A DNA stretch of 64,000 nt from Pseudalkalibacillus berkeleyi. GTDB taxonomy: Bacteria; Bacillota; Bacilli; Bacillales; Fictibacillaceae. The stretch is from contig NZ_JAKIJS010000001.1 in assembly GCF_021608225.1 (NCBI RefSeq), positions 186,001 through 250,000 of the forward strand, read 5' to 3'. This document shows, one piece after another, positions 1-64,000 of this stretch. The notes under the pieces were generated by a model that saw nothing but the letters and a program-made list of their open reading frames with translations, made no database searches and was not told the origin of the DNA. The number at the start of each line of letters is the position of its first letter. The first letter of the stretch is position 1. The translations under genes and the position numbers were made by a program.

Positions 1-119
1 ATTACAATGAAGTTACGATTAGAATACAATGGACAAGTGCTTTGTTATTATTCTGAATATAAGGTAAAATAGGTAATAATTTACTATATTAATCCAGATT
101 GTGAAGTGGAGGGGTTGTT

Positions 120-647
120 CTGAAGAAATTAAACCTACCATCTAAATGGATTTTATCGATTGGGCTTATTAGTTTAATCATCATTGGAATTGGAGGTTGG
201 ACAGGCGTTTATCTGTTTAAAAAAGCAGACGGAAATCCAACAACACTAGCTAGTGCGAAGAATAATGGAGATGTTCGTGTCGTTTCGAACGATGCCTTAT
301 TTAATGATGAGGGAAAAGAAGAGGAAATTTTGAGAGAAATAAATTTAATGCACACATATTTCAATGAACTGCTTGGGTGGGGAGCTTGGCAAAGTATCGA
401 TCCCACAAATAAAGAAGAACAGCTCGGAGATCGTCTCAAGTATATAAGGAAAATACTAGTCCCGGAAACAAGAGGCACACTAAAGAATGATTTGAATAGA
501 GCAGCAGACGGAATAGAGCGTGCCATTGACGAAAACGATACAAAACATTTGCTGGTTACACATAGAATTTTTCATGATCTTGATGTGGTAATGAATGATA
601 TTGTTGTTGATGTATATTGGGGTGTGACTGAAACATATGGAAAGTAA
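120..647 (+). CDS. membrane-anchored protein of unknown function, possible CTG start
   Basis: The frame is open from a CTG at 120, five bases after the site GTGGAGGGG; an in-frame stop lies just upstream at 102-104, so only CTG 120 gives the complete product of 175 residues. Residues 1-30 are a basic start (KKLNLPSKW) followed by a hydrophobic membrane segment, which an internal ATG at 330 would lose. The rest is a soluble, charged, mostly helical domain with LMHTYFNELLGWG and HRIFHDLDVV stretches. It vaguely resembles small extracytoplasmic DUF6241-type Bacillus proteins, but I do not recognise it with certainty. It probably sits outside the membrane on an N-terminal anchor. Bases 1-119 hold no gene that I can see. 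Confidence 0.6.
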   Translation: MKKLNLPSKWILSIGLISLIIIGIGGWTGVYLFKKADGNPTTLASAKNNGDVRVVSNDALFNDEGKEEEILREINLMHTYFNELLGWGAWQSIDPTNKEEQLGDRLKYIRKILVPETRGTLKNDLNRAADGIERAIDENDTKHLLVTHRIFHDLDVVMNDIVVDVYWGVTETYGK

Positions 648-737
648 AGGTCGCTGTTAAAAAAACTGTCAAGTTTAGATAGTGAATTCCTTTCAATGTC
701 ATGTTAAATTTGAAGTTGGAAGGAAGGGATACTATTG

Positions 738-902
738 ATGTTTAAAGTGATGGTTGCATCTATTCTCATCATTATTTTCGTACTTGTGATATTTGTGGCT
801 GCAATAACAAAGGGATATTCATATAAACATACCATTGATCCACTAGAAAACAATCCAAATGTAGATGGAAATGAAGAAGATAAGGATAAGAATGAACAAT
901 AA
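738..902 (+). CDS. ytzI: small single-pass membrane protein, YtzI-like
   Basis: This 54-residue frame follows the site GGAAGGGA. Residues 1-25 form a hydrophobic membrane helix, followed by KGYSYKHTIDPLENNP and an acidic tail ending NEEDKDKNEQ. The short length and the YxYKHTxDPL motif after one helix recall the YtzI family of small Bacillus membrane proteins, whose function is unknown. A strong terminator follows at once, so it is probably a separate or last cistron. The family name is from memory and moderately sure; the gene itself is well supported by its ribosome site and terminator. Confidence 0.6.
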   Translation: MFKVMVASILIIIFVLVIFVAAITKGYSYKHTIDPLENNPNVDGNEEDKDKNEQ

Positions 903-933
903 ATGCTTAATTTTATAATTTTACTGATGATAA

Positions 934-966
934 AGGGTGGCTGTATACTTCAGTCACCCTTTTTTT
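934..966 (+). terminator. intrinsic terminator after the YtzI-like gene
   Basis: GGGTGGCTG pairs with CAGTCACCC (one G-T pair) around a short loop, followed by a run of seven T. Confidence 0.85.
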
Positions 967-1043
967 GTATTTGGACAAGCAAAAAATGGAAAATGGCATA
1001 TATTGTACAAAGGGAATAAAAATGAATTGAAAGTGGTGGAAAA

Positions 1044-2429
1044 ATGGTTACTGTCGTGATTGATCCCGGTCATGGAGGAACTGACCCAGGTGCAACTTAT
1101 AAGCAATATAAAGAAAAAGACTTTAATTTAAAAGTCGCGCTATTGATCCGTAAGTATCTAATAGAGACCTATGAAGTGAAAGTATTGATGACAAGGTCCA
1201 ATGATGAAACCTTAAGCTTAGAGCAACGCACAACATATGCGAATAATAAAAATGCAGATTTCTATTTGTCAGTCCATCATAATGCAGCTGGTGGATCTGG
1301 TTTTGAAAGTTATATTTATAATGGTTCAATACCGAGTGCAACGAAGGAAATCCAAAGAATTATCCATAAAGAAATTGTATTTACAACAAATAAATATAAT
1401 GTAAAAGATCGTGGCCAAAAGAGAGCGAACTTTTTCGTGTTACGGAAGACGAAAATGAATGCACTTCTTCTGGAGGTTTTATTTATAGATAACCAAAGGG
1501 ATTTGCAGTTGATGTTAAATAATCAATTTCTACAGGATGTTGCGAAAGCAACTGCAATTGGATTAGCAAAAGCTCTCAATTTAACAGCAAAGCCGAAACC
1601 TCTACCAAAACCTGATCCAAATGCATTGTACAAAGTCATCGCTGGCTCATTTAAAGAGGAAGAAAATGCTAAGCAACGTGCGCTATTTCTGCAAACGAAC
1701 AAAATTAACTCGTACATTTATCCTGTAAATATTAATGGAACGACTTATTATCGTGTACAAGCTGGCGCTTTCTCACTCAAAGAAAATGCAGATGAGTTAG
1801 TTGCACAGTTGAAAAGTATTGGAATTGATGGAGCATTTATCGTAACAGAAGGTGAAGTTGAGCCACCTCCTGTTGAACCGATTACGGGGTATAGAATTAT
1901 GGGAAACAGCGTGTTGACAGCTTCTTCAATGAATAAAATGATAAAGGTGATAAACAAAAGTGCGCCAGAACTTGCAGATTTGTATTTAGAAATTGGTGAA
2001 AAGTATGGGATCAGAGGTGACGCTGCTCTAGCTCAGGCGATACACGAAACGAACTATTTTAGATTCACAGGAACAGTGAAACCAGAACAAAATAACTATG
2101 CAGGTATTGGAACAACTGATCCAAATACGCCGGGTGCAAGCTTTGCTTCTCCTCGTGAAGGCGTAACGGCGCATATACAACATTTATATGCCTATGCATC
2201 AACAGATCCATTACCACCTGGAGAAAAGTTAGTGGATCCTCGATTTGATTTAGTGACACGTGGGTCTGCTCCAACTTGGACAAGTTTAAATGGGAAATGG
2301 GCTGTTCCAGGCACAACCTATGGACAATTAATCCTCTCCATTTATGAGAATATGATTAATTTCGAGCTAGAACAAATTAATCAATATATTGATCTCTTAG
2401 AAAAGACAACACAACAGATCAAAGAATAG
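1044..2429 (+). CDS. N-acetylmuramoyl-L-alanine amidase with SPOR and glucosaminidase domains
   Basis: The 461-residue protein should cut peptidoglycan twice. Residues 1-180 are an Amidase_3 zinc domain with DPGHGG (H10), E24 in YKEKD, SVHHNA (H78) and a late LLEVLF glutamate. Residues about 193-270 form a SPOR domain (VIAGSFKEEENAKQRA, VQAGAFSLKENADE) that would bind denuded glycan. Residues about 285-440 look like a glucosaminidase fold with AIHETNYF and NYAGIGTTD. There is no signal peptide. That matches Bacillus CwlC, a mother-cell lysin, except that CwlC lacks the third domain. A CATATATTG resembling a sigma-K -10 lies at 997, but no well-spaced -35 was found. GTGGTGG precedes the start. 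A terminator follows. Confidence 0.88.
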   Translation: MVTVVIDPGHGGTDPGATYKQYKEKDFNLKVALLIRKYLIETYEVKVLMTRSNDETLSLEQRTTYANNKNADFYLSVHHNAAGGSGFESYIYNGSIPSATKEIQRIIHKEIVFTTNKYNVKDRGQKRANFFVLRKTKMNALLLEVLFIDNQRDLQLMLNNQFLQDVAKATAIGLAKALNLTAKPKPLPKPDPNALYKVIAGSFKEEENAKQRALFLQTNKINSYIYPVNINGTTYYRVQAGAFSLKENADELVAQLKSIGIDGAFIVTEGEVEPPPVEPITGYRIMGNSVLTASSMNKMIKVINKSAPELADLYLEIGEKYGIRGDAALAQAIHETNYFRFTGTVKPEQNNYAGIGTTDPNTPGASFASPREGVTAHIQHLYAYASTDPLPPGEKLVDPRFDLVTRGSAPTWTSLNGKWAVPGTTYGQLILSIYENMINFELEQINQYIDLLEKTTQQIKE

Positions 2430-2431
2430 TG

Positions 2432-2455
2432 AGCTCCATTGTTGGAGCTTTTTTT
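2432..2455 (+). terminator. intrinsic terminator after the amidase gene
   Basis: AGCTCCA pairs with TGGAGCT around a four-base loop, followed by seven T. Confidence 0.85.
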
Positions 2456-2595
2456 ATGCTTGGAAAGCATGTTTGTAATGAGGAATCTGGTTTAGCCTAT
2501 CTATCAAGCAGATTTATCAAAGGTTTGATCGTTAAGTGTTACAATGTGAAATAGTGATTTATCGGTCTTTACCGCAGTAGTTAGGATGAAGTCTA

Positions 2596-3765
2596 TTGGA
2601 AAATTGGAAAAGAAGTGCACGTTATCTTTGGCTATGTAATTTCATAATTGTTGCTGCAATGACAATGATACTTCCATTTCTGCCGCTTTATTTAGAGGAG
2701 CTTGGCGTGACGAATGAGAAGTCGTTGAGTATTTGGACAGGTGCAATTTTTTCTGCCGCTTTTTTATCGGGTGCCATTATGGCTCCGATATGGGGGATTT
2801 TTGCTGATAAATATGGTCAAAAAGCCAACCTTATCCGTGCTGGAATCGGAATGGGGATTCTCACCTTTTCAATGGCCTTTGCAACAGGTCCATGGATGCT
2901 CCTTGGCTTACGCTTTTCAATGGGGTTCTTTTCAGGATTTATAACGGTCTCCTTTTCTTACCTATCTAGAATCACACCTAAAGAACAAACAGGAAGTGCG
3001 TTAGGTTTTCTTCAAACTGGTGGCATCTCAGGTGGGATTGTTGGTCCGCTTTTCGGAGGCGCATTATCAGATTGGTTCGGATTTCGCCCGGTATTTGCGG
3101 TTACCGGCATAAGCATTTTAATCACTTTACTGCTCGTTATTTATGCGATACCGAAAGATCAACCGATGTTGTCTGAGAAAGAAAAACAAGGGACTTTTAA
3201 AGACGTATTAACGAATAAACACCTCATTATTTTATTTATTGCCGCATTTCTATTACAAGCAGCGATGCTAAGTACAAACTCAATGATGACCATTTTTGTA
3301 AAAACTTTCGTATCGAATAAAGAAAACTTAGCATTGTTAGCCGGGTTCGCTGCTTCCATATTAGGGATTGCAATTATCATTGGTTCTCCATACTTAGGGA
3401 AACTTGGGGATCGAATCGGCCATGTAAAACTGCTACCTGTTGTTATGGTTGCGAGCGGTATATTATTCTTACCGCAGTTATGGACAGATAATATCTATGA
3501 ATTATATGTTTGGAGATTTATGCAAGGCCTACTGCTTGGTGGCGTTTGGCCAGCCATCCAAACGTTAATTCATAAAAAAACACCACCAGACATACAAGGG
3601 AGAGCATTTGGTGTAACCTCGAGCGTCCGTTTTCTTGGAAATCTCACAGGTCCATTAATTGGTGGTTGGATATCAGGGAGCTATGTCACAGCATATGTAT
3701 TTGGATTTGCAGGGATATTGCTGATGGCAGGAGGTCTACTCGTTAAAGTTGGGCTTAAAGAGTGA
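2596..3765 (+). CDS. MFS multidrug efflux transporter
   Basis: A 389-residue major facilitator protein with about twelve hydrophobic helices. The family loop motif GIFADKYGQKANLIR follows the second helix (residues about 68-82). GGISGGIVGPLFGG in helix five is the motif C of drug/proton antiporters, which points to export in the TetA/MdtG/Bmr group. The start is TTG, chosen because AGGATG lies just ahead; no ATG occurs near the N-terminus. It is monocistronic between the amidase terminator and the DinB gene. The substrate cannot be told from sequence. Confidence 0.85.
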   Translation: MENWKRSARYLWLCNFIIVAAMTMILPFLPLYLEELGVTNEKSLSIWTGAIFSAAFLSGAIMAPIWGIFADKYGQKANLIRAGIGMGILTFSMAFATGPWMLLGLRFSMGFFSGFITVSFSYLSRITPKEQTGSALGFLQTGGISGGIVGPLFGGALSDWFGFRPVFAVTGISILITLLLVIYAIPKDQPMLSEKEKQGTFKDVLTNKHLIILFIAAFLLQAAMLSTNSMMTIFVKTFVSNKENLALLAGFAASILGIAIIIGSPYLGKLGDRIGHVKLLPVVMVASGILFLPQLWTDNIYELYVWRFMQGLLLGGVWPAIQTLIHKKTPPDIQGRAFGVTSSVRFLGNLTGPLIGGWISGSYVTAYVFGFAGILLMAGGLLVKVGLKE

Positions 3766-3838
3766 AGTAGTTTCAGTTGACATCAGAAAATTCTGACGAT
3801 AATCTTAGAGAGAATAGATGGTAAGGGAGACGGTTTAA

Positions 3839-4351
3839 ATGGAGAATCAAGCGTTGTTACAAATGTTCAATTTTTCTCGCAGTAATACTCTTGCAGGTCT
3901 TAAAGCAACAACGGAGGAACAAGCTTTACAGGTTCCCGAAGGCTTTAATAATTCAATTTTGTGGAACTTGGGACACGTTTATTTAGCCGTTGAGGGAATT
4001 ATGGCACGCCTAGATAAGAAAGATCCAGAAGTGCCTGAAGAGTATAATGATTTCTTTGGTCATGCGACTAGTCCCTCTACATGGGAAAAGGAACCGCCTG
4101 CATTAACTGAATTAGCTGATGATCTTGAGTCTCAAATTGAACGAGTTGAAATGCTGTATGGCGATAAGCTAGATGAAAAGCTGGCGGAACCTTTCAAATT
4201 GAATGAACGAACTGTATTTGAAACGTATGGCGAAGTATTGAATTTCATGATTTGGCATGAAGGGTATCATCTTGGTACCATCAATGGCATTAAACGCGCG
4301 ATTGGTATAAAAGATCTCTGGCAACCATTAGAAACGCAGGAATCAAAGTAA
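3839..4351 (+). CDS. DinB-family protein
   Basis: A 170-residue four-helix-bundle protein of the DinB/YfiT superfamily. It carries NLGHVYLAVEGIM near residue 45 and IWHEGYHLGTING near residue 142; three histidines in these stretches fit the metal-binding triad of the fold. Members include bacillithiol-dependent transferases and many proteins of unknown role, so a specific reaction is not assigned. The site AAGGGAGA precedes the ATG, and the gene ends at a strong terminator shared with the opposite-strand lipoprotein gene. Confidence 0.8.
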   Translation: MENQALLQMFNFSRSNTLAGLKATTEEQALQVPEGFNNSILWNLGHVYLAVEGIMARLDKKDPEVPEEYNDFFGHATSPSTWEKEPPALTELADDLESQIERVEMLYGDKLDEKLAEPFKLNERTVFETYGEVLNFMIWHEGYHLGTINGIKRAIGIKDLWQPLETQESK

Positions 4352-4365
4352 TACGATTTGCTAAA

Positions 4366-4406
4366 CAAAAAAGATCCGCCCTACATCATGGTAGGGCGGA
4401 TTCTAT
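4366..4406. terminator. bidirectional terminator between DinB and lipoprotein genes
   Basis: A long stem ATCCGCCCTAC / GTAGGGCGGAT sits between converging genes. The minus-strand reading has the better T run (six T); the plus-strand tail is weaker. Confidence 0.85.
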
Positions 4407-4423
4407 TAGTATACAGCATTTTA

Positions 4424-4903
4424 CTATTCAATCGTTTGTTTAAATGTTGTTTCAAATGGGGGCTTAGAGGTGACTTTAAACCGGATCGTGTACGTGCCTG
4501 GATCTAATTGAGGTAGAGCGACTGTAAATGCTTTGCTACCACCGGGCTCGATCGTTTCCGTTTTAATAGCTTGGGTGAACATTTTACCTTCTCCCCAATG
4601 AAATACCTCTTTACCATTTTCATCTCTAATCCACATGTCATACTGTTGTCCACTAGTAAACTCCATTACTTGTGGGCGTTCAGTTTGATTCTTCAATTCG
4701 ATTACTGTTTTGTCCTCTTCGAATGAGAGTACATTCAATTCCATTTGACCTGCCACAATCCCATTCCCTTCAGACGGTTTTTTAGGTTGCTCGTTCGCTT
4801 GTCCATTTGTAGGCTCTGCTTCTGGTTTCTTATTTGCTTCTTCAGTTCCACAAGCCGCAAGCACAAAAATAAGTCCTAAGATCATGAATACTCGTAACAT
4901 CAT
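4424..4903 (-). CDS. lipoprotein with BsuPI-type proteinase-inhibitor domain
   Basis: A 159-residue product with a lipoprotein signal: a hydrophobic start and lipobox LAAC, with cysteine at about residue 18. A flexible linker rich in E, P, N and K follows (about 20-48), then a beta-rich domain (MELNVLSFEEDKTVIELKNQ, FTSGQQYDMWIRDENG, FHWGEGKMFTQ, PGTYTIRFKV). This pattern matches the intracellular proteinase inhibitor BsuPI domain, which is often found in exported Bacillus lipoproteins. It would be anchored on the outer face of the membrane. Inhibitor activity is inferred only from the family name. GGGAGGG precedes the start. Confidence 0.83.
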   Translation of the reverse strand: MMLRVFMILGLIFVLAACGTEEANKKPEAEPTNGQANEQPKKPSEGNGIVAGQMELNVLSFEEDKTVIELKNQTERPQVMEFTSGQQYDMWIRDENGKEVFHWGEGKMFTQAIKTETIEPGGSKAFTVALPQLDPGTYTIRFKVTSKPPFETTFKQTIE

Positions 4904-4982
4904 AAAAACCCTCCCTATTTACACAAAAGATGTAGGTGGTTCAATCGTTCGTAGTATAGACGTAACCGGTTAGGCTTATGTT

Positions 4983-5321
4983 TCATTCATTATTCGATTG
5001 TTCAAAAATACATTCAGATTCTATCACCTTAACGAGATCCTTCAACTGTTCTAGAGAGCGCTCTACTTCCAACTTATAATAATTTTGCGTCCCTTTTTTC
5101 TCTGAGCTAACAATTTGTACTTGTTTTAAAATTTTCAAGTGATGTGAGATGGTTGGACGGGACATTGGAGAATATTCAGCAATCTCATTCACATTCAATC
5201 TTTCGTTTTCAGCAAGTAACAAGATTAATTCCTGTCTAACTGGATCTGCTAACGCTTGAAATAAGGGGATTGCATTTCGAAATGATTCTAAAAATCGCTC
5301 TTTATTATGTTTAACATTCAT
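4983..5321 (-). CDS. ArsR-family winged-helix transcriptional regulator
   Basis: A regulator of 112 residues. The core ADPVRQELILLLAENERLNVNEIAEYSPMSRPTISHHLKILKQ is a classic ArsR/SmtB helix-turn-helix, followed by a beta wing (SSEKKGTQNYYKLE). No ELCVCDL metal site is visible, so it is probably not a typical metal sensor of that type. An ATG twelve bases upstream (5333) is possible, but only the ATG at 5321 has a site (GGTG) at usable distance. It is transcribed alone, opposite to DinB. Targets are unknown. Confidence 0.82.
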   Translation of the reverse strand: MNVKHNKERFLESFRNAIPLFQALADPVRQELILLLAENERLNVNEIAEYSPMSRPTISHHLKILKQVQIVSSEKKGTQNYYKLEVERSLEQLKDLVKVIESECIFEQSNNE

Positions 5322-5392
5322 TGTAATCACCATTCGTTCATTAGTTTAAACCTATATGTCTATACTATATCAGCAAGTTTAGATTAGCAAAC

Positions 5393-5425
5393 GAAAAAAC
5401 GGAACAGACAAGGTGTCTGTTCCGT
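5393..5425 (-). terminator. intrinsic terminator of htpX
   Basis: ACGGAACAGACA pairs perfectly with TGTCTGTTCCGT around a three-base loop; read on the minus strand it ends in six T. Confidence 0.88.
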
Positions 5426-5456
5426 TCGGTACTAATTTCACTAAAAATTAAATTAC

Positions 5457-6335
5457 TTATTTTGCATGTAATCTTCGAATTCTCTCATCTAAATCAGGGT
5501 GTGTTGAGAAAAGCATTTTCTTCTTCCCACCGTTGATTTTCATAGTTGCTAGTGACTCTTGGCGTGTATCGACGCGATTGACGTGAGCGCGAAGAGATTC
5601 AAGCGCATGGATCATCTTATCTTTACCTGCCAAATCTGCTCCACCACGATCGGCGTGAAATTCACGGTAACGAGAGTATGCCATGACAACAATACTTCCG
5701 AGGATCGAAAAGGCGATTTGGAAGACAAAAATCGAGATTAAATGTACAATCGCTGCTTTGTCTTCATCTACAAGCTGAGCGACTGCCCATGCTGCAATTC
5801 TTGATAAGAAGACAACGAATGTATTGATAACACCCTGCAATAAAGTCATCGTTACCATATCGCCATTCGCAATATGGGCAACTTCGTGTGCAAGAACGCC
5901 TTCTACAGCATCGTCATCCATGCTTTCAAGGAGTCCACTTGAAACAGCTACGAGAGAGCGACGTTTAGATGGACCAGTTGCAAATGCGTTTACTTCTGGA
6001 GAGTTATACAAACCTACTTCTGGCATTACAGTAAGGCCTGCTGCACGTGATAAACGATGTACACGCTCAACTAAATCACGCTCATATGAAGAATTCGGAC
6101 TATCAGGGTTAATCACTTTTACTCCCATTAATTTCTTAGCCATCCAGCGTGAAATCGCAAGGGAGAAGAAGGATCCAGTGAAACCAATAACAGCACTGAA
6201 CACCAACAACTGTCCGAACATGATGTTACCATCTGTACCGATATAGTTGTTCACGCCTAACAATGAAAGAATAATCATAATCATTGTAAGGACTAGAACG
6301 TTCGTTAAGATAAACAATGAAAGCCGTTTAAACAT
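5457..6335 (-). CDS. htpX: membrane zinc metalloprotease HtpX
   Basis: An M48-family membrane protease of 292 residues that degrades damaged membrane proteins. Two N-terminal helices precede the catalytic motif [10 protein letters not shown] (around residue 150), two further membrane segments follow, and [10 protein letters not shown] supplies the third zinc ligand. [24 protein letters not shown] is the expected conserved strand. The start was moved six bases inside the longest frame because GAGG lies seven bases ahead of the ATG at 6335 and directly abuts the ATG at 6341. It diverges from ykrK and has its own palindromic operator. Confidence 0.95.
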
Positions 6336-6351
6336 TTTCATACCTCATTTC

Positions 6352-6367
6352 AAGTTCATTTGAACTT
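6352..6367. promoter_or_regulatory. palindromic operator in the htpX 5' leader
   Basis: AAGTTCA-TT-TGAACTT is a perfect inverted repeat lying between the htpX promoter and its ribosome site. Its core GTTCAxxTGAAC recurs at 6509-6520 in front of ykrK. In B. subtilis htpX is repressed by YkrK, so these are the likely YkrK sites. Confidence 0.75.
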
Positions 6368-6383
6368 AATATTGTATAAATTG

Positions 6384-6412
6384 AGTATAAATTAACTACT
6401 AAAATTAATCAA
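6384..6412 (-). promoter_or_regulatory. htpX promoter, sigma-A type
   Basis: On the minus strand TTGATT is followed, after exactly 17 bases, by TATACT. The start site would fall near 6377, just upstream of the operator. Confidence 0.65.
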
Positions 6413-6477
6413 GATAGTAGTCTTCTTATAATCATAATTATTTTATCATTTATTGGAATCAAATTGTTAAAATAAAA

Positions 6478-6520
6478 TTGACGTTATAACTTTTGAAGCG
6501 TATGATAAGTTCAAATGAAC
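6478..6520 (+). promoter_or_regulatory. ykrK promoter with overlapping operator
   Basis: TTGACG, a 17-base spacer and TATGAT (6501-6506) form a near-consensus sigma-A promoter. The perfect 12-bp palindrome GTTCAAATGAAC at 6509-6520 covers the start site, as expected for autorepression. Confidence 0.8.
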
Positions 6521-6540
6521 GGATAAAACGAGGTGAAAAC

Positions 6541-7287
6541 ATGCCTTCATTAATATTAACGCGTAAACAAATGGCTGAATTACTTCTATCATTACAATTA
6601 GATGGGTGTGCAACTCCCTTAGAAGTGTTAAAACAAGCTTGGCAGGAAATGAATGGAGTTGTTGAAGATGGATTCGCTAATGGTTTGGGTGAATCTTCTC
6701 TTCCTAATATCTTTGAAAAAATTATCAAAGGTTCGAGTCGAGAAATCGGTTTTTCAATTAATGAAATTGTCTCTCTAGGCAATCAAATCGAATATAGCAG
6801 CTTCTCAACAACAGCTGTACAAAATTGGGTGAAGAGAGATGTACGAAATTTGATTGGCTCACCCCAAAAAGGCAAAAAGTATTCTCTCGAACAAGCAGCG
6901 ATTCTATTTATTGTTGAGGATTTGAAAAGTACGCTCGATTTTGTTTCCATTAGGAACTTACTAACATTAATATTTAATGATATTGAAGATCGGCATGATG
7001 ACATCATAGACCCGATCCACTTTTATCATACATATGCTTCTATTTTTGAGGAATTAGATTTGAACGATGATCATGTTGTTGACGTTGATTTCAGAGTAAA
7101 GGACGGAAGTAAGGCTGAAATGCTCATTTACGAGAAAGCTGAAGAAAAAATTCAACGACTAGATGACCTTGGCAATCGAGAACAATCCATAGTAAAGAAT
7201 GCGATGGTCATTGCCACTCTTTCCGTCCAGACATCCTATTTTCAATCAGTATCCAGGCAATTTCTCAATTCTACATTATTTATTTAA
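6541..7287 (+). CDS. ykrK: DUF1836 regulator, YkrK-like repressor of htpX
   Basis: A 248-residue protein with the DUF1836 pattern: ...FSTTAVQNWVKRDVRN..., KGKKYSLEQAAILFIVEDLKSTL and IRNLLTLIFND, a MerR-like winged-helix region. It is divergent from htpX, as YkrK is linked to htpX in B. subtilis, where it represses that gene. The start at 6541 follows GAGGTG at good spacing; a longer in-frame start at 6493 would lie inside the promoter. The C-terminal half (about 170-248) is acidic and may sense a signal or mediate dimerisation. A terminator follows at once. Confidence 0.85.
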   Translation: MPSLILTRKQMAELLLSLQLDGCATPLEVLKQAWQEMNGVVEDGFANGLGESSLPNIFEKIIKGSSREIGFSINEIVSLGNQIEYSSFSTTAVQNWVKRDVRNLIGSPQKGKKYSLEQAAILFIVEDLKSTLDFVSIRNLLTLIFNDIEDRHDDIIDPIHFYHTYASIFEELDLNDDHVVDVDFRVKDGSKAEMLIYEKAEEKIQRLDDLGNREQSIVKNAMVIATLSVQTSYFQSVSRQFLNSTLFI

Positions 7288-7288
7288 A

Positions 7289-7313
7289 AGTGGTGGTCTA
7301 CACCACTTTTTTT
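7289..7313 (+). terminator. intrinsic terminator of ykrK
   Basis: AGTGGTG pairs with CACCACT around a five-base loop and is followed by seven T. Confidence 0.85.
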
Positions 7314-7328
7314 AGTTAAAAATAAGTG

Positions 7329-7370
7329 TTGGTTAAATTTCATGTTTAGTGTAAAATTACACTAAACATG
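7329..7370 (+). promoter_or_regulatory. promoter embedded in a perfect 14-bp-arm palindrome
   Basis: TTGGTT (7329-7334), a 17-base spacer and TAAAAT (7352-7357) form a promoter. The -10 lies at the centre of a perfect inverted repeat at 7341-7370: arms CATGTTTAGTGTAA and TTACACTAAACATG separated by AA. The AGTGTA/TACACT halves resemble GntR-type (YtrA-like) operators, but with a shorter gap. No regulator gene is adjacent downstream. Confidence 0.7.
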
Positions 7371-7418
7371 AATGGCTCTAAATGTCCATCATAAAGTAGT
7401 TAGAAAAGGAGGAAGGTT

Positions 7419-8636
7419 ATGAACGAACGGAAGTGGTTGAAAAGGGAAGGCACTCGATGGGTAGAAAAAGGTCTCATTGAAGAAAATCAATTCGAAGATA
7501 TCTTATCGTTATATGAGGGAAGGAAAAGCAACAATTTGCTGCCTATATTAGCGAGTATACTGATTGGACTCGGCATACTTACTTTTATTGCTTCAAATTG
7601 GAGTGAAATGAGTAACCTGTTGAGGTTTACGCTCATCTGTACAGGTATTATAGGCTTTAACTTGATTGGTATGAATCTTGTTCAGAAAGGCAGCCGTACG
7701 TTAGGAACTGCCTGGATCGGAATGGGCACTTTGACCTTTGGGGCAGGTATTTTCCTCGTTGCTCAAATGTTCCATATTGTTAGCTATAACTCAACGGCTT
7801 TTATAATATGGCTCGGAATTGGTTTACTTACTTATTATGTTTTCCCGAATAAATACATCTACTTGCTTACACTCGTAATAGGATCTGCAGGGATGATTTA
7901 TAGTGCTATTTCCTTCCAATCGTTCAGTTTCTTTCTTGCCATTCTTGTAGTTGGTGGAATCGGAATTCTAACATTTAAAGAAAATGAACCATTGTTTTAT
8001 TACTTTTACTTGTCGGCTGTAACAATATCAAGTATCACATTTCATGTAGCTTATGACCTTATGTATGTATGGATGACACTCTTCTTCCTATTCATGTATG
8101 CCGTGAATGAATTCCTCCAGCATGAAAAGGGTAAAAATGCTTTTAAAAATATGAGCATAGTCGGTGTAATCGTCGTAACGTTTATTCATGTGTTCGTATT
8201 AGATGATATGATTCGTTATGATGAAGAGATTTTATCTAAACCTATACCATACTTTGCGATACTTCTATTGCTTATTGGCGCGATCACTTTGGTGAAGGTA
8301 AAACGTCAAAGCGATCGGAATTGGATTGATTTGCTACTCTTCCTACCTTTGTTTCTTGTCGGAGAAACAGCAGGCGTACTTTACCTGCTCCTAGCGTTTG
8401 GCTATTCCTTATCCATCCTTGTACAAGGGTACAAAGTTGAGGAACCCATGTTAATTAATCGAGGGACTTTCTTATTTTTAATTAGCACGCTCGTCGCCTA
8501 CATTCAATTAGCTTGGGATTTTCTACCGAAATCGATGTTCTTCTTGGCTGGTGGTATACTTCTTTTCGTCTTAAGTTGGTATCTTGAAAAAAGACGAAGA
8601 ACTTGGTTCCACGAATCGAAGGGTGGTCAATCATGA
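7419..8636 (+). CDS. DUF2157 multi-pass membrane protein
   Basis: A 405-residue integral membrane protein. The N-terminal 40 residues are soluble (RWVEKGLIEENQFEDILSLYEG), typical of DUF2157. At least ten hydrophobic helices follow, beginning LLPILASILIGLGILTFIASNW and including GTAWIGMGTLTFGAGIFLVAQMFHI. The function of the family is unknown. Its stop overlaps the start of a GDYXXLXY protein, the usual partner of DUF2157, so the two probably form one membrane complex. AGGAGGAAGG precedes the ATG. Expression is likely controlled through the palindrome at 7341-7370. Confidence 0.83.
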   Translation: MNERKWLKREGTRWVEKGLIEENQFEDILSLYEGRKSNNLLPILASILIGLGILTFIASNWSEMSNLLRFTLICTGIIGFNLIGMNLVQKGSRTLGTAWIGMGTLTFGAGIFLVAQMFHIVSYNSTAFIIWLGIGLLTYYVFPNKYIYLLTLVIGSAGMIYSAISFQSFSFFLAILVVGGIGILTFKENEPLFYYFYLSAVTISSITFHVAYDLMYVWMTLFFLFMYAVNEFLQHEKGKNAFKNMSIVGVIVVTFIHVFVLDDMIRYDEEILSKPIPYFAILLLLIGAITLVKVKRQSDRNWIDLLLFLPLFLVGETAGVLYLLLAFGYSLSILVQGYKVEEPMLINRGTFLFLISTLVAYIQLAWDFLPKSMFFLAGGILLFVLSWYLEKRRRTWFHESKGGQS

Positions 8637-9145
8637 TGAAGAGAAAATGGTTTTACATGTTGATTGCCCTTCAAGTCATGATTTTAGTAGGGATCGCCGG
8701 ATCTAACTATGTAACCTTACATTATGGAGAACGAATCGTTTTGAAAACTGAACCCATTGATCCTAGAGACCTCTTCCACGGCGATTATGTTACGCTCAAT
8801 TATGATATTTCAAGAATACCTTTGGCCTCGTGGATAGACGAAGAAATCCCTGAACATAACGAAAAAGTATACGTAGTTCTAAAGGAAGCGGATTCTATTT
8901 ATAAGGTGAAAAATGTTCACGCTAGTAAACCTAATGTACAAGATGGAGAAGTGGTCCTGAAAGGAATTGTTAAAGGTGTACATGAACAAATGGGTGAACT
9001 TTTCTTAAATTATGGAATTGAACGGTATTATGTAGAAGAAGGATCTGGTAAGGGGATTGAAAATAATCGACCAGATAAGGTTTCCATTCGAATTGCACCT
9101 TGGGGGCAAGTGACGATTGAAGATTTGATCTACACGAATGATTAG
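8633..9145 (+). CDS. GDYXXLXY-domain membrane-anchored protein
   Basis: A 170-residue protein with one N-terminal membrane helix (MLIALQVMILVGIAGSNYV) and an outside domain carrying the diagnostic motif HGDYVTLNYDISRI near residue 49. ERIVLKTEPIDPRDLFHGDY is the family signature. The start ATG at 8633 overlaps the DUF2157 stop (ATGA) and follows GGGTGG, so translation is coupled. The longer frame from 8603 lies inside DUF2157 and is not used. Function is unknown; it probably acts with DUF2157. Confidence 0.85.
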   Translation: MMKRKWFYMLIALQVMILVGIAGSNYVTLHYGERIVLKTEPIDPRDLFHGDYVTLNYDISRIPLASWIDEEIPEHNEKVYVVLKEADSIYKVKNVHASKPNVQDGEVVLKGIVKGVHEQMGELFLNYGIERYYVEEGSGKGIENNRPDKVSIRIAPWGQVTIEDLIYTND

Positions 9146-9225
9146 CATATCAATCTTGTACAACTTTGGGGTTTATACCCTTTCCGTGTTATAATGAATA
9201 AAAGCCAGCGGGAAGGAGACAATTA

Positions 9226-9582
9226 TTGTCCAAAATTAATGTATTTTTAGACGATGTCCGCCCAGCTCCCGAAGAATATGTACTCGCCTCAGATATGGAA
9301 GAATGCGTAAAGTTGTTAAAGGAACAGGATATTCAGCATCTTTCACTGGATCATGATTTGGAAAACAAGATTCGAAATGGATTTATGATCGTCGAGTATA
9401 TGGTGAAACATCAACTCTTTGCAGAGACCATAACGGTTCATTCTGCTAACGCTGGTGCTGGTAAAAAGATGTTTTATTACTTGAAAGATGCTCAGGAAAA
9501 TTTATTGATACCTCAAAATGTCAAAATTCATTATCATCCATTGCCGTTGAATTTAATAAATAGAAGGAAAATGCATCCTTAA
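9226..9582 (+). CDS. receiver-like domain protein (cyclic-phosphate processing cREC type)
   Basis: A single-domain protein of 118 residues starting at TTG after GGAAGGAG. It keeps the receiver-like acidic pair FLDDVRPAPEE at residues about 7-16 and the motif LSLDHDLENKIRNGFMIVEYM at about 37-57, then TVHSANAGAGKKM. This matches the cREC-type receiver fold, thought to act on cyclic phosphates rather than as a phospho-switch. No output domain or kinase lies beside it. The assignment rests on the DDVRP and SLDHDL motifs; the substrate is unknown. Confidence 0.75.
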   Translation: MSKINVFLDDVRPAPEEYVLASDMEECVKLLKEQDIQHLSLDHDLENKIRNGFMIVEYMVKHQLFAETITVHSANAGAGKKMFYYLKDAQENLLIPQNVKIHYHPLPLNLINRRKMHP

Positions 9583-9596
9583 TGGATGCATTTTTC
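9570..9596 (+). terminator. intrinsic terminator overlapping the cREC stop codon
   Basis: AATGCATCC pairs with GGATGCATT around TTAAT, followed by T residues; the gene's stop codon lies in the loop. Confidence 0.85.
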
Positions 9597-9647
9597 TATG
9601 GGGAAGGACCTGGCAACTATATAATGGAGGAGAAAGGAAGCGGTTAG

Positions 9648-10871
9648 ATGGAAGCAACAAGACAACCCTTATGGACGAAACGATTTATATTGCTCTGTGC
9701 GAGTAATTTTTTATTTTTTATGAGCTTTTTTCTTCTCTTGCCGACTTTACCAGTTTACTTAGTAGAGAATCTAGGTGCTAGTGAGGATCAGGTTGGACTG
9801 ATTATGGGCATTTTCACAATTGCAGCTGTATTCGCCAGACCGATTACTGGTTATTTAATGGATTTTAAGAATCAAAAAGCTTTATTTCTTATTGCAATTA
9901 TCGTGTTCGTTGTTGCGACATTTGGTTATTTGGTAGCCCAAACCGTTCTATTTATCTTCCTTATACGATTTATTTATGGTTTTGGGTTCGGTATGTCTAC
10001 AACTGCCGGAGGAACGATGGCTGCTGAATGGATTCCTGAAGAACGTAGGGGCGAAGGTCTTGGGTATTACGGGACATTCATCATGGTTGCAATGAGTGTA
10101 GGTCCTATAGTCGGTGTATATGTCGCAGCAAAAACGAGTTATCAAGGTATGTTTTGGTTCTGTTTTTCACTATCTTTAATTGGATTGCTTATGGCGAGTT
10201 TTTTACCTAATTTCAAGCATGAGAAAAGTAAAAAAGATGCGAGAAAACTTTCTTTGAAAACGAAAGAAGACATGAGCTTTTGGTTTCAAGAACTGATTGA
10301 AAAGAAAGCACTACCTGTTTCAGCGGCGATGATGATGATTGCTATCGTATTCGGGGGTGTGATTAGTTTCGTTTCGCTTTATGCAAAGGAGTTAGGGGAT
10401 GCATCCATAGCGGGTACATATTTTACCTTATATGCAATTGCAATTGTCATCAGCAGACCTTTTGCAGGTAAATGGTTTGATCAGAAAGGGCCAAATCGTT
10501 TGATTGCGTTTGGTACACTTTTTTATTTTATTGGCATGATTATTCTCGGATTGGCGATGAATAGCTGGATGGTTTATGCGGCTGCTCTTGTAATCGGAAT
10601 TGGTTACGGTGTTCTGCAACCTAGTTATCAAGCATTATCGATCCAACTTTCTCCTTCCCACCGTAGAGGTGCTGCGACGGCAACTTTTTTCACATTATTC
10701 GATATCGGTGTAGGAATTGGATCGTTTTTCTTAGGTTGGGTCGTTGTTCAGATTGGATACGGAAATATGTTCTTGTTGTCCTCCCTATTTTTAATCGTAT
10801 CCTATTTTGTTTACTTCCGTTCCGCGCGACCTATGGTGAAAGATGCAAGGTTGGCTTTACAAGAGAAGTGA
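9648..10871 (+). CDS. MFS transporter
   Basis: A 407-residue twelve-helix major facilitator protein. Conserved features include ARPITGYLMDFKNQKALF after helix two, RFIYGFGFGMSTTAGGTMAAEWIPEERRGEGLGYYG around helices four and five, and VGPIVGVYV (motif C-like). The C-terminal half repeats the loop motif as SRPFAGKWFDQKGPNRLI. It resembles the YfkF/YwoG-like export branch of Bacillus. GGAGGAGAAAGG precedes the ATG. The last bases of the gene contain the promoter of the following ABC-F leader. Confidence 0.85.
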   Translation: MEATRQPLWTKRFILLCASNFLFFMSFFLLLPTLPVYLVENLGASEDQVGLIMGIFTIAAVFARPITGYLMDFKNQKALFLIAIIVFVVATFGYLVAQTVLFIFLIRFIYGFGFGMSTTAGGTMAAEWIPEERRGEGLGYYGTFIMVAMSVGPIVGVYVAAKTSYQGMFWFCFSLSLIGLLMASFLPNFKHEKSKKDARKLSLKTKEDMSFWFQELIEKKALPVSAAMMMIAIVFGGVISFVSLYAKELGDASIAGTYFTLYAIAIVISRPFAGKWFDQKGPNRLIAFGTLFYFIGMIILGLAMNSWMVYAAALVIGIGYGVLQPSYQALSIQLSPSHRRGAATATFFTLFDIGVGIGSFFLGWVVVQIGYGNMFLLSSLFLIVSYFVYFRSARPMVKDARLALQEK

Positions 10872-10884
10872 ATTCCCGTAAAAT
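10856..10884 (+). promoter_or_regulatory. promoter of the ABC-F leader transcript
   Basis: TTTACA, a spacer of exactly 17 bases and TAAAAT; transcription would begin near 10891. The -35 overlaps the final codons of the upstream MFS gene. Confidence 0.65.
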
Positions 10885-10919
10885 GGAATTCATAACCAAT
10901 GAAAGGGTGTTGTAACGAG

Positions 10920-10961
10920 ATGATGAATCGATCTGTTGTTCTTTTAATTGTTGTGGCTTGA
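10920..10961 (+). CDS. leader peptide uORF (13 residues)
   Basis: Two adjacent ATG codons open a short hydrophobic peptide, MMNRSVVLLIVVA, ending in TGA. AAAGGGTG lies about ten bases upstream, a weak but usable site. It overlaps the 5' arm of the leader stem. Its likely job is to report ribosome stalling to the downstream terminator. Confidence 0.55.
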   Translation: MMNRSVVLLIVVA

Positions 10962-11060
10962 TTAGGGGAGAAGTCTGCCTAATTTTAGAAAGAAGCCATT
11001 ACAAGACAACAGATCACAACCTCGTTCCCTTTTTCGGCATATGTGAAAGTGCGAATAAAG

Positions 11061-11091
11061 AAGCAGGGTGTGATTGCACCTTGCTTTTTTT
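11061..11091 (+). terminator. attenuator terminator in the ABC-F leader
   Basis: AAGCAGGGTG pairs with CACCTTGCTT (one G-T pair) around a five-base loop, followed by seven T. It lies between the leader peptide and the ABC-F gene. Confidence 0.85.
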
Positions 11092-11186
11092 GTTGCGTAC
11101 AAAAAGTCTTAAATGAACGTTCTAATATGTGAATTCTTCTGTCTTGTGTATGGTCCATTCAATTAAGAGAAGAGAGGGTATATAGT

Positions 11187-12740
11187 ATGAGTATCTTACA
11201 TGTTCGTGGACTAACACACGGTTTTGGAGATCGAATATTGTTTAGGAATATAGAATTCCGTTTGTTAAAAGGAGAACACGTAGGGTTAGTCGGTGCGAAT
11301 GGAAGCGGAAAATCAACGCTTTTGAACTTGTTAACAAATGAATTGATCCCCGATGAAGGGGACATTGAATGGCATACTGGAGTTGAAATCGGGTTTTTAG
11401 AACAACATCCAGATTTTAATCAAGAAGAGTCAATCAAGGAATATTTGAGGGGGGCATTCTCAAATTTATTCTCACTAGAAGAAGAAATGCTACAAATTAC
11501 TGAGCGACTTGGTAATGAGAACGTGGAAATGGAAACGATGGAAAGAGATTTAGAGCGACTGGGTATTATACAAGAAACACTTGAAACGCACCATTTTTAT
11601 TCTTTAGATGCAAAAATTGAAGAGGTTGCAGCAGGACTTGGGATCGCTTCGTTAGGAATGTCCACTCAAACAAGTCACCTGAGTGGCGGCCAACGAACCA
11701 AACTGATGCTAGCGAAACTATTGTTAAGTAAGCCTGATGTTTTGCTATTAGATGAGCCAACGAACTATTTGGATGACGTGCACATAGCCTGGCTTCAAAA
11801 GTATTTAACGGATTATCCCCATGCGTTCATATTGATTTCCCATGATACATCCTTTATGAACGAAGTGGTAACGGTGATACACCATTTGGAGCACAAGAAC
11901 CTTACCCGTTACGTCGGAAATTACGTGCGATTTACTGAATCCTATGAATTAAGGAAAAAACAAAACTATCAAGCGTATCTTCGACAACAAAAGGAAATCG
12001 AGAAGCTTGAGGACTATATTGCCCGGAACAAAGCGAGGGCATCAACAGCTAAACAGGCAAAAAGCCGAGAAAAAAAACTTGAGAAAATCAACCGGATTGA
12101 AAAGCCAGGGAATATGCCTGTTCCACGATTTTCATTTAAAGTATGCCGAGAGCCCAATCTAGAAGTTTTAGTCGCGGATGGATTGAGTATTGGATACAAA
12201 CATCCTTTGTTTAAAGGTGTGGATTTAACGATTAAGAAAAACGCGAAAATCGCACTGACTGGTCATAATGGTATCGGAAAGACGACAACGATCAAGTCAC
12301 TTCTTGGGAAAATTGAGCCGTTATCAGGTCAAGTTAAACTGGGGAGTTTCGTCCGTCCAATGTATTTTGAGCAGGAAATGGTCATGCAAGGGAAAGACAC
12401 AGCCTTACAGTTTGTCTGGTCGAAATTTCCTGATATGCAGGAGAAAGATGTGCGGAAGCAGCTCGCAAGATGTGGATTGAAAAATGAACATATTTATCAG
12501 CAAATGAGCACGTTGAGCGGTGGGGAGCAGACGAAGGTGCGGATTTGTGTTCTCATGCTGAAGGAAAGTAATTTTCTAGTACTTGATGAACCTACAAACC
12601 ACCTTGATATTAGAGCGAAGCAAGCCTTGAAGGAAGCACTTCAAAACTATAAAGGGACAATATTGCTTGTCTCACATGAACCTGAATTCTATGAGGATTG
12701 GGTAACAGAAACATGGAATGTAGAAAACTGGATTTCCTAA
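11187..12740 (+). CDS. yfmM: ABC-F family ribosome-acting ATPase, YfmM-like
   Basis: A 517-residue duplicated ATPase without membrane segments. The first cassette has GANGSGKST (near residue 37), LSGGQRTKLMLAKLLL and LLLDEPTNYLDD; the second has GHNGIGKTT (near 357), LSGGEQTKVRICVLML and LVLDEPTNHLDI. Between them is the charged interdomain linker (about 245-300, YLRQQKEIEKLEDYIARNKARASTAK) that reaches toward the peptidyl-transferase centre in ABC-F proteins. Opening residues MSILHVRGLTHGFGDR and total length match B. subtilis YfmM. ABC-F proteins relieve stalled or drug-bound ribosomes. GAGAGAGGGT precedes the ATG, and the attenuator leader implies induction by translation stress. Confidence 0.88.
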   Translation: MSILHVRGLTHGFGDRILFRNIEFRLLKGEHVGLVGANGSGKSTLLNLLTNELIPDEGDIEWHTGVEIGFLEQHPDFNQEESIKEYLRGAFSNLFSLEEEMLQITERLGNENVEMETMERDLERLGIIQETLETHHFYSLDAKIEEVAAGLGIASLGMSTQTSHLSGGQRTKLMLAKLLLSKPDVLLLDEPTNYLDDVHIAWLQKYLTDYPHAFILISHDTSFMNEVVTVIHHLEHKNLTRYVGNYVRFTESYELRKKQNYQAYLRQQKEIEKLEDYIARNKARASTAKQAKSREKKLEKINRIEKPGNMPVPRFSFKVCREPNLEVLVADGLSIGYKHPLFKGVDLTIKKNAKIALTGHNGIGKTTTIKSLLGKIEPLSGQVKLGSFVRPMYFEQEMVMQGKDTALQFVWSKFPDMQEKDVRKQLARCGLKNEHIYQQMSTLSGGEQTKVRICVLMLKESNFLVLDEPTNHLDIRAKQALKEALQNYKGTILLVSHEPEFYEDWVTETWNVENWIS

Positions 12741-12749
12741 AATGATGGG

Positions 12750-12798
12750 GGTGCCCTAAAACATCTATGAAAATAGTTGTATAGGGCATCCTATTTTA
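12750..12798 (+). terminator. probable terminator of the ABC-F gene
   Basis: TGCCCTA pairs with TAGGGCA across a 24-base loop, followed by CTATTTTAG; the tail is modest. Confidence 0.5.
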
Positions 12799-12819
12799 GT
12801 TGAAAAAAGGGTTAATGTG

Positions 12820-12919
12820 CATATATCGGTATTATCGTGCAAATATCGAGATTATCGTGCAAATATCAAGATTATCGTGCATATATCCAGATTATCGTGC
12901 ATATATCGAAATTATCGTG
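12820..12919. repeat. 20-bp tandem repeat, five copies
   Basis: Five back-to-back copies of CAWATATCGAGATTATCGTG with one to three changes each. It occupies the 343-base gap between the ABC-F and rnz 3' ends. The rest of the gap (12920-13045) contains only a purine-rich stretch (AAGAAGGGGGAAGTGCCCC) and no convincing gene. Confidence 0.9.
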
Positions 12920-13043
12920 CATAACGGGTAATGGATATCCATTTGAATGAGCAGTTTCAGTGTGAAGTTGAACGTAAGGTTGGAGAAGTGGTACTAAAGA
13001 AGGGGGAAGTGCCCCCCGAGCCTAGAAAGTGGACCAACAGACA

Positions 13044-13080
13044 GAAAAAACGAGAAGCGCATCATATGTGCTCCTCTTTT
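13044..13080. terminator. bidirectional terminator, mainly for rnz
   Basis: AGCGCAT-CAT-ATGTGCT with flanking GAG/CTC pairing; T runs on both sides, the minus strand having six. Confidence 0.75.
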
Positions 13081-13083
13081 CTG

Positions 13084-14016
13084 TTATTCCTTATTCCGTT
13101 TTGTCAGTTGAAAAATAGAAAAGTCATGTGCTAACGCTGTGTTAGGGAACACTCTGACAGCACTTTCTAATAGTTCATCAGAACGGTCATGGTAACGAGA
13201 GCTGATATGGTTCAGAATTAATCGCTTTACGTTAGCATCCTTTGCAATTTGGGCAGCTTGGTTCGTAGTAGAATGAAAGTACTCAATCGCTTTTTCATCC
13301 ATTCCTTCGGCAAAAGTAGCCTCATGAATAAACAAATCAGCATCACGCGCAAGCTCAACAGTCTTTACACTAGGACGGGTATCTCCGCAAATCGTAACGA
13401 TTCTCCCGGGTTGAAGTTCAGTTGTATAATCTGCTCCATTAATTATCCTACCATCATCTAAGGTAACAGACTGCCCTGCTTTTAGTTTTCCATAAATCGG
13501 GCCTGATGGAATGCCTTGTTCTTTCAATTTTTCAACTTTTAGACGCCCCGGCTGATCCGGTTCTTTTATCCTAAATCCATAAGAGGGTATGACGTGTTCG
13601 AGCTGCCTAACCTCAATACGATAACCATTTTCTTGTTCTATAAATCCATCGTCAATTTCGATGATTTCCAATGGGTATTTTAAATAAGTGCGGCTCGTTT
13701 CAAGCGTAACCGTAATGAATTCCTTAATTCCTTTAGGTCCGTAAACCTTTAAAGGGCTCTCTGCACCTTGAAAAGAACGACTTCCTAATACACCAGGTAA
13801 ACCATAAATGTGATCGCCGTGCATATGAGTAATGAAAATTTTTGATATTTGCCAAAGCTTAAGATTCGTATGTAAAACTTGGTGCTGTGTTGCTTCTCCA
13901 CAATCAAATAGCCAAACAGTTCCTTGAAGATCTGTCATGAAACGTAGTGCCATCGCAGAAACGTTTCGACCTTTCGATGGAATCCCTGCACCAGTTCCTA
14001 GAAATTGAAACTCCAT
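13084..14016 (-). CDS. rnz: ribonuclease Z
   Basis: A 310-residue metallo-beta-lactamase-fold nuclease that matures the 3' ends of tRNA precursors lacking an encoded CCA. The zinc motif THMHGDHIYGLPG is at about residues 60-72, followed by the expected flexible arm and late ligands in CGDTRPS and FIHEATF. MEFQFLGTGAGIPSKGRNVSA is the canonical start of Bacillus RNase Z. The ATG at 14016 was chosen because AGGATG lies ahead of it and the longer frame adds unrelated residues. It is monocistronic. Confidence 0.95.
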   Translation of the reverse strand: MEFQFLGTGAGIPSKGRNVSAMALRFMTDLQGTVWLFDCGEATQHQVLHTNLKLWQISKIFITHMHGDHIYGLPGVLGSRSFQGAESPLKVYGPKGIKEFITVTLETSRTYLKYPLEIIEIDDGFIEQENGYRIEVRQLEHVIPSYGFRIKEPDQPGRLKVEKLKEQGIPSGPIYGKLKAGQSVTLDDGRIINGADYTTELQPGRIVTICGDTRPSVKTVELARDADLFIHEATFAEGMDEKAIEYFHSTTNQAAQIAKDANVKRLILNHISSRYHDRSDELLESAVRVFPNTALAHDFSIFQLTKRNKE

Positions 14017-14179
14017 TCTATTCATCCTTTCCCTAACAGTATACCATCTCGATATCAACTTAAAACGGAGGGCTCAATCAGACCCCGGACGGATAGAAAA
14101 CCAATCTCATGGACGTTACTTGCAAAGGTGGTTTCTCTTAAACTTATGTTAAGAACTTATTGATTGGAGAGATGAATAA

Positions 14180-14821
14180 ATGTTTACAAAGGAAACCGTA
14201 AAGAAAGTTATTGAACGATCTAATGAGACTGAGCTGAATGCAACATTAGTAATAGGAACTGGAAAACTTCATATTTCTGGTGGTACCGATAAGATTATGG
14301 ATGCTAATTTCTCCTTTAAGGGAGAAGGACTAGAGCCTATAGTGGATTATGAAATAAGTGAGAATCGCAAGGGGCAGCTGACTGTTAGTCAATGTTCTTC
14401 GAAATTTGCCAATATGTTCAACCCTAAACAAGATTGGCAAATGACCCTTAATGACCAGTTACCTCTATTGATTAACCTTGAGTTAGGAGCCGGAAAATCT
14501 AAACTAAATCTATCTAGCTTAAATATGAAAGAACTCAATATTGAAGCAGGGATGGGAGAAACAGAGATTGATCTTACTGGAAATTGGCTGGAGAGTTTCA
14601 ACGTTAACATTGAAAATGGCGTCGGAAAAACGAAAATATATTTACCCAAGCATATCGGTGTTAAATTGGATGTCGATAAAGGAGTCGGGAAAGTACACGC
14701 AGACTATTTTATAAAAGTGGGTAGTAGCTATCAAAACCAGGCTTACGAAAATGCCAAAACAAAAATTGATGTTAAGGTCGATGTAGGAGTTGGAGATGTC
14801 ATTTTGGAACAAAAAAGCTAA
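14180..14821 (+). CDS. toastrack-type beta-solenoid protein (DUF4097/LiaF-like C-terminal fold)
   Basis: A soluble protein of 213 residues made almost wholly of short beta strands with repeated glycine turns: LVIGTGKLHISGGTDK, LELGAGKSKLNLSSLN, IEAGMGETEIDLTGN, IENGVGKTKIYLPK and VDKGVGKVHADY. This spacing is typical of toast_rack and LiaF-like cell-wall stress domains. Unlike LiaF it has no membrane helix and no signal peptide, so it would be cytosolic. TTGGAGAG precedes the ATG. It stands alone between rnz and inhA; no partner suggests a role. Confidence 0.7.
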   Translation: MFTKETVKKVIERSNETELNATLVIGTGKLHISGGTDKIMDANFSFKGEGLEPIVDYEISENRKGQLTVSQCSSKFANMFNPKQDWQMTLNDQLPLLINLELGAGKSKLNLSSLNMKELNIEAGMGETEIDLTGNWLESFNVNIENGVGKTKIYLPKHIGVKLDVDKGVGKVHADYFIKVGSSYQNQAYENAKTKIDVKVDVGVGDVILEQKS

Positions 14822-15027
14822 GTAAACAGAAAAAATCATGAGAGATAAATAGGTCTTTCTGCTGTTGTTAATATCAGGAAATTTCTATCTGATATGTTAC
14901 AAATACTTTATTTTCCAAAATATTTCAATATAATAAGGTGTATCTTACTACAATCATCGACGTAATGCTTCAAAACACTGCAAAAATATGTCTTTATTCC
15001 CCTTTTTCTGAATATTTAAACATAATA

Positions 15028-15056
15028 TTTACAATTTTCCGTCAAATTGCTACTAT
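15028..15056 (+). promoter_or_regulatory. inhA promoter, sigma-A type
   Basis: TTTACA, a 17-base spacer and TACTAT, about 46 bases ahead of the inhA start. Confidence 0.6.
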
Positions 15057-15101
15057 TACTACAAAAGTATTAGTTAACTAATTTGAGGAGGACGTTCATT
15101 C

Positions 15102-17498
15102 ATGAATAAGGGGAAAATTACATCTACAGCCTTAGCAGTCATGATGGGGCTGAGCACGCTTACATACGGTGTTGTCGCTTCACCACAATTAGCTGAAGCG
15201 GAAAAAGCACGTGAAAGTGTCACGCAACATTACGGGGGATCACCGATCGATCTTGGTATCGCAAATGACGAAAAATTGATTGAGATGCTAAAGAAAGAAG
15301 GGACAATTGCACCAAGTGCTAGTCCAGCTGAAGCAGAAAAGGCATTAAAGAAGTTCTTGAAAGAAAAGTCTAATGGCGCAGAGCATGCACATGAAGCGGG
15401 AGAACTTCAAGAAGAAGCTCAAGAATCAAAAGAGAAACTGAAAAAAGAAATGAAAGAAAAAGGCATGAAGCCTGGTAAACACAAAAAGAAAAAGAACAAG
15501 AAAACCGTAGATGGCATTGAACTAGAAGATTATGATGGGCAAATGCGTACGGATAAAGTCTTGGCAATCCTCATTGATTATCCGGACAAGCCTCATAATT
15601 CAATGACGTCAGATGAAACAGACATGTATTACGAAGGTGAGAATGCATACTCTCGTGAACATTACCAAGATATGTTATTTGGTACAGGTGGTTGGACAGG
15701 TCCAGACGGGAAAAACTATGTATCTATGAAACAATATTATGAGCAACAATCAGGTGGAAGTTACTCTGTCGAAGGTGAGGTTGCAGGCTGGTACACAGCT
15801 AGCAAACCAGCGGCGGAATATGGTGGAAACTACCCAACTGAAGATGGTAGTGATGTAGATGCACGTGGACTAGTTAAGGAAGCGCTGGCTGCAGTTGTTG
15901 CAGATCCTTCGGTAAATATTGCTGATTACGATCAATGGGATCGTTATGACTTGGATGGAGATGGGAATTACCTTGAAGCCGATGGTTTAGTCGACCATTT
16001 GATGATTATTCACTCTGGAGTTGGTGAGGAAGCTGGTGGAGGTTCACTGGGCTCTGATGCAATTTGGTCTCACCGTTGGAACTTAGGTGGTGTACATGGT
16101 TTAGAGGGTACAGAAGCAACCGTTCCTTATTGGGGCGGAGAGATGGCAGCTTACGATTACACGATTGAACCTGAAGATGGAGCCGTTGGAGTTATGGCCC
16201 ATGAATTTGCACATGATCTCGGACTTCCAGATGAGTATGATACTCAGTACACTGGCGCTGGTGAACCAGTAAGCTACTGGTCAATCATGTCAAGCGGAAG
16301 CTGGGCTGGAGATATTCCGGGTACTATGCCGACAGGTTTTAGCCCTTATATGAGAGAAATGCTACAAGGGTCTGCTGTTGTAGACAGTGCAGGAACACAA
16401 GGGAACTGGTTAACTGGAACAGAGTTTGATCTAAGTGAAATTGATAAAGAAGGTGTAGAAGTATTACTAGATGAGGGAGCATCAAAAGGTACAAACAATG
16501 ATGTAGTCAAGGTAACCCTTCCACAAAAAGAAACAGTCGTCAACGAGCCTGCAAGTGGAGCTTATGAGTATTTCTCTGGCAGTGCAGATGATCTACACAC
16601 GTATTTGAAAAAGACGGTTGACCTTACAAACGCATCGTCTGCTCAATTTAATTTTAAAGCATGGTATGACATTGAAACAGATTGGGATTATGCTTATGTA
16701 ACTGTGAATGGTGACCCAATTGCAAGTGATATTACAACGAATGAAAATCCGTATGACAGTAATTTAGGAAATGGTATTACAGGTTCTTCTAACGGATGGA
16801 TTGATGCATCATTTGACCTTTCTGCTTATGCTGGACAAGAAGTTGAAGTAGCAATTGAATATGTAACAGATGCAGCAGTATCAAACCCTGGTTTGTTTGC
16901 TGATGACCTATCTGTTGTAGTCAATGGAGAAGAAGTATTCTTTGACGACGTAGAAGGAGAAGCACTATTTACTCTTGATGGCTTTACGAAGAACGATGGC
17001 ATTAAGCGTTCAGATCATTACTACCTATTAGAATGGCGTAGTCACAACGGTGTTGACCAAGGATTAAAGAACATTCGTCGTGGAGATAGCATCATGGAGT
17101 TTAACAAAGGTTTAGTTGTTTGGTACGTTGACAAGAAGTATAGTGACAACTGGACAGGTAATCATCCTGGTGAAGGATTCATAGGTGTAGTCGATGCGGA
17201 TCAAAAGACAGTTAAGTGGAGTGATGATTCTGTTGCATCTACACGTTATCAAGTGCACGATGCAGCATTCAGCCTTGAGAAGAGTGAGAAAATGTTCTTA
17301 GATTACTCTGAACTACTTGGTCTTACTATGAAGGATAACCACACGAAGAAGAATAAAATGTTCAACGATAAAAAGAATTACTTAAATGAAGGTTTACCTG
17401 AAGCTGGACGCAATGTTCCTAATTTCGGCTTAAAATTTACAGTCGTTGCGGATAGTAAGGATGGTACAGTAGGAAAAATAAAGTTACAACGTAAATAA
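15102..17498 (+). CDS. inhA: secreted immune inhibitor A metalloprotease (M6)
   Basis: A 798-residue exported protease. Residues 1-33 form a signal peptide, then comes a lysine/glutamate-rich propeptide (about 35-135). The catalytic zinc motif HEFAHDLGLPDEY starts at residue 367, followed by YWSIMSSGSW with the Met-turn. NVSPYM-like and MAM-like beta regions occupy the C-terminal half. InhA enzymes of Bacillus degrade host antimicrobial peptides and matrix proteins; in environmental species they serve as general secreted proteases. GAGGAGG precedes the ATG. The gene has its own promoter and a strong terminator. Confidence 0.93.
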   Translation: MNKGKITSTALAVMMGLSTLTYGVVASPQLAEAEKARESVTQHYGGSPIDLGIANDEKLIEMLKKEGTIAPSASPAEAEKALKKFLKEKSNGAEHAHEAGELQEEAQESKEKLKKEMKEKGMKPGKHKKKKNKKTVDGIELEDYDGQMRTDKVLAILIDYPDKPHNSMTSDETDMYYEGENAYSREHYQDMLFGTGGWTGPDGKNYVSMKQYYEQQSGGSYSVEGEVAGWYTASKPAAEYGGNYPTEDGSDVDARGLVKEALAAVVADPSVNIADYDQWDRYDLDGDGNYLEADGLVDHLMIIHSGVGEEAGGGSLGSDAIWSHRWNLGGVHGLEGTEATVPYWGGEMAAYDYTIEPEDGAVGVMAHEFAHDLGLPDEYDTQYTGAGEPVSYWSIMSSGSWAGDIPGTMPTGFSPYMREMLQGSAVVDSAGTQGNWLTGTEFDLSEIDKEGVEVLLDEGASKGTNNDVVKVTLPQKETVVNEPASGAYEYFSGSADDLHTYLKKTVDLTNASSAQFNFKAWYDIETDWDYAYVTVNGDPIASDITTNENPYDSNLGNGITGSSNGWIDASFDLSAYAGQEVEVAIEYVTDAAVSNPGLFADDLSVVVNGEEVFFDDVEGEALFTLDGFTKNDGIKRSDHYYLLEWRSHNGVDQGLKNIRRGDSIMEFNKGLVVWYVDKKYSDNWTGNHPGEGFIGVVDADQKTVKWSDDSVASTRYQVHDAAFSLEKSEKMFLDYSELLGLTMKDNHTKKNKMFNDKKNYLNEGLPEAGRNVPNFGLKFTVVADSKDGTVGKIKLQRK

Positions 17499-17507
17499 GC
17501 ATCTCAT

Positions 17508-17543
17508 AAACCAACCTCATAAGCTATGAGGTTGGTTTTTTTG
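17508..17543 (+). terminator. intrinsic terminator of inhA
   Basis: AACCAACCTCATA pairs with TATGAGGTTGGTT around AGC, followed by seven T. Confidence 0.9.
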
Positions 17544-17664
17544 CGTTGATATAAGTCTAGTAAGTGTTCACCATACGCATAGACCTGTCTGAGGAAAGAT
17601 TTCTTTATATCCAATCAAGGAAACTTTTGGTAATATATAGAACAATATATATAAAGGAGAGAAG

Positions 17665-18638
17665 ATGATGTTTTCAGTTAAACTACAACCAGGGGATGAG
17701 ATCAGAGTCGTTGCACCCGCTACGAGTATGGTGATTATAGACCAGGATGGCAGGAAAAATGCAATCAATAGATTAGAAGAGTTAGGACTAAAGGTGACTT
17801 TTGGGAAAAATGTAGAGGAATCAGATGATTTCTATTCATCTAGCATTGAGTCAAGAGTGGCTGATTTACATGAAGCATTTAGAGATCCTAACGTGAAAGG
17901 GATCCTAACGGTTATAGGAGGTTTTAACTCTAATCAGCTTTTGCGTTATTTAGACTATGAACTAATTAAGAACAACCCTAAGGTCCTTTGTGGTTTCTCA
18001 GACATTACTGCACTAGGATCTGCTATATATCGGAAAACAGGGCTAGTGACGTATTCAGGACCTCATTTTTCGACTTTCGGTATGTTAAAGGGACTGGATT
18101 ATACAATTGATCAATTCAAAAAGTGCTTGATGTCTGAAGATTCATACGAAATTACGCCTGCAGACTACCGGAGTGATGATGCATGGTACAGAGATCAGGA
18201 GAATCGGACATTTTTACAACAAGATGAGTTCAACGTAATACAAAAAGGTACGGCCGAAGGAACAGTAATTGGAGGTAACATTTGTACATTGAACTTATTG
18301 CAAGGAACAGAGTATATGCCGAGTTTGAAGGATTCAATTTTATTCGTTGAGGACGATTATATGACGGAGCCTTTGGTCTTTGATCGGGACTTGCAATCCT
18401 TGTTACATTTACCTGGAGTATTAAAGCGCTTGTAATTGGACGGTTCCAACAGAAATCTGAGATTACCTTAGACTTACTTAAGAAAGTTATCCAAACTAAA
18501 GCAGAGTTAAAAGACATTCCAATCATCGCGAATGTAAATTTCGGACATACACAACCGATTACGACTTTTCCAATTGGCGGACAAGCTAAAATAATTGCTA
18601 CAGATGAGCAGACAAAAATTGAAATCATTAAACATTGA
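17665..18638 (+). pseudogene. frameshifted LD-carboxypeptidase (S66 / MccF family)
   Basis: Intact S66 enzymes trim the last residue of muropeptides or cleave microcin C-type compounds. The first frame (17665-18435) gives 256 residues with VAPAT, VIGGFNSNQLLRYLDYELI, the nucleophile in CGFSDITAL (about S113) and GGNICTLNLLQGTEY and FVEDDY. It then ends early at LPGVLKRL. Near 18420-18430 the reading moves to another frame, which continues SIKALVIGRFQQKSEIT and IANVNFGHTQPITTFPIGG to a stop at 18636. The catalytic histidine (FGHTQP) lies beyond the shift, so the truncated product should be inactive. One inserted or two lost bases, or a sequencing error, would explain it. Confidence 0.8.
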
Positions 18639-18647
18639 GGTGAGCAA

Positions 18648-19088
18648 ATGAATATTACAAATATAACTGGAATACCTGATGAGAAAACGATGAACGAAAT
18701 GCTCCTTTTACATGAGCGCGTATTTGGATATGGTGCGGATGAATTGAGAAATGAGTTAGAAAAGAAGCATAACATCCATATTGCAATTGCTTATGACGAG
18801 GCGTCTTTAGTTGGGTACAAAATTGGATATGAACGAAAAAGTCATCACTTTTATAGCTGGCTAGGTGGTGTGGATCCAAATCACCGTAACAAAGGAATCG
18901 GTCAGACACTGCTAATGGAACAGCACGATTGGTGTATGAAAAATGGTTATGAAACGATACGGACTCATACAAAAAATAGTTTTAGAAGTATGTTGATTTT
19001 GAATTTGAAAAATGGTTTTGATGTTATAGGTACTTTTACAGATCGGAAAGGTGAACCGAAAATCATCCTTGAAAAGATATTAAAATAA
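18648..19088 (+). CDS. GNAT-family N-acetyltransferase
   Basis: A 146-residue GNAT protein. The acetyl-CoA site is GVDPNHRNKGIGQTLLMEQHDWCMKNGY (about residues 72-99), followed by RTHTKNSFRSMLILNLKNGFDVIG, the usual last strands. GAGGTGAG precedes the ATG, nine bases after the stop of the broken carboxypeptidase, so the two were probably cotranscribed. The substrate is unknown. Confidence 0.82.
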   Translation: MNITNITGIPDEKTMNEMLLLHERVFGYGADELRNELEKKHNIHIAIAYDEASLVGYKIGYERKSHHFYSWLGGVDPNHRNKGIGQTLLMEQHDWCMKNGYETIRTHTKNSFRSMLILNLKNGFDVIGTFTDRKGEPKIILEKILK

Positions 19089-19166
19089 ATCTATATCGGT
19101 CAGGTAAGTTTTGATATACTGTATGTGAATGATTTCACATACTATTTTCAGAAAAGAGATGATGGC

Positions 19167-20051
19167 ATGAAGAAAGTAGTCATTGCTGGAGGAACGGGAT
19201 TCATAGGTCAGTACTTTCAAAAGAAGTTCGCCGATCTGGGTTATGAGGTCATCATTATTTCTAGAAAGAAACCACATGTCACGTGGGAGGAACCTGATGA
19301 AATAAAAGATGCGATAGAAAACGCTGAGATGCTCATTAACCTAGCAGGTAAATCAGTTAACTGCCGCTATCATGCTAAGAATAGAGAGACCATCCTCAAT
19401 TCAAGAGTTGAAACAACTGAAATTTTAGGGGAAGCGATAATCGAATGTCACAGTCCACCAGAACTCTGGATTAATTCTAGTACGGCAACGATATATCGTC
19501 ATGCTGAAGACCGCCCGATGACAGAAGAAACGGGCGAAATCGGATCTGGGTTCTCCGTTAATGTAGCAAAGAATTGGGAGGAAGTGTTTTTCAACTTTAC
19601 ATTACCTAAAACAAGACAAATTGCTCTGAGGACTGCGATTGTGTTAGGTTCTGGTGGTGGCGTTATGACCCCATATAAAAACCTCGTGAAATTAGGTTTG
19701 GGAGGCATTCATGGACCTGGAACACAAATGTTCAGTTGGATTCATATTGAAGATTTGTTTAATATCGTACTATTTTTGAGAGACAACAATGATTTAAGCG
19801 GGGTTTTCAATTGCTCTTCACCAAACCCAGTAACGAATCGAGAATTGATGCGAACATTACGTAAGAAATTAAACAAAAATGTTGGACTACCTGCTCCAAG
19901 GTGGATGCTTGAGATTGGAACGTTCTTTTTGAGGACTGAAACAGAACTAGTATTGAAAAGTCGGTGGGTGGTACCAGATCGTCTTGAACGGGTAGGCTAT
20001 ACGTTCACTTTTCCAGCCCTGGATCGTGCATTAGAAGAAAGTCTTTCTTAA
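19167..20051 (+). CDS. TIGR01777-family NAD(P)-dependent epimerase
   Basis: A 294-residue short-chain dehydrogenase-like protein. GGTGFIGQYF at residues 7-16 is the Rossmann nucleotide motif. INLAGKSVNCRYHAKNRETILNSRVETT is the hallmark of the TIGR01777 group (B. subtilis YfhF, E. coli YfcH). The active-site tyrosine region is SSTATIYRHAEDRPMTEETGEIG. The start at 19167 follows AAGAGATGATGG; the longer frame from 19125 adds residues with no site. The physiological substrate of this group is unknown. A HEAT-repeat gene follows 14 bases later. Confidence 0.87.
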   Translation: MKKVVIAGGTGFIGQYFQKKFADLGYEVIIISRKKPHVTWEEPDEIKDAIENAEMLINLAGKSVNCRYHAKNRETILNSRVETTEILGEAIIECHSPPELWINSSTATIYRHAEDRPMTEETGEIGSGFSVNVAKNWEEVFFNFTLPKTRQIALRTAIVLGSGGGVMTPYKNLVKLGLGGIHGPGTQMFSWIHIEDLFNIVLFLRDNNDLSGVFNCSSPNPVTNRELMRTLRKKLNKNVGLPAPRWMLEIGTFFLRTETELVLKSRWVVPDRLERVGYTFTFPALDRALEESLS

Positions 20052-20065
20052 ATGGAGGAATTCAA

Positions 20066-20692
20066 ATGGTCATTTCAGAACTTGCCTCACAGCTTGATCG
20101 TAAAGACGAGCAACCGAATATTGAACTCGCAAGAAGGCTAGTGAATGAAAAGGATTACGCTGGTGTGAAGGAAGTGATCGAAAACCTTTCGAATAAAAAT
20201 AAGAAGATTCAAAGTGATTGCATTAAAGTTGTGTATGAAGTGGGTGAAATGGAACCGGAAATGATCAGCAATTATGCACTCATTTTCATTGATTTATTGA
20301 ATAGTCGCAACAACCGACTTGTATGGGGAAGTATGTCAGCGTTATCTACTATTGCAAGTGAAGCTTCAGAAGTATTGATGAATCATGTACAGGAGATCAT
20401 TTCGGCTATGAAGACAGGCTCTGTTATTACAGTCGATAAAGGTGTGATGACACTCGCAAAACTCGCGTCTGTAAATGAGATGAACAATGAGCGAATCTTC
20501 CCAGTACTTATTCAACACTTAGAAACATGTAGAGTGAAAGAGATACCGCAGCATGCAGAAAGCACGTTGATTGCTGTAACGGAACACAACAAAGAACACT
20601 TCATAACAACGCTTAAACAAAGAGCGCAATATATGACAGCCCCTCAATATAAACGGATTAAAAAGATCTATAAGAGTTTGAATGTTGAATAG
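20066..20692 (+). CDS. HEAT-repeat protein
   Basis: A 208-residue all-helical protein with about five paired helices of the HEAT/ARM type, for example NKKIQSDCIKVVYEVGEMEPEMISNYALIFIDLL and NRLVWGSMSALSTIASEASEVLMNHVQEI. Such solenoids act as binding scaffolds, so no reaction is expected. GGAGGAATTC precedes the ATG, 14 bases after the epimerase stop, so the two form an operon. No signal peptide. No more exact family was recognised. Confidence 0.7.
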   Translation: MVISELASQLDRKDEQPNIELARRLVNEKDYAGVKEVIENLSNKNKKIQSDCIKVVYEVGEMEPEMISNYALIFIDLLNSRNNRLVWGSMSALSTIASEASEVLMNHVQEIISAMKTGSVITVDKGVMTLAKLASVNEMNNERIFPVLIQHLETCRVKEIPQHAESTLIAVTEHNKEHFITTLKQRAQYMTAPQYKRIKKIYKSLNVE

Positions 20693-20696
20693 ATAC

Positions 20697-20725
20697 TTGA
20701 ATTAATAGGATACTTACATTATATT
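20697..20725 (+). promoter_or_regulatory. promoter of the MutS2-like leader transcript
   Basis: TTGAAT, a spacer of exactly 17 bases and TATATT. Transcription would start near 20732, some 300 bases ahead of the coding start. Confidence 0.65.
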
Positions 20726-20758
20726 AAAGATAGATTTTAATAAAAAGGTGATGCATGT

Positions 20759-20782
20759 ATGTTACTGAGGGTTCTTAACTAA
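20759..20782 (+). CDS. candidate leader peptide uORF
   Basis: AAGGTG eight bases upstream could start MLRVLN (20759-20782). Two overlapping alternatives are MYVTEGS from 20755 and MHVCY from 20751. All end within or just before the GTTCTTAAC arm of the leader stem, so which start is used does not alter the idea that a ribosome here would block that helix. Confidence 0.4.
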   Translation: MLLRVLN

Positions 20783-20967
20783 CGCAAATTTTGATACAGA
20801 GTAATGGGAAGCTCTTTACTTTAAAAAAGAGTTTTCAAAACGACGGGAGACGTATGCCCGTTTTCCATACTCTGATTTGCTTGTTAAGAACACACTCGAA
20901 CATATAATTCAGATCTATGCTATTTGGTGTAGTCTAATTATTTGTATCGCTTTCGAAAACTGCCAAG

Positions 20968-21001
20968 CCGCAGGTGACGATGTGTTCACCTGTGGTTTTT
21001 T
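20968..21001 (+). terminator. attenuator terminator before the MutS2-like gene
   Basis: CCGCAGGTGA pairs with TCACCTGTGG (one G-T pair), eight-base loop, six T. It lies after the leader and before the Shine-Dalgarno site. Confidence 0.85.
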
Positions 21002-21036
21002 ATGTTTCAAAAAATAAATTCAGGAGGATTAATCCA

Positions 21037-22938
21037 TTGAATCACACTACAGAAATGATGTTAGAGTTTAACAAAATTAAAGAACAATTAAGTCAATATA
21101 CATTATCAGCACAAGGGAAAGCATTAATTGATAAAATGCATCCATATTCGAACAAGCGAGCGATTGAACAACGGTTAATGGAGGTATCCGAAGCGAAGGC
21201 TATTCTTCAAAAAAATAGTGTGCCAATCCATGGACTTAGCGGGACAGATCAATTATTAGGTCAATTCAATAAAGGGATTGCCCTCACACCTAATCAATTA
21301 GAGGCAGTCTTGGATCTAATAGATGGTGGATTAAGGATTAAACAATTCATGAAGAGGAATGGTTCGCTAGGTCCTACCGTCTCCAGTTATGCAGACTCGA
21401 TTTACGACTTGAAGGAATTAGGAGAGACGTTACGCTTATCAATACGAAACGGTCAAATTCAAGATCATGCTAGTAAAGAACTTGCAAAATTACGAAAGCA
21501 AATATCTACTTTAGAAAGCCGCATTAAGGAAACTGTATATCAAGTCGTTCGTTCTTCTACGAAAAGCAAATTTTTGCAAGAGCCGATCGTAAGTCAAAGG
21601 GATGGACGATACGTCGTACCTGTCAAAAAAGAATACCGAAAGCAATTTGGAGGGCAAGTAATAGATGCCTCGGCAAGTGGATCGACCATTTACATGGAAC
21701 CGAAAGGGGTACAAAAGGATCAAACGAAATTAGCTGAAGTTCGCTCTGATGAATACCTCGAGGAGCAAAGAATTCTTTCAATTTTAACAGGGCACGTTGA
21801 AGGTTGCGAACAAGAATTAAGGATCAACATTGAAACAATGGCCCACTATGATTTTATTTTTGCAAAGGCTAAATTCAGTGATGAGATTTCGGGAAATCCA
21901 GTTCATATTATTGATGATCCTATCTTGAGGTTAAAAGCTGCGCGCCACCCATTATTAAGAGAAGAAGCCAAACCCTTAAGTTTGGAGCTAGGCTCTTCAT
22001 TTAAGACGCTCGTCATTACCGGTCCGAATACGGGCGGAAAGACGGTTACTTTGAAAACGGCAGGGCTCATTACGATGATGACTTTATCAGGTTTACATGT
22101 GCCAGCATCAAACTCAAGCGAAGTCGGAATATTTGAGTCCATTCTAACGGATATCGGGGACGGTCAAAGCATCCAACAATCATTAAGTACCTTTTCATCG
22201 AGATTGACGAATGTGATTGAAATCTTAAAAAGCACAAACCGACGTACGCTCGTTTTATTAGATGAACTTGGAGCGGGTACGGACCCAGCTGAAGGTATGG
22301 GACTCGCTATAGCAATCCTTGAACAATTGAATGAAATGGGTGCAAAGACGATTGCGACAACTCATTATAACGATATAAAAACATTCGCAGCTGAGCATCC
22401 GGATTTTGAGAATGCTCGTATGGAATTTGATTTAGAAACACTCAAGCCCCTTTATCAGTTGACGATTGGTAAACCAGGGAATAGTCAGGCTTTCCATATT
22501 GCACGTAAACTAGGACTACATCCTGTGATACTTGCCAAAGCACATGAGAGAACGTATGGGGAACAGGTTCATTATGACCATGATGCCATTCAAGATCTTC
22601 AAATCACATCTGGAGTAGAAAAGAAAATTCACCAAAAGAGAACGGTCAAATCGAATTACAAAAAGGGAGATAGTGTGTTCATTCCTTCTCAAAATCTGAA
22701 AGCGATCGTGTATAAAGTAGAAGATGAGAACGGAGAAATCACACTATTTAAGGATGGAGAACTCTTTATGATGAATTACAAAAGAGTGAAACTAGATCTA
22801 CGAGCAGAACAACTTTATCCAGAAGGTTATGATTTCGATATTCTCTTTGAATCTGTAGAGAACCGAAAAAAGAAAAGATTAATGGAAAAGCGCCATGTAG
22901 AGGGATTAACAATTGAATATCCAGACGAAAACGTGTGA
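21037..22938 (+). CDS. MutS2-like ATPase lacking the Smr nuclease domain
   Basis: A 633-residue MutS-family protein. Residues about 60-270 form the coiled clamp (RKQISTLESRIKETVYQVV, REDGRYVVPVKKEYR-like QRDGRYVVPVKKEYRKQ). The ATPase starts near residue 329 with GPNTGGKTVTLKT and continues DIGDGQSIQQSLSTFSS and LLDELGAGTDPAEG. A KOW-like segment (KGDSVFIPSQNLKAIVYK) follows, and the protein ends without the LDxRG Smr nuclease domain of the roughly 785-residue MutS2/RqcU. MutS2 of B. subtilis senses collided ribosomes, so a ribosome role is plausible here. TTG 21037 follows GGAGGATT; the longer frame from 20974 runs through the terminator. An acetyltransferase gene follows 18 bases later. Confidence 0.85.
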   Translation: MNHTTEMMLEFNKIKEQLSQYTLSAQGKALIDKMHPYSNKRAIEQRLMEVSEAKAILQKNSVPIHGLSGTDQLLGQFNKGIALTPNQLEAVLDLIDGGLRIKQFMKRNGSLGPTVSSYADSIYDLKELGETLRLSIRNGQIQDHASKELAKLRKQISTLESRIKETVYQVVRSSTKSKFLQEPIVSQRDGRYVVPVKKEYRKQFGGQVIDASASGSTIYMEPKGVQKDQTKLAEVRSDEYLEEQRILSILTGHVEGCEQELRINIETMAHYDFIFAKAKFSDEISGNPVHIIDDPILRLKAARHPLLREEAKPLSLELGSSFKTLVITGPNTGGKTVTLKTAGLITMMTLSGLHVPASNSSEVGIFESILTDIGDGQSIQQSLSTFSSRLTNVIEILKSTNRRTLVLLDELGAGTDPAEGMGLAIAILEQLNEMGAKTIATTHYNDIKTFAAEHPDFENARMEFDLETLKPLYQLTIGKPGNSQAFHIARKLGLHPVILAKAHERTYGEQVHYDHDAIQDLQITSGVEKKIHQKRTVKSNYKKGDSVFIPSQNLKAIVYKVEDENGEITLFKDGELFMMNYKRVKLDLRAEQLYPEGYDFDILFESVENRKKKRLMEKRHVEGLTIEYPDENV

Positions 22939-22956
22939 AGAAAGTAGGGAAACGAA

Positions 22957-23505
22957 GTGGAGAAGGTTATAAAGTTTTTAAAAGGTGAGCGCATTTATTT
23001 ACGTCCAGTGACAAAAGATGATTTGGATTGGCTCTACTACCATACAATGAATGACCAAGAAGGTAGACGATTAACAGGTACTCAAGCAGTTTATAGTCAA
23101 CAAGGCATTCAGAATTGGTTTGATCGGAATTCGACAGATGACAGCCGAATGGATCTCATTATTTGTTTACAGGAAGGAAATCAACGGATTGGGGACATTG
23201 CAATGATGGATATTGATCACCTTAATCGCAATGCAATTGTCCGGATCGCGATTTTTGAAGGAGATAAACTTGGAAAAGGATATGGTACTGAAGCGATGTC
23301 ATTACTCCTGGAATACGGGTTTGAAGTTCTAAATCTTCATCGTGTAGGTCTCGATGTCTTTGCTTTTAATACTAGAGGCATTAAATCTTATGAAAAACTC
23401 GGATTTCAACAAGAAGGTGTCATAAGAGATCAGCTTTATTACGATGGAGAATATCACGACTCAATTTTAATGGGCGTCATGAAGGATGAGTTTCTAAAGA
23501 ACTAA
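22957..23505 (+). CDS. GNAT acetyltransferase, RimJ/RimL type
   Basis: A 182-residue acetyltransferase beginning GERIYLRPVTKDDLDWL, with the CoA-binding segment GDKLGKGYGTEAMSLLLEYGFEVLNLHRVGLDVFAFNTRGIKSYEKLGFQQEG at about residues 105-157. This is the RimJ/RimL arrangement; members acetylate ribosomal proteins, tRNA-linked amino groups or small molecules. GTG start after AGGGA. It lies 18 bases behind the MutS2-like gene and ahead of a terminator, so it probably shares the attenuator-controlled transcript, which hints at a translation-related role. The substrate is unknown. Confidence 0.82.
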   Translation: MEKVIKFLKGERIYLRPVTKDDLDWLYYHTMNDQEGRRLTGTQAVYSQQGIQNWFDRNSTDDSRMDLIICLQEGNQRIGDIAMMDIDHLNRNAIVRIAIFEGDKLGKGYGTEAMSLLLEYGFEVLNLHRVGLDVFAFNTRGIKSYEKLGFQQEGVIRDQLYYDGEYHDSILMGVMKDEFLKN

Positions 23506-23530
23506 TTGAATACCGCAGTAAGTAAAGGAG

Positions 23531-23567
23531 ATGATCTTCACTTTTCAGGTGAAGATCATTTTTTTGA
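23531..23567 (+). terminator. intrinsic terminator of the MutS2-like operon
   Basis: ATGATCTTCAC pairs with GTGAAGATCAT around a short loop, followed by seven T. Confidence 0.88.
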
Positions 23568-25520
<1,953 letters not shown>

Positions 25521-25526
25521 AAATGA

Positions 25527-25556
25527 GGGCTGCTCTATTAAGAGCAGCCCATTTTC
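25527..25556. terminator. bidirectional terminator between npr and yfkA
   Basis: GGGCTGCTCT pairs with AGAGCAGCCC around a four-base loop; short T runs on both sides. Confidence 0.85.
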
Positions 25557-25573
25557 TATTTGAAGTGAAATTG

Positions 25574-26695
25574 TTAAATCTTCGATTGTTTAGTTGTAAA
25601 GTCTTCTCCAGGGTAATAAGCATCTTTTACAAGTAGATTTGGTCCAAGACATTTAACGGCGGGACAGTGACAATTCACTGTACTTGCTAGCTTACTGTTC
25701 ATCCAACGTTCGTACACATGTTGGAGTTCATCCGTTTGAATATTTCCGAGGGGCCCACCTTCATCACCAAAATCTGTAACGATCACATTACCGTCAAAGA
25801 TGTTAACGTTTAACCGTGAGCGTCCATCAGGATCGTTACGTACTGTGACGTTTTCTTCCTTATAAAGACGTTTCAACAGTGCCAAATCATCTGGATGATC
25901 ACTACAAGGATAAAACGGTAATGTACCGAACAGCATCCAAGTGTTAGGGTCTTTTGTATCCAACAAACGGTGAATACCTTCGCGAATTTCAGGAAGTGTT
26001 GCTACTTCTAAACCACTCGCGAAATCACTAGGATACATCGGGTGAACCTCGTGTCGTTGACAACCCATATCGACAATCTGCTTATGAATATCCTCTAAAT
26101 GTGGAAGTGTTCGTTTATTTAACATCGTTTCTGCAGATACAATGACACCTTTAGAAGTAAGCGCACGAGCATTTTCTACCATCCGCTCAAAATACTTTTC
26201 ACGTTGTGCGCGTGCAGGCTTCTTCTCCATCATAGCAAAACCAATTTCATTAAAGTCTTCTACCGAACCATAATTATGAGATATATGTAGTACATCTAAA
26301 TAAGGTGTGATCATTTCGTACCGTTTTAAATCTAAGGTTAAATTAGAATTGATTTGCGTTCGGACGCCACGTTCATGAGCATAACGAAGTAAAGGAACGA
26401 CATGCTCCTTAACGGACTTCATCGATAACATGGGTTCCCCACCTGTTATACTGATCGAGCGTAAATGAGGGATCTCCTCTAGTCGTTTAATCATCAATTC
26501 TACAGGTAGTGAACTGGGGTCCTTCGGTTGAAGTGTATATCCAACAGCGCAATGCTCGCATCGCATATTGCAAATCGTCGTTGTCGTAAATTCCACATTA
26601 CTTAGCACCATCTGTCCATGTTCTTCAACATCCATATATGCTTCCCATGGATCGTTATCAGGGGTGATTTTTGGTAGACTTGTTTCTTTTAACAT
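25574..26695 (-). CDS. yfkA: radical SAM protein YfkAB
   Basis: A 373-residue radical SAM enzyme. CNMRCEHCAVGYTLQ near residue 42 is the CxxxCxxC cluster that binds 4Fe-4S and S-adenosylmethionine. SITGGEPMLSMKSV is the GGEP SAM-binding strand. The C-terminal CHCPAVKCLGPN matches the CxCxxxxC motif of the YfkAB group, which may bind a second cluster. The reaction of this group is not known to me. It is transcribed alone, convergent with the protease gene. AAGGAG precedes the ATG on the minus strand. Confidence 0.9.
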   Translation of the reverse strand: MLKETSLPKITPDNDPWEAYMDVEEHGQMVLSNVEFTTTTICNMRCEHCAVGYTLQPKDPSSLPVELMIKRLEEIPHLRSISITGGEPMLSMKSVKEHVVPLLRYAHERGVRTQINSNLTLDLKRYEMITPYLDVLHISHNYGSVEDFNEIGFAMMEKKPARAQREKYFERMVENARALTSKGVIVSAETMLNKRTLPHLEDIHKQIVDMGCQRHEVHPMYPSDFASGLEVATLPEIREGIHRLLDTKDPNTWMLFGTLPFYPCSDHPDDLALLKRLYKEENVTVRNDPDGRSRLNVNIFDGNVIVTDFGDEGGPLGNIQTDELQHVYERWMNSKLASTVNCHCPAVKCLGPNLLVKDAYYPGEDFTTKQSKI

Positions 26696-26773
26696 ATGAA
26701 ACTCCTTTTTCGTACAATTCTATTCATTACTATAACATGAACAGTCGTACGTACCGTCAGTTCCATAATATTC

Positions 26774-27238
26774 TTATAATTGATACTGCATGACGATGCT
26801 GTTTTCCTCGTATCCTAACCGTTTATATAATGCAACTGCACCCTTATTTGAACCGAATACATGGAGGCCTACATTGTTTGCACCTAGTTCTTTAGATTTT
26901 TGATGTAACAATTGAATGGCTTGTGTACCATAACCATTTCCTCGGTATTTAGGATCCATCCAAATCTCGTATAAGAAGACTTGTTGATCCTCTGCACGAT
27001 ATGCATACCATACGATTCCTACTTTGTTTTCCGTTTCATCATCGACAATATGATAGATCCATTGATTCTCGGTTTGTAAACCATCCTTCAACAGTTCATT
27101 AAACTGGCTTGTTGCTTTTTCTACAGCCTCTTCTTTAGTCCCCCCATAATTTTCGTGAATACTTTCTGCATATTCGTTGAGAGAGCGTAATCGAAATTGT
27201 TGATACGCTTCATCATTCATATCTTTAAAATAAACCAT
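26774..27238 (-). CDS. GNAT-family N-acetyltransferase
   Basis: A 154-residue GNAT protein with an N-terminal helical pair (YQQFRLRSLNEYAESIHENYG) and the CoA-binding segment MDPKYRGNGYGTQAIQLLHQKSKELGANNVGLHVFGSNKGAVALYKRLGYEENSIVM at about residues 96-151. The opening helices are typical of the small-molecule GNAT group of Bacillus. GGAGTGG precedes the ATG. The substrate cannot be told; it sits upstream of yfkA on the same strand but with a 78-base gap. Confidence 0.82.
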   Translation of the reverse strand: MVYFKDMNDEAYQQFRLRSLNEYAESIHENYGGTKEEAVEKATSQFNELLKDGLQTENQWIYHIVDDETENKVGIVWYAYRAEDQQVFLYEIWMDPKYRGNGYGTQAIQLLHQKSKELGANNVGLHVFGSNKGAVALYKRLGYEENSIVMQYQL

Positions 27239-27357
27239 ATTACCACTCCTTTTCCATACTCTACCATAAGATGTGAAGCTTTAGAATATTCAGAAGCAAA
27301 TGAGATGTATGTGACAAGTGAATATGCCATAATGGGTGGAAAAGGAGGAAGATGTTA

Positions 27358-28353
27358 ATGAAAGCACTCGTACATACAAACCCAAAAGGTATGGAAGGTA
27401 TGAAGCTTCAGGACGTTGAATCGCCTAAATTGAAAAAAGGAGAAGTAAAGGTCCAGTTGAAGGTAGCCGGATTGAATCATCGAGACCTATTTGTTCTACA
27501 TCGTCACGGAGAGGAAGATCCCCCATTTACAGTAGGTTCAGATGGTGCAGGTGTCATTGTCGAACTAGGCGAAGGTGTTGAAGAAGTATCGGTTGGAGAC
27601 GAAGTTGTCATTAACCCTGGACTCCACTGGGCCACTAAATCTCCGGCACCACCTGAAGGTTTTGATATTCTTGGATTTCCATCGAACGGAACTTTTGCTG
27701 AAGAGGTGATTGTACCGGCAGCGCAAGTGGAACAAAAGCCTGAGCATTTAAATTGGACAGAGGCAGGCGTCTTGCCCCTCGCGGCTCTGACCGCTTATAG
27801 AGCATTGTTTACGAGAGGAAATGTCCAGGAAGGGCAACATGTTTTATTACCAGGTGTAGGAAGTGGCGTAATCACATTCATTTTACAATATGCTAAGGCT
27901 GTGGGCGCTAAGGTAACTGTTACATCTAGAAGTGAAGAGAAACGTAACGAGGCATTGAAATTAGGCGCTGATAAAGCGATTGACAGCGATTCGGATTGGG
28001 AAAATGCACTTGACGGAGAGCAGGTTGATTTAGTTATTGAAAGTGTTGGAGCGGCTACTTTCGATCAATCACTAAAAGTCGTGAAAAAAGGCGGTACGGT
28101 CGTCACGTTTGGTGCTTCAGCAGGTGATGAAGTATCTATTAATATTCGTAACTTCTTTTACGGGCAATATAATTTGCTCGGAACGACAATGGGAAGTCAT
28201 GAAGAATTTAAAGAAATGCTAGCTTTTATCAAAAAGTACAACATTAAGCCTGTTGTCGATCAGATTTATTCTTTAGAAGATTGGCGTGAAGGGTTTAACC
28301 GAATGGAAGAGGCAAAGCAATTTGGTAAAATTGCTTTTAAAATCTCTGAATAA
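27358..28353 (+). CDS. yogA: quinone oxidoreductase-type zinc-free dehydrogenase, YogA-like
   Basis: A 331-residue medium-chain dehydrogenase/reductase. Residues 1-130 form the GroES-like domain (GLNHRDLFVLHRHGEEDPPFTVGSDGAGVIVELGEG); a Rossmann domain follows (LLPGVGSGVITFILQYAKAVGAKVTVTSRSEEKRNEALKLGADKAID). No cysteine zinc ligands occur, so despite the usual zinc-binding family label it is probably a metal-free quinone or enone reductase. It resembles B. subtilis YogA in length and start. The ATG at 27358 lies nine bases after AGGAGG; the in-frame ATG at 27352 is too close. A terminator follows. Confidence 0.82.
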   Translation: MKALVHTNPKGMEGMKLQDVESPKLKKGEVKVQLKVAGLNHRDLFVLHRHGEEDPPFTVGSDGAGVIVELGEGVEEVSVGDEVVINPGLHWATKSPAPPEGFDILGFPSNGTFAEEVIVPAAQVEQKPEHLNWTEAGVLPLAALTAYRALFTRGNVQEGQHVLLPGVGSGVITFILQYAKAVGAKVTVTSRSEEKRNEALKLGADKAIDSDSDWENALDGEQVDLVIESVGAATFDQSLKVVKKGGTVVTFGASAGDEVSINIRNFFYGQYNLLGTTMGSHEEFKEMLAFIKKYNIKPVVDQIYSLEDWREGFNRMEEAKQFGKIAFKISE

Positions 28354-28360
28354 TAAAAAG

Positions 28361-28408
28361 AGGCTGAAACAATGGATATTAGTCCGTTGATTCAGCCTTT
28401 ATTTTTTT
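28361..28408 (+). terminator. intrinsic terminator of the YogA-like gene
   Basis: AGGCTGAA pairs with TTCAGCCT with further inner pairing CAATGGA/TCCGTTG, followed by TTTATTTTTTT. Confidence 0.82.
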
Positions 28409-28447
28409 CGATTATATTTGGTAATTACCAGTCACGCTCAAGACCAT

Positions 28448-28549
28448 TTAGGAAATCATGTTCCAAATGGATAGAACACCAAAGATAAACGCAACGATCG
28501 CAATTGTCCCAGCTAACAAAGGCCGCACAAGGTTCATGAATGTGTTCAT
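28448..28549 (-). CDS. small membrane protein (33 residues)
   Basis: A very strong site AAGGAGGCG stands eight bases before an ATG on the minus strand. The frame encodes 33 residues: a basic start MNTFMNLVRPLLAG followed by one hydrophobic helix TIAIVAFIFGVLSIWNMIS and a stop. The ribosome site and the single clean membrane helix make it a credible small membrane protein. No family was recognised. Confidence 0.6.
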   Translation of the reverse strand: MNTFMNLVRPLLAGTIAIVAFIFGVLSIWNMIS

Positions 28550-28678
28550 ATGTATACGCCTCCTTCAAATCATTTTCTTACCTATATAGACGATTGAAAT
28601 TAAAGAAGGTTTCGCACTTATTACAAATATTACGGAAACATTACGAAAGAACTAGAAGAAATTTTTTTATATTTTTAG

Positions 28679-28703
28679 GTTTTAAAAAATGTATGCGGGG
28701 TAT
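28679..28703 (+). promoter_or_regulatory. sigma-B-type promoter of a candidate small RNA
   Basis: GTTTTA, a 13-base spacer and GGGTAT match the sigma-B pattern GTTTAA-N12-15-GGGTAT. No gene follows, only a short C-rich stretch and a terminator. The same spacer occurs in the clearer sigma-B promoter at 30557-30581. Confidence 0.6.
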
Positions 28704-28709
28704 CCTTAT

Positions 28710-28788
28710 ACTAACAACCTTTTATCCCCCTAACCCCTAAACCCTAGAAAGAACCTTTCCCGAAATCGGGGGAGGTTCTTTCGTTTTG
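28710..28788 (+). ncRNA. candidate sigma-B-dependent small RNA with C-rich seed
   Basis: Between the sigma-B-type promoter and an intrinsic terminator lies a transcript of about 80 bases. Its 5' part is single-stranded and C-rich (ATCCCCCTAACCCCTAAACC, 28724-28743), able to pair with Shine-Dalgarno sites. Its 3' end is GAAAGAACCT...AGGTTCTTTC (stem 28747-28782) with an inner CCC/GGG pairing and a CGTTTTG tail. No ribosome site or convincing peptide lies inside. This is the layout of Hfq-independent, C-rich regulatory RNAs of Firmicutes. Confidence 0.5.
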
Positions 28789-28813
28789 TGTATGACTTTT
28801 TAACTAACTAAAT

Positions 28814-28846
28814 TAAAAAAATGACCCACTTAAGTTGCTAGTGGGC
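28814..28846 (-). terminator. intrinsic terminator of the DUF3784 gene
   Basis: CCCACT pairs with AGTGGG around a nine-base loop; the minus-strand reading ends in seven T. Confidence 0.7.
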
Positions 28847-28857
28847 TATCAAAATAA

Positions 28858-29154
28858 CTACACATATTTCATGATGATTTTTAACATAAGCATAGAAGAT
28901 AAGGATACGAGCACGGCAAGTATGATCCATGCAAAGTTTCCTACTGCTTGTGCAAGAAATGACGTTAAGAAAATCAAAGCACCTATCGCGATCACGTAAA
29001 GTCCAGCAACTTTCGCAAGACCTTCTTTATCTGAGATGGAGCTTTCATTGTAATGCTTAATAAGGAAAATATTTTTCTTTAACCAGAATCCAGCTCCCAT
29101 TAATATAAGAGCCCCACCAATTAAGAAAAATACAATTAATTGCTTTGTTACCAT
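28858..29154 (-). CDS. DUF3784-type three-helix membrane protein
   Basis: A 98-residue membrane protein with helices at about 5-26, 47-68 and 73-95. The pattern GGALILMGAGFWLKKNIFLIKHYNESSISDKEGLAKVAGLYVIAIGALIF is that of DUF3784, small Firmicute membrane proteins of unknown function. GAAGGTGG precedes the ATG and a terminator follows, so it is monocistronic. Confidence 0.72.
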   Translation of the reverse strand: MVTKQLIVFFLIGGALILMGAGFWLKKNIFLIKHYNESSISDKEGLAKVAGLYVIAIGALIFLTSFLAQAVGNFAWIILAVLVSLSSMLMLKIIMKYV

Positions 29155-29295
29155 TGTTTGACCACCTTCTAGTTTACTACTTATTACTTTACATAAGGAT
29201 AGTGACCGTGTAAACGAAATTTTCAGCGAATTAAAAAGTTGAGGTTATAGAATAGAGCAGTGAGGGTATTGAAGAATCATAGGAGGTGCTTGTAA

Positions 29296-29487
29296 GTGTG
29301 GATGTTTATATTGATCCCACTGTTAATCATCTTGATTGTTGTCACTATGAACGCATATCAGAATAAGAAACAATCTGATGTCCATATGAACTCCTATGAA
29401 CATCAGGAAAGACCAACACAACAAAAAGTAACTGACCGAAATCAAAGCCACGCTAGTGAAAATAGTACAGAACCACCACCCACGTAA
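29296..29487 (+). CDS. small single-helix membrane protein, hydrophilic tail
   Basis: A 63-residue product from GTG after TAGGAGGTG. Residues 1-20 are a membrane helix (MWMFILIPLLIILIVVTMNA), the rest is a disordered polar tail rich in Q, N, S, T and ending EPPPT. A strong terminator follows. No family was recognised; the good ribosome site and terminator support a real gene. Confidence 0.6.
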   Translation: MWMFILIPLLIILIVVTMNAYQNKKQSDVHMNSYEHQERPTQQKVTDRNQSHASENSTEPPPT

Positions 29488-29510
29488 GGGGTACAGATAT
29501 TGAAGTGTGG

Positions 29511-29547
29511 AAGCGACTGAATTAACATTTTCAGTCGCTTTTTTTTA
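29511..29547 (+). terminator. intrinsic terminator
   Basis: AAGCGACTGAA pairs with TTCAGTCGCTT around an eight-base loop and is followed by eight T. Confidence 0.88.
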
Positions 29548-29634
29548 ATAAATGAAATCCAGAACTTTCCTGACGAACCTTAATAATTTTTGATAAACTT
29601 ATAGTAATTGATAATGTAAGGAGTGGTGTTGGGA

Positions 29635-30516
29635 ATGAATGATACTGGTCTCGTACTCGAAGGCGGTGGGATGAGAGGGGTTTATACAGCGGGTGTTTTG
29701 GAGTACTTCTTAGAACAGAAGTTCTACCTACCGTATGTAATTGGCGTGTCTGCAGGGGCTTGTAATGCAGCATCCTATCTCTCACGGCAACAGGGTAGAA
29801 ATAAGAGAGTAACAATAGGGTTCTCAAAGCACCCTGATTACATATCTTTAAGAAATTACTGGAGAAAACGTCAATTGTTCGGTATGGACCTCATTTTTGA
29901 TGAGATACCAAATAAGCTCGTTCCATTTGATTACAGTGCATTACAAAATGCGCCTGAAAAATTTGTAGTAGGGACTACAGATTGTATAACTGGAGAACCT
30001 GTTTATTTCGAAAAAAATGAATTCCCAGATCAAATTCTGCCGATTCTACGTGCCTCAAGTTCATTGCCGTTTATGGCACCAGTCATTGAATTAGGTAATC
30101 GTTGTTTAATGGACGGAGGTATATCTGATCCAATACCGATTCGAAAATCTGAAATGGATGGTAATAAGAAAAATATTGTTATTCTCACGCGAAATGATGG
30201 CTACATCAAAAAACGCTCAAAAATGAATTGGATAACGAAGAAGGTATATCCTCAGTATGGCGGACTCGTGAAGAGCATGGATGAGAGGTACCAAGTATAT
30301 AATGAAACGATGTCCTACATCACTGAAAAAGAACGCGCTGGTGAAGTTTATGTTATTAGACCCATGCAACCATTAAAAGTGAGTAGAGCTGAGCGTAACC
30401 CTGTAAAATTAACCGCCCTTTATGAGCAGGGCTATTCTGATGCTGCGCACCATTTTGATGCGCTAAAACATTGGCTTTCAAATACAAATGAAAAAGAAAA
30501 GCAAACGGTGCAGTAA
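29635..30516 (+). CDS. patatin-like phospholipase (RssA-type)
   Basis: A 293-residue patatin-fold hydrolase. LVLEGGGMRGVYTAGVLEYF (residues 5-24) forms the oxyanion loop, GVSAGAC holds the nucleophilic serine, and DGGISDPIPI the catalytic aspartate. It probably cleaves acyl chains from membrane lipids; exact substrate unknown. Several starts are possible (GTG 29623, GTG 29626, TTG 29629, ATG 29635) because AAGGAG at 29618 sits close; ATG 29635 keeps the conserved start, while TTG 29629 has better spacing and cannot be excluded. Confidence 0.87.
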   Translation: MNDTGLVLEGGGMRGVYTAGVLEYFLEQKFYLPYVIGVSAGACNAASYLSRQQGRNKRVTIGFSKHPDYISLRNYWRKRQLFGMDLIFDEIPNKLVPFDYSALQNAPEKFVVGTTDCITGEPVYFEKNEFPDQILPILRASSSLPFMAPVIELGNRCLMDGGISDPIPIRKSEMDGNKKNIVILTRNDGYIKKRSKMNWITKKVYPQYGGLVKSMDERYQVYNETMSYITEKERAGEVYVIRPMQPLKVSRAERNPVKLTALYEQGYSDAAHHFDALKHWLSNTNEKEKQTVQ

Positions 30517-30556
30517 AAAATAATTCCCCTTTTTATAAAAATATTCAGAAAATCAA

Positions 30557-30581
30557 GTTTAAATTAAAAGTAATAGGGTAT
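30557..30581 (+). promoter_or_regulatory. sigma-B promoter of the RsbR paralog
   Basis: GTTTAA, a 13-base spacer and GGGTAT are an exact match to the sigma-B consensus, about 39 bases upstream of the STAS protein start. Confidence 0.85.
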
Positions 30582-30619
30582 AAAGAATATGTTAAACATT
30601 TTCCCAGGGGGGATAGGTC

Positions 30620-31543
30620 ATGAGTATTGAAGCAATTGCTAAACGAATCTCTGATGAAAAGGAAACCATTGCTCAAAAGACCGCAACAGGTTTGTCCGAG
30701 GTCACAGGTGAACGAACGAATCATCATGTTCAAGAAGCACATGAATTGTTAGCAGATTATATTAATCGGGGTCTAACAATGGAAAATGAAGAAGAAACGA
30801 AGCAATTGATTATTGAATGGGCAGAGAAAACAAGTTCAAATGCAATCAGTGAACAGCGTCCTTTTAACCAATCCTTTAAAGCCTTCCAGATTTTCAAAGG
30901 ACAAATTTGGGACCTGGTTGAAGCTCAATCTGAATCAACGACTATTTCAGCGAAGGAAATTTTTTCGATTGTCCGAAAAATCGAAGAAATGGTTGACCAA
31001 GCAGCCTATCGATATGTTCGTTCTTTAATTGAAAGTTTCGAAGGCAGAATAGATGAGTCTGAACAAACAATGAGACATGATAAGAAGATGATTGCCGATT
31101 TATCTGTACCGATTATTCCATCCATTGTTCCACGTACCATACTCGTTCCAATTGTAGGTCTTTTGACGAATGAACGGTTTGAAATAACAAGGGAAAAGCT
31201 ATTAAATAATATCGCCAATCAAGATGCCGAATCGATTGTATGTGACTTTACTGGTGCGATTCTACCTGAAAAAGGAAATTTCCAAATTGATGACCTCGCT
31301 CATCAGATTGAACAATTGACTAAATCGGTATCGCTGATGGGAGTAGAAATTATTTATGTTGGATTCTCATCACGTCTTGTACAAGAGATTGTCCGAGCAG
31401 GTGTAAATATTGAAGCGGAGACATTTTCTACTTTCCGCACTGGCTTACGCTATTTAGCGAGAAAGAAGAAGTGGGATTTATCTTATGAAATCAGTAATGA
31501 GAATGAGCAGAATCCTACTTCGATACTAAGTACACGTTTTTAA
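30620..31543 (+). CDS. RsbR-type sigma-B co-antagonist with STAS domain
   Basis: A 307-residue stressosome-type protein. The N-terminal 150 residues are helical and variable, resembling the non-haem globin-like sensor region of RsbR paralogs. A STAS domain follows (about 165-285: PSIVPRTILVPIVGLLTNERFEITREKLLNNI, IVCDFTGAILPE, VEIIYVGFSSRLVQEIVRAG). The usual T/S phosphorylation position appears as CDFTGA, with threonine kept. Such proteins hold RsbT in the stressosome until environmental stress. The upstream sigma-B promoter implies feedback: sigma-B makes more of its own upstream control protein. GGGGGGATAGG precedes the ATG. Confidence 0.85.
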   Translation: MSIEAIAKRISDEKETIAQKTATGLSEVTGERTNHHVQEAHELLADYINRGLTMENEEETKQLIIEWAEKTSSNAISEQRPFNQSFKAFQIFKGQIWDLVEAQSESTTISAKEIFSIVRKIEEMVDQAAYRYVRSLIESFEGRIDESEQTMRHDKKMIADLSVPIIPSIVPRTILVPIVGLLTNERFEITREKLLNNIANQDAESIVCDFTGAILPEKGNFQIDDLAHQIEQLTKSVSLMGVEIIYVGFSSRLVQEIVRAGVNIEAETFSTFRTGLRYLARKKKWDLSYEISNENEQNPTSILSTRF

Positions 31544-31581
31544 CTGTCCTTCCAAATTTTTTAGAAAACTGCAATTTAATA

Positions 31582-31619
31582 TTCATAAATGTTTATATAT
31601 CATTAATAAGACCTTAATA
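31582..31619 (+). promoter_or_regulatory. PhoP-type direct-repeat box
   Basis: TTCATA, TTTATA, TTAATA and TTAATA follow each other at 10-11-base steps (31582, 31592, 31603, 31614). All four fit TT(A/T/C)A(C/T)A, the PhoP half-site of Bacillus, just upstream of an alkaline phosphatase gene. Confidence 0.7.
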
Positions 31620-31666
31620 ACCTCCTGATAAAGTTGTAAATGAATCAACTTTGAGGAGGTTTTATT

Positions 31667-33058
31667 TTGAAATCATTGACGAAAAAAATAGGTGCAGTCG
31701 CCCTAGCGGGTGTTCTGACTACGACAGCGATATTATCTACTAGCATTACTCAAGCGAGTGATGATCAAAATAATAAGAATAATCGAACCCCTAAGAATGT
31801 CATCCTTCTTATTGGTGATGGAATGGGATCTACACAGGTCTCTGCTACATCATACTTAAAAGGTGAAGGCTTTAAAGCAGGTCAACTCACAATGGACAAT
31901 ATCGAAAATGTTGGTTTGGCAAAAACATGGGCGCACGATAACACAGTAACGGACTCAGCCGCCGCAGCCACAGCATTTTCTGCAGGTCATAAAACAGACA
32001 ACGGCGTTCTTGGACAAGCACCAGACCAAGAGCAAGAACATAAAGATGGCGAAAAGCATTTTGATGTAAAGACCGTTCTTGAGTCAGCTGAAGAAACTGG
32101 GAAGTCTACGGGACTTGTTACAACGGCAAGAATAACACATGCGACTCCAGCAGCATTTGCGTCTCACATCGATAGCCGTGATAAAGAAAACGAAATTGCT
32201 GAACAAATGCTTGATCATGATGTTGAAGTTCTTCTTGGTGGAGGAAAGCGTCACTTTTTACCTGCTGGTGATGAAGAAAGCAAACGAAAAGATGACAAGA
32301 ATATGATCCGTGCCGCAGAAGAAAAAGGATATACAGTAGTAGAGGATAAAAACGGTCTTAAGAATGCGCAAGGCGACAAGTTATTAGGGCTTTTCAATGA
32401 AAGTCACATGACATGGGAAATGGACCGTGAAGAAACAAAAGAGCCAGCACTTAAAGACATGACGACAAAAGCACTTGATCAACTTAAAGGAAACAAAGAC
32501 GGCTTCTTCCTGATGGTAGAGGGCGGCCGAATTGATCACGCTGGGCATGCTAACTTTCCAGCAGCCAACATGAACGAAACACTCGCTTTTGACGAATCAG
32601 TTAAAGCAGCATTAGATTTCGCTAAGAAAGACAAGAATACGCTCGTAGTTGTAACAGCCGATCATGAAACAGGTGGCATGTCGATCGGAGCCAATGGTAC
32701 TTACGGGTTCAATAAAGACGTCATCCGGAATGTGAAACGTTCTTCTGAATTTATGGCCAGCAAAGTAAACGAAGAGAAGAGCAATATTGAAGATGTACTA
32801 TCAAAATTTGCAGGTATTGAAGACCTGAAGGAAGAAGAAATCCAAGCAATTAAAGACGCTGAAAAAACCGAGTCTGGCATTGCGAAAGTCATTAGTGATC
32901 GTGCCCTTGTAGGTTGGACTACGGATGGACATACAGGTGTCGATGTTCCAGTTTACACATATGGTCCACAATCTGATAAATTTACCGGAACAATCGAAAA
33001 TACAAAAATTGCAAAAGTAATCGAAAGCGCAATTAAGAAGAAAGATGATGACGACTAA
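31667..33058 (+). CDS. secreted alkaline phosphatase
   Basis: A 463-residue exported phosphatase of the PhoA/PhoB family. Residues 1-30 are a signal peptide (KKIGAVALAGVLTTTAILSTSITQAS). LLIGDGMGSTQ is the first metal site, and VTDSAAAATAFSAG contains the nucleophilic serine (about S97). VEGGRIDHAGHAN and VTADHETGG supply the remaining zinc ligands; GWTTDGHTG is the third histidine. It releases phosphate from organic esters outside the cell when phosphate is scarce. TTG start after GGAGG. The upstream PhoP-type box fits this job, and a terminator follows. Confidence 0.94.
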   Translation: MKSLTKKIGAVALAGVLTTTAILSTSITQASDDQNNKNNRTPKNVILLIGDGMGSTQVSATSYLKGEGFKAGQLTMDNIENVGLAKTWAHDNTVTDSAAAATAFSAGHKTDNGVLGQAPDQEQEHKDGEKHFDVKTVLESAEETGKSTGLVTTARITHATPAAFASHIDSRDKENEIAEQMLDHDVEVLLGGGKRHFLPAGDEESKRKDDKNMIRAAEEKGYTVVEDKNGLKNAQGDKLLGLFNESHMTWEMDREETKEPALKDMTTKALDQLKGNKDGFFLMVEGGRIDHAGHANFPAANMNETLAFDESVKAALDFAKKDKNTLVVVTADHETGGMSIGANGTYGFNKDVIRNVKRSSEFMASKVNEEKSNIEDVLSKFAGIEDLKEEEIQAIKDAEKTESGIAKVISDRALVGWTTDGHTGVDVPVYTYGPQSDKFTGTIENTKIAKVIESAIKKKDDDD

Positions 33059-33073
33059 ATGAAGTAAACGGAC

Positions 33074-33102
33074 AAGCCTGGAGATTGATCCAGGCTTTTT
33101 TG
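33074..33102 (+). terminator. intrinsic terminator of the alkaline phosphatase gene
   Basis: AAGCCTGGA pairs with TCCAGGCTT around a six-base loop, followed by six T. Confidence 0.9.
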
Positions 33103-33129
33103 TGCTGTTTTGGCAGGACCTTTTTACTA

Positions 33130-33212
33130 AAATGATCAGATTAATGCCTGAAATGGTCAGATTATCGAGCGAAATGGTCAGATTACCGCCTGAAATGTCG
33201 AGAATTACTGTA
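33130..33212. repeat. 21-bp tandem repeat, about four copies
   Basis: AAATGGTCAGATTAYCGMSYG is repeated three times, with a fourth decayed copy. It starts 28 bases after the phosphatase terminator. No gene was seen in the rest of the gap to 33330. Confidence 0.85.
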
Positions 33213-33330
33213 AATATGTTTATGAAGTGGAGAATCAGCGTCTGTTTTCTCGGTCGATCATTGCACGTTGATTGACATCTATAGCCTAGTTGGTGAAAAA
33301 TAGGGATAGTACATATTTAGGAGGAGCATT

Positions 33331-34056
33331 ATGGCGAAGAAAAAGAAGACGACGGTATATAAGCCGCCAAAAAACAGTAGCAAAGGATTCATCATGGCAA
33401 TCGGAGGCATTTTCGTGCTCGTGGCTGTGTTGTTAATTATTATTGGTAATCAAAATCCTGCACAAAACGACGGATCCTCTAACCATGATTCAACTTCAGG
33501 TAAGCAATTGGATGTTACTTATGAAGGGCAGCCAACAGTAGGAGAGAAGGATGCACCAGTTAAATTAGTAGAGTTTTTCGATTTTAAGTGTCCACATTGT
33601 GCCGCTTTTGCACAACAAGTTTATCCGCAAATTAAGAAGGATTTCATTGATACTGGAAAAGCGAACATGACGTTTATCAACAAACCGTTCCTTGCGCCAG
33701 ATTCCATAACGGCAGCAAGTGTTGGAGAGGCTGTCTATAAACAGAATCCGGATGCTTTTTTGACATATTATGATGCGGTTCTTGAAAACCAAGGCGACAT
33801 GCAAGAGAACTGGGCTACTGAAAAATTCTTAGTTGGGCTTGTAGAAGAAAATGTTGATGGCATCGATCTTGACCAGTTAAAAAAAGATATTGATTCAGAT
33901 GCTGTAAAAGAAGCAGTTGACCTGGATAGAGAGATGAGTGCGCAAGTCGAAAGCACACCAACCATTCTCGTAAATGGTAAAAAAGTTGAGTTGGATTACG
34001 AAGCATCAATTAAACCTGCGATAGAAAAAGCACTGGAAGAAGCAGATGGTCAATAA
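33331..34056 (+). CDS. bdbD: thiol-disulfide oxidoreductase BdbD (DsbA-like)
   Basis: A 241-residue membrane-anchored DsbA-family protein. A lysine-rich start and helix at residues 20-41 (FIMAIGGIFVLVAVLLIII) anchor it; a spacer rich in N, S, D follows. The thioredoxin fold carries FFDFKCPHCAAFA with the redox pair C87/C90 and the cis-proline loop STPTILVNG. It introduces disulfides into exported proteins and is reoxidised by BdbC, encoded next with an 11-base overlap. GGAGGAGC precedes the ATG. Confidence 0.92.
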   Translation: MAKKKKTTVYKPPKNSSKGFIMAIGGIFVLVAVLLIIIGNQNPAQNDGSSNHDSTSGKQLDVTYEGQPTVGEKDAPVKLVEFFDFKCPHCAAFAQQVYPQIKKDFIDTGKANMTFINKPFLAPDSITAASVGEAVYKQNPDAFLTYYDAVLENQGDMQENWATEKFLVGLVEENVDGIDLDQLKKDIDSDAVKEAVDLDREMSAQVESTPTILVNGKKVELDYEASIKPAIEKALEEADGQ

Positions 34057-34453
34057 GAATTTTGGAATCGCTTGGATCATTGCGCTCATTGCGGTATTAG
34101 GTAGTCTTTATTTTAGTGAAATAGCCGGCTTTGTTCCTTGTCAATTATGCTGGTACCAAAGGATCTTAATGTATCCACTTGCGGTCATCATAGGGATAGG
34201 TCTTTACTTAGATGATCCTAAACTTTCGTGGTATGTGCTCCCGTTTAGTGTAATAGGTGTATTTGTTTCAAGTTATCATTATCTGTATCAGAAGACAGAC
34301 TGGTTTTCAGAAATAGGCTCTTGTACAAAAGGTGTCTCCTGTTCTGGAGAATACATCAACTGGCTTGGGTTCATTACCATACCATTATTATCATTTACTG
34401 CGTTTATGCTGATTACGATTGTAATGATCAGCACGTTAAAAAAAGAAAAATAG
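34046..34453 (+). CDS. bdbC: disulfide formation protein BdbC (DsbB-like)
   Basis: A 135-residue four-helix membrane protein of the DsbB family. FVPCQLCWYQRILMYPL at about residues 30-46 holds the first cysteine pair and the quinone-binding arginine; SCTKGVSCSGEYINWLG holds the second pair. It transfers electrons from BdbD to the quinone pool. The gene overlaps the end of bdbD in another frame, so the two are translationally coupled, as in Bacillus. Confidence 0.92.
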   Translation: MVNKNFGIAWIIALIAVLGSLYFSEIAGFVPCQLCWYQRILMYPLAVIIGIGLYLDDPKLSWYVLPFSVIGVFVSSYHYLYQKTDWFSEIGSCTKGVSCSGEYINWLGFITIPLLSFTAFMLITIVMISTLKKEK

Positions 34454-34564
34454 AGAGTAAGCCCTGGTGGCTGCTCTCTTTTTGCTTTCAGGACACAATA
34501 GTTGTCCTTAATCGGAGTCTTGGATACGATAAGATGAGAATCTAATTAGTTAGGGAGAGTGCAA

Positions 34565-35323
34565 ATGAACGAAACTATTCAAACAATCATGAACCATCGG
34601 AGTATACGGGCATTTAAGGATGAGCCACTTTCTGAAGAGCAAATTACAACGATTGTCAAAAGTGCTCAAGCTGCTGCAACATCTAGCTATTTGCAAGTTT
34701 ACTCAATCATTGGGGTCAAAGATCCAGCAAAGAAAAAGAAGCTAGCGGAACTTGCAGGAAATCAGGAGTACGTTGAGAAGAATGGTCACTTCTTTGTATT
34801 TTGTGCAGACTTGAACCGTCATAAAGTCGCAGTGGAAATGGAAGGACTGACAGAAGACGAAGTCGTGGATTCACTTGAATCTACAGAAAAGTTTATGGTC
34901 GGTACAATTGATGCAACCCTCGCAGCTCAAAACGCTGCATTAGCAGCTGAGTCGATGGGACTTGGCATCTGCTATATCGGGGGCCTTCGTAACAACTTAG
35001 AGGAAGTAGCAGAGATTTTAAAAACACCTGATCGAGTTATTCCATTGTTCGGTATGTGTGTAGGTGTCCCAGATCAGAACCCGGATCAGAAACAGCGATT
35101 GCCGTTAGAAAACATCTATCATGTGGATGAATATCAGCAGGACGAAACGAAATTTATTGAGCAATTGGCAAGCTATAATGAAGACATCGGAGATTATTAC
35201 CGAGAACGTACTCAAGGTGAAAGAACCCATACTTGGACGGAGATCATTGCGACGAAAATGAGTAAACCGATGAGACTTTACATGAAAGATTTCTTAAAGA
35301 GAATTAGAATTCCGCTTAAGTAA
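34565..35323 (+). CDS. nfrA: NADPH-dependent FMN oxidoreductase NfrA
   Basis: A nitroreductase-fold flavoprotein of 252 residues. Opening MNETIQTIMNHRSIRAFKDEPL gives the FMN-binding HRSIR motif; AAESMGLGICYIGGLRNNL binds the flavin phosphate; the C-terminus YYRERTQGERTHTWTE is characteristic. The whole chain follows B. subtilis NfrA. It reduces FMN, nitro-compounds and quinones with NADPH and is linked to disulfide stress. The start at 34565 follows AGGGAGAG at six bases; the GTG at 34559 is too close. Confidence 0.92.
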   Translation: MNETIQTIMNHRSIRAFKDEPLSEEQITTIVKSAQAAATSSYLQVYSIIGVKDPAKKKKLAELAGNQEYVEKNGHFFVFCADLNRHKVAVEMEGLTEDEVVDSLESTEKFMVGTIDATLAAQNAALAAESMGLGICYIGGLRNNLEEVAEILKTPDRVIPLFGMCVGVPDQNPDQKQRLPLENIYHVDEYQQDETKFIEQLASYNEDIGDYYRERTQGERTHTWTEIIATKMSKPMRLYMKDFLKRIRIPLK

Positions 35324-35394
35324 AGTGAGCGAATACAGTAGCATTGATTCGTTTAAACTACCTTCATATGATAGATGAAATGGAGGCGAGTGAA

Positions 35395-35550
35395 TTGACG
35401 AAACGTAAGCAATTGAACGATAAAACGAAGCACCACAATCAAACACCGAAGGAAAGCCTTCCGGATATTGAAATTGCAGAAGAGATCGCAAAAGGTGCAA
35501 ACAAATTAAGCGAAGAAGATTTACCGAAAAGAGAAAATCAGGAATTTTAA
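35395..35550 (+). CDS. small hydrophilic protein, unknown
   Basis: A 51-residue charged protein from TTG, eight bases after GGAGG. It reads TKRKQLNDKTKHHNQTPKESLP at the start and then IEIAEEIAKGANKLSEED, a likely helix. It has no membrane segment or cysteine. Small lysine-rich proteins like this are common in Bacillus spores and stress regulons, but no family was recognised. The 68-residue reading from 35344 has no ribosome site. Confidence 0.5.
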   Translation: MTKRKQLNDKTKHHNQTPKESLPDIEIAEEIAKGANKLSEEDLPKRENQEF

Positions 35551-35553
35551 ATA

Positions 35554-35588
35554 AGGAGCTGCTCGAATATCAATCGGGCGGCTCCTTT
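35554..35588. terminator. possible weak terminator
   Basis: GGAGC..GCTCGA pairs imperfectly with TCGGGCGGCTCC, followed by TTTAT; it lies between two converging genes. Confidence 0.45.
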
Positions 35589-35597
35589 ATGAATTCC

Positions 35598-36140
35598 TTA
35601 AAGTGATTTCAAATGTTCATTAAGTTCTATTGCATATTGAATCGCTTGACGATCGTTCTCAATCTCGCCAGGCTTTCCTGCTTGCCCGATTACATAACCA
35701 CTAAATTCTAGGTCTATGAAGTCGAAGATATAATTAAACTGCTGTATCAGTGGAAGTGCTTTAATTTTCGGATTGTCCCCACCACAACAAATCACATAGG
35801 CTTGCTTCTTGCGCATTTCAGCTTTGAAATCGTACCGTTCATCGCGCAAATTTTGACTAAAGCGATCTACGAAATTTTTCATAATACCTGACATGCCGTA
35901 CCAATACACAGGCGTTGCAAATACTAAAATATCATGTTCTAAAATGAGATTTACAAGGTGATCATTATCATCATCAACAGGTTTGAATCCACCCGGTTCG
36001 TGACGCAGGTCATCTATTGGCTGTATTTGAAGATCTCTCAACTGAACATGTGTAACGTTTAATCCTTCCAATGCTTTCGCGGTCAATTTTTCCGTATTTC
36101 CATTAGACCGTGAACTACCGTGTATCGCTAGAATTTTCAT
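35598..36140 (-). CDS. flavodoxin-fold NAD(P)H-dependent oxidoreductase
   Basis: A 180-residue flavodoxin-like protein. KILAIHGSSRSNGNTEKLTAKAL (residues 2-24) is the FMN phosphate loop; ILVFATPVYWYGMSGIMKNFVDRFSQNLR (about 78-106) is the second flavin loop of the NADPH-dependent FMN reductase group (YwqN-like). VICCGGDNPK follows. It probably reduces quinones, azo dyes or flavins. The ATG at 36140 follows GGGGAGG; the longer 200-residue reading adds a sequence with no site. Confidence 0.82.
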   Translation of the reverse strand: MKILAIHGSSRSNGNTEKLTAKALEGLNVTHVQLRDLQIQPIDDLRHEPGGFKPVDDDNDHLVNLILEHDILVFATPVYWYGMSGIMKNFVDRFSQNLRDERYDFKAEMRKKQAYVICCGGDNPKIKALPLIQQFNYIFDFIDLEFSGYVIGQAGKPGEIENDRQAIQYAIELNEHLKSL

Positions 36141-36305
36141 ATCATATGTACCTCCCCATATCCATAATGTTCCTTTATCATATCGAATACATAAAATCAT
36201 TGCGAGTGATTAAACTCCGATAAGCACAACGTTTGCGTACCTTTCATTTACCTGTTAGTCTCGGTAACCAATCCACATAAAGGAGAAAAAATTAAAACAA
36301 AATAC

Positions 36306-36360
36306 TTGAAAGTCAAAGAAGGTCAAACTATAATAGAATCAAAGGTCAAAGATAGTCAAA
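36306..36360 (+). promoter_or_regulatory. clpE promoter with two CtsR operators
   Basis: TTGAAA (36306), a 17-base spacer and TATAAT (36329-36334) form a strong promoter. Two CtsR heptad pairs flank the -10: AGTCAAA-GAA-GGTCAAA (36311-36327) and GGTCAAA-GAT-AGTCAAA (36344-36360), both matching the RGTCAAA-N3-RGTCAAA consensus. Confidence 0.92.
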
Positions 36361-36404
36361 GTCAATCTTGATCAAAAATTAACTTATTCAAGGAGGTCAT
36401 TAAT

Positions 36405-38528
36405 ATGCGTTGTCAACACTGTCAAGTAAACGAAGCCAATGTACGAATGACTCTTCACATAAATGGAATGACGAAGCAGATTCGTCTCTGCCCTAAATGC
36501 TATAAAGAAATTCAACATGAAATGAAGCAACCAAGTAACATGAATCCTTTTGGTGGAAACGATATGAACGGATTCAATATGGATGACTTCATTGCACAAG
36601 CTAATCAATCTGAAGGACAAAAAGGTTCAGGAACAGGTAACAATGGTGGTGGATTACTCGACGATCTAGGACGAAACCTTACCGATGCAGCAAAAGCTGG
36701 ACTTATCGATCCGGTAATTGGTCGTCATAAAGAGGTTGATCGTGTTTCTGAAATATTAAATCGCCGCAACAAGAACAACCCTGTTTTGATTGGGGAACCT
36801 GGTGTTGGTAAAACTGCAATTGCAGAAGGATTGGCTCTGAAAATTGCAAACCAAGAAGCTCCAAGCAAACTGCTTAATAAACAAGTTTATCTCTTGGATG
36901 TTTCATCACTCGTTGCCAATACGGGCATTCGCGGTCAATTTGAAGAACGAATGAAACAACTGATTGCTGAAGTGAAAGAACGTAAGAATGTCATCTTGTT
37001 CGTAGATGAAATTCATCTACTCGTAGGGGCAGGATCAGCAGAAGGTTCAATGGATGCTGGCAACATTCTTAAGCCAGCACTCGCACGTGGAGAGCTTCAA
37101 GTTGTTGGCGCAACAACGTTGAAGGAATATCGTCAAATTGAAAAAGATGCTGCGCTCGAACGTCGTTTCCAACCTGTAACGGTGAAGGAACCTACTGAGC
37201 AAGAGGCAGTTGAAATTTTACAAGGATTGAAAGAAAAGTATGAACAATACCACGAAATTCGTTATACAGATGAAGCATTAAGAGCTTGTGTGACGCTATC
37301 TAAGCGGTACATTCAAGACCGTTTCTTACCAGATAAAGCAATCGATTTAATGGATGAAGCTGGTTCGAAAATGAACTTAAAGCACGTAGGTACAAGTGCA
37401 GATGAAGTGGATGAACGGTTAGCCGTCATTGCAAAGGAAAAGGAAGAAGCAACACAAAAGGAAGACTATGAACGTGCTGCAAAACTTCGAGACGAAGAAC
37501 TAAAGCTACAAAATCAAATGGATTCAAAGCCAGTAGAAAGACCTGAAATATCAGTTGAAGATGTTCAATATATTGTTGAGGAAAAGACAGGCATTCCAGT
37601 CCGTAAGCTACAAAACGATGAGCAAAACAAACTGAAGAACTTCTCAGAGCGACTCGGATCAAGTGTGATTGGTCAAGACGAGGCGGTTGAGAAGGTGGCC
37701 AAAGCCATCCGTCGAAGCCGTGCAGGATTGAAATCCAAAGTACGACCAATTGGCGCATTCTTATTCGTAGGACCTACAGGGGTCGGAAAGACTGAGCTAA
37801 CTAAAACGCTGGCAAAAGAGCTATTTGGCTCTAAAGATGCGATGATCCGTCTTGATATGAGTGAGTATATGGAGAAGCACGCCGTTTCTAAACTGATTGG
37901 TTCACCGCCAGGATATGTCGGTCACGATGAAGCGGGTCAGCTAACTGAACGCGTTCGTCGAAACCCATACAGTATTATCTTGCTTGATGAGATTGAAAAA
38001 GCTCACCCTGATGTACAGCATATGTTCCTTCAAATTATGGAAGATGGACGCATGACAGATAGTCAAGGTCGTACAGTGAGCTTCAAGGATACAGTGATCA
38101 TCATGACAAGTAATGCTGGAACTGGCGATAAGAAGATTACAGTTGGGTTCGAAAATCATGGATCTGATGCCGTTTCCGTTCTTGAAAACTTGAGTGCATA
38201 CTTCAAACCGGAATTCTTGAACCGTTTTGACTCCATTATCCAGTTTAACGAGTTGTCTGAAGATCACTTAATCAAGATCGTTGACTTAATGCTAGATGAC
38301 ATTCGTGAAATGGTGAAGGATGATGAGCGTGAAATTGAAGTAACAGAAGAAGCGAAGAAACGAATTGCATCACTCGGTTACGATCCTCGTTTCGGTGCTC
38401 GACCAACCCGACGAGTTCTACAAGAGAAAGTAGAGGATGGTATTGCCGATCTTCTACTTGATGAAGAGAACGTAACGACCATTAAGGTGGATGTCGTTGA
38501 AGAAGAAATAGTCGTGAAAAAAGGATAA
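36405..38528 (+). CDS. clpE: ATP-dependent protease ATPase subunit ClpE
   Basis: A 707-residue Hsp100 unfoldase. The N-terminal zinc finger CQHC...CPKC at residues 3-33 separates ClpE from ClpC. The first AAA module has [15 protein letters not shown], the second [21 protein letters not shown], with a short UVR-like coiled middle domain ([21 protein letters not shown]) between them. It feeds unfolded substrates to ClpP and helps destroy the repressor CtsR during heat stress. GGAGG precedes the ATG, and its promoter carries two CtsR boxes, so it is a class III heat-shock gene. Confidence 0.96.
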
Positions 38529-38540
38529 TGAAATTGTAAA

Positions 38541-38571
38541 AGACCCAGAGCAGATTCTGGGTCTTTTTTTT
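38541..38571. terminator. terminator of clpE, also facing the ABC permease
   Basis: AGACCCAGA pairs with TCTGGGTCT around a six-base loop; eight T on the plus side, four on the minus side. Confidence 0.88.
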
Positions 38572-38580
38572 ACAATATAT

Positions 38581-39321
38581 TTATTTCCCACTCCACCTGA
38601 AAAATCTTGCCGCGAGGAAGATCGATACAACTGCGATTCCAATCAGTACACCGACTTCGAGCCCATAGTCTGTGATCGGTCCAGTATTCCATGTTCCACG
38701 TAACAATTGAATGACGTAATATAACGGTAAAACTTTTGCCACGTATTGAAGGATTGTAGGCATCATATCAAGCGGAAACGTCGCGCCTGATAAGAAGAGC
38801 ATCAGGTTCAAAAAGAGAGAACTGATTGCTGCAGCTGCCTGCGTGTTTTTTGCAAGAGAGGTCAAGAACAAAGCGAATGGAAAGAAAGCTAAAATACTGA
38901 TAAGCAATGCAAGTAACGTACTGCCGATGTACTCTGGCAACGTTAAGTCATACATAAGCATACCGAATACCATTAATAATACGGCAGAGATAAAGAAAAT
39001 CACTGTTCCTTGGAAAGTGTGCGCGGCGAGAATTTTCCAAGGTTGAAGGGGTGTGGATTGATATCTGCGCAAAACCCCTGTTTCCCGGTAACCCGCAAGT
39101 ACTGTCCCTAACGTGAAAAATGAAGTGGTTACAATGTTTACTCCTATCCAGGAAGGTACATAAAGCTCGGCAAAGGACATGCCGTTCATTTCGTTGCCAT
39201 TAAACATCGATCCAAACAGCCAAATCATTAATACCGGAAATAAAAACGTCCAAAAAACACTAAGTCGATCACGGAAAAACATTTTAGTTTCTAGCCCAGC
39301 AAGCTTCACCATAGCCGTCAT
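38581..39321 (-). CDS. ABC-2 type transporter permease
   Basis: A 246-residue permease with six hydrophobic segments of the ABC-2 family. RDRLSVFWTFLFPVLMIWLFGSMF at the start and VLRRYQSTPLQPWKILAAHTFQG after the second helix are typical, as is SSLFLNLMLFLSGATFPLDMMPTILQYVAKVLPLYYVIQLLRG. It pairs with the ATPase gene just upstream; start and stop overlap by four bases (ATGA). Such exporters handle drugs, lipids or peptides. The substrate is not evident, and no regulator is adjacent. Confidence 0.86.
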   Translation of the reverse strand: MTAMVKLAGLETKMFFRDRLSVFWTFLFPVLMIWLFGSMFNGNEMNGMSFAELYVPSWIGVNIVTTSFFTLGTVLAGYRETGVLRRYQSTPLQPWKILAAHTFQGTVIFFISAVLLMVFGMLMYDLTLPEYIGSTLLALLISILAFFPFALFLTSLAKNTQAAAAISSLFLNLMLFLSGATFPLDMMPTILQYVAKVLPLYYVIQLLRGTWNTGPITDYGLEVGVLIGIAVVSIFLAARFFRWSGK

Positions 39322-40229
39322 GCGGTTTGCTCCTTTTCTAAGTAATGGACGAAAAGATCATCCAAAGTACCTTTCTCAAATTTGAAATGATTCAATGTAA
39401 CTTCTTTTTCATGACAATACTTGAAAATGTGGTAAGCAGTCGTTTGCTGATCATCGCTGAAAACTTTGAAATGGTTCGACTCTTGCTCAACTCGCAAAAC
39501 ATCTGGTAGTGACAGTAAGTAATCATACTCGATCTCTTCACTTTCAAATGATAAATAGTTGACGGACATTTCGTTTAGCAATTCTTGTGGGGTGTTGAGT
39601 GCTTTTAACTGACCACCGTAAATCATCGCAACTCGGTCACATAGCTTTTCAGCTTCCTCCATGTAATGGGTTGTAATCACGATCGTACAGCCTTGATCTT
39701 TCAGCAGTTTAATCATTGACCACATTTCACGACGAGCATGTGGGTCTAATCCCATACTCGGTTCATCGAGAAAAACAATTTCTGGTTCGTGCAAGGTTGC
39801 TAGTGCAAGTGTGACCCTTTGTTTCCATCCACCTGATAAGTCTTCGAAATTTACATTTAGTTTCTCTTTAAGTCCTAATAGCTCAATTAAATGATCCTTT
39901 TGAGTCGTTTTTTTGTAAAAAGAAGCAAATAAGTCGAGTGCTTCTTTTACTTTCATTTTATTTTGGATAGATGTCGCCTGAAACTGGACGCCGATCCGTT
40001 TGTTCAATTCTCGAAGCTGTTTGTTCGGAACAAGGCCTAGTACGTCAATTGTTCCGTTGTCAGGTTTCCGGATGCCTTCAAGCATTTCAATGGTAGTCGT
40101 CTTTCCAGCTCCATTTGGACCAATGATCCCGAAGATTTCTCCCTTTTTTACGGAAAAAGAAATGTCTTGAACCGCTTTTGTATCCCCATATGTTTTTGAC
40201 AGGTGCTCAACAGTAATGACGTGCTCCAT
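39318..40229 (-). CDS. ABC transporter ATP-binding protein, drug-export type
   Basis: A 303-residue ATPase. GPNGAGKTTTIEMLEGIRKPDNGTIDVLG (Walker A), the ABC signature LSGGWKQRVTLALATLHEPEIVFLDEPSMGLDPHARREMW and the switch TTHYMEEAEKLCDRVAMI are complete. The LSGGW variant and the added C-terminal region (about 215-300) are typical of the CcmA/DrrA export group. The start at 40229 (or ATG 40232) follows GAGGAGGAG; the 365-residue reading runs into the 21-bp repeat tract and gives a false seven-residue repeat, so it is rejected. It is the first gene of an operon with the permease. Confidence 0.88.
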   Translation of the reverse strand: MEHVITVEHLSKTYGDTKAVQDISFSVKKGEIFGIIGPNGAGKTTTIEMLEGIRKPDNGTIDVLGLVPNKQLRELNKRIGVQFQATSIQNKMKVKEALDLFASFYKKTTQKDHLIELLGLKEKLNVNFEDLSGGWKQRVTLALATLHEPEIVFLDEPSMGLDPHARREMWSMIKLLKDQGCTIVITTHYMEEAEKLCDRVAMIYGGQLKALNTPQELLNEMSVNYLSFESEEIEYDYLLSLPDVLRVEQESNHFKVFSDDQQTTAYHIFKYCHEKEVTLNHFKFEKGTLDDLFVHYLEKEQTA

Positions 40230-40316
40230 CATTCTCCTCCTCGTTGATTTATTAATACTGATATTTACGTTTACAAAGGAGGGAAGTTTCATAAAAGTTC
40301 GATTTTTGGTCTTGAT

Positions 40317-40407
40317 CGATAAATCTGAGGTTTTGCACGATAAAAGTTGAGTTTTGCACGATAAATCTGGAGTTTTGCACGATAAATCTGGAGTTTTGAT
40401 CGATAAC
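40317..40407. repeat. 21-bp tandem repeat, four copies
   Basis: CGATAAATCTGGAGTTTTGCA recurs four times with small changes, and a partial fifth CGATAAC ends it. Degenerate units extend back to about 40291. Unlike the other tracts it lies between the starts of two divergent genes. Confidence 0.9.
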
Positions 40408-40498
40408 AACATCAATTATCTTTTATACGAAAGGAATTATTCATATTGTATCGAATTGTGTGGGGTATTCGATTTTTATGAGGTCAGGTGAGGCATCT

Positions 40499-41404
40499 AT
40501 GAAAAAATGGGCTTATCTATTCATTGCATTAGGGGCATCTCTTTGGGGTTTAATTGCTATTTTTGTTGAAGCCCTATATACATACGGATTTACAGCATTA
40601 GAAATTGTCACACTTCGCGTCACTGTTGCTGCGGTTCTTCTACTCATCATTGCCGCGATTAAGGATGTGCGGTTGCTTAAAATCAACTGGAGAGATAGTA
40701 GTTATTTTATCGGTACAGGTATTTTCAGCATCGTCTTTTTTAATTGGTGTCTTTTCACTGCCATTAAAGAAACATCGATTGCAGTCGCGGCCATTTTACT
40801 TTACACGGCTCCAGCAATCGTAACGATTCTTTCGAGGTTTTTATTTAAAGAATGGTTTACGGTTCGAAAAGGAATCGCCTTATTAATGACGTTGTTCGGA
40901 TGCACGTTTGTCATTGGCGTTTTACCTGGCGGAACGAGCAGTACAGTCTCATTCTATGGTGTGCTTGCAGGTCTTGGATCGGGGCTCGGATATGCCTTGT
41001 ATAGCATCTTTGGTAAGTATGCGTTGAAAAAATATACATCCATCACGGTGATTACGTATACGTTCATCTTTGCCTCAGTTGTATTGATTCCGGTGACAGG
41101 ATTGTGGAAACAGTCAGATGTTGTATTAAAATCAGGTGTACTTATGAATTCCCTTGGTCTCGGATTAATATCGACAGTGCTTGCATTCATGTTTTATACA
41201 GTGGGGCTTCAATACATCGAGTCGAGCAGAGCTTCTATTACAGCAACAGTAGAACCGGTCGTTGCGACGTTAGTCGGGGTCATCCTTTTTAAAGAGCAAT
41301 TGACGGCATGGCAGATTGTTGGCATCGCTTTAGTCCTAAGTGCCGTGATCGTCGTCCAAGAAAATAAAAAGCGTGTGAAAACGGAGCACTCACTGGTGCA
41401 GTAA
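40499..41404 (+). CDS. EamA/DMT-family transporter
   Basis: A 301-residue membrane protein with ten helices and the duplicated EamA fold. The first half begins KKWAYLFIALGASLWGLIAIFVEALYTYGFTALEIVTLR; the second repeats the pattern in SFYGVLAGLGSGLGYALYSIFGKYALKKYTSITVITYTF and SRASITATVEPVVATLVGVILFKEQLTAWQIVG, the typical EPVVA helix-nine signature. Members export amino acids, nucleosides or other metabolites. The start at 40499 follows GTGAGG; upstream codons belong to no site. Confidence 0.87.
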   Translation: MKKWAYLFIALGASLWGLIAIFVEALYTYGFTALEIVTLRVTVAAVLLLIIAAIKDVRLLKINWRDSSYFIGTGIFSIVFFNWCLFTAIKETSIAVAAILLYTAPAIVTILSRFLFKEWFTVRKGIALLMTLFGCTFVIGVLPGGTSSTVSFYGVLAGLGSGLGYALYSIFGKYALKKYTSITVITYTFIFASVVLIPVTGLWKQSDVVLKSGVLMNSLGLGLISTVLAFMFYTVGLQYIESSRASITATVEPVVATLVGVILFKEQLTAWQIVGIALVLSAVIVVQENKKRVKTEHSLVQ

Positions 41405-41429
41405 GGAGAATGACATATGAGGATGAAAG

Positions 41430-41774
41430 ATGTTTTATAGAAGAAAATGTTATATCGTAAAAAAAGAATTCGCCGAAAACTTCAATGATCATTTTCAGCA
41501 TACAAACCTACCTAACCAACTCAAACATGGTGCTCGTTTGATCGGCCGTTGGATGAAAGATTATTGTGATGATACTGTAGAAATTTTTGCAATTTGGGAA
41601 TATGACAGTTTCGAGGATTATCAATTGATCGAGGGAAGAGTAAGAAGTGATGAGGCTCATGTAAAAAGGGTTCAAAATTGGTATGAGAAAAATGGTGGAA
41701 GAGAGCACGTTTTCAGTGCATACATACTTGAAGTGAGAAACGAAGCACTTGAATCAACGGTTAGTGAAAGTTAA
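41430..41774 (+). CDS. NIPSNAP-like dimeric alpha-beta barrel protein
   Basis: A 114-residue ferredoxin-like protein: MFYRRKCYIVKKEFAENFNDHFQHTNLPNQLKHGARLIGRWM and FAIWEYDSFEDYQLIEGRVRSDEAHVKRVQNWYEK fit the NIPSNAP/ABM family, which is small, cytosolic and mostly of unknown function. GAGGATGAAAG precedes the ATG. It follows the EamA gene by 25 bases and may be cotranscribed with it. No catalytic role is claimed. Confidence 0.7.
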   Translation: MFYRRKCYIVKKEFAENFNDHFQHTNLPNQLKHGARLIGRWMKDYCDDTVEIFAIWEYDSFEDYQLIEGRVRSDEAHVKRVQNWYEKNGGREHVFSAYILEVRNEALESTVSES

Positions 41775-41939
41775 GAGCGATAGCTGCAATTGAATGGTGA
41801 GATCAACCAAAGTAATTGGGTCAAAGTCTGAAAGAAAGTTCATTCTATAGACTGAAGAAAATCCATTCTGTTGACCGTTAAGAATAAACATGGAAATGCG
41901 TAAACTAAAAGTACCAAATCAAGAAAGGGAGCGGTTTCC

Positions 41940-42005
41940 ATGTTTAACACTTATGAAATTGAAAAGTTGATTATTGAGCAAATTAAGAAGCAACTAAAGA
42001 AGTAA
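41940..42005 (+). CDS. possible 21-residue peptide
   Basis: AAAGGGAGCGG stands nine bases before an ATG that opens MFNTYEIEKLIIEQIKKQLK and ends at TAA. The peptide is an amphipathic, basic helix. A GAGGGTG/CACCCTC hairpin follows at 42013-42041, without a T run. It could be a small functional peptide or chance; the ribosome site is the only firm support. Confidence 0.35.
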   Translation: MFNTYEIEKLIIEQIKKQLKK

Positions 42006-42041
42006 GCACATCGAGGGTGTCTGTAACATGTAGCACCCTCC

Positions 42042-42215
42042 CTAGCTATTCCCAATCTTATCTTCCAGAGCTTCTACCCTTTTTCTTAACTTTGCGACTT
42101 CACCATTTTGTTTATGTTTCGATGAGGAAATGCGGTAAGTAATCATAGAGAATATTGAGATGATAAATAATAAGAGTACAATCATGCCTATACCAATGAT
42201 CAAAAATACACTCAT
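42042..42215 (-). CDS. small membrane protein with C-terminal coiled coil (57 residues)
   Basis: An AAAGGAGG site lies six bases ahead of the ATG on the minus strand. The 57-residue protein has a membrane helix at about 3-26 (VFLIIGIGMIVLLLFIISIF) and a polar tail ending EVAKLRKRVEALEDKIGNS, a short coiled coil. The build recalls PspB-like small membrane proteins, but no firm family was recognised. The good site and clean topology support a real gene. Confidence 0.65.
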   Translation of the reverse strand: MSVFLIIGIGMIVLLLFIISIFSMITYRISSSKHKQNGEVAKLRKRVEALEDKIGNS

Positions 42216-42283
42216 GCGTTACCTCCTTTTTTACAATTCTATCATGAATGATGCATGAAAATTAAAGAAGAAGAGGCTACTGA

Positions 42284-43744
42284 TTATTCAGCTGTCTCTT
42301 CTTCTTCGTCTGTTATGGATAGAAACGCTTTAACTCGGTTAAGTTGATCATCACGGTAGTAGTTTAAATACAACCTTTTGGAAAGGCTGAGTGGACCTCC
42401 GAAAAAATATTGTTCATACAACGATTGACGCGTTCCGAATGCGCTCATTGAAAGGTCCCATGCAAGCCGGAAGATTTTCACCCGGTCTTCAGCATTTGAA
42501 TTTGCACCTTGTAAATACTTATCTATATCCTCTCGAATTGGGGAATCAAAGTCCTTTTCACCAGGTATGGAGACAAGTCCACTCGCACCAAGCTTTTGTA
42601 TAATATCACTGAAAGTCGGATAGATTTTTGCATAATAACATAGTGCAGCATGCAGCGGTTCTTTCGCGGGAGTCATTGTGCCCCATCGGTCTATTTTTGC
42701 TTGTATTTCTGAAGACAATACAAGTGCTTTCATCGTTTCAAGCGCAACTATTACATCGGCGACTTTCTCTTGGACGTGATCGTAACCTCCAATATTAATG
42801 GTTTGGATCATTAATTGGATTGTTCCTAAGATGAATTCTGTTTTGACAATACAACGATTCGCCACTTGATGAACAGTATGTTGAAAGAAGCTGGATTTGT
42901 TATAAATATCGTTTGAGAGCTCTATGTTTTCATAAAAGAAAATATTTTCCCAAGGCACAAGAACGTCATCAAAAACAACGACTGAATCAAGCTCGTCAAA
43001 ACGAGAACCTAGCGGATGATCGAAGTGAGATTTACCATAGTCAAAAGATTCTCGTGCAATAAATTTGAGTCCTGGAGTATTTGCAGGAATGGAAAATCCA
43101 TTTGCAAATCTTAAGTCGGTGAGTCCGCCTTGTGGGAAGACGATGATTTCATCTGTTAATCCACCTTGAGTAGCCAACAGTCTAGCTCCACGTATGATGA
43201 TGCCGTCTTTTGTCTTTTTTGTGATATGTGCAGCAACAGGATCTTCTGAAAAGTCGAATTGAAAAGGTCCCCTATTCACTTGTGGATGAACGAATGTATG
43301 GGTAAACGAAAGGTCATTTTTCGTAGCTTTCTTATATAGATGTAGCATGTTTTGGCTAAACTTAGGATCCTGGGAACTTAATAGTTCTGCAGACTGCATG
43401 AAGGTCATGAGTATAGTATTTAGATAGTCCGGTGAACGGCCTAATAAACCTCCAGATGATTTTGCCCATTCTTGTATGGCAATTCTTCTTCTTTCAAGGT
43501 CCTCTTTCGTTTTTGGAGGAAAGAATGCTAAACCAGCCCTCTCTCCAGAAGGAGTTTTAAAGGACATTTTATCAATCATATCTTTTTGCACTTGTATATC
43601 ATATAACCTTGCTTTGCTACTAATAATTCCTTTTAATGCTGGGTGTTCAGAAAGCTTTCCGGTAACTTGCTTACCCTCAATCCATATTTCAGGTTTAAGT
43701 TGATTAATGCGGTCAATGTATTGTTGACCAGAAATAAGTGCCAT
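42284..43744 (-). CDS. yoaI: 4-hydroxyphenylacetate 3-monooxygenase family oxygenase (HpaB/YoaI-like)
   Basis: A 486-residue acyl-CoA-dehydrogenase-fold flavin monooxygenase. Conserved features are FTHTFVHPQVNRGPFQFDFSEDPVAAHITKKTKDGIIIRGARLLATQGG, HPLGSRFDELDSVVVFDDVLVPWENIF and the C-terminal GTRQSLYEQYFFGG. The family hydroxylates 4-hydroxyphenylacetate or similar phenols with FADH2 supplied by a partner reductase; no reductase gene is adjacent. Length and order match B. subtilis YoaI. The start at 43744 follows AAAGGGG; the longer reading adds eleven residues without a site. Confidence 0.88.
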   Translation of the reverse strand: MALISGQQYIDRINQLKPEIWIEGKQVTGKLSEHPALKGIISSKARLYDIQVQKDMIDKMSFKTPSGERAGLAFFPPKTKEDLERRRIAIQEWAKSSGGLLGRSPDYLNTILMTFMQSAELLSSQDPKFSQNMLHLYKKATKNDLSFTHTFVHPQVNRGPFQFDFSEDPVAAHITKKTKDGIIIRGARLLATQGGLTDEIIVFPQGGLTDLRFANGFSIPANTPGLKFIARESFDYGKSHFDHPLGSRFDELDSVVVFDDVLVPWENIFFYENIELSNDIYNKSSFFQHTVHQVANRCIVKTEFILGTIQLMIQTINIGGYDHVQEKVADVIVALETMKALVLSSEIQAKIDRWGTMTPAKEPLHAALCYYAKIYPTFSDIIQKLGASGLVSIPGEKDFDSPIREDIDKYLQGANSNAEDRVKIFRLAWDLSMSAFGTRQSLYEQYFFGGPLSLSKRLYLNYYRDDQLNRVKAFLSITDEEEETAE

Positions 43745-43873
43745 AAAATTAGCCCCTTTATCAAACCAATCATACATTTACGATATGCAATTTGCCTGTT
43801 TAAGGTACGATTGTTTTCCGTTATTCATGAAAATATGGAAAGTAAAAAGGGGCAAACTTGTATTTGTTTATAG

Positions 43874-44458
43874 TTAATCAACAAGCATTTTTTCGATTTT
43901 ATCTTTCACCTTTGTCCACTCATCATTAAGGATGCTGTAATAGACAGTATTTCTTTCGTGTCCGTCATGCATAATTCTAGCCTTACGCAGGACTCCCTCA
44001 CGTATACCACCAATTCGATCGATGGCATTTTGAGAACGAATATTACGTTCATCTGTTTTTAACTGGACTCTAATCGTAGATAAATTTTCAAAACAATGCT
44101 TCAGCAATAAGTATTTGCATTGCGTGTTCACGGGTGTTCTCCAGACAGAGGTTGATAACCACGTCCAGCCAATCTCTAAGTGACGATTTGGCTCAGATAT
44201 GTCTAAGAATCGAGTGCTCCCGACAAGTTTTTGTTGTTTATGATCATGTATGACGAACGGAAACTCTTTACCTGTTTCCTTAGCTTGTAATGCTTCGTGA
44301 ACAAGTGCCTCCATATCAGAACGGGTCTTAATATCCTTCGGCATATAATCCCAGATGGCTGGATCATTCCCAGCTTCATATAATGCATCTACATCTGTCA
44401 TTTCCATTGGGCGAATCGTAACTCTTTTCCCTTCAAGTGTTACAGGTTCAATCCACAT
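43874..44458 (-). CDS. GNAT acetyltransferase, RimJ/RimL type
   Basis: A 194-residue acetyltransferase. EPVTLEGKRVTIRPMEMTDVDALYEAG opens it; SEPNRHLEIGWTWLSTSVWRTPVNTQCKYLLLKHCFENL covers the CoA-binding helix, and RVQLKTDERNIRSQNAIDRIGGIREGVLR the last strands. The usual GxGxGT loop is replaced by TSVWRTPVNTQC, as in the RimL subgroup where this loop is variable. GAGGGAATC precedes the ATG. The substrate is unknown. Confidence 0.82.
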   Translation of the reverse strand: MWIEPVTLEGKRVTIRPMEMTDVDALYEAGNDPAIWDYMPKDIKTRSDMEALVHEALQAKETGKEFPFVIHDHKQQKLVGSTRFLDISEPNRHLEIGWTWLSTSVWRTPVNTQCKYLLLKHCFENLSTIRVQLKTDERNIRSQNAIDRIGGIREGVLRKARIMHDGHERNTVYYSILNDEWTKVKDKIEKMLVD

Positions 44459-44552
44459 CTGATTCCCTCCACAACTAGATTCGTCTACTCACTACATATT
44501 CCATCTTGAAGGTTGTATTTCCTTTTGATACGTATCAATTACTGCTTTAAAT

Positions 44553-44582
44553 AAAAAGGTGAGGGCTATAGCGAGCCCTCAC
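44553..44582 (-). terminator. intrinsic terminator of the secreted repeat-protein gene
   Basis: GTGAGGGCT pairs with AGCCCTCAC around a six-base loop; the minus reading ends in TTTTTAT. Confidence 0.85.
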
Positions 44583-44590
44583 TTTACGTC

Positions 44591-45475
44591 TTATTCTTCA
44601 AACGAAGCTTTCATTTCTGTCCAAACCTTTTCCATTTCAGTATGGAATTCTTCTTTTTCGAAGTTAAACTTTTCTTTAAATTCTTCCCGTGTGTGATCAC
44701 CTTTCTTGAATTCAATAACGTCAGCAATTGATGTACCTTCACCACTTAACTCTGCGACAACTGCTGCGCCAACTAGATGGTGGAGGTGCATATCATTCTC
44801 TAAATACTTCGAAACATCTTCACCAGAGTAATTATTTAGGTAAGTTATGACTTTTTCCTTATGTTTTTCTAGATATTGATCAGCTTTAGCCCACTTCCCT
44901 TTATGTCCTTTATGCTTCATGAGGTCTTCTTTATTGACACCTAAGTTTTCCATCGTTGTTTCCCATGAGTTCGTTTCCTTGTAATCTGTTAATACTTCTT
45001 CGACTGATTTGTCGGCAGCTTTAGCGATATGCATCGCCTTCATGATTTCTTCTTTAGAGTAGCCTTCATCCGTCAATGCTTCGAATTTTTCTTTGTCGAT
45101 ATTTTTATGAAGAGCTTTACCGATTGTTCTTTTGGCATGGCGTTCTGGATCTAATCCAAATTGCTCAGCAGTTTCTTTCCAAGATTCTGAGCTTTTGTAA
45201 TGAGCTAAGACGTCATCGATTTTTGTGTCAGTCGCATTTGCAATATGGGAGGCTTTAAGAATCTCTTTCTTCGAATAACCTTCATCTTGTAATGCTTGGA
45301 ACTCATCCTTCATTAAATGCTTCTTGAAGTGGTGCCCCATTTTACCTTCTTCTTTTTGTTCAATCGCCATTGTAGGTGTTTCATCTGAAGTCGAAGCACC
45401 TACAAACTGAGGAAGCATCATCCCCATAGTTGCAAGGCCCAACGTCCCAATCCAAATCGCTTTTTTCTTAATCAT
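44591..45475 (-). CDS. secreted protein with repeated helical module, unknown function
   Basis: A 294-residue exported protein. Residues 1-27 form a signal peptide ending FVGAS. Two modules of about 54 residues follow (near 57-110 and 127-180), each with DEGYSKKEILKASHIA / DEGYSKEEIMKAMHIA, then xxxxxVLxxYKxxxSWxxTxxxxG. The C-terminal part is acidic and helical, ending FHTEMEKVWTEMKASFEE. No enzyme motif is present. It diverges from a two-component system, and three ATGAAC-type direct repeats sit over its -35, so the response regulator probably controls it. It may bind a wall component or ion, but this is a guess. Confidence 0.75.
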   Translation of the reverse strand: MIKKKAIWIGTLGLATMGMMLPQFVGASTSDETPTMAIEQKEEGKMGHHFKKHLMKDEFQALQDEGYSKKEILKASHIANATDTKIDDVLAHYKSSESWKETAEQFGLDPERHAKRTIGKALHKNIDKEKFEALTDEGYSKEEIMKAMHIAKAADKSVEEVLTDYKETNSWETTMENLGVNKEDLMKHKGHKGKWAKADQYLEKHKEKVITYLNNYSGEDVSKYLENDMHLHHLVGAAVVAELSGEGTSIADVIEFKKGDHTREEFKEKFNFEKEEFHTEMEKVWTEMKASFEE

Positions 45476-45501
45476 GTAAAATTCACTCCTTCCATGTGTT
45501 A

Positions 45502-45550
45502 GTTATAGCTTATCCAGAGAGTATGAACAAATTATGAACGAACCATGATG
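45502..45550 (-). promoter_or_regulatory. promoter with response-regulator direct repeats
   Basis: On the minus strand TTGTTC, 17 bases and TATAAC form the promoter of the secreted protein. Covering and upstream of its -35 are ATGAAC (45523), ATGAAC (45534) and ATGATG (45545), spaced exactly 11 bases, as for an OmpR-family activator. Confidence 0.65.
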
Positions 45551-45650
45551 AAACGATTAATAATTTAGGAATTCTTACAAATTCTCCAAAACCTTCAATA
45601 TAACCGTTAAGATTAAAGAAAGAATAGACCAGATCAAAGGTGGTGGCAGG

Positions 45651-46349
45651 ATGAACATTTTAGTAATTGAAGATAATGACAGTGTTTGTTCCATGCTTGA
45701 GATGTTTTTTGAGAAGGAAGGATTCAAAGGCGAATTCATACAAGACGGTTCAGAAGGATATGCGAGATATAAACAAAAGGAATGGGACTTGATTATCCTA
45801 GATTGGATGCTTCCGAGTATGGATGGCGTAAATATTTGTAAAAAGATAAGAACAGAGAGTAAGGTTCCTATTATTATGTTAACGGCAAAAGATAGTGAAT
45901 CCGATCAAGTGCTAGGACTAGAACTTGGTGCAGATGATTATGTGACGAAACCCTTTAGTCCATTGACATTGATGGCAAGGATTAAAGCAGTAGCCCGCCG
46001 TTATCAGTTGAAGACGAGTCCTGATGATGACCATACGCTTTCGACTAATCTTTTGAAAATTAACATCCAATCGAGAGAAGTTTTCCTTAGCGGAGAAGCT
46101 GTTAAAGACCTCACTCCGAAAGAATTTGATCTGCTTCACTATTTTGCTCAACACCCTCGTCAAGTTTTATCAAGAGAGCAGCTTTTGGAAAGGGTATGGG
46201 GTTATCAATTTTATGGAGATGAAAGGACCGTAGATGTTCATGTGAAACGATTGAGAAAAAAAGTGGGTTTTCAAGAACGCTCATTGATCCACACTGTATG
46301 GGGCGTAGGATATAAATTTGATGAAACGGTAACGGCTAATGAAAGTTAA
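45651..46349 (+). CDS. OmpR/PhoB-family response regulator
   Basis: A 232-residue regulator. The receiver domain (1-120) has the acidic pair ED at 8-9, the phospho-accepting aspartate in LDWMLPSMDG (about D52), MLTAKDSE and the conserved KPF lysine. The C-terminal winged helix (about 130-225) ends RTVDVHVKRLRKKVGFQERSLIHTVWGVGYKF. It is followed by its kinase with an 11-base overlap. It diverges from the secreted repeat protein, and 11-bp direct repeats in the shared intergenic region are its likely target. Confidence 0.93.
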   Translation: MNILVIEDNDSVCSMLEMFFEKEGFKGEFIQDGSEGYARYKQKEWDLIILDWMLPSMDGVNICKKIRTESKVPIIMLTAKDSESDQVLGLELGADDYVTKPFSPLTLMARIKAVARRYQLKTSPDDDHTLSTNLLKINIQSREVFLSGEAVKDLTPKEFDLLHYFAQHPRQVLSREQLLERVWGYQFYGDERTVDVHVKRLRKKVGFQERSLIHTVWGVGYKFDETVTANES

Positions 46350-47751
46350 GTATTTTCATCAGCTCTTAGGGAGTCATATTAGTATATTAATCTTGTCCTT
46401 TCTATTGTTGAGCCTTCTATTTACGCGGGTCGTCGAAGGTTATGTGTTTCAAAACAAAGTGGATGAGTTGAAAAGTTACGGAAATCAAATATTGAATGAA
46501 AAATCCGCTTTTGAAAGGAAGCCAGGTTCGAAACCGACATTAGCGCACTACATTCAATTATTGCGAGCAAGAGATATCGATTTTGTAACTTTTGACAAGG
46601 AAGGTACGATTACATCTCCAATGAGAGGCATTTCAGGATTAAGACTTTCGGGTCCTGAGTGGGAGAAATTATCTAATGGAGAGACAATTTCTGTAAAGCA
46701 AGATGTAAAGCGTTTTGATCAAGAGGTTACACTCGTTGCTTTTCCAAAAATGAATGGGGATCAGCTATTAGGAGGCGTTATGTTAATATCACCTATTAGT
46801 GGTACGAGGGAGTTCATCCAACAGTTGAACAAATTCCTCATCTTCACGATGCTAGCTTCATTAGTGATCGCCTCCTTATTAAGCTGGTTTTTATCCAAAT
46901 ATCATGGTCGAAGAATTCTAAGGTTAAGAAATGCAGCATCCCAAATTGCATCTGGAAACTATGCTGTTCAACTGCCTTACAAGGATACGGATGAGATCGG
47001 TGAATTGACGAAAGATTTTAACGCAATGACGAAACAGTTGAAAGCATCAGCTGAAGAAATCGATCGGTTAGAAGCGAGGCGGAGAAAATTCATTAGCGAT
47101 GTATCCCATGAAATGCGTACGCCATTGACGACAATCAGGGGAATAATTGAAGGAATACGAAATGACATGATTCCAGCACATGATAAAGAGAAATCAATGA
47201 ATCTGGTTGAAAAAGAAACAAAACGGCTTATACGTCTCGTGAATGAAAACCTAGATTATGAGAAAATCCGATCCAATCAAATCAAGCTGGAAAAAGAGAA
47301 CATATCGGTAATTGAACTATTTGAAGTCATTAAAGAGCAGCTGTCTCTACAAGCGGAAGAAAAGGAAAATAAAATTATAATCTCTGCTTCTGACAATCTG
47401 AGAGTAAATGCTGATTACGATCGACTCGTTCAAATTCTTCTCAATATTACTCAGAACAGTTTGCAGTTTACAACGAACGGACGTATTGAATTAAGAGGAG
47501 TAGATGGAAACGAAGAAACGGTTATCGAGATTGAGGATAACGGAATCGGGATTGATCCAGAAGATATCGAATCCATTTGGGATCGTTTTTATAAAGCAGA
47601 TCTGTCTCGTAAAAATAACCCACTTGGGGAATTTGGACTTGGGTTATCTATCGTCAAACAACTCGTCGAATTTCATAAAGGGACGATTGAAGTTGAAAGC
47701 TCCAAAGGAAAAGGAACGAAATTTACGATTCGCCTTCCGAAAAAAGAATAG
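46339..47751 (+). CDS. sensor histidine kinase
   Basis: A 470-residue membrane kinase. Helices at about 10-30 and 165-185 enclose an outside sensor domain of roughly 130 residues. HAMP follows (LSKYHGRRILRLRNAASQIASGNYAVQLPYKDTDEIGELTKDFNAM), then the phospho-acceptor FISDVSHEMRTPLTTIRGIIEG (about H257) and the ATPase boxes LVQILLNITQNSLQFT, IEIEDNGIGID and LGEFGLGLSIVKQL. It is translationally coupled to the response regulator. The sensed signal is unknown; the divergent secreted protein suggests the cell envelope. Confidence 0.93.
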   Translation: MKVKYFHQLLGSHISILILSFLLLSLLFTRVVEGYVFQNKVDELKSYGNQILNEKSAFERKPGSKPTLAHYIQLLRARDIDFVTFDKEGTITSPMRGISGLRLSGPEWEKLSNGETISVKQDVKRFDQEVTLVAFPKMNGDQLLGGVMLISPISGTREFIQQLNKFLIFTMLASLVIASLLSWFLSKYHGRRILRLRNAASQIASGNYAVQLPYKDTDEIGELTKDFNAMTKQLKASAEEIDRLEARRRKFISDVSHEMRTPLTTIRGIIEGIRNDMIPAHDKEKSMNLVEKETKRLIRLVNENLDYEKIRSNQIKLEKENISVIELFEVIKEQLSLQAEEKENKIIISASDNLRVNADYDRLVQILLNITQNSLQFTTNGRIELRGVDGNEETVIEIEDNGIGIDPEDIESIWDRFYKADLSRKNNPLGEFGLGLSIVKQLVEFHKGTIEVESSKGKGTKFTIRLPKKE

Positions 47752-47764
47752 TGTAACAAGCCTC

Positions 47765-47801
47765 GGGCTGTCTGGATTAAGATCCAGGCAGCCCTCTTTG
47801 T
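47765..47801 (+). terminator. intrinsic terminator of the two-component operon
   Basis: GGGCTG-T-CTGGAT pairs with ATCCAG-G-CAGCCC around TAAG, with tail TCTTTGT. Confidence 0.8.
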
Positions 47802-47823
47802 ATGTGGTACTGTCGGTGGTTCG

Positions 47824-48147
47824 GTCCGCGGTAGTGCGGAAAAGCAGAAACGGCGGATAGAAAGAGGGGCTTACTGTCCGCGGTAGATCGGAAAATCAGA
47901 AACGGCGGATAGAAAGAGGGGCTTACTGTCCGCGGTAGTGCGGAAAAGCAGAAACGGCGGATAGAAAGAGGGGCTTACTGTCCGCGGTAGAGTGGAAAAG
48001 CAGAAATGGCGGATAGAAAGAGAGGTTTACTGTCCGCGGTAGAGCGGAAAAGCAGAAACGGCGGATAGAAAGAGGTGTTTACTGTCCGCGGTAGAGTGGA
48101 AAAGCAGAAATGGCGGATAGAGAGAGGGGCTTACTGTCCGCGATAGT
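47824..48147. repeat. 52-bp tandem repeat, six full copies plus a partial one
   Basis: Copies begin at 47824, 47876, 47928, 47980, 48032, 48084 and 48136. Each opens with GTCCGCGGTAGWGCGGA, which folds as TCCGC-loop-GCGGA, continues AAAGCAGAAACGGCGGATAG and ends AAAGAGGGGCTTACT. Copies differ by a few bases. It fills most of the 600-base gap between the kinase terminator and the TetR gene; no gene lies here. Confidence 0.95.
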
Positions 48148-48168
48148 TCAGTGAGTCGAGAGAAGGGG

Positions 48169-48228
48169 GAAGTGGTTCGAATCCAGTGAGAAGTGGTTCG
48201 AATCCAGAGAGAAGTGCCCGCAAGGAGA
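48169..48228. repeat. 21-bp repeat containing a tRNA T-arm-like motif
   Basis: GAAGTGGTTCGAATCCAGWGA occurs twice in tandem, then GAAGTGCCCGCAAGGAGA begins a third decayed copy. The core GGTTCGAATCC is identical to a tRNA T stem-loop, but no other tRNA arm is present. Confidence 0.8.
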
Positions 48229-48321
48229 AACAGACAAAGGACAAAGGATGGCTGTATATTGTAATTTGCATTGAACTTATACAAATGCACTTTACATTTG
48301 GAAAATTGTGGAGTAAAATAA

Positions 48322-48339
48322 TGATTGATTAATCAATCA
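48322..48339. promoter_or_regulatory. TetR operator, perfect 18-bp palindrome
   Basis: TGATTGATTAATCAATCA lies 20 bases ahead of the TetR start. Position and symmetry suggest autorepression of the regulator and its MFS partner. Confidence 0.8.
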
Positions 48340-48359
48340 ACTTTCATGAGGTGAGTAAA

Positions 48360-48953
48360 GTGACAAATAAACGTGAAGCTGCAAAGCAGGTTAAACGCAA
48401 AAGAATATTAGATGAATCCATTAAACTGTTTTCAACAAACGGATATACAGAAACAACGATACAAATGGTCGCAAATGCTGCGGGAATTAGTTTCGGTAGT
48501 GTGTTTACCTATTTTGAAACAAAAGAAACATTATTAGAAGCAACAGTAATGGAACCTTTAGAAGAAGTACGGGAGCAATTAATGATTATTAACTATGAAA
48601 CGGAAGATGTGACCGAAGAACTAAAAAATTTAATCCAGAGAAATATCCGCTTGTTTTCAACGAGCAAAATTTATTTGCAATTAGTCCAACAAATCATTAG
48701 TAGACCTGACCGGCATCCAAAGCTATTGATGTCGCTTGATGCGTTTTTTACTGATTTTGTAAACCATCTAATACCGCTCATAGAGAAAGGTCAAAAAGAA
48801 GGAAAGCTGAAAATTCAAGACCCGGAATTAGTTGCAACTGCTTATTTTAGTTTTCTTAATGGCATTCGATTAACGATGGGATTGGAAGAGGATCATATTT
48901 GGTGGGAAAAATTTATTGACTCAGCCTATCTTTTATTCGGACCGATTGATTAG
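48360..48953 (+). CDS. TetR-family transcriptional regulator
   Basis: A 197-residue repressor. The N-terminal helix-turn-helix is RKRILDESIKLFSTNGYTETTIQMVANAAGISFGSVFTYFETKETLLEA (about 13-62). The C-terminal helices bind the inducer. GTG 48360 follows GAGGTGA at five bases; an earlier GTG at 48351 overlaps that site. The perfect palindrome upstream and an MFS gene following within 16 bases suggest that it controls efflux of a toxic compound. The ligand is unknown. Confidence 0.9.
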   Translation: MTNKREAAKQVKRKRILDESIKLFSTNGYTETTIQMVANAAGISFGSVFTYFETKETLLEATVMEPLEEVREQLMIINYETEDVTEELKNLIQRNIRLFSTSKIYLQLVQQIISRPDRHPKLLMSLDAFFTDFVNHLIPLIEKGQKEGKLKIQDPELVATAYFSFLNGIRLTMGLEEDHIWWEKFIDSAYLLFGPID

Positions 48954-48969
48954 AGAGGGGTATTAAGTG

Positions 48970-50244
48970 ATGAAATTCAAAGAGTTCCATCCGAATGTTC
49001 AAATTAGGATTGTTGTACAATTTCTGTCCGTTTTAGCTTCAACATCAATCATACCTTTTTTAGCGATTTATTTTGCGAAAACAATTGGAGAAACGTTAAC
49101 AGGATTCTTTTATATACTTGTCATCTTATCAGGCGTCATAGGAGGCTTAATCGGTGGGCATTTGTCAGATAAGCTTGGAAGAAAGAAGTTAATGGTCCTC
49201 TCAGAATCAGTTGTACTGATTACCTACATGGCGATAACGCTCGTGAATTCACCTTGGATTATAAGTCCTTATACGACTATTACTCTATTTATGATCAACA
49301 TGTTTTTTAGTGGAATCTTCCTACCTGCAGCTCAAGCTATGATGATTGATGTAAGTACACCTCAAAACCGAAAATACATATATGGCTTTTCTTATTGGGC
49401 GAACAATTTAGCTATGGCAATCGGTGGAATCGTTGGAGCGTTTTTATTTGCCTCCCATAAATTTGAACTTTTTATCTTCATCTCATCAGTCACATTCGTT
49501 TCATTGATGGCGACCATCCTTTTCATCCAAGAATCATACACACCTCCAAGTCATTCATCTAAAGAACCTCATCTTAGTAAAAAAACAACTATTTTTCATA
49601 CATACACAGAAGTTTTTAAAGATAGAATTTTCCTCCTATATATTACTGCGAGTATATTAATCTTATCTATCGAGATGCATTTAACGAATTATATAGGCAT
49701 TCGATTAGAACAGAATGTTGATCTCCAAACGCTATTCTCATTCCAAGAATGGAGTTTAGAAGTAGATGGCATTAGATTACTAGGTTTTCTCAAAACAGAG
49801 AACACATTATTCGTCGCCTTTTTAGCGGGGGCAGTCACTCTATTTATTAAGCGATTGAAGGATCGATGGAGTTATCAATGGGGCGCATTCCTTTTTGTAT
49901 CTGGATTTACGGTACTAAGCTTCAGTTTGAATCCGTGGATCCTGTTTATTGCGATTGGTATAGCCTCTATCGGTGAGCTCATGTACATACCGGTCAAACA
50001 AGCCTATTTAGCAAACTTAGCACCCGATCATGCAAGGAGCTCATACATGGCAATTGATGGGTTTTCTTATTACTTTGCATCTATCGTCGGCGCATTGTTT
50101 ATTACGTTAGGTACATTACTAAGTGCTCCGATCATGTCATTCATTATTTTTACTTCAGGACTACTAGGTATCTTTTGTTTTTCTAGGGTTATGACAAATA
50201 TAGAAAGAAGGGAAGAAGGAATGAAAGAGAAGAAAGCGATGTAG
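48970..50244 (+). CDS. MFS efflux transporter, TetR-controlled
   Basis: A 424-residue major facilitator with about twelve helices. GGLIGGHLSDKLGRKKLMVLSE is the loop motif A; DVSTPQNRKYIYGFSYWANNLAMAIGGIVGAFLF covers helices four and five. Between helices seven and eight there is an extra segment (LEQNVDLQTLFSFQEWSLEVDGIRLLGFLKTEN), a common insertion in the YttB/MdtH-like exporters. Starts at GTG 48967 or ATG 48970 after GAGAGGGG; the ATG is chosen. It lies directly behind tetR and is probably derepressed by its own substrate. Confidence 0.86.
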   Translation: MKFKEFHPNVQIRIVVQFLSVLASTSIIPFLAIYFAKTIGETLTGFFYILVILSGVIGGLIGGHLSDKLGRKKLMVLSESVVLITYMAITLVNSPWIISPYTTITLFMINMFFSGIFLPAAQAMMIDVSTPQNRKYIYGFSYWANNLAMAIGGIVGAFLFASHKFELFIFISSVTFVSLMATILFIQESYTPPSHSSKEPHLSKKTTIFHTYTEVFKDRIFLLYITASILILSIEMHLTNYIGIRLEQNVDLQTLFSFQEWSLEVDGIRLLGFLKTENTLFVAFLAGAVTLFIKRLKDRWSYQWGAFLFVSGFTVLSFSLNPWILFIAIGIASIGELMYIPVKQAYLANLAPDHARSSYMAIDGFSYYFASIVGALFITLGTLLSAPIMSFIIFTSGLLGIFCFSRVMTNIERREEGMKEKKAM

Positions 50245-50266
50245 AGAGGATAGAGAGGAACGAATT

Positions 50267-50309
50267 CAAAAAAGGACTCACAAAAGTCATATCGACTTGA
50301 TCAGTCCTT
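50267..50309. terminator. bidirectional terminator
   Basis: AAGGACT pairs with AGTCCTT across a loop with inner AGTC/GACT pairing; six T on the minus side and four on the plus side. Confidence 0.7.
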
Positions 50310-50516
50310 TTACATGTTGCGGAAAGGTACGTATGGATTACCGATATATTGAATGTTGAGTGTTCCGTCTTCATATGTTGTAGGTCCAACGTTTCCGACA
50401 ATGGTGATGGGATTGGAATGAGTATTAGAATTCGCATGTTCAAATATTGTGTTTTGCAGCACTATGACAAGTAACAAGAACAATATCAGTACAATGAGTA
50501 TGGATGATTCCTTCAT
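50310..50516 (-). CDS. small exported or membrane-anchored protein
   Basis: A 68-residue product with a hydrophobic N-terminal helix (SSILIVLILFLLLVIVLQNTIF) and a short polar tail (NPITIVGNVGPTTYEDGTLNIQYIG). GGGGGA precedes the ATG on the minus strand. No family was recognised. A terminator follows, so it may be the last gene of a two-gene unit with the membrane protein at 50585. Confidence 0.55.
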   Translation of the reverse strand: MKESSILIVLILFLLLVIVLQNTIFEHANSNTHSNPITIVGNVGPTTYEDGTLNIQYIGNPYVPFRNM

Positions 50517-50584
50517 ACAGATTCCCCCAAGAAATGTCTCTTGTCATTAAATATATGGGAACATTAGAGATTATGTGTGTTAAA

Positions 50585-51265
50585 TTACTGACTTAATTCA
50601 ATTATTTTGTTGCCATCAGATAAACGTAAATCGACATAATAACTCACTCCGCTATATGGATATACATTACTGTTCATTTTACTTACGTCGATATCCGCTT
50701 TAATATGATAGATTTTGCTTTCGTTTGGTCCTACTATTATCTTGAAAGGTCCACCTGCATTCATTAAGGAATCTCCTCTTGCTCCATGATATCTCCAATC
50801 CAAAAATTCAATTGATAGTTGAATGTGATCATTACTGTAATTCCTAAGTGGAATAAAGCACTCCCCGTGTAACAAACTATTATCCTCGTCTAATTGATAC
50901 TCACATCTACTATACTCTTTTCCGTATGTAATTGCGTAAACGCCTGATGCAAAAGTATATTGGTACCCTTTCAGCAACATAGGAGGGATCGTAAATATAA
51001 TGAGAATCGTCAGGAAGACACTCCTTAATTGATACTTTTGTAAAGAGTGAAAGAGACAGATGATTCCAGCGAGAAAAATCCCTAATAAGAGAAAGGAATG
51101 AAGGTTGAACCCGGATTGATTTTCGCTATTTGTCCATACCGATAACCCTAGTGCCTCAGCAATTTGTTCCCCTAACGGCTTTCCAGTAGGGTACGAAAAG
51201 CTTAAAAACAAACAAATGGATAACAAAACGATTGCACTGATGAAGAATCTTTTACTTCTGATCAT
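50585..51265 (-). CDS. membrane protein with outside beta domain, unknown
   Basis: A 226-residue protein. Three hydrophobic segments (about 8-25, 55-72, 80-98) are followed by an outside beta-rich domain (about 110-226) with CEYQLDEDNSLLHGECFIPLRNYSNDHIQLSIEFLDWRY, where two cysteines may form a disulfide, and IKADIDVSKMNSNVYPYSGVSYYVDLRL. No known family was recognised. AAGGGGGA precedes the ATG. It lies divergently from the sigma-54 activator gene, but nothing suggests a shared function. Confidence 0.6.
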   Translation of the reverse strand: MIRSKRFFISAIVLLSICLFLSFSYPTGKPLGEQIAEALGLSVWTNSENQSGFNLHSFLLLGIFLAGIICLFHSLQKYQLRSVFLTILIIFTIPPMLLKGYQYTFASGVYAITYGKEYSRCEYQLDEDNSLLHGECFIPLRNYSNDHIQLSIEFLDWRYHGARGDSLMNAGGPFKIIVGPNESKIYHIKADIDVSKMNSNVYPYSGVSYYVDLRLSDGNKIIELSQ

Positions 51266-51403
51266 GCTTAAATCCCCCTTAAAACCTCATGTACATTATA
51301 TATGGGAATACGTGGAAAACCAATCCTTTTTAGACAGGATGTCTTGCAATTCATTCTCTTATGGTAAAGTAAAAGCAGAATGTTAGGCGAGGGGACGATC
51401 CAT

Positions 51404-52771
51404 ATGCTTCAAAAAGATTTTCAAATAAAAAATCAAATATTGGAAGCGATTATAGATAATGCATTTGAATGGGTAGTTGTCGTGGATCCTCAAGGTATCA
51501 TTCGCTTCATGAATAAAACGTACTGCGAATTTCTTGAGGTTGATTCGAAAGAAGTAATCGGTAAGCACGTGACAGAAGTAATTGAGAATACGAGAATGCA
51601 CATTGTTGCAGAAACAGGTGAAGAGGAAATTGCTGACCTGCAGTTTATTAAAGGAAACTATATGATTGCGAATCGTATACCGATCTTCGATGAGGGAGAG
51701 GTTGTGGCTGCGCTCGGTACCGTAATATTTCGAGATACAGAACAATGGAAGAAAATGAACAGTCATGTAAAGAGTTTGTTTTCTGAGCTTGAATTTTACC
51801 GGAATGAATGGACTGCTAATAATGGTGCGAAATACTCTCTTAATGATCTAGTTGGTACCTCGGAAGCCATTACAGAGCTTAAGCGTATGGTGAAAAAGAT
51901 TTCTAGTGGAGATATCTCTGTTCTAATTCGTGGTGAAAGCGGCACAGGAAAAGAGTTGTTCGCTCATAGCATTCATCAGTTAAGCGAACGTAGTAATGCC
52001 CCGTTTGTTAAGCTAAACTGTGCGGCCATTCCTGATAACTTACTTGAGTCAGAGTTATTTGGCTATGTAGAAGGGGCTTTTACCGGTGCAAAAAAAGGCG
52101 GGAAAGTCGGAAAGTTTACCCTCGCAAATGGCGGAACACTGTTTCTTGATGAACTTGGGGACATGCCACTCCAAATGCAAGCCAAGTTATTAAGGGTTTT
52201 ACAGGAAAAGGAGATCGAGAGAGTCGGTGCAAATGAGACTGAGAAAGTCAATGTACGGGTAATTGTCGCAACGAATCGACCACTAGAAAAAATGGTACAA
52301 GAAAAATTATTCAGAGAAGACCTTTTTTATAGAATTAACGGGTTCCAGCTACACATACCACCTTTACGAGAACGAAAGGAAGATATACAGCCGTTAATTG
52401 ATCACTTTCTAGATAAAGTGACAAGGAGGACAGGGAAACGTATCCAAGGAATTTCTGAGGATGCGATGCGAATGTTACTTGATCATAATTGGCCAGGAAA
52501 CATTCGAGAACTTGAAAATGTCGTTGAGGCAGCCGTCCATCTTTCTTATATGGAAACCATTGAACCAGAGGCATTACCAGATTATCTCATAGAACGGAAT
52601 GAGACTCATGTTGGCTCTCAATCTTTGAAGGATCTCGTTGAGAATACGGAACGCAATGCGATTAAGAAAGCGCTAGATCAGCATCATGGTAATAAAATCG
52701 CAGCAGCCAAAGCTTTAGGGATTGGGAAATCAAGTCTGTATGAGAAACTAAACAAATATAAATTGATTTAA
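51404..52771 (+). CDS. sigma-54-dependent transcriptional activator with PAS domain
   Basis: A 455-residue bacterial enhancer-binding protein. A PAS sensor occupies about 10-125 (ILEAIIDNAFEWVVVVDPQGIIRFMNKTYCEFL). The AAA+ domain has GESGTGKELFAHSIHQ, the sigma-54 contact loop GAFTGA in EGAFTGAKKGG, and LDELGDMPLQMQAKLLRVLQE. The C-terminal Fis-type helix-turn-helix is HHGNKIAAAKALGIGKSSLYEKLNKY. A sigma-54 promoter in the next gap controls a GntP permease and a 3-hydroxybutyrate dehydrogenase, so it probably senses that substrate. ATG 51404 follows GAGGGGA; ATG 51380 has no site. Confidence 0.93.
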   Translation: MLQKDFQIKNQILEAIIDNAFEWVVVVDPQGIIRFMNKTYCEFLEVDSKEVIGKHVTEVIENTRMHIVAETGEEEIADLQFIKGNYMIANRIPIFDEGEVVAALGTVIFRDTEQWKKMNSHVKSLFSELEFYRNEWTANNGAKYSLNDLVGTSEAITELKRMVKKISSGDISVLIRGESGTGKELFAHSIHQLSERSNAPFVKLNCAAIPDNLLESELFGYVEGAFTGAKKGGKVGKFTLANGGTLFLDELGDMPLQMQAKLLRVLQEKEIERVGANETEKVNVRVIVATNRPLEKMVQEKLFREDLFYRINGFQLHIPPLRERKEDIQPLIDHFLDKVTRRTGKRIQGISEDAMRMLLDHNWPGNIRELENVVEAAVHLSYMETIEPEALPDYLIERNETHVGSQSLKDLVENTERNAIKKALDQHHGNKIAAAKALGIGKSSLYEKLNKYKLI

Positions 52772-52775
52772 ATTC

Positions 52776-52817
52776 ATTCCAGATTTCCGGAAAACCGTCC
52801 GGGATTCTGGAATTTTT
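52776..52817 (+). terminator. terminator of the sigma-54 activator gene
   Basis: ATTCCAGA pairs with TCTGGAAT with an inner CCGG/CCGG pair, followed by five T. Confidence 0.78.
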
Positions 52818-52856
52818 AATGATGACAAGCAATACATCAAGAAAACCATACACGTA

Positions 52857-52872
52857 TTCCGACTTTTCGGAA
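52857..52872. promoter_or_regulatory. possible activator-binding site
   Basis: TTCCGA-CTTT-TCGGAA is a perfect inverted repeat about 70 bases upstream of the sigma-54 promoter, a normal enhancer distance. TTTCCGGAAA at 52784-52793 repeats the half-site but lies inside the terminator. Confidence 0.6.
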
Positions 52873-52924
52873 AAATAAAAAGTTTTGATTATTGTAACAA
52901 CCCATACGTTCAATAAATAGAAGT

Positions 52925-52940
52925 TGGCATGATACTTGCA
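52925..52940 (+). promoter_or_regulatory. sigma-54 (-24/-12) promoter
   Basis: TGGCAT, five bases and TTGCA match the TGGCAC-N5-TTGCW consensus with one change outside the GG/GC core. It lies 75 bases before the permease start. Confidence 0.88.
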
Positions 52941-53014
52941 TTTATTAATTGTTGGAAAATCAATTTTTTGAAAGCGATTCCAAGTGAATGGGGTTAAGAG
53001 AAGGAGGAGCATAT

Positions 53015-54334
53015 ATGTTAAGTATGATTGGGTTAATTGGTGGACTCATATTATTGATCGTCTTAACGATGAGAGGCATGAACCTGTTAATCGTTGGACC
53101 ATTATGTGCGTTGTTCGTTGCTGTATTAAGTGGTATTCCGCTTTTTCCACAGCTAGCTGGAGAAGGTGAAGCCAATTTAGTTGGGAACTACATGTCTGGA
53201 TTTTCAAGCTTCGTAGCAGCATGGTTCCTTATGTTCTTATTAGGGGCTATCTTCGGAAAAGTAATGGAGGATAGCGGAGCTGCAGACAGTGTTTCAAAAT
53301 GGGTTGTCGAAAAGCTCGGCATGAAACAAGCTGTACTAGCAATTGTTCTTGCATGTGCATTTTTAACGTATGGTGGGGTGAGCTTGTTCGTCGTAGCCTT
53401 TTCCGTTTACCCTATGGCGCTCAGCTTATTTAAGCAAGCGAATTTACCTCGTCGGTTTATCCCTGCTACATTGGCATTCGGTTCTGTTACTTTTACGATG
53501 ACATCAGCAGGTTCACCGGAAATTCAAAACTGGATTCCTATTGAATATTTAGGAACGAGTCCATATGCAGGATGGGAAGTCAGCTTAATCGTTGCGCTCT
53601 TTATGGCCGGATTTGGCTATTGGTGGTTACGTAAAATGATTTCTAAAGCGGTTGCCAAAGGTGAGATATTCGAAGCACGGGAAGATGATCCGGAAGTTGC
53701 TGAAAAGGAGCTACCTCATCCAGTGGCAGGTATGATTCCGTTGCTCGTTGTTTTAGCCATTTCATTTATTTTCCACGATTCACTTGAACAGTCCGCATTA
53801 ATCGTTGCGTTGACTGGAGGAATCATTGCAACCTACATTTTAAACAAAAAATATTTTACGGATTTCTGGGAAGCAATGTCTGGCGGAACACTTGGAGCCT
53901 TAATTGCAATTGGTAATACCGCTGCTGTAGTTGGGTTCGGTGGCGTCGCGAAAGGCGTACCGGCATTTGATATGGCGGTTAGTGCAATGACAAACATTCC
54001 AGGAAGTCCATTAATTGGAGGCGCAATTGCAGTCAGTGTCATAGCGGGTATGACAGGATCAGCATCAGGTGGTCAGGCAATAGCGTTACCTATTTTAGCA
54101 CCACATTACGTAGATATGGGTGTGAATCCAGAAGCATTACACAGAACAGTGGCCATCTCTTCTGGTGCACTCGATTCTTTACCACACAATGGATACGTCG
54201 TTACGACAGTACGTGCGATTTGTGGAGAAACACACCAAGCAGCCTATGGCGCAGTAGGGGCATTGACGGTTATTGTTCCGTTGCTCGGGCTTGCATTAGC
54301 CGTAATCTTATTCAGCTTTGGAATTGGGATTTAA
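53015..54334 (+). CDS. GntP-family permease
   Basis: A 439-residue transporter with about twelve helices of the GntP/gluconate-ketone-body group. LGAIFGKVMEDSGAADSVSKWVVEKLG, LTYGGVSLFVVAFSVYPMALSLFKQANLPRRFIPATLAFGSVTFTMTSAGSPEIQNWIP and SGALDSLPHNGYVVTTVRAIC are family signatures. With the next gene it probably takes up 3-hydroxybutyrate. ATG 53015 follows AAGGAGGAG; the longer frame adds residues upstream of that site. It is the first gene of the sigma-54 operon. Confidence 0.88.
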   Translation: MLSMIGLIGGLILLIVLTMRGMNLLIVGPLCALFVAVLSGIPLFPQLAGEGEANLVGNYMSGFSSFVAAWFLMFLLGAIFGKVMEDSGAADSVSKWVVEKLGMKQAVLAIVLACAFLTYGGVSLFVVAFSVYPMALSLFKQANLPRRFIPATLAFGSVTFTMTSAGSPEIQNWIPIEYLGTSPYAGWEVSLIVALFMAGFGYWWLRKMISKAVAKGEIFEAREDDPEVAEKELPHPVAGMIPLLVVLAISFIFHDSLEQSALIVALTGGIIATYILNKKYFTDFWEAMSGGTLGALIAIGNTAAVVGFGGVAKGVPAFDMAVSAMTNIPGSPLIGGAIAVSVIAGMTGSASGGQAIALPILAPHYVDMGVNPEALHRTVAISSGALDSLPHNGYVVTTVRAICGETHQAAYGAVGALTVIVPLLGLALAVILFSFGIGI

Positions 54335-54353
54335 TGTGTAAGGAGGATACATC

Positions 54354-55130
54354 ATGGTTCAAAATAGAGTTGTTTATATAACAGGTGCAGCAAGTGGAAT
54401 TGGATACGAAATTGCACAATCATTTGCTGAAGAGGGAGCGAAAGTCGTATTAACAGATATGAATGAGGAAGGGGTATTGAAAGCTTCCAAAGAACTTGTT
54501 GATGCTGGATATGAAGCACTTGGATTAAAATGCGATGTTACCAAAGAGGATGAAGTGAAGGTGACAATCGAACAAACCGTTTCGCATTTCGGCAGCTTGG
54601 ACATTTTGATTAATAACGCTGGACTTCAGCACATATCTGCAGTTGAGGAATTTCCTACAGAGAAATTTGAGTTACTAACGAAGGTTATGCTCGTTGCTCC
54701 ATTTATCGCTACTAAACATGCTTTACCGTATATGAAAAAGCAAAAGTTTGGGCGGATTTTTAATATGTCGTCGATTAACGGGCTGGTCGGGTTTGCTGGG
54801 AAAGCAGCGTATAATAGTGCGAAGCATGGAGTCATAGGATTGACGAAGGTCACTGCGCTTGAAGCAGCTGAATACGGCGTAACTGTCAATGCAATATGTC
54901 CGGGATATATTGACACACCCCTCGTTCAAAACCAACTCGAAGATCTAGCAGAAAATCGTGGGGTTACGAAAGAGCAAGTAATGGAAGAAGTCATCTACCC
55001 ACTCGTACCACAAAAACGATTGCTATCTGTAAAAGAAATTGCAGATTACACGCTATTTCTAGCAAGCGAAAAGGCGAATGGGGTTACAGGACAAGCCGTC
55101 GTGATCGATGGAGGATATACAGCTCAATAA
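54354..55130 (+). CDS. 3-hydroxybutyrate dehydrogenase (SDR family)
   Basis: A 258-residue short-chain dehydrogenase. TGAASGIGYEIAQSFAEEGAKVVLTD is the NAD-binding glycine motif; NNAGLQHISAVEEFPTEKFE matches bacterial D-3-hydroxybutyrate dehydrogenases (the LQH..VEEFP signature); the active site is the YNSAKHG tyrosine and lysine. It oxidises 3-hydroxybutyrate to acetoacetate. AAGGAGG precedes the ATG, 20 bases after the permease. The sigma-54 activator upstream should induce both when the substrate is present. Confidence 0.9.
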   Translation: MVQNRVVYITGAASGIGYEIAQSFAEEGAKVVLTDMNEEGVLKASKELVDAGYEALGLKCDVTKEDEVKVTIEQTVSHFGSLDILINNAGLQHISAVEEFPTEKFELLTKVMLVAPFIATKHALPYMKKQKFGRIFNMSSINGLVGFAGKAAYNSAKHGVIGLTKVTALEAAEYGVTVNAICPGYIDTPLVQNQLEDLAENRGVTKEQVMEEVIYPLVPQKRLLSVKEIADYTLFLASEKANGVTGQAVVIDGGYTAQ

Positions 55131-55140
55131 TATGAAAGGG

Positions 55141-55171
55141 GACACTTCGAGAACGAAGTGTCTCTTTTTTT
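55141..55171 (+). terminator. intrinsic terminator of the 3-hydroxybutyrate operon
   Basis: GACACTTCG pairs with CGAAGTGTC around AGAA, followed by CTTTTTTT. Confidence 0.88.
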
Positions 55172-55198
55172 AAATGAACTTTGTAGGCGTATTTTATT

Positions 55199-55324
55199 AT
55201 TTTCCCCAAGTCGAGGCAAAAGTTCCCCAATTCGAAGGGAAAGTTCCACAAGACGAGAGGAAAGTTCCACAAGTCGAGGCGAATGTTCCACAAGACATGA
55301 GAAAAGTTCCCCAAGTGAGAGAAA
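55199..55324. repeat. 21-bp tandem repeat, six copies
   Basis: Copies of AAGTTCCACAAGTCGAGGSGA begin at 55220, 55241, 55262, 55283 and 55304, with a leading partial copy at 55199. It starts 28 bases after the operon terminator. Long open frames on both strands here are by-products of the period and are not genes. Together with the next terminator it fills the 337-base gap. Confidence 0.9.
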
Positions 55325-55413
55325 AAGCTCTAAAAAAGAAGCTAAAACTACCCGCTCTCTTTCAATCAAACCTACCTAATTTTGATAAAAATAAAAAGAA
55401 AAAATCCAATAAT

Positions 55414-55457
55414 GAAAAAATGCCCTAGAACAAAGTCATTCAATGTCCTTAGGGCAT
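55414..55457 (-). terminator. intrinsic terminator of the YtzC-like gene
   Basis: TGCCCT pairs with AGGGCA with inner pairing; the minus-strand reading ends in six T. Confidence 0.75.
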
Positions 55458-55467
55458 CTTACTTTTA

Positions 55468-55728
55468 CTAATCAATAATCATGTCGTTTTGCAATTTCAG
55501 TATTTGTGCCATGACGCGCTGAATCTCTTCTCGCTGTTGAGGTGTTGCGCTAGCTGATACCTTTTGCAGGTCGATGTATGTTTGCTGGAGCTGTTGTTGT
55601 GCACTAGAGTAGGCGGTTTCATCAACTTGTGGTTCTTGTTTGTTATACAGATCATTTTGTTCAGTTGCAAGATCGATTACTTGATGTGCTCGGTTCAGGA
55701 ACATTTGTAATGATTCGTGTTCTGTCAT
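55468..55728 (-). CDS. ytzC: DUF2524 family protein, YtzC-like
   Basis: An 86-residue soluble helical protein with long coiled stretches: LQMFLNRAHQVIDLATEQNDLYNKQEPQVDETAYSSAQQQLQQTYIDLQKVSASATPQQREEIQRVMAQILKLQNDM. The order (helix, NxQEPxVDExxY, helix, TPQQREEIQR) fits the DUF2524/YtzC group of Bacillus, whose role is unknown. GGAGGAAACC precedes the ATG. Monocistronic. Confidence 0.7.
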   Translation of the reverse strand: MTEHESLQMFLNRAHQVIDLATEQNDLYNKQEPQVDETAYSSAQQQLQQTYIDLQKVSASATPQQREEIQRVMAQILKLQNDMIID

Positions 55729-55904
55729 ATCAATGGTTTCCTCCTTATGAAGTCGTACATATAGTGTGGTAAAGTGTACTGAAATTTATGTGCCAAAAGC
55801 GTATAGTCATTCGCATAATTTTCTAGACCTCCATATTTGTCCCTATCATGGTTTTTTGTACATACATACAGTAATAGTGAATAGAAGAAAAGGAGGCTGA
55901 AAAC

Positions 55905-56078
55905 ATGAGCGATGGACACAAGAAAAAAGGCGGTAAAGGCTTTACTCTTATCGTTGTTCTATTCATCCTGTTAATTATCGTAGGAGCTTCTTATGCAGGT
56001 GGCGGCGCAGGATATGGCGGTTATGGCGGCGGATGTGGCTGTGACGGTTACGGATATGGCGGCGGTTACGGCTGGTAA
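55905..56078 (+). CDS. yjcZ: YjcZ-family glycine-rich small protein
   Basis: A 57-residue protein following AAAGGAGGCTG. A lysine-rich start (SDGHKKKGGK) leads into one hydrophobic helix FTLIVVLFILLIIVGASYAG, and the tail is almost pure glycine, tyrosine and two cysteines (GGYGGGCGCDGYGYGGGYGW). This is the pattern of YjcZ-type proteins, many of which are made during sporulation. No exact sporulation promoter could be placed. A terminator follows. Confidence 0.82.
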   Translation: MSDGHKKKGGKGFTLIVVLFILLIIVGASYAGGGAGYGGYGGGCGCDGYGYGGGYGW

Positions 56079-56092
56079 TCATTAATGGTTAG

Positions 56093-56123
56093 ACAGATGG
56101 TGGTTCTCCGCCATCTGTTTTGC
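56093..56123 (+). terminator. intrinsic terminator of the yjcZ-like gene
   Basis: ACAGATGG pairs with CCATCTGT around a loop, followed by TTTTGC. Confidence 0.8.
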
Positions 56124-56223
56124 ATTTATTCGTTAGAAGGCTAAGGTCTTACGCATGAAGCGTGCCCGCTGGTCATTTATGCTATAATATAACCATTTCA
56201 AAATCGGAATAAGGAGGCTATCC

Positions 56224-56955
56224 ATGGACCTTGAAAAGGTAGAACGCTTAGGTGAATGGATTTTGGAGTCGACCCATACAGTTGTTTTCACAGGGGCAGG
56301 TATGTCAACGGAAAGTGGGATTCCCGATTTCCGGTCAAAAGAAGGCTGGTGGAATAAAATTGATCCTATGACAGTTTCTACGATAGACGCATTAGAAAAT
56401 GAGTATGATTTGTTCCAAGCCTTTTACAGTTTAAGGTTAGGTGATCTGAAAACGTGTAGACCACATAAAGGTCATACCATCCTAGCTGATTTAGAACAAC
56501 AGAAGCTTATTTCAGCTGTCATTACTCAAAATGTAGATGGTTTTCATCAAAATGCGGGAAATGAAAATGTTTATGAGTTACATGGTTCGTTACGGTCGAT
56601 CTTTTGTTCAAAGTGTGGTCATGCTTCAAATGAAGATGCTTTCGTCCACACCAAACCGTGTATCAAATGTAAGGGTCACCTAAGACCTGACATAATTTTA
56701 TTTGGTGAGCTATTGCCTCAGGAGGTATGGGGGGATGCAATGAAAGAAATTGAACAGTCAGATTTAGTGATTGTAATAGGATCAAGTCTCCAAGTTGCCC
56801 CTGCAAATGAGTTACCTTTTCTAACTTCAGGCAGGAAAGTCGTTATAAATAATGAAAGTACACTGTTACATAATCAATTCGATCTTCAAATAGAGGGGAA
56901 TGCAGGAGACATCTTGCAAAACGTACACAAATACATATTGGAGGTAGGAAAATGA
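56224..56955 (+). CDS. NAD-dependent protein deacylase (sirtuin)
   Basis: A 243-residue Sir2-family enzyme. VVFTGAGMSTESGIPDFRSKEG (about residues 20-41) binds NAD; VITQNVDGFHQNAG and YELHGSLR (catalytic histidine about 123) form the active site; CSKCGHA and CIKCKGH are the zinc-binding cysteine pairs. GSSLQVAPANELPF closes the NAD pocket. It removes acyl groups from lysines. GGAGGC precedes the ATG. The next gene overlaps its stop codon. Confidence 0.92.
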   Translation: MDLEKVERLGEWILESTHTVVFTGAGMSTESGIPDFRSKEGWWNKIDPMTVSTIDALENEYDLFQAFYSLRLGDLKTCRPHKGHTILADLEQQKLISAVITQNVDGFHQNAGNENVYELHGSLRSIFCSKCGHASNEDAFVHTKPCIKCKGHLRPDIILFGELLPQEVWGDAMKEIEQSDLVIVIGSSLQVAPANELPFLTSGRKVVINNESTLLHNQFDLQIEGNAGDILQNVHKYILEVGK

Positions 56956-57212
56956 CAGTTGTAAAAATACCTAAAGAAGAACGGGAACAATTGATACAGG
57001 GCATACAAGGTTATTTTTTGGATGAAAGAGAAGAAGAAATCGGTGAATTAGCAGCTGGATTTATGTTGGACTTTTTTCTCAAAGAAGCAGGTCCTTATTT
57101 ATATAATCAAGGTGTAATGGATGCGAAGAAACTACTTCAACAGAAAGTATTGAATATGGAAGAAGACTTAGACGCATTACGGAGACCAATTAATCTTCAT
57201 GAACGATACTAA
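56952..57212 (+). CDS. DUF2164 family protein
   Basis: An 86-residue soluble protein. IPKEEREQLIQGIQGYFLDEREEEIGELAAGFMLDFFLKEAGPYLYNQGVMDAKKLLQ is the complete DUF2164 pattern, a small helical family of unknown function. Its ATG overlaps the sirtuin stop (ATGA), so the two are translated together; GGAGGTAGG lies just upstream. A gamma-glutamylcyclotransferase follows 17 bases later, giving a likely three-gene operon. No partner function is known. Confidence 0.85.
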   Translation: MTVVKIPKEEREQLIQGIQGYFLDEREEEIGELAAGFMLDFFLKEAGPYLYNQGVMDAKKLLQQKVLNMEEDLDALRRPINLHERY

Positions 57213-57229
57213 AAAAATAGGTGATCAAA

Positions 57230-57646
57230 ATGAGTTCGAAATCACAAATACAAGATAAAAATATGAAAAGCAGTCTTGTTTTTGTATACGGGACACTTCG
57301 TAAAGGTGAGTCAAATCATCACTTATTAGCTGGGACGAATTGTGTGAATGAGCGTGCTTGGATTAATGGAACGCTATACGATACGGGTCAAGGTTATCCC
57401 GCGCTATCTTTAACACCATTTGGCTCTGTTTATGGTGAAGTTTATGAAGTAGATGACAAACTAATAAGTAAACTAGATCAACTAGAAGGATATCAATTTG
57501 GGAGAGAGCGTAACTTGTATGAAAGAGAAATGAAAAAGATCATGACAAACGATGGCCTCGTTGAGACATACATTTATACCGTTGATCACAATCCTTCCTT
57601 ATGTATAAAGCGAATTGAATGTGGAGATTGGGTAAATCGATCTTAG
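57230..57646 (+). CDS. gamma-glutamylcyclotransferase-like protein
   Basis: A 138-residue AIG2/GGCT-fold protein. VFVYGTLRKGESNHHLL (about residues 15-31) is the YGTLRxG signature; the expected catalytic glutamate lies in KLDQLEGY. Enzymes of this fold split gamma-glutamyl amines or peptides to 5-oxoproline. ATG 57230 follows AGGTGA; the GTG at 57221 overlaps it. It is the third gene of the sirtuin operon. Its stop overlaps the opposite-strand acetyltransferase by four bases. Confidence 0.83.
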   Translation: MSSKSQIQDKNMKSSLVFVYGTLRKGESNHHLLAGTNCVNERAWINGTLYDTGQGYPALSLTPFGSVYGEVYEVDDKLISKLDQLEGYQFGRERNLYEREMKKIMTNDGLVETYIYTVDHNPSLCIKRIECGDWVNRS

Positions 57647-58179
57647 CGCTCTTCCATGATTCTAGATTTTGAATATATGTCTATTCTACGATTCCATTTC
57701 ATAATTTGTGTTTCTCTTTCCATACCAATACGCTTTGCAACTGCAATAGAGGGCTTGTTATTTGGGTCAATGAGTGAGATCATCTTTGGGAATTCACATG
57801 TATGAAACCCATGTTGTAAGCATGCACGCGCGGCTTCAGTAGCAAAGCCCTTTCCCCAGTGATCTCTAATAAATGAATAGCCAATCTCCATAAGGATTTC
57901 ATCATTCACCTTTTGAGGCACAATGCCACACTGCCCGAGAAAATGGCCATCTTCAGCGGATACTACGGCCCATAACCCCACCTTATATACGTGATAATTT
58001 CGATGGTTCCAAGCTATCCAATCTTGGGCCTCTTGGATGGACTTTGTACGCTCGTAATATTTCATTGCGATTGGGTCAGAGAAAATTTCCATAAGATGGT
58101 CTCGATCTGACTCCCTCAATGGCCTGAGTCTCAAACGATCTGTCACTAGTGAAATCACCCCTCCCATCTCTCCCTTCAT
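57643..58179 (-). CDS. GNAT acetyltransferase, RimJ/RimL type
   Basis: A 178-residue reading on the minus strand with TDRLRLRPLRESDRDHLMEIFSDP at the start and FIRDHWGKGFATEAARACLQHGFHTCEFPKMISLIDPNNKPSIAVAKRIGMERET as the CoA-binding and final strands. The true start is uncertain: GGGAGGGG inside the first codons suggests a later GTG (LVTDRL), leaving about 167 residues. The family acetylates amino groups of proteins or small molecules; the target is unknown. Confidence 0.82.
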   Translation of the reverse strand: MKGEMGGVISLVTDRLRLRPLRESDRDHLMEIFSDPIAMKYYERTKSIQEAQDWIAWNHRNYHVYKVGLWAVVSAEDGHFLGQCGIVPQKVNDEILMEIGYSFIRDHWGKGFATEAARACLQHGFHTCEFPKMISLIDPNNKPSIAVAKRIGMERETQIMKWNRRIDIYSKSRIMEER

Positions 58180-58353
58180 ACATTCATATTAACAAACTTT
58201 AATGTAAGTATATGAAAGATCATCCTCCTTCATCCAATCATTATCCCTTCTACTATTCAAGCTTAAAAACTCATTTTAGAAAAGAAAAAGCACTCATTTT
58301 CGGATAGTTTCTTCCATAAGTTATAGTATGGACCAGGACAAGGAGGGAATTGA

Positions 58354-58608
58354 TTGAAGAACGAAGAGAAGAGGTTGCGAGATGTTCAAGCACTTGCCTA
58401 TCATGTTACAGATGCCATTCACTTAAATCCTATGAGACGAAGTGAACAGGATTTAAAGACAGCTGTTGATCAGTTATCGAGAGCAGTAGGCATACTCTCT
58501 GATTCGAGTCGATGTATTTCATTAGATGAGGTTGAAGAGAAAGTGAACAAAGCTTATCAACTAATCGTGAAACGTAATCATTCAAATAAGAAGATGAAGA
58601 TTAAATAA
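58354..58608 (+). CDS. small helical protein, unknown
   Basis: An 84-residue protein from TTG after AAGGAGGG. RLRDVQALAYHVTDAIHLNPMRRSEQDLKTAVDQLSRAVGILSDSSRCISLDEVEEKVNKAYQLIVKRNH consists of three amphipathic helices. No membrane segment or known motif is present. A CATAAGTTA resembling a sporulation -10 lies just upstream, without a convincing -35. A terminator follows. Confidence 0.6.
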   Translation: MKNEEKRLRDVQALAYHVTDAIHLNPMRRSEQDLKTAVDQLSRAVGILSDSSRCISLDEVEEKVNKAYQLIVKRNHSNKKMKIK

Positions 58609-58622
58609 TTAAGGCAGTCAGA

Positions 58623-58656
58623 AAAGGCGTGATGGACCACTCTTCATGCCTTTTTT
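58623..58656 (+). terminator. intrinsic terminator
   Basis: AAGGCGTGA pairs with TCATGCCTT (one G-T pair), followed by TTTTTT. Confidence 0.8.
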
Positions 58657-58681
58657 CATTTACATGAAAGGCAAAAAAATT

Positions 58682-58707
58682 GGGACTAGCTATAATTAGC
58701 TAGTCCC
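58682..58707. promoter_or_regulatory. perfect palindrome with TATAAT at its centre
   Basis: GGGACTAGCTA and TAGCTAGTCCC flank TAAT. The centre reads TATAAT, a perfect -10 hexamer, but no -35 stands at the right distance. Seven A precede it, so on the minus strand it could work as a terminator, though no minus gene ends here. An operator or a hairpin in the leader of the 35-residue frame are the alternatives. Confidence 0.55.
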
Positions 58708-58728
58708 GATGTAAGGGGAGGTAGGATA

Positions 58729-58836
58729 ATGTTTTCAGGGGATCCACATTCTCATATGGAACCTCCTATTACTATAGACGAAATCATTTCAAAAAGGTTG
58801 CAGGGTTTTGGCAAAAAAGATCGAAATATCATATAG
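58729..58836 (+). CDS. possible 35-residue protein
   Basis: GGGGAGG stands eight bases before an ATG that encodes MFSGDPHSHMEPPITIDEII and a basic end (SKRLQGFGKKDRNII). The strong site supports translation. It has no membrane helix and no known family. A 26-bp palindrome lies just upstream. Confidence 0.45.
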   Translation: MFSGDPHSHMEPPITIDEIISKRLQGFGKKDRNII

Positions 58837-58886
58837 ATCATAATGAGAACTTATGTTCTTTATTTGAGAATGAAAGGGATGATGTG

Positions 58887-59444
58887 ATGAAGGATGCGTT
58901 AATCGTTATTGATGTACAGGAAGCTGTAATGGAAAACAGTTATCAAGAAAAAGAAACTATTGAACAGATTAATGAGTTGATTCTTCGTGCTCGGTCAAAC
59001 CAAATTCCAATTATCTATGTTCAACATGAATATCCGATCGGTCCTATGAAACGTGGGGAACCAAATTGGCAGCTACATGAACACCTAGAAAAACCACTTG
59101 AATCAGATATCATCATCAATAAAACATTGCCAAATGCTTTTTCAGACACTTCATTGAAAGAAGTATTGAACCAAATGGATATTCGTCACGTTTATATTTG
59201 CGGGGCACAGACGGACTTTTGTGTTGACTCAACGTGTCGAGGTGCATTTGACAACCATTACGATGTCACATTAATTACGGATGCCCATACAACGACTGAC
59301 AAAAGTCATATGACATCGGAACAAATTATTAATCACGTCCACCAAACGCTTGAGAACTTTTGGAGTCCAAAAGCAACACTAACATTACAGAAATCTGATG
59401 AGGTTAAGTGGATGGTCACACAAACTGAAGGAGGAATAAAATGA
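58887..59444 (+). CDS. isochorismatase-family cysteine hydrolase
   Basis: A 185-residue hydrolase. ALIVIDVQEAVMENSY holds the catalytic aspartate, INKTLPNAFSDTSL the lysine, and VYICGAQTDFCVDSTCRGAFD the nucleophilic cysteine. This is the nicotinamidase-like branch, which splits amides; the substrate is unknown. The start at 58887 follows AAAGGGATG; the codon before it (GTG) is a less likely start. The next gene overlaps its stop by four bases (ATGA), so they form a coupled pair. Confidence 0.88.
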   Translation: MKDALIVIDVQEAVMENSYQEKETIEQINELILRARSNQIPIIYVQHEYPIGPMKRGEPNWQLHEHLEKPLESDIIINKTLPNAFSDTSLKEVLNQMDIRHVYICGAQTDFCVDSTCRGAFDNHYDVTLITDAHTTTDKSHMTSEQIINHVHQTLENFWSPKATLTLQKSDEVKWMVTQTEGGIK

Positions 59445-59827
59445 AGATTACAAAGAGCCCAATCAACCGAGTAGGAACACCGTTTATTCACGTGAAGGAT
59501 TTACAAAAGACATCAACTTGGTATGCAGGTCTACTCGGAAAAGAAGTACCATCCGTAAATCCCGAACACCCTGTTCATTATTTTGAATTGGAAGGGGGAG
59601 GAGGCTTACTTCTGGATGATGACCGTAATAATGCACCTGGAACAGAAGCCTCAATCATGCTCCATACTGATAACATTGATGAAGCTTACGGATTCGTAAA
59701 AGAAAAAGGTGGAGAAATTGTACGTGAAATTGAGAGACATCCCGATGTTTCCTTTTTCAACTTTAAGGATCCAGACGGTAATGTACTCATGATTTGTGAA
59801 CAACATGAGAACAGTAATAGAAGTTAA
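59441..59827 (+). CDS. VOC-family (glyoxalase/bleomycin-resistance fold) protein
   Basis: A 128-residue protein of the vicinal-oxygen-chelate fold. VGTPFIHVKDLQKTSTWYAGLLGKEVP, VHYFELEGGGGLLLDDDRNN and VSFFNFKDPDGNVLMICEQ carry the two beta-alpha-beta-beta-beta modules and metal-ligand positions. Activities range from glyoxalase to antibiotic binding; none can be chosen. It is coupled to the isochorismatase by a four-base overlap, with GGAGGAA ahead. Confidence 0.83.
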   Translation: MKITKSPINRVGTPFIHVKDLQKTSTWYAGLLGKEVPSVNPEHPVHYFELEGGGGLLLDDDRNNAPGTEASIMLHTDNIDEAYGFVKEKGGEIVREIERHPDVSFFNFKDPDGNVLMICEQHENSNRS

Positions 59828-59836
59828 ATGATTTAT

Positions 59837-59868
59837 TGGGAATTGCTGACTTCAAGCAATTCCCTTTT
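59837..59868 (+). terminator. intrinsic terminator
   Basis: GGGAATTGCT pairs with AGCAATTCCC around GACTTCA, followed by five T. Confidence 0.88.
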
Positions 59869-59922
59869 TATATAGAAATATGATAGTATACGAACAGAAT
59901 ACATAGAAAGCAGGGATTTCCA

Positions 59923-60336
59923 ATTAATAAGAAGCTAATCATGATTTTCGCAAGTGCCATTTTAGCGGGTATCCTTCTAATCGTTCTTATTTCTTTATTA
60001 ATCAAAACGCCTGAAGAGGAAGCGAATGATTTTGTTGAAAGGTTAAAAAGTGGGACGGTCAACGAAAATGCTTTAAACGAGCAACAACTAACTGAACTGA
60101 ACGCTTTTATCCAATTCCCAAATGACAAAGATCTAGACCAAACTAGGATGGTGATTTACTCAGCAGAAGATGTTGATAATGGTTACCAAGTTCGCGTTCG
60201 TTTCCAAGCATATGAATATAAAGATGAAGGATCTAAAGTCATAGAATCATACGACGGGGATTTATATATAATCATGCAAAAAGTTGGCTTTCGAAGCTGG
60301 AATATTATCGATGTTAAAATAAATGCTTATAAGTAG
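59923..60336 (+). CDS. membrane-anchored small protein, probable ATT start
   Basis: A frame with one N-terminal membrane helix (IFASAILAGILLIVLISLLIK) and an outside domain (EEEANDFVERLKSGTVNENAL..., YQVRVRFQAYEYKDEGSKVIESYDGDLYIIMQK). The ATG at 59941 lies inside the helix and has no ribosome site. Reading back to an ATT at 59923 adds NKKLI, the usual basic start before such a helix, and puts AGGGA at the right distance. ATT is a rare start codon (used by infC), so this is a supported guess; the product would be 137 residues. No family was recognised. Confidence 0.55.
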   Translation: MNKKLIMIFASAILAGILLIVLISLLIKTPEEEANDFVERLKSGTVNENALNEQQLTELNAFIQFPNDKDLDQTRMVIYSAEDVDNGYQVRVRFQAYEYKDEGSKVIESYDGDLYIIMQKVGFRSWNIIDVKINAYK

Positions 60337-60350
60337 AGAGGGTGATGGCG

Positions 60351-60896
60351 GTGTTTATTTTTCCAATTGAAGATAACTTGTCTCTTAAATTATTAGAAAA
60401 AAAGGACATACCAGAGCTGTTTGCCCTTGTAGACCAATCCCGAAAGTATTTAAGGGAGTGGTTACCTTGGGTTGATAGCATGGAGAAAGAGGAAGATTAC
60501 GAACCTGTCATTGAATTGTGGAGAAAGCAATTCTGTGACGAGAACGGTTTTCAAGCCGGTATACTGTATCAAGACAAATTGGTTGGGATGATCGGTTATC
60601 ATTACATAGATTATGCTAGTAAGAAAACATCAATCGGTTATTGGCTTTCTGAGCATAACCAAGGTAAAGGAATTATGACGAAAGCAACTCAGACATTAGT
60701 AGATTATGCGTTCAATGTATTGCATTTGAATCGAATTGAAATCCAATGTGGGACAGGAAATAGAAAGAGTGCAGCTATTCCAGAACGATTAGGTTTTGTA
60801 AAAGAAGGAACCATTCGCGATGCTGAGTATTTGTATGATCACTTTCATGACTGCTATCTATATAGTTTGCTGAAAAGAGAATATGAAATAATGTAA
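60351..60896 (+). CDS. GNAT acetyltransferase, RimL type
   Basis: A 181-residue acetyltransferase: FPIEDNLSLKLLEKKDIPELFALVDQSRKYLREWLPWVD is the RimL-like opening (REWLPWVD), and KKTSIGYWLSEHNQGKGIMTKATQTLVDYAFNVLHLNRIEIQCGTGNRKSAAIPERLGFVKEG the CoA-binding core. It is close to the ribosomal-protein serine acetyltransferase group of Bacillus (YdaF-like). Start options are GTG 60342, ATG 60345 and GTG 60351; the last has the best distance from GAGAGGG. Confidence 0.83.
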   Translation: MFIFPIEDNLSLKLLEKKDIPELFALVDQSRKYLREWLPWVDSMEKEEDYEPVIELWRKQFCDENGFQAGILYQDKLVGMIGYHYIDYASKKTSIGYWLSEHNQGKGIMTKATQTLVDYAFNVLHLNRIEIQCGTGNRKSAAIPERLGFVKEGTIRDAEYLYDHFHDCYLYSLLKREYEIM

Positions 60897-60925
60897 AGAA
60901 GCTGACCGTTGGGTCAGCTTCTTTT
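60896..60925. terminator. bidirectional terminator
   Basis: AAGAAGCTGACC pairs perfectly with GGTCAGCTTCTT around GTTG, with T tails on both sides; it separates the acetyltransferase from the zinc operon. Confidence 0.9.
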
Positions 60926-61868
60926 ATTTGAAAAATCCTAAGTCCTGATAAACATAGGGTGTATCTGGTTTCTTGATTTTATCAACCTCTTTCACTTCAA
61001 TTAAAGGAATGCGGTTTTCCTCATAAGTTGTATGGGATATTGTTCCTGTCACTTTCACCCAACTATCGTCATCTATTTGATCTAAATCGCTTCCTGTAGC
61101 CATCATACCGATTACTGAGGTATCTGCTGAACAGCAGCTCATTAGGAAGCGAGCTACGACGAGCTGATTTTGCTCCATGCCATTTTCTCGATAGACGAAA
61201 CCTTTAACTTCAATCTCTTTACCTTCGAACCGATCTAAGAAAATCGTGATGGAATCCACGAGGTCGGCATAATTGTCGTCAGTGATCTTGATCCTTTCCT
61301 TGTCCTCATACTTATCAGCGATTTCTAAATAATATTCATCGTAATCGAAATCCGACTCGGTATCTGGTGAGTCATCTGAATATTTCTCATCAAGCTCCTC
61401 CATATACTTTTCCGGATCTTCCAAATACGCATCTGCATTAGGGGTATCACTATCAGATTGAGTTTTTTCAAGAGGCTTGTCTGATTTTGAAGCAGAGGCC
61501 TTCATTCCGACCGTACCTGTAAGTGAAACACCTTTCTTCTCGGCCATAGCACTATCCAATACTTTATCTGGGAAGACAAAGCCTGTTAGTAATGGCAATA
61601 GAAATAAAAAATACACAGAAAATCGCATGAACGGTTTGCTCGTATCTGCATGATCATGACCACATAAACAATGTTCCTCTGAATCCTCGGATCTGAACAT
61701 TTGGACGACTCCCAAAACAAAGAACGTACCTGCTGCAAAATAAATGAACTTCATCATTTGTGGGGCGATATAATATTGGATTTTCCCACTGTAGATGAAT
61801 GAACATAAAAGAAATGCAAATCCAAACAGAATGATCGCTCGCAAATTGATATAAAATTGATTATTCAA
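60924..61868 (-). CDS. ycgQ: TIGR03943/DUF1980 membrane protein, YcgQ-like
   Basis: A 314-residue protein with two N-terminal helices (RAIILFGFAFLLCSFIYSG and FIYFAAGTFFVLGVVQMF), then EEHCLCGHDHAD, a candidate metal-binding turn, a further helix, an acidic linker (about 130-185) and an outside beta domain with VYRENGMEQNQLVVARFLMSCCSADTSVIGMM. The FLMSCCSAD cysteines may also bind metal. It is the partner of the DUF318 permease just upstream, four bases away. Position behind znuA and the Zur box suggests a part in zinc handling, although the pair's function is not established. Confidence 0.85.
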   Translation of the reverse strand: MNNQFYINLRAIILFGFAFLLCSFIYSGKIQYYIAPQMMKFIYFAAGTFFVLGVVQMFRSEDSEEHCLCGHDHADTSKPFMRFSVYFLFLLPLLTGFVFPDKVLDSAMAEKKGVSLTGTVGMKASASKSDKPLEKTQSDSDTPNADAYLEDPEKYMEELDEKYSDDSPDTESDFDYDEYYLEIADKYEDKERIKITDDNYADLVDSITIFLDRFEGKEIEVKGFVYRENGMEQNQLVVARFLMSCCSADTSVIGMMATGSDLDQIDDDSWVKVTGTISHTTYEENRIPLIEVKEVDKIKKPDTPYVYQDLGFFK

Positions 61869-61872
61869 AAGC

Positions 61873-62883
61873 TCAACCTCCGATCAATAGTTGAAAAATG
61901 AGAATAGCGATGAACACCGAACCAGTTATGACACCCATGAGCACGAGTACGAATTTCTTTTTGAAATAGGCAAGAAGCATCAAAGTGTTCTTGATATCAA
62001 GCATCGGTCCATACACGAGGAATGCGACGATCGATGCTGTACTGAAAGTTGATTGGAACGTTACGGCTACAAATGCATCTGCTTCAGAACAGAGTGAAAC
62101 AAGATACGCGAATGCCATCATCACTAAGGTTGATGACCATACATCTGAACCGATCGCTGTAATGACATCACGGCTGACAAAAGCCTGGAATGAACTGGCC
62201 AACAAGGCTCCTAGCAAAAGAAATTTTCCTGTGTCGAAAAATTCATCCGTCATATGATACATCGTCAATTTCCACTTAGAAGTCGTTTGCTCGTGACTGT
62301 GAGTATGACTATGTTCATGGTCATGGTTTGTTCTTTTCAACATATCACCGTTTTTGAAGATAGCGTAGACGATTGCTCCTATTAATATTGCCAAAATGAA
62401 GCCCAAGCCCATTCTTGCAAACACGACCGTCAAATCTGAACGAAATGCATAATAGGTTGATAGAAATACGATCGGATTCAAGATTGGTGCACCGACAAGA
62501 AAGACGACACCGATATGTAGCGGCATCCCTTTTTTGATCAATCTACGAACGACTGGTATGATGGCACACTCACAAACTGGAAAAAGTGCAGCCATGATTG
62601 CAGCTGGAAGTAAAGCGATATATCCCTTTTTTGGTGTGAACCGCCTGATCGTCTCTTCTGAAACGAAAGATTGGATCAGAGCGGATACGAACACGCCTAA
62701 TAATAGAAAAGGAAAGGCTTCCAGCACGATGCTCAAGAAAATGGTATTCAAGTCTACTAGTGTCGTAGGGAGAGCAGATGGTAGAGTTGAACCTTTAATA
62801 TCTTCGAGAAAGAAAAACCCAAATAAGAATAAAAAGAACAAAAGAAATAGAATCATATTTTCACGCAAATTTTGTTGGGACAC
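61873..62883 (-). CDS. ycgR: DUF318 permease, YcgR-like
   Basis: A 336-residue permease with eight to nine helices. VCECAIIPVVRRLIKKGMPLHIGVVFLVGAPILNPIVFLSTYY is the DUF318/ArsP-like signature (CECxxxP). A cytosolic loop reads NHDHEHSHTHSHEQTT, a strong metal-binding stretch. Related permeases export organo-arsenicals or unknown substrates. It follows znuA by 22 bases and precedes ycgQ by four, so all three form one operon controlled by the Zur box. Zinc transport is inferred from histidines and context only. Confidence 0.87.
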   Translation of the reverse strand: MSQQNLRENMILFLLFFLFLFGFFFLEDIKGSTLPSALPTTLVDLNTIFLSIVLEAFPFLLLGVFVSALIQSFVSEETIRRFTPKKGYIALLPAAIMAALFPVCECAIIPVVRRLIKKGMPLHIGVVFLVGAPILNPIVFLSTYYAFRSDLTVVFARMGLGFILAILIGAIVYAIFKNGDMLKRTNHDHEHSHTHSHEQTTSKWKLTMYHMTDEFFDTGKFLLLGALLASSFQAFVSRDVITAIGSDVWSSTLVMMAFAYLVSLCSEADAFVAVTFQSTFSTASIVAFLVYGPMLDIKNTLMLLAYFKKKFVLVLMGVITGSVFIAILIFQLLIGG

Positions 62884-62905
62884 TTTATTTCACATCACTT
62901 GTATT

Positions 62906-63886
62906 TTAATGGCTTAAAGCTTTTTTTAAAGTAGATTGGTTTCGTTCCATCAAAGTAAAATAATCTTCCTTGTTCTCGATGTCTTCTTCTGTCAGAACCG
63001 ATAGATTGTGAAGATAGAGTATATCCAGATTAAGGTGTTTTTTGATCGTTTCAGCAGGTTTTGTGCTGACATTTTGTTCAAATAAGATATATTGAATGTT
63101 GTACTCACGTGTCTCTTCAATAATTTCCTTCATTTGTTGCTGTGTTGGTTCATTGGTCGGAGACAGACCAGAGACACTAATTTGCTCAATACCGTATCGG
63201 TGCTCCCAATACCCATAAGCCGCATGTGATACTAATATTTCTTTTCTTTCCGCCTGCTCTACCATTTGTTGATAAGATCGATCAAGCTCTTCAAGTTTTT
63301 TCTTTAAATCAAGGAAGTTGCGCTCGAAATCATCCTTCGCTTCAGGTTTAGCTTGAATCAGTTCGGACTTGATATGGTCGGCCAGATCAATTGCTAAAAT
63401 CGGGTCGAGCCAGACATGAGGGTCCACATCTCCATGATCGTCATGCTTTTCTTCAGCTTGTTGCGTTTCTTCCTCATCGTGGTCGTTGTGTTCATGGCCA
63501 TGATTGGATTGGAAAACTTCAAAAGTTACACCTTCAGATGCTTCAATGAGTTCAACCTCACCGTCTTTCAACGTTTTAGCTGCAGATTCTGCAAATCCTT
63601 CCAAACCAGCTCCCATATATATGAAAAGATCGCTATCCGCTAGTTTGATCATCGTCTTTGGTGTAGGTTCGAAAGTATGAGCATCTGCTCCAGGTGGCAG
63701 GATACTTTCCACTTCAACGTGGGTGCCTCCGATTTTTTTAGTGAAATCTGCTAACGGATAAAGCGTGGTCATGACCTCCAATTTTTTAGTGGACTCATTA
63801 GCGTCCGTTGTTGAAGCATATTTATTTTGGCCGCAAGCTGCGACTAATAACAAACTTGAAAAAATAAATAGCATTTTTTTATACAT
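62906..63886 (-). CDS. znuA: zinc ABC transporter substrate-binding lipoprotein ZnuA
   Basis: A 326-residue lipoprotein with lipobox LLVAACGQ (cysteine about 18). Zinc ligands are in PPGADAHTFEPTP, VDPHVWLDP and SHAAYGYWEHRYG, and a histidine-rich loop (SNHGHEHNDHDEEE...KHDDHGD, about residues 123-150) gathers zinc. It passes zinc to ZnuB/ZnuC, whose genes are not in the window; ycgR and ycgQ follow instead. AGGGGGAT precedes the ATG. A Zur box overlaps its promoter. Confidence 0.94.
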   Translation of the reverse strand: MYKKMLFIFSSLLLVAACGQNKYASTTDANESTKKLEVMTTLYPLADFTKKIGGTHVEVESILPPGADAHTFEPTPKTMIKLADSDLFIYMGAGLEGFAESAAKTLKDGEVELIEASEGVTFEVFQSNHGHEHNDHDEEETQQAEEKHDDHGDVDPHVWLDPILAIDLADHIKSELIQAKPEAKDDFERNFLDLKKKLEELDRSYQQMVEQAERKEILVSHAAYGYWEHRYGIEQISVSGLSPTNEPTQQQMKEIIEETREYNIQYILFEQNVSTKPAETIKKHLNLDILYLHNLSVLTEEDIENKEDYFTLMERNQSTLKKALSH

Positions 63887-63919
63887 TTTTTATCCCCCTA
63901 AAGAATCAATGCATAAATC

Positions 63920-63966
63920 AGTATATCGTAACGATTACGATTTGTGAATAGGAATAATTACGATTT
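63920..63966 (-). promoter_or_regulatory. znuA promoter with Zur boxes
   Basis: On the minus strand TTCACA (63943-63948), 17 bases and TATACT (63920-63925) form the promoter. Between them lies ATCGTAA-N3-TTACGAT (63925-63941), matching the Bacillus Zur box TCGTAATNATTACGA. A second half-box, ATTACGATTT, lies upstream at 63957-63966 with a decayed other half. Confidence 0.88.
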
Positions 63967-64000
63967 AATAAATACAATAAACCATAAAAATGACTTTTAA

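Follow-up and report, generated by a model that had tools for sequence, protein, structure and literature searches.

A putative uORF-controlled transcription attenuator preceding Smr-less MutS2-like genes

Excerpts of the study of vmlR, an ABC-F gene of Bacillus subtilis, describe a leader with a uORF in an anti-antiterminator stem, an antiterminator freed by a stalled ribosome, and an intrinsic terminator (PMC9226507), a plan that the leader analyzed here resembles. It is also like hflXr/rli80 of Listeria monocytogenes, where, in the portions of PMC6310831 that deal with it, a small ORF governs transcription attenuation of a paralog of a ribosome-splitting factor, and which is tied there to lincomycin and erythromycin. 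An excerpt of a review (PMC5418344) lists tetM as a further transcription attenuator.

We conclude, at a probability of roughly 0.8, that this leader is a ribosome-mediated transcription attenuator of the vmlR/hflXr type, controlling a probable drug-induced, ribosome-splitting paralog of MutS2. The class of mechanism is already known; as far as our searches reach, what is new is this family of leaders, the connection with a MutS2 paralog that lacks Smr, and the range of genes that the family precedes. A full-text search of open-licence PMC papers for MutS2 with uORF returned no paper, and MutS2 with 'upstream open reading frame' returned one, by its title on human ZAK-alpha.

Anatomy of the leader and its gene

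The window, the whole 64,000-nucleotide stretch of Pseudalkalibacillus berkeleyi DNA that we analyzed, carries these features.

20697..20725, + strand: promoter-like site TTGAAT-17 nt-TATATT, 9/12 consensus match (sequence scan)
20745..20750, + strand: ribosome site of the uORF, AAGGTG (sequence)
20759..20782, + strand: 7-codon uORF MLLRVLN-stop, ATG at 20759 (pattern kept in relatives)
20771..20779, + strand: 5' arm of helix P1, GTTCTTAAC, the uORF's final three sense codons, GTT CTT AAC
20786..20796, + strand: A/U motif AAATTTTGATA, of the AAUUnnAUA type, 3' of the uORF stop codon
20883..20891, + strand: 3' arm of P1, GTTAAGAAC, partner of GTTCTTAAC
20888..20894, + strand: predicted antiterminator 5' strand GAACACA, pairing with 20981-20987 (co-variation; stalled-state folding)
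20965..20998, + strand: intrinsic terminator hairpin, then a T-run (terminator scan; relatives)
20981..20987, + strand: predicted antiterminator 3' strand TGTGTTC, within the terminator (co-variation; stalled-state folding)
21022..21027, + strand: ribosome site of the gene, AGGAGG (sequence)
21037..22938, + strand: Smr-less MutS2-like ATPase, 633 aa, TTG start (MutS domain V, NCBIfam mutS2)

The uORF behind AAGGTG, the long hairpin with its closing helix and the terminator 5' of the gene's ribosome site, all named in the initial annotation, are present in the sequence. So is the proposed overlap between uORF and closing helix, since the last three uORF codons themselves are the 5' arm of P1. 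In one detail the reading here differs from the initial one: the predicted antiterminator strand is the P1 3' arm plus its flank (GAACACA in the window), which is complementary to the loop and 3' arm of the terminator (TGTGTTC). ATGs at 20751 and 20755 start other short frames, neither of which is kept in relatives.

Positions 20731-21010 fold at -92.3 kcal/mol, against a shuffle mean of -58.3 (z -7.15; 0 of 200 shuffles equal it). Two terminator-like sites lie in the 1.5 kb around the leader (shuffle mean 0.7). The promoter had been called a good one; the site exists, and 95 of 105 related leaders have a sigma-A-like site, but taken alone it is not above chance, with 3 promoter-like sites in 20000-21500 against a shuffle mean of 4.8. 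A search of the window with Rfam gave 0 families at the gathering score, a permissive search of 601 bases gave chance-level matches only, and Rfam on 20 ortholog loci found tRNA genes only, in agreement with the initial view that no known riboswitch consensus fits.

The best model for the protein is NCBIfam mutS2 (TIGR01069), at 592.6 bits against a cut-off of 400, and its MutS_V domain scores 121.8 bits. Because the match covers model positions 2-525 and stops there out of 790, the Smr part is missing; no Smr family was found at E ≤0.1 in 15 MutS2-like members, so that the gene had rightly been read as Smr-less and MutS2-like. Judged by sequence, we file it as a MutS2-like paralog and not as MutS2, whose C-terminal Smr domain it lacks. 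The 3.5-Mb source genome also encodes a fuller MutS2 (792-aa open frame, 43% identity) and MutS (875 aa). Set beside the genome's own MutS2, the protein has lost the long linker and Smr, and it carries a putative short KOW-like segment and, at its C terminus, a conserved basic tail. The Walker A and B residues are invariant across 15 orthologs, and Pfam MSSS (MutS2 SH3, KOW-like) matches weakly in 3 of 15 members. An AlphaFold2 model from 6 sequences was poor (mean pLDDT 58.2, pTM 0.37), with strands at 546-580; Foldseek with this poor model ranked MutS2 entries first. A PADLOC search for defence systems returned only AbiLi, at E 0.0047.

Among the named records found, the nearest gene is that of Rossellomorea aquimaris EaN35-1 (77% identity); Fictibacillus nanhaiensis also has the gene (46%). 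Two public records annotate it as 'endonuclease MutS2' and 'DNA mismatch repair protein MutS'. Sixteen plasmid records have a MutS-type match at E ≤1e-60, all below 60% identity, and in 10 of them one place covers at least 80% of the query. In both plasmids examined, those of Cytobacillus spongiae and Paenibacillus sp. IHB B 3084, the leader is present too (95.8 and 47.1 bits).

Conservation and alternative pairing of the leader

Protein matches occur in 24 of 34 genomes of the family (limit 1e-150) and 169 of 397 of the order (limit 1e-140). We examined the DNA upstream of 114 Smr-less MutS2-like genes from a subset of the matching genomes, a set that omits a full MutS2 (L002), a locus whose match begins inside the protein (L044) and three named records of the same kind as loci counted already (L027, L029, L030).

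A start codon, three free codons and then the ending [V/I]-[L/F]-N-stop were present in 105 of the 114 upstream regions, a pattern that presupposes a 7-codon length and a 12-nt spacing; a looser search gave identical frames, some with an extra in-frame start upstream. The start codon is ATG in 86, GTG in 18 and TTG in 1, and codons 2-4 are highly variable. A terminator-like hairpin precedes the gene in all 105 leaders, and P1 is retained. Orthologs thus keep the uORF, stem and terminator, the comparison by which the initial annotation had proposed to judge its reading. Of the 105, 95 have a sigma-A-like site no more than 110 nt before the uORF, compared with 11 of 103 control stretches taken 200-310 nt upstream. 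The parts of the architecture first described are therefore confirmed, but the single-terminator layout is not general: 63 of the 105 relatives carry more than one terminator (two or three), and a TTNTTT motif is present in most (45 of 54 non-redundant leaders, against 18.5% of shuffles; followed by UNYG in 29 of 54, against 2.5%). The three leaders of the window's own genus (the window's, L004 and L005) are without TTNTTT and without terminator 1.

Nine upstream regions are without the strict uORF, and in seven of them a related or altered leader was seen by eye. Two have the leader with one uORF base altered (L118, L100), two have a uORF with a different helix (L031, L047), and three from a group at about 40% identity have 7-codon uORFs with a different helix (L117, L119, L121). 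At the other two, L115 and L120, no uORF was seen by eye in 420 nt upstream.

An alignment of 61 rows says little on P1 pairing, since P1 hardly varies in it and nowhere changes on both sides. In 151 of 171 leaders all 9 bases of codons 5-7 have pairing partners in a stretch further downstream (shuffles 2%), a count that includes about seven wrong-frame loci (L155, L158, L199, L216, L222, L225, L227) and that is partly a selection effect in some wider leaders, because the model that found them contains P1. The control codons 2-4 pair in this way in 6 of the 171. In some arm types both sides are altered and the helix is kept: GTTCTTAAA:TTTAAGAAC (3), ATTCTTAAA:TTTAAGAAT (4) and GTTCTTAAT:ATTAAGAAC (1).

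The antiterminator pairing also co-varies. Partners have changed together in other lineages, as GAACAAUG:CAUUGUUC, GAACACAG:CUGUGUUC, GAACACUG:CAGUGUUC and CAAGCA:UGCUUG. The flank pairs more strongly with its own terminator (-8.56 kcal/mol) than with those of other lineages (-7.06; permutation p 5e-5), in a test that placed 97 of the 105 leaders in 54 groups, partly removing relatedness, and omitted 8 without a scanned terminator 2.

We then modelled a stalled ribosome by barring the covered bases from pairing in growing transcripts. The antiterminator formed in 48 of 54 leaders; when the stall constraint was lifted it formed in 1 of 54, and P1 in 53. Among the controls (n=54), own terminators gave the antiterminator in 46 leaders, swapped terminators in 25, 30 and 27, and a shuffled flank in 10; swapped terminators still yield it in about half because GAAC/GTTC is common. 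Under the stall constraint 46 of the 54 leaders also show 5 or more terminator pairs at one exposure or another, and in the window's leader the terminator prevails once it is nearly fully exposed, so the choice between the two structures must be kinetic, made during transcription. With that reading, the computation predicts antiterminator and intrinsic terminator to be mutually exclusive. Conservation, the co-varying pairing and structure modelling together back the original proposal of a uORF-controlled attenuator.

Two further pairings were tried and set aside. A second antiterminator, in which CAUAGC would pair with terminator 1 at its 5' arm, is strong and conserved in sequence but has no co-variation (p 0.20, n=44). 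In a pseudoknot of UAUGCC, inside P1, with GGUCAUA, behind P1, own pairing does not exceed cross-lineage pairing (p 0.55, n=56).

Proposed mechanism and related leaders

When ribosomes move freely, the uORF would be translated and vacated, and its last three codons would close P1, the anti-antiterminator, by pairing with GTTAAGAAC; with P1 formed, transcription would halt at the terminator just before the gene. A ribosome held on the uORF would cover the P1 5' arm and free the 3' arm and flank (GAACACA), which would pair with the terminator loop and 3' arm as the antiterminator and so let RNA polymerase enter the MutS2-like gene. We expect translation of the uORF, pausing, stall-induced read-through and drug specificity from the precedents of vmlR, hflXr and tet(M). 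In an excerpt on vmlR, the leading edge of the ribosome is placed 16 nt beyond the start codon's A (PMC9226507). With P1 starting at nucleotide 13 of the uORF, a ribosome held at any early codon should disturb or cover the 5' arm; as codons 2-4 vary and the AUG is placed 12 nt ahead of P1, a stall in the first codons should suffice.

The leader might instead sense one specific event, such as termination slowed at ...VLN-UAA, or arrest of this peptide by a drug. The uORF ends exactly at P1, and its last codons with UAA are near-invariant, GTTCTTAACTAA itself standing at the uORF end in 95 of 105 leaders. Such invariance is also what P1 and antiterminator pairing would lead one to expect, and the amino acids shift with the helix (ILK, VLK, INLA). 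The wide variability of codons 2-4 likewise argues against an arrest peptide, which we regard as unlikely; in our reading the leader would respond to early stalls in general, such as several ribosome-targeting drugs would cause.

Related leaders bear on this reading. R1, a covariance model built from 61 MutS2-like leaders, matched at E ≤0.001 in 98 of 299 order, 84 of 398 class and 22 of 398 phylum genomes, sets that overlap. Run over 17 sources (119,389 bases) at E ≤1, it found only the 17 known places (including L227) and nine mirror images. R1 found no such leader at the source genome's own MutS2 (L002) or MutS (L003) loci; among the exceptions above it had no match at L031, L115, L117, L119, L120 and L121, and matched L047 at E 0.17 only.

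We classed the genes behind 67 R1 matches, a subset of those listed. The 58 from the class and phylum searches comprise 29 MutS2-like genes, 11 BpsA, 5 Tet(M)-type, 4 ABC-F, 4 ABC exporters, 1 GNAT (the second gene behind the leader), 1 APH (with an ABC-F gene next), 1 glycosyltransferase, an LmrB-like/DHA2 efflux pump (L222) and a probable false positive (L227). Nine odd loci from the order search hold 3 broken MutS2-like genes, 2 GNAT and 1 each of methyltransferase, alpha/beta hydrolase, ABC-F and BpsA remnant. The Tet(M), ABC-F and exporter leaders score low with R1 (33-45 bits) and may for that reason be convergent. The 7-codon design recurs in many low-scoring leaders (MRQGILK-stop, MIKGVLK-stop, MFIHVLN-stop) and is missing in L198, L205 and L206 (MFIRS-stop), L204 and L202. 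The terminator scan found none in the ABC-F leaders L204-L206. In two Tet(M)-type leaders (L201, L200) the antiterminator pairing reaches -12.5 and -16.3 kcal/mol. On 16 of the wider loci Rfam matched L201 alone, as the tet(M) leader RF02864, 'Enterococcus sRNA 30'; by sequence, Rfam appears to hold the leader family in this form only.

A metabolite or ion riboswitch, with the P1-closed domain and the A/U motif as aptamer and the uORF incidental, would account for the P1-closed architecture and for an unpaired AAUUnnAUA-type motif conserved in 51 of 54 non-redundant leaders (5% of shuffles). We consider it highly improbable, given that the 7-codon uORF is retained where P1 changes, that related leaders precede ribosome-protection genes and that Rfam had no match in the window or the ortholog leaders. 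MutS2 proteins bind nucleic acid and ribosomes, and the MutS2-like protein could in principle bind the leader, by itself or in a complex with stalled ribosomes, an autoregulation that the same or related leaders before genes unrelated to MutS2 make least credible of all.

The related leaders before Tet(M), ABC-F ribosomal-protection and LmrB-like genes lend support to the ribosome-rescue or drug-response role first suggested for the gene. The product would most likely be a stress-induced ribosome-splitting ATPase with a KOW-like segment and without the collision-sensing Smr domain; that it splits ribosomes we infer. In excerpts of the work on B. subtilis MutS2, the Walker motifs are essential, partial activity is left without Smr, and the contact between KOW and uS10 can be reached on every ribosome (PMC10897456). 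Partial activity and open access together mean that a Smr-less form might act on stalled ribosomes without a collision; were it harmful when always on, as it might be, that harm would explain the attenuator. The position of related leaders before known antibiotic-resistance genes in other bacteria points to a part for this uncharacterised gene in withstanding drugs that block ribosomes.

A wider reading, which we hold tentatively and at somewhat under even odds, has two halves: that genes of at least ten kinds across Bacillota have taken up one portable RNA stall sensor, and that the Smr-less MutS2-like protein is a new antibiotic-induced rescue class. The sensor's parts would be a 7-codon uORF ending V/I-L-N/K-stop, self-pairing last codons, the A/U motif and a terminator. 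If this holds, its users range from Tet(M) and ABC-F to efflux pumps, BpsA and the MutS2 paralog; a MutS2-like ATPase with a KOW-like segment and without Smr would split drug-stalled single ribosomes, and would have to be silenced by a sensor of exactly such ribosomes. Already on the attenuator reading, a widespread gene annotated as MutS2 or as MutS would be tied through its regulation to the response to ribosome-targeting drugs, giving it a testable function, and the paralog would serve as a natural experiment on how a MutS2-type ATPase behaves once the collision sensor is gone. The RNA element would also serve as a guide to hidden drug-response genes, with BpsA, GNAT and methyltransferase genes becoming candidates.

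Comparison with described systems

Computation gave the anatomy of the leader, its conservation, the co-varying helix and antiterminator pairing, the stalled-state fold and the related leaders before resistance genes, and on these points it can be set beside its closest counterparts. In excerpts on vmlR the uORF has 3 codons (MIN) and lies in a bulge; here it has 7, the last three being the helix arm (PMC9226507). The vmlR TTATTT NusG pause motif after the hairpin, as given there, has its like in most relatives but not in the window's genus. Also unlike vmlR as described in that source are the two or three terminators of 63 of the 105 relatives, and the gene, a MutS2 paralog. In hflXr/rli80, the relevant portions of PMC6310831 describe a 14-aa ORF with an RLR motif and a GTPase, HflX, in place of a MutS2-type ATPase; a VLN-type helix is not seen in those portions.

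The tet(M) leader is alike in its 7-codon uORF MRQGILK-stop, its last codons forming P1, its terminator and its antiterminator pairing (L201, L200). It differs in a weak R1 match (34-37 bits) and another P1 sequence; the tet(M)-type leader that R1 matches at 35.9 bits (E 5e-6 in 119,389 bases), weak as that match is, shares the 7-codon and P1 design. The design shared by tet(M)-type and MutS2-like leaders may reflect common descent or convergence. As for the protein, its core and ATPase match B. subtilis MutS2 (8qpp, 7qv3) at 392 bits over residues 8-515, with the ATPase motifs intact. Unlike that protein, it is without the long linker and Smr, carries a putative short KOW-like segment and a conserved basic tail, and is encoded by a gene that stands behind a putative attenuator.

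Genes around and behind the leader

The predicted attenuator leader and the MutS2-like gene that follows it lie in the window among these genes:

15102-17498, large secreted metalloprotease-like gene, assigned by eye, on one flank of the region
20066-20692, gene for a 208-aa protein, directly upstream
22957-23505 (+), GNAT acetyltransferase gene, starting 18 nt past the end of the MutS2-like gene
23820-25520, large secreted metalloprotease-like gene, assigned by eye, on the other flank

At E 0.001, neither Pfam nor NCBIfam gave a family match for the 208-aa protein. The GNAT gene may share one transcript with the MutS2-like gene, and GNAT genes likewise lie downstream of the leader at L157, L158, and L214, loci from other genomes. 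At L157 (3633-3771) and L158, which belong to one genus, an additional leader copy precedes the GNAT gene, several kb away from the MutS2-like gene; the L158 copy has one extra base in the uORF helix.

Several genomes of the class carry a gene for a BpsA-like branched-chain polyamine synthase downstream of the leader (L173, L179-L181, L183, L208-L211, L213, and L215). A polyamine response triggered by ribosome stalling would be unexpected. At three further loci (L154, L155, and L156), the leader is still present ahead of MutS2-like genes carrying a frameshift or deletion; we therefore conclude that the gene is occasionally lost and that the leader outlasts it.

A further group of MutS2-like genes without Smr

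The Smr-less MutS2-like genes at L117, L119, and L121 form a second group, at about 40% identity; their leaders have 7-codon uORFs and a different helix. Long complementarity close to the gene's ribosome site in these leaders (in L119, UGAAGAUACCU with AGGUAUCUUCA) hints at translation control in addition.

RF02864 and the Tet(M) leader

The Rfam match to RF02864, 'Enterococcus sRNA 30', at L201 (1528-1692) falls inside a leader that precedes a Tet(M) gene. Thus, RF02864 may be the Tet(M) leader itself rather than an independent sRNA.
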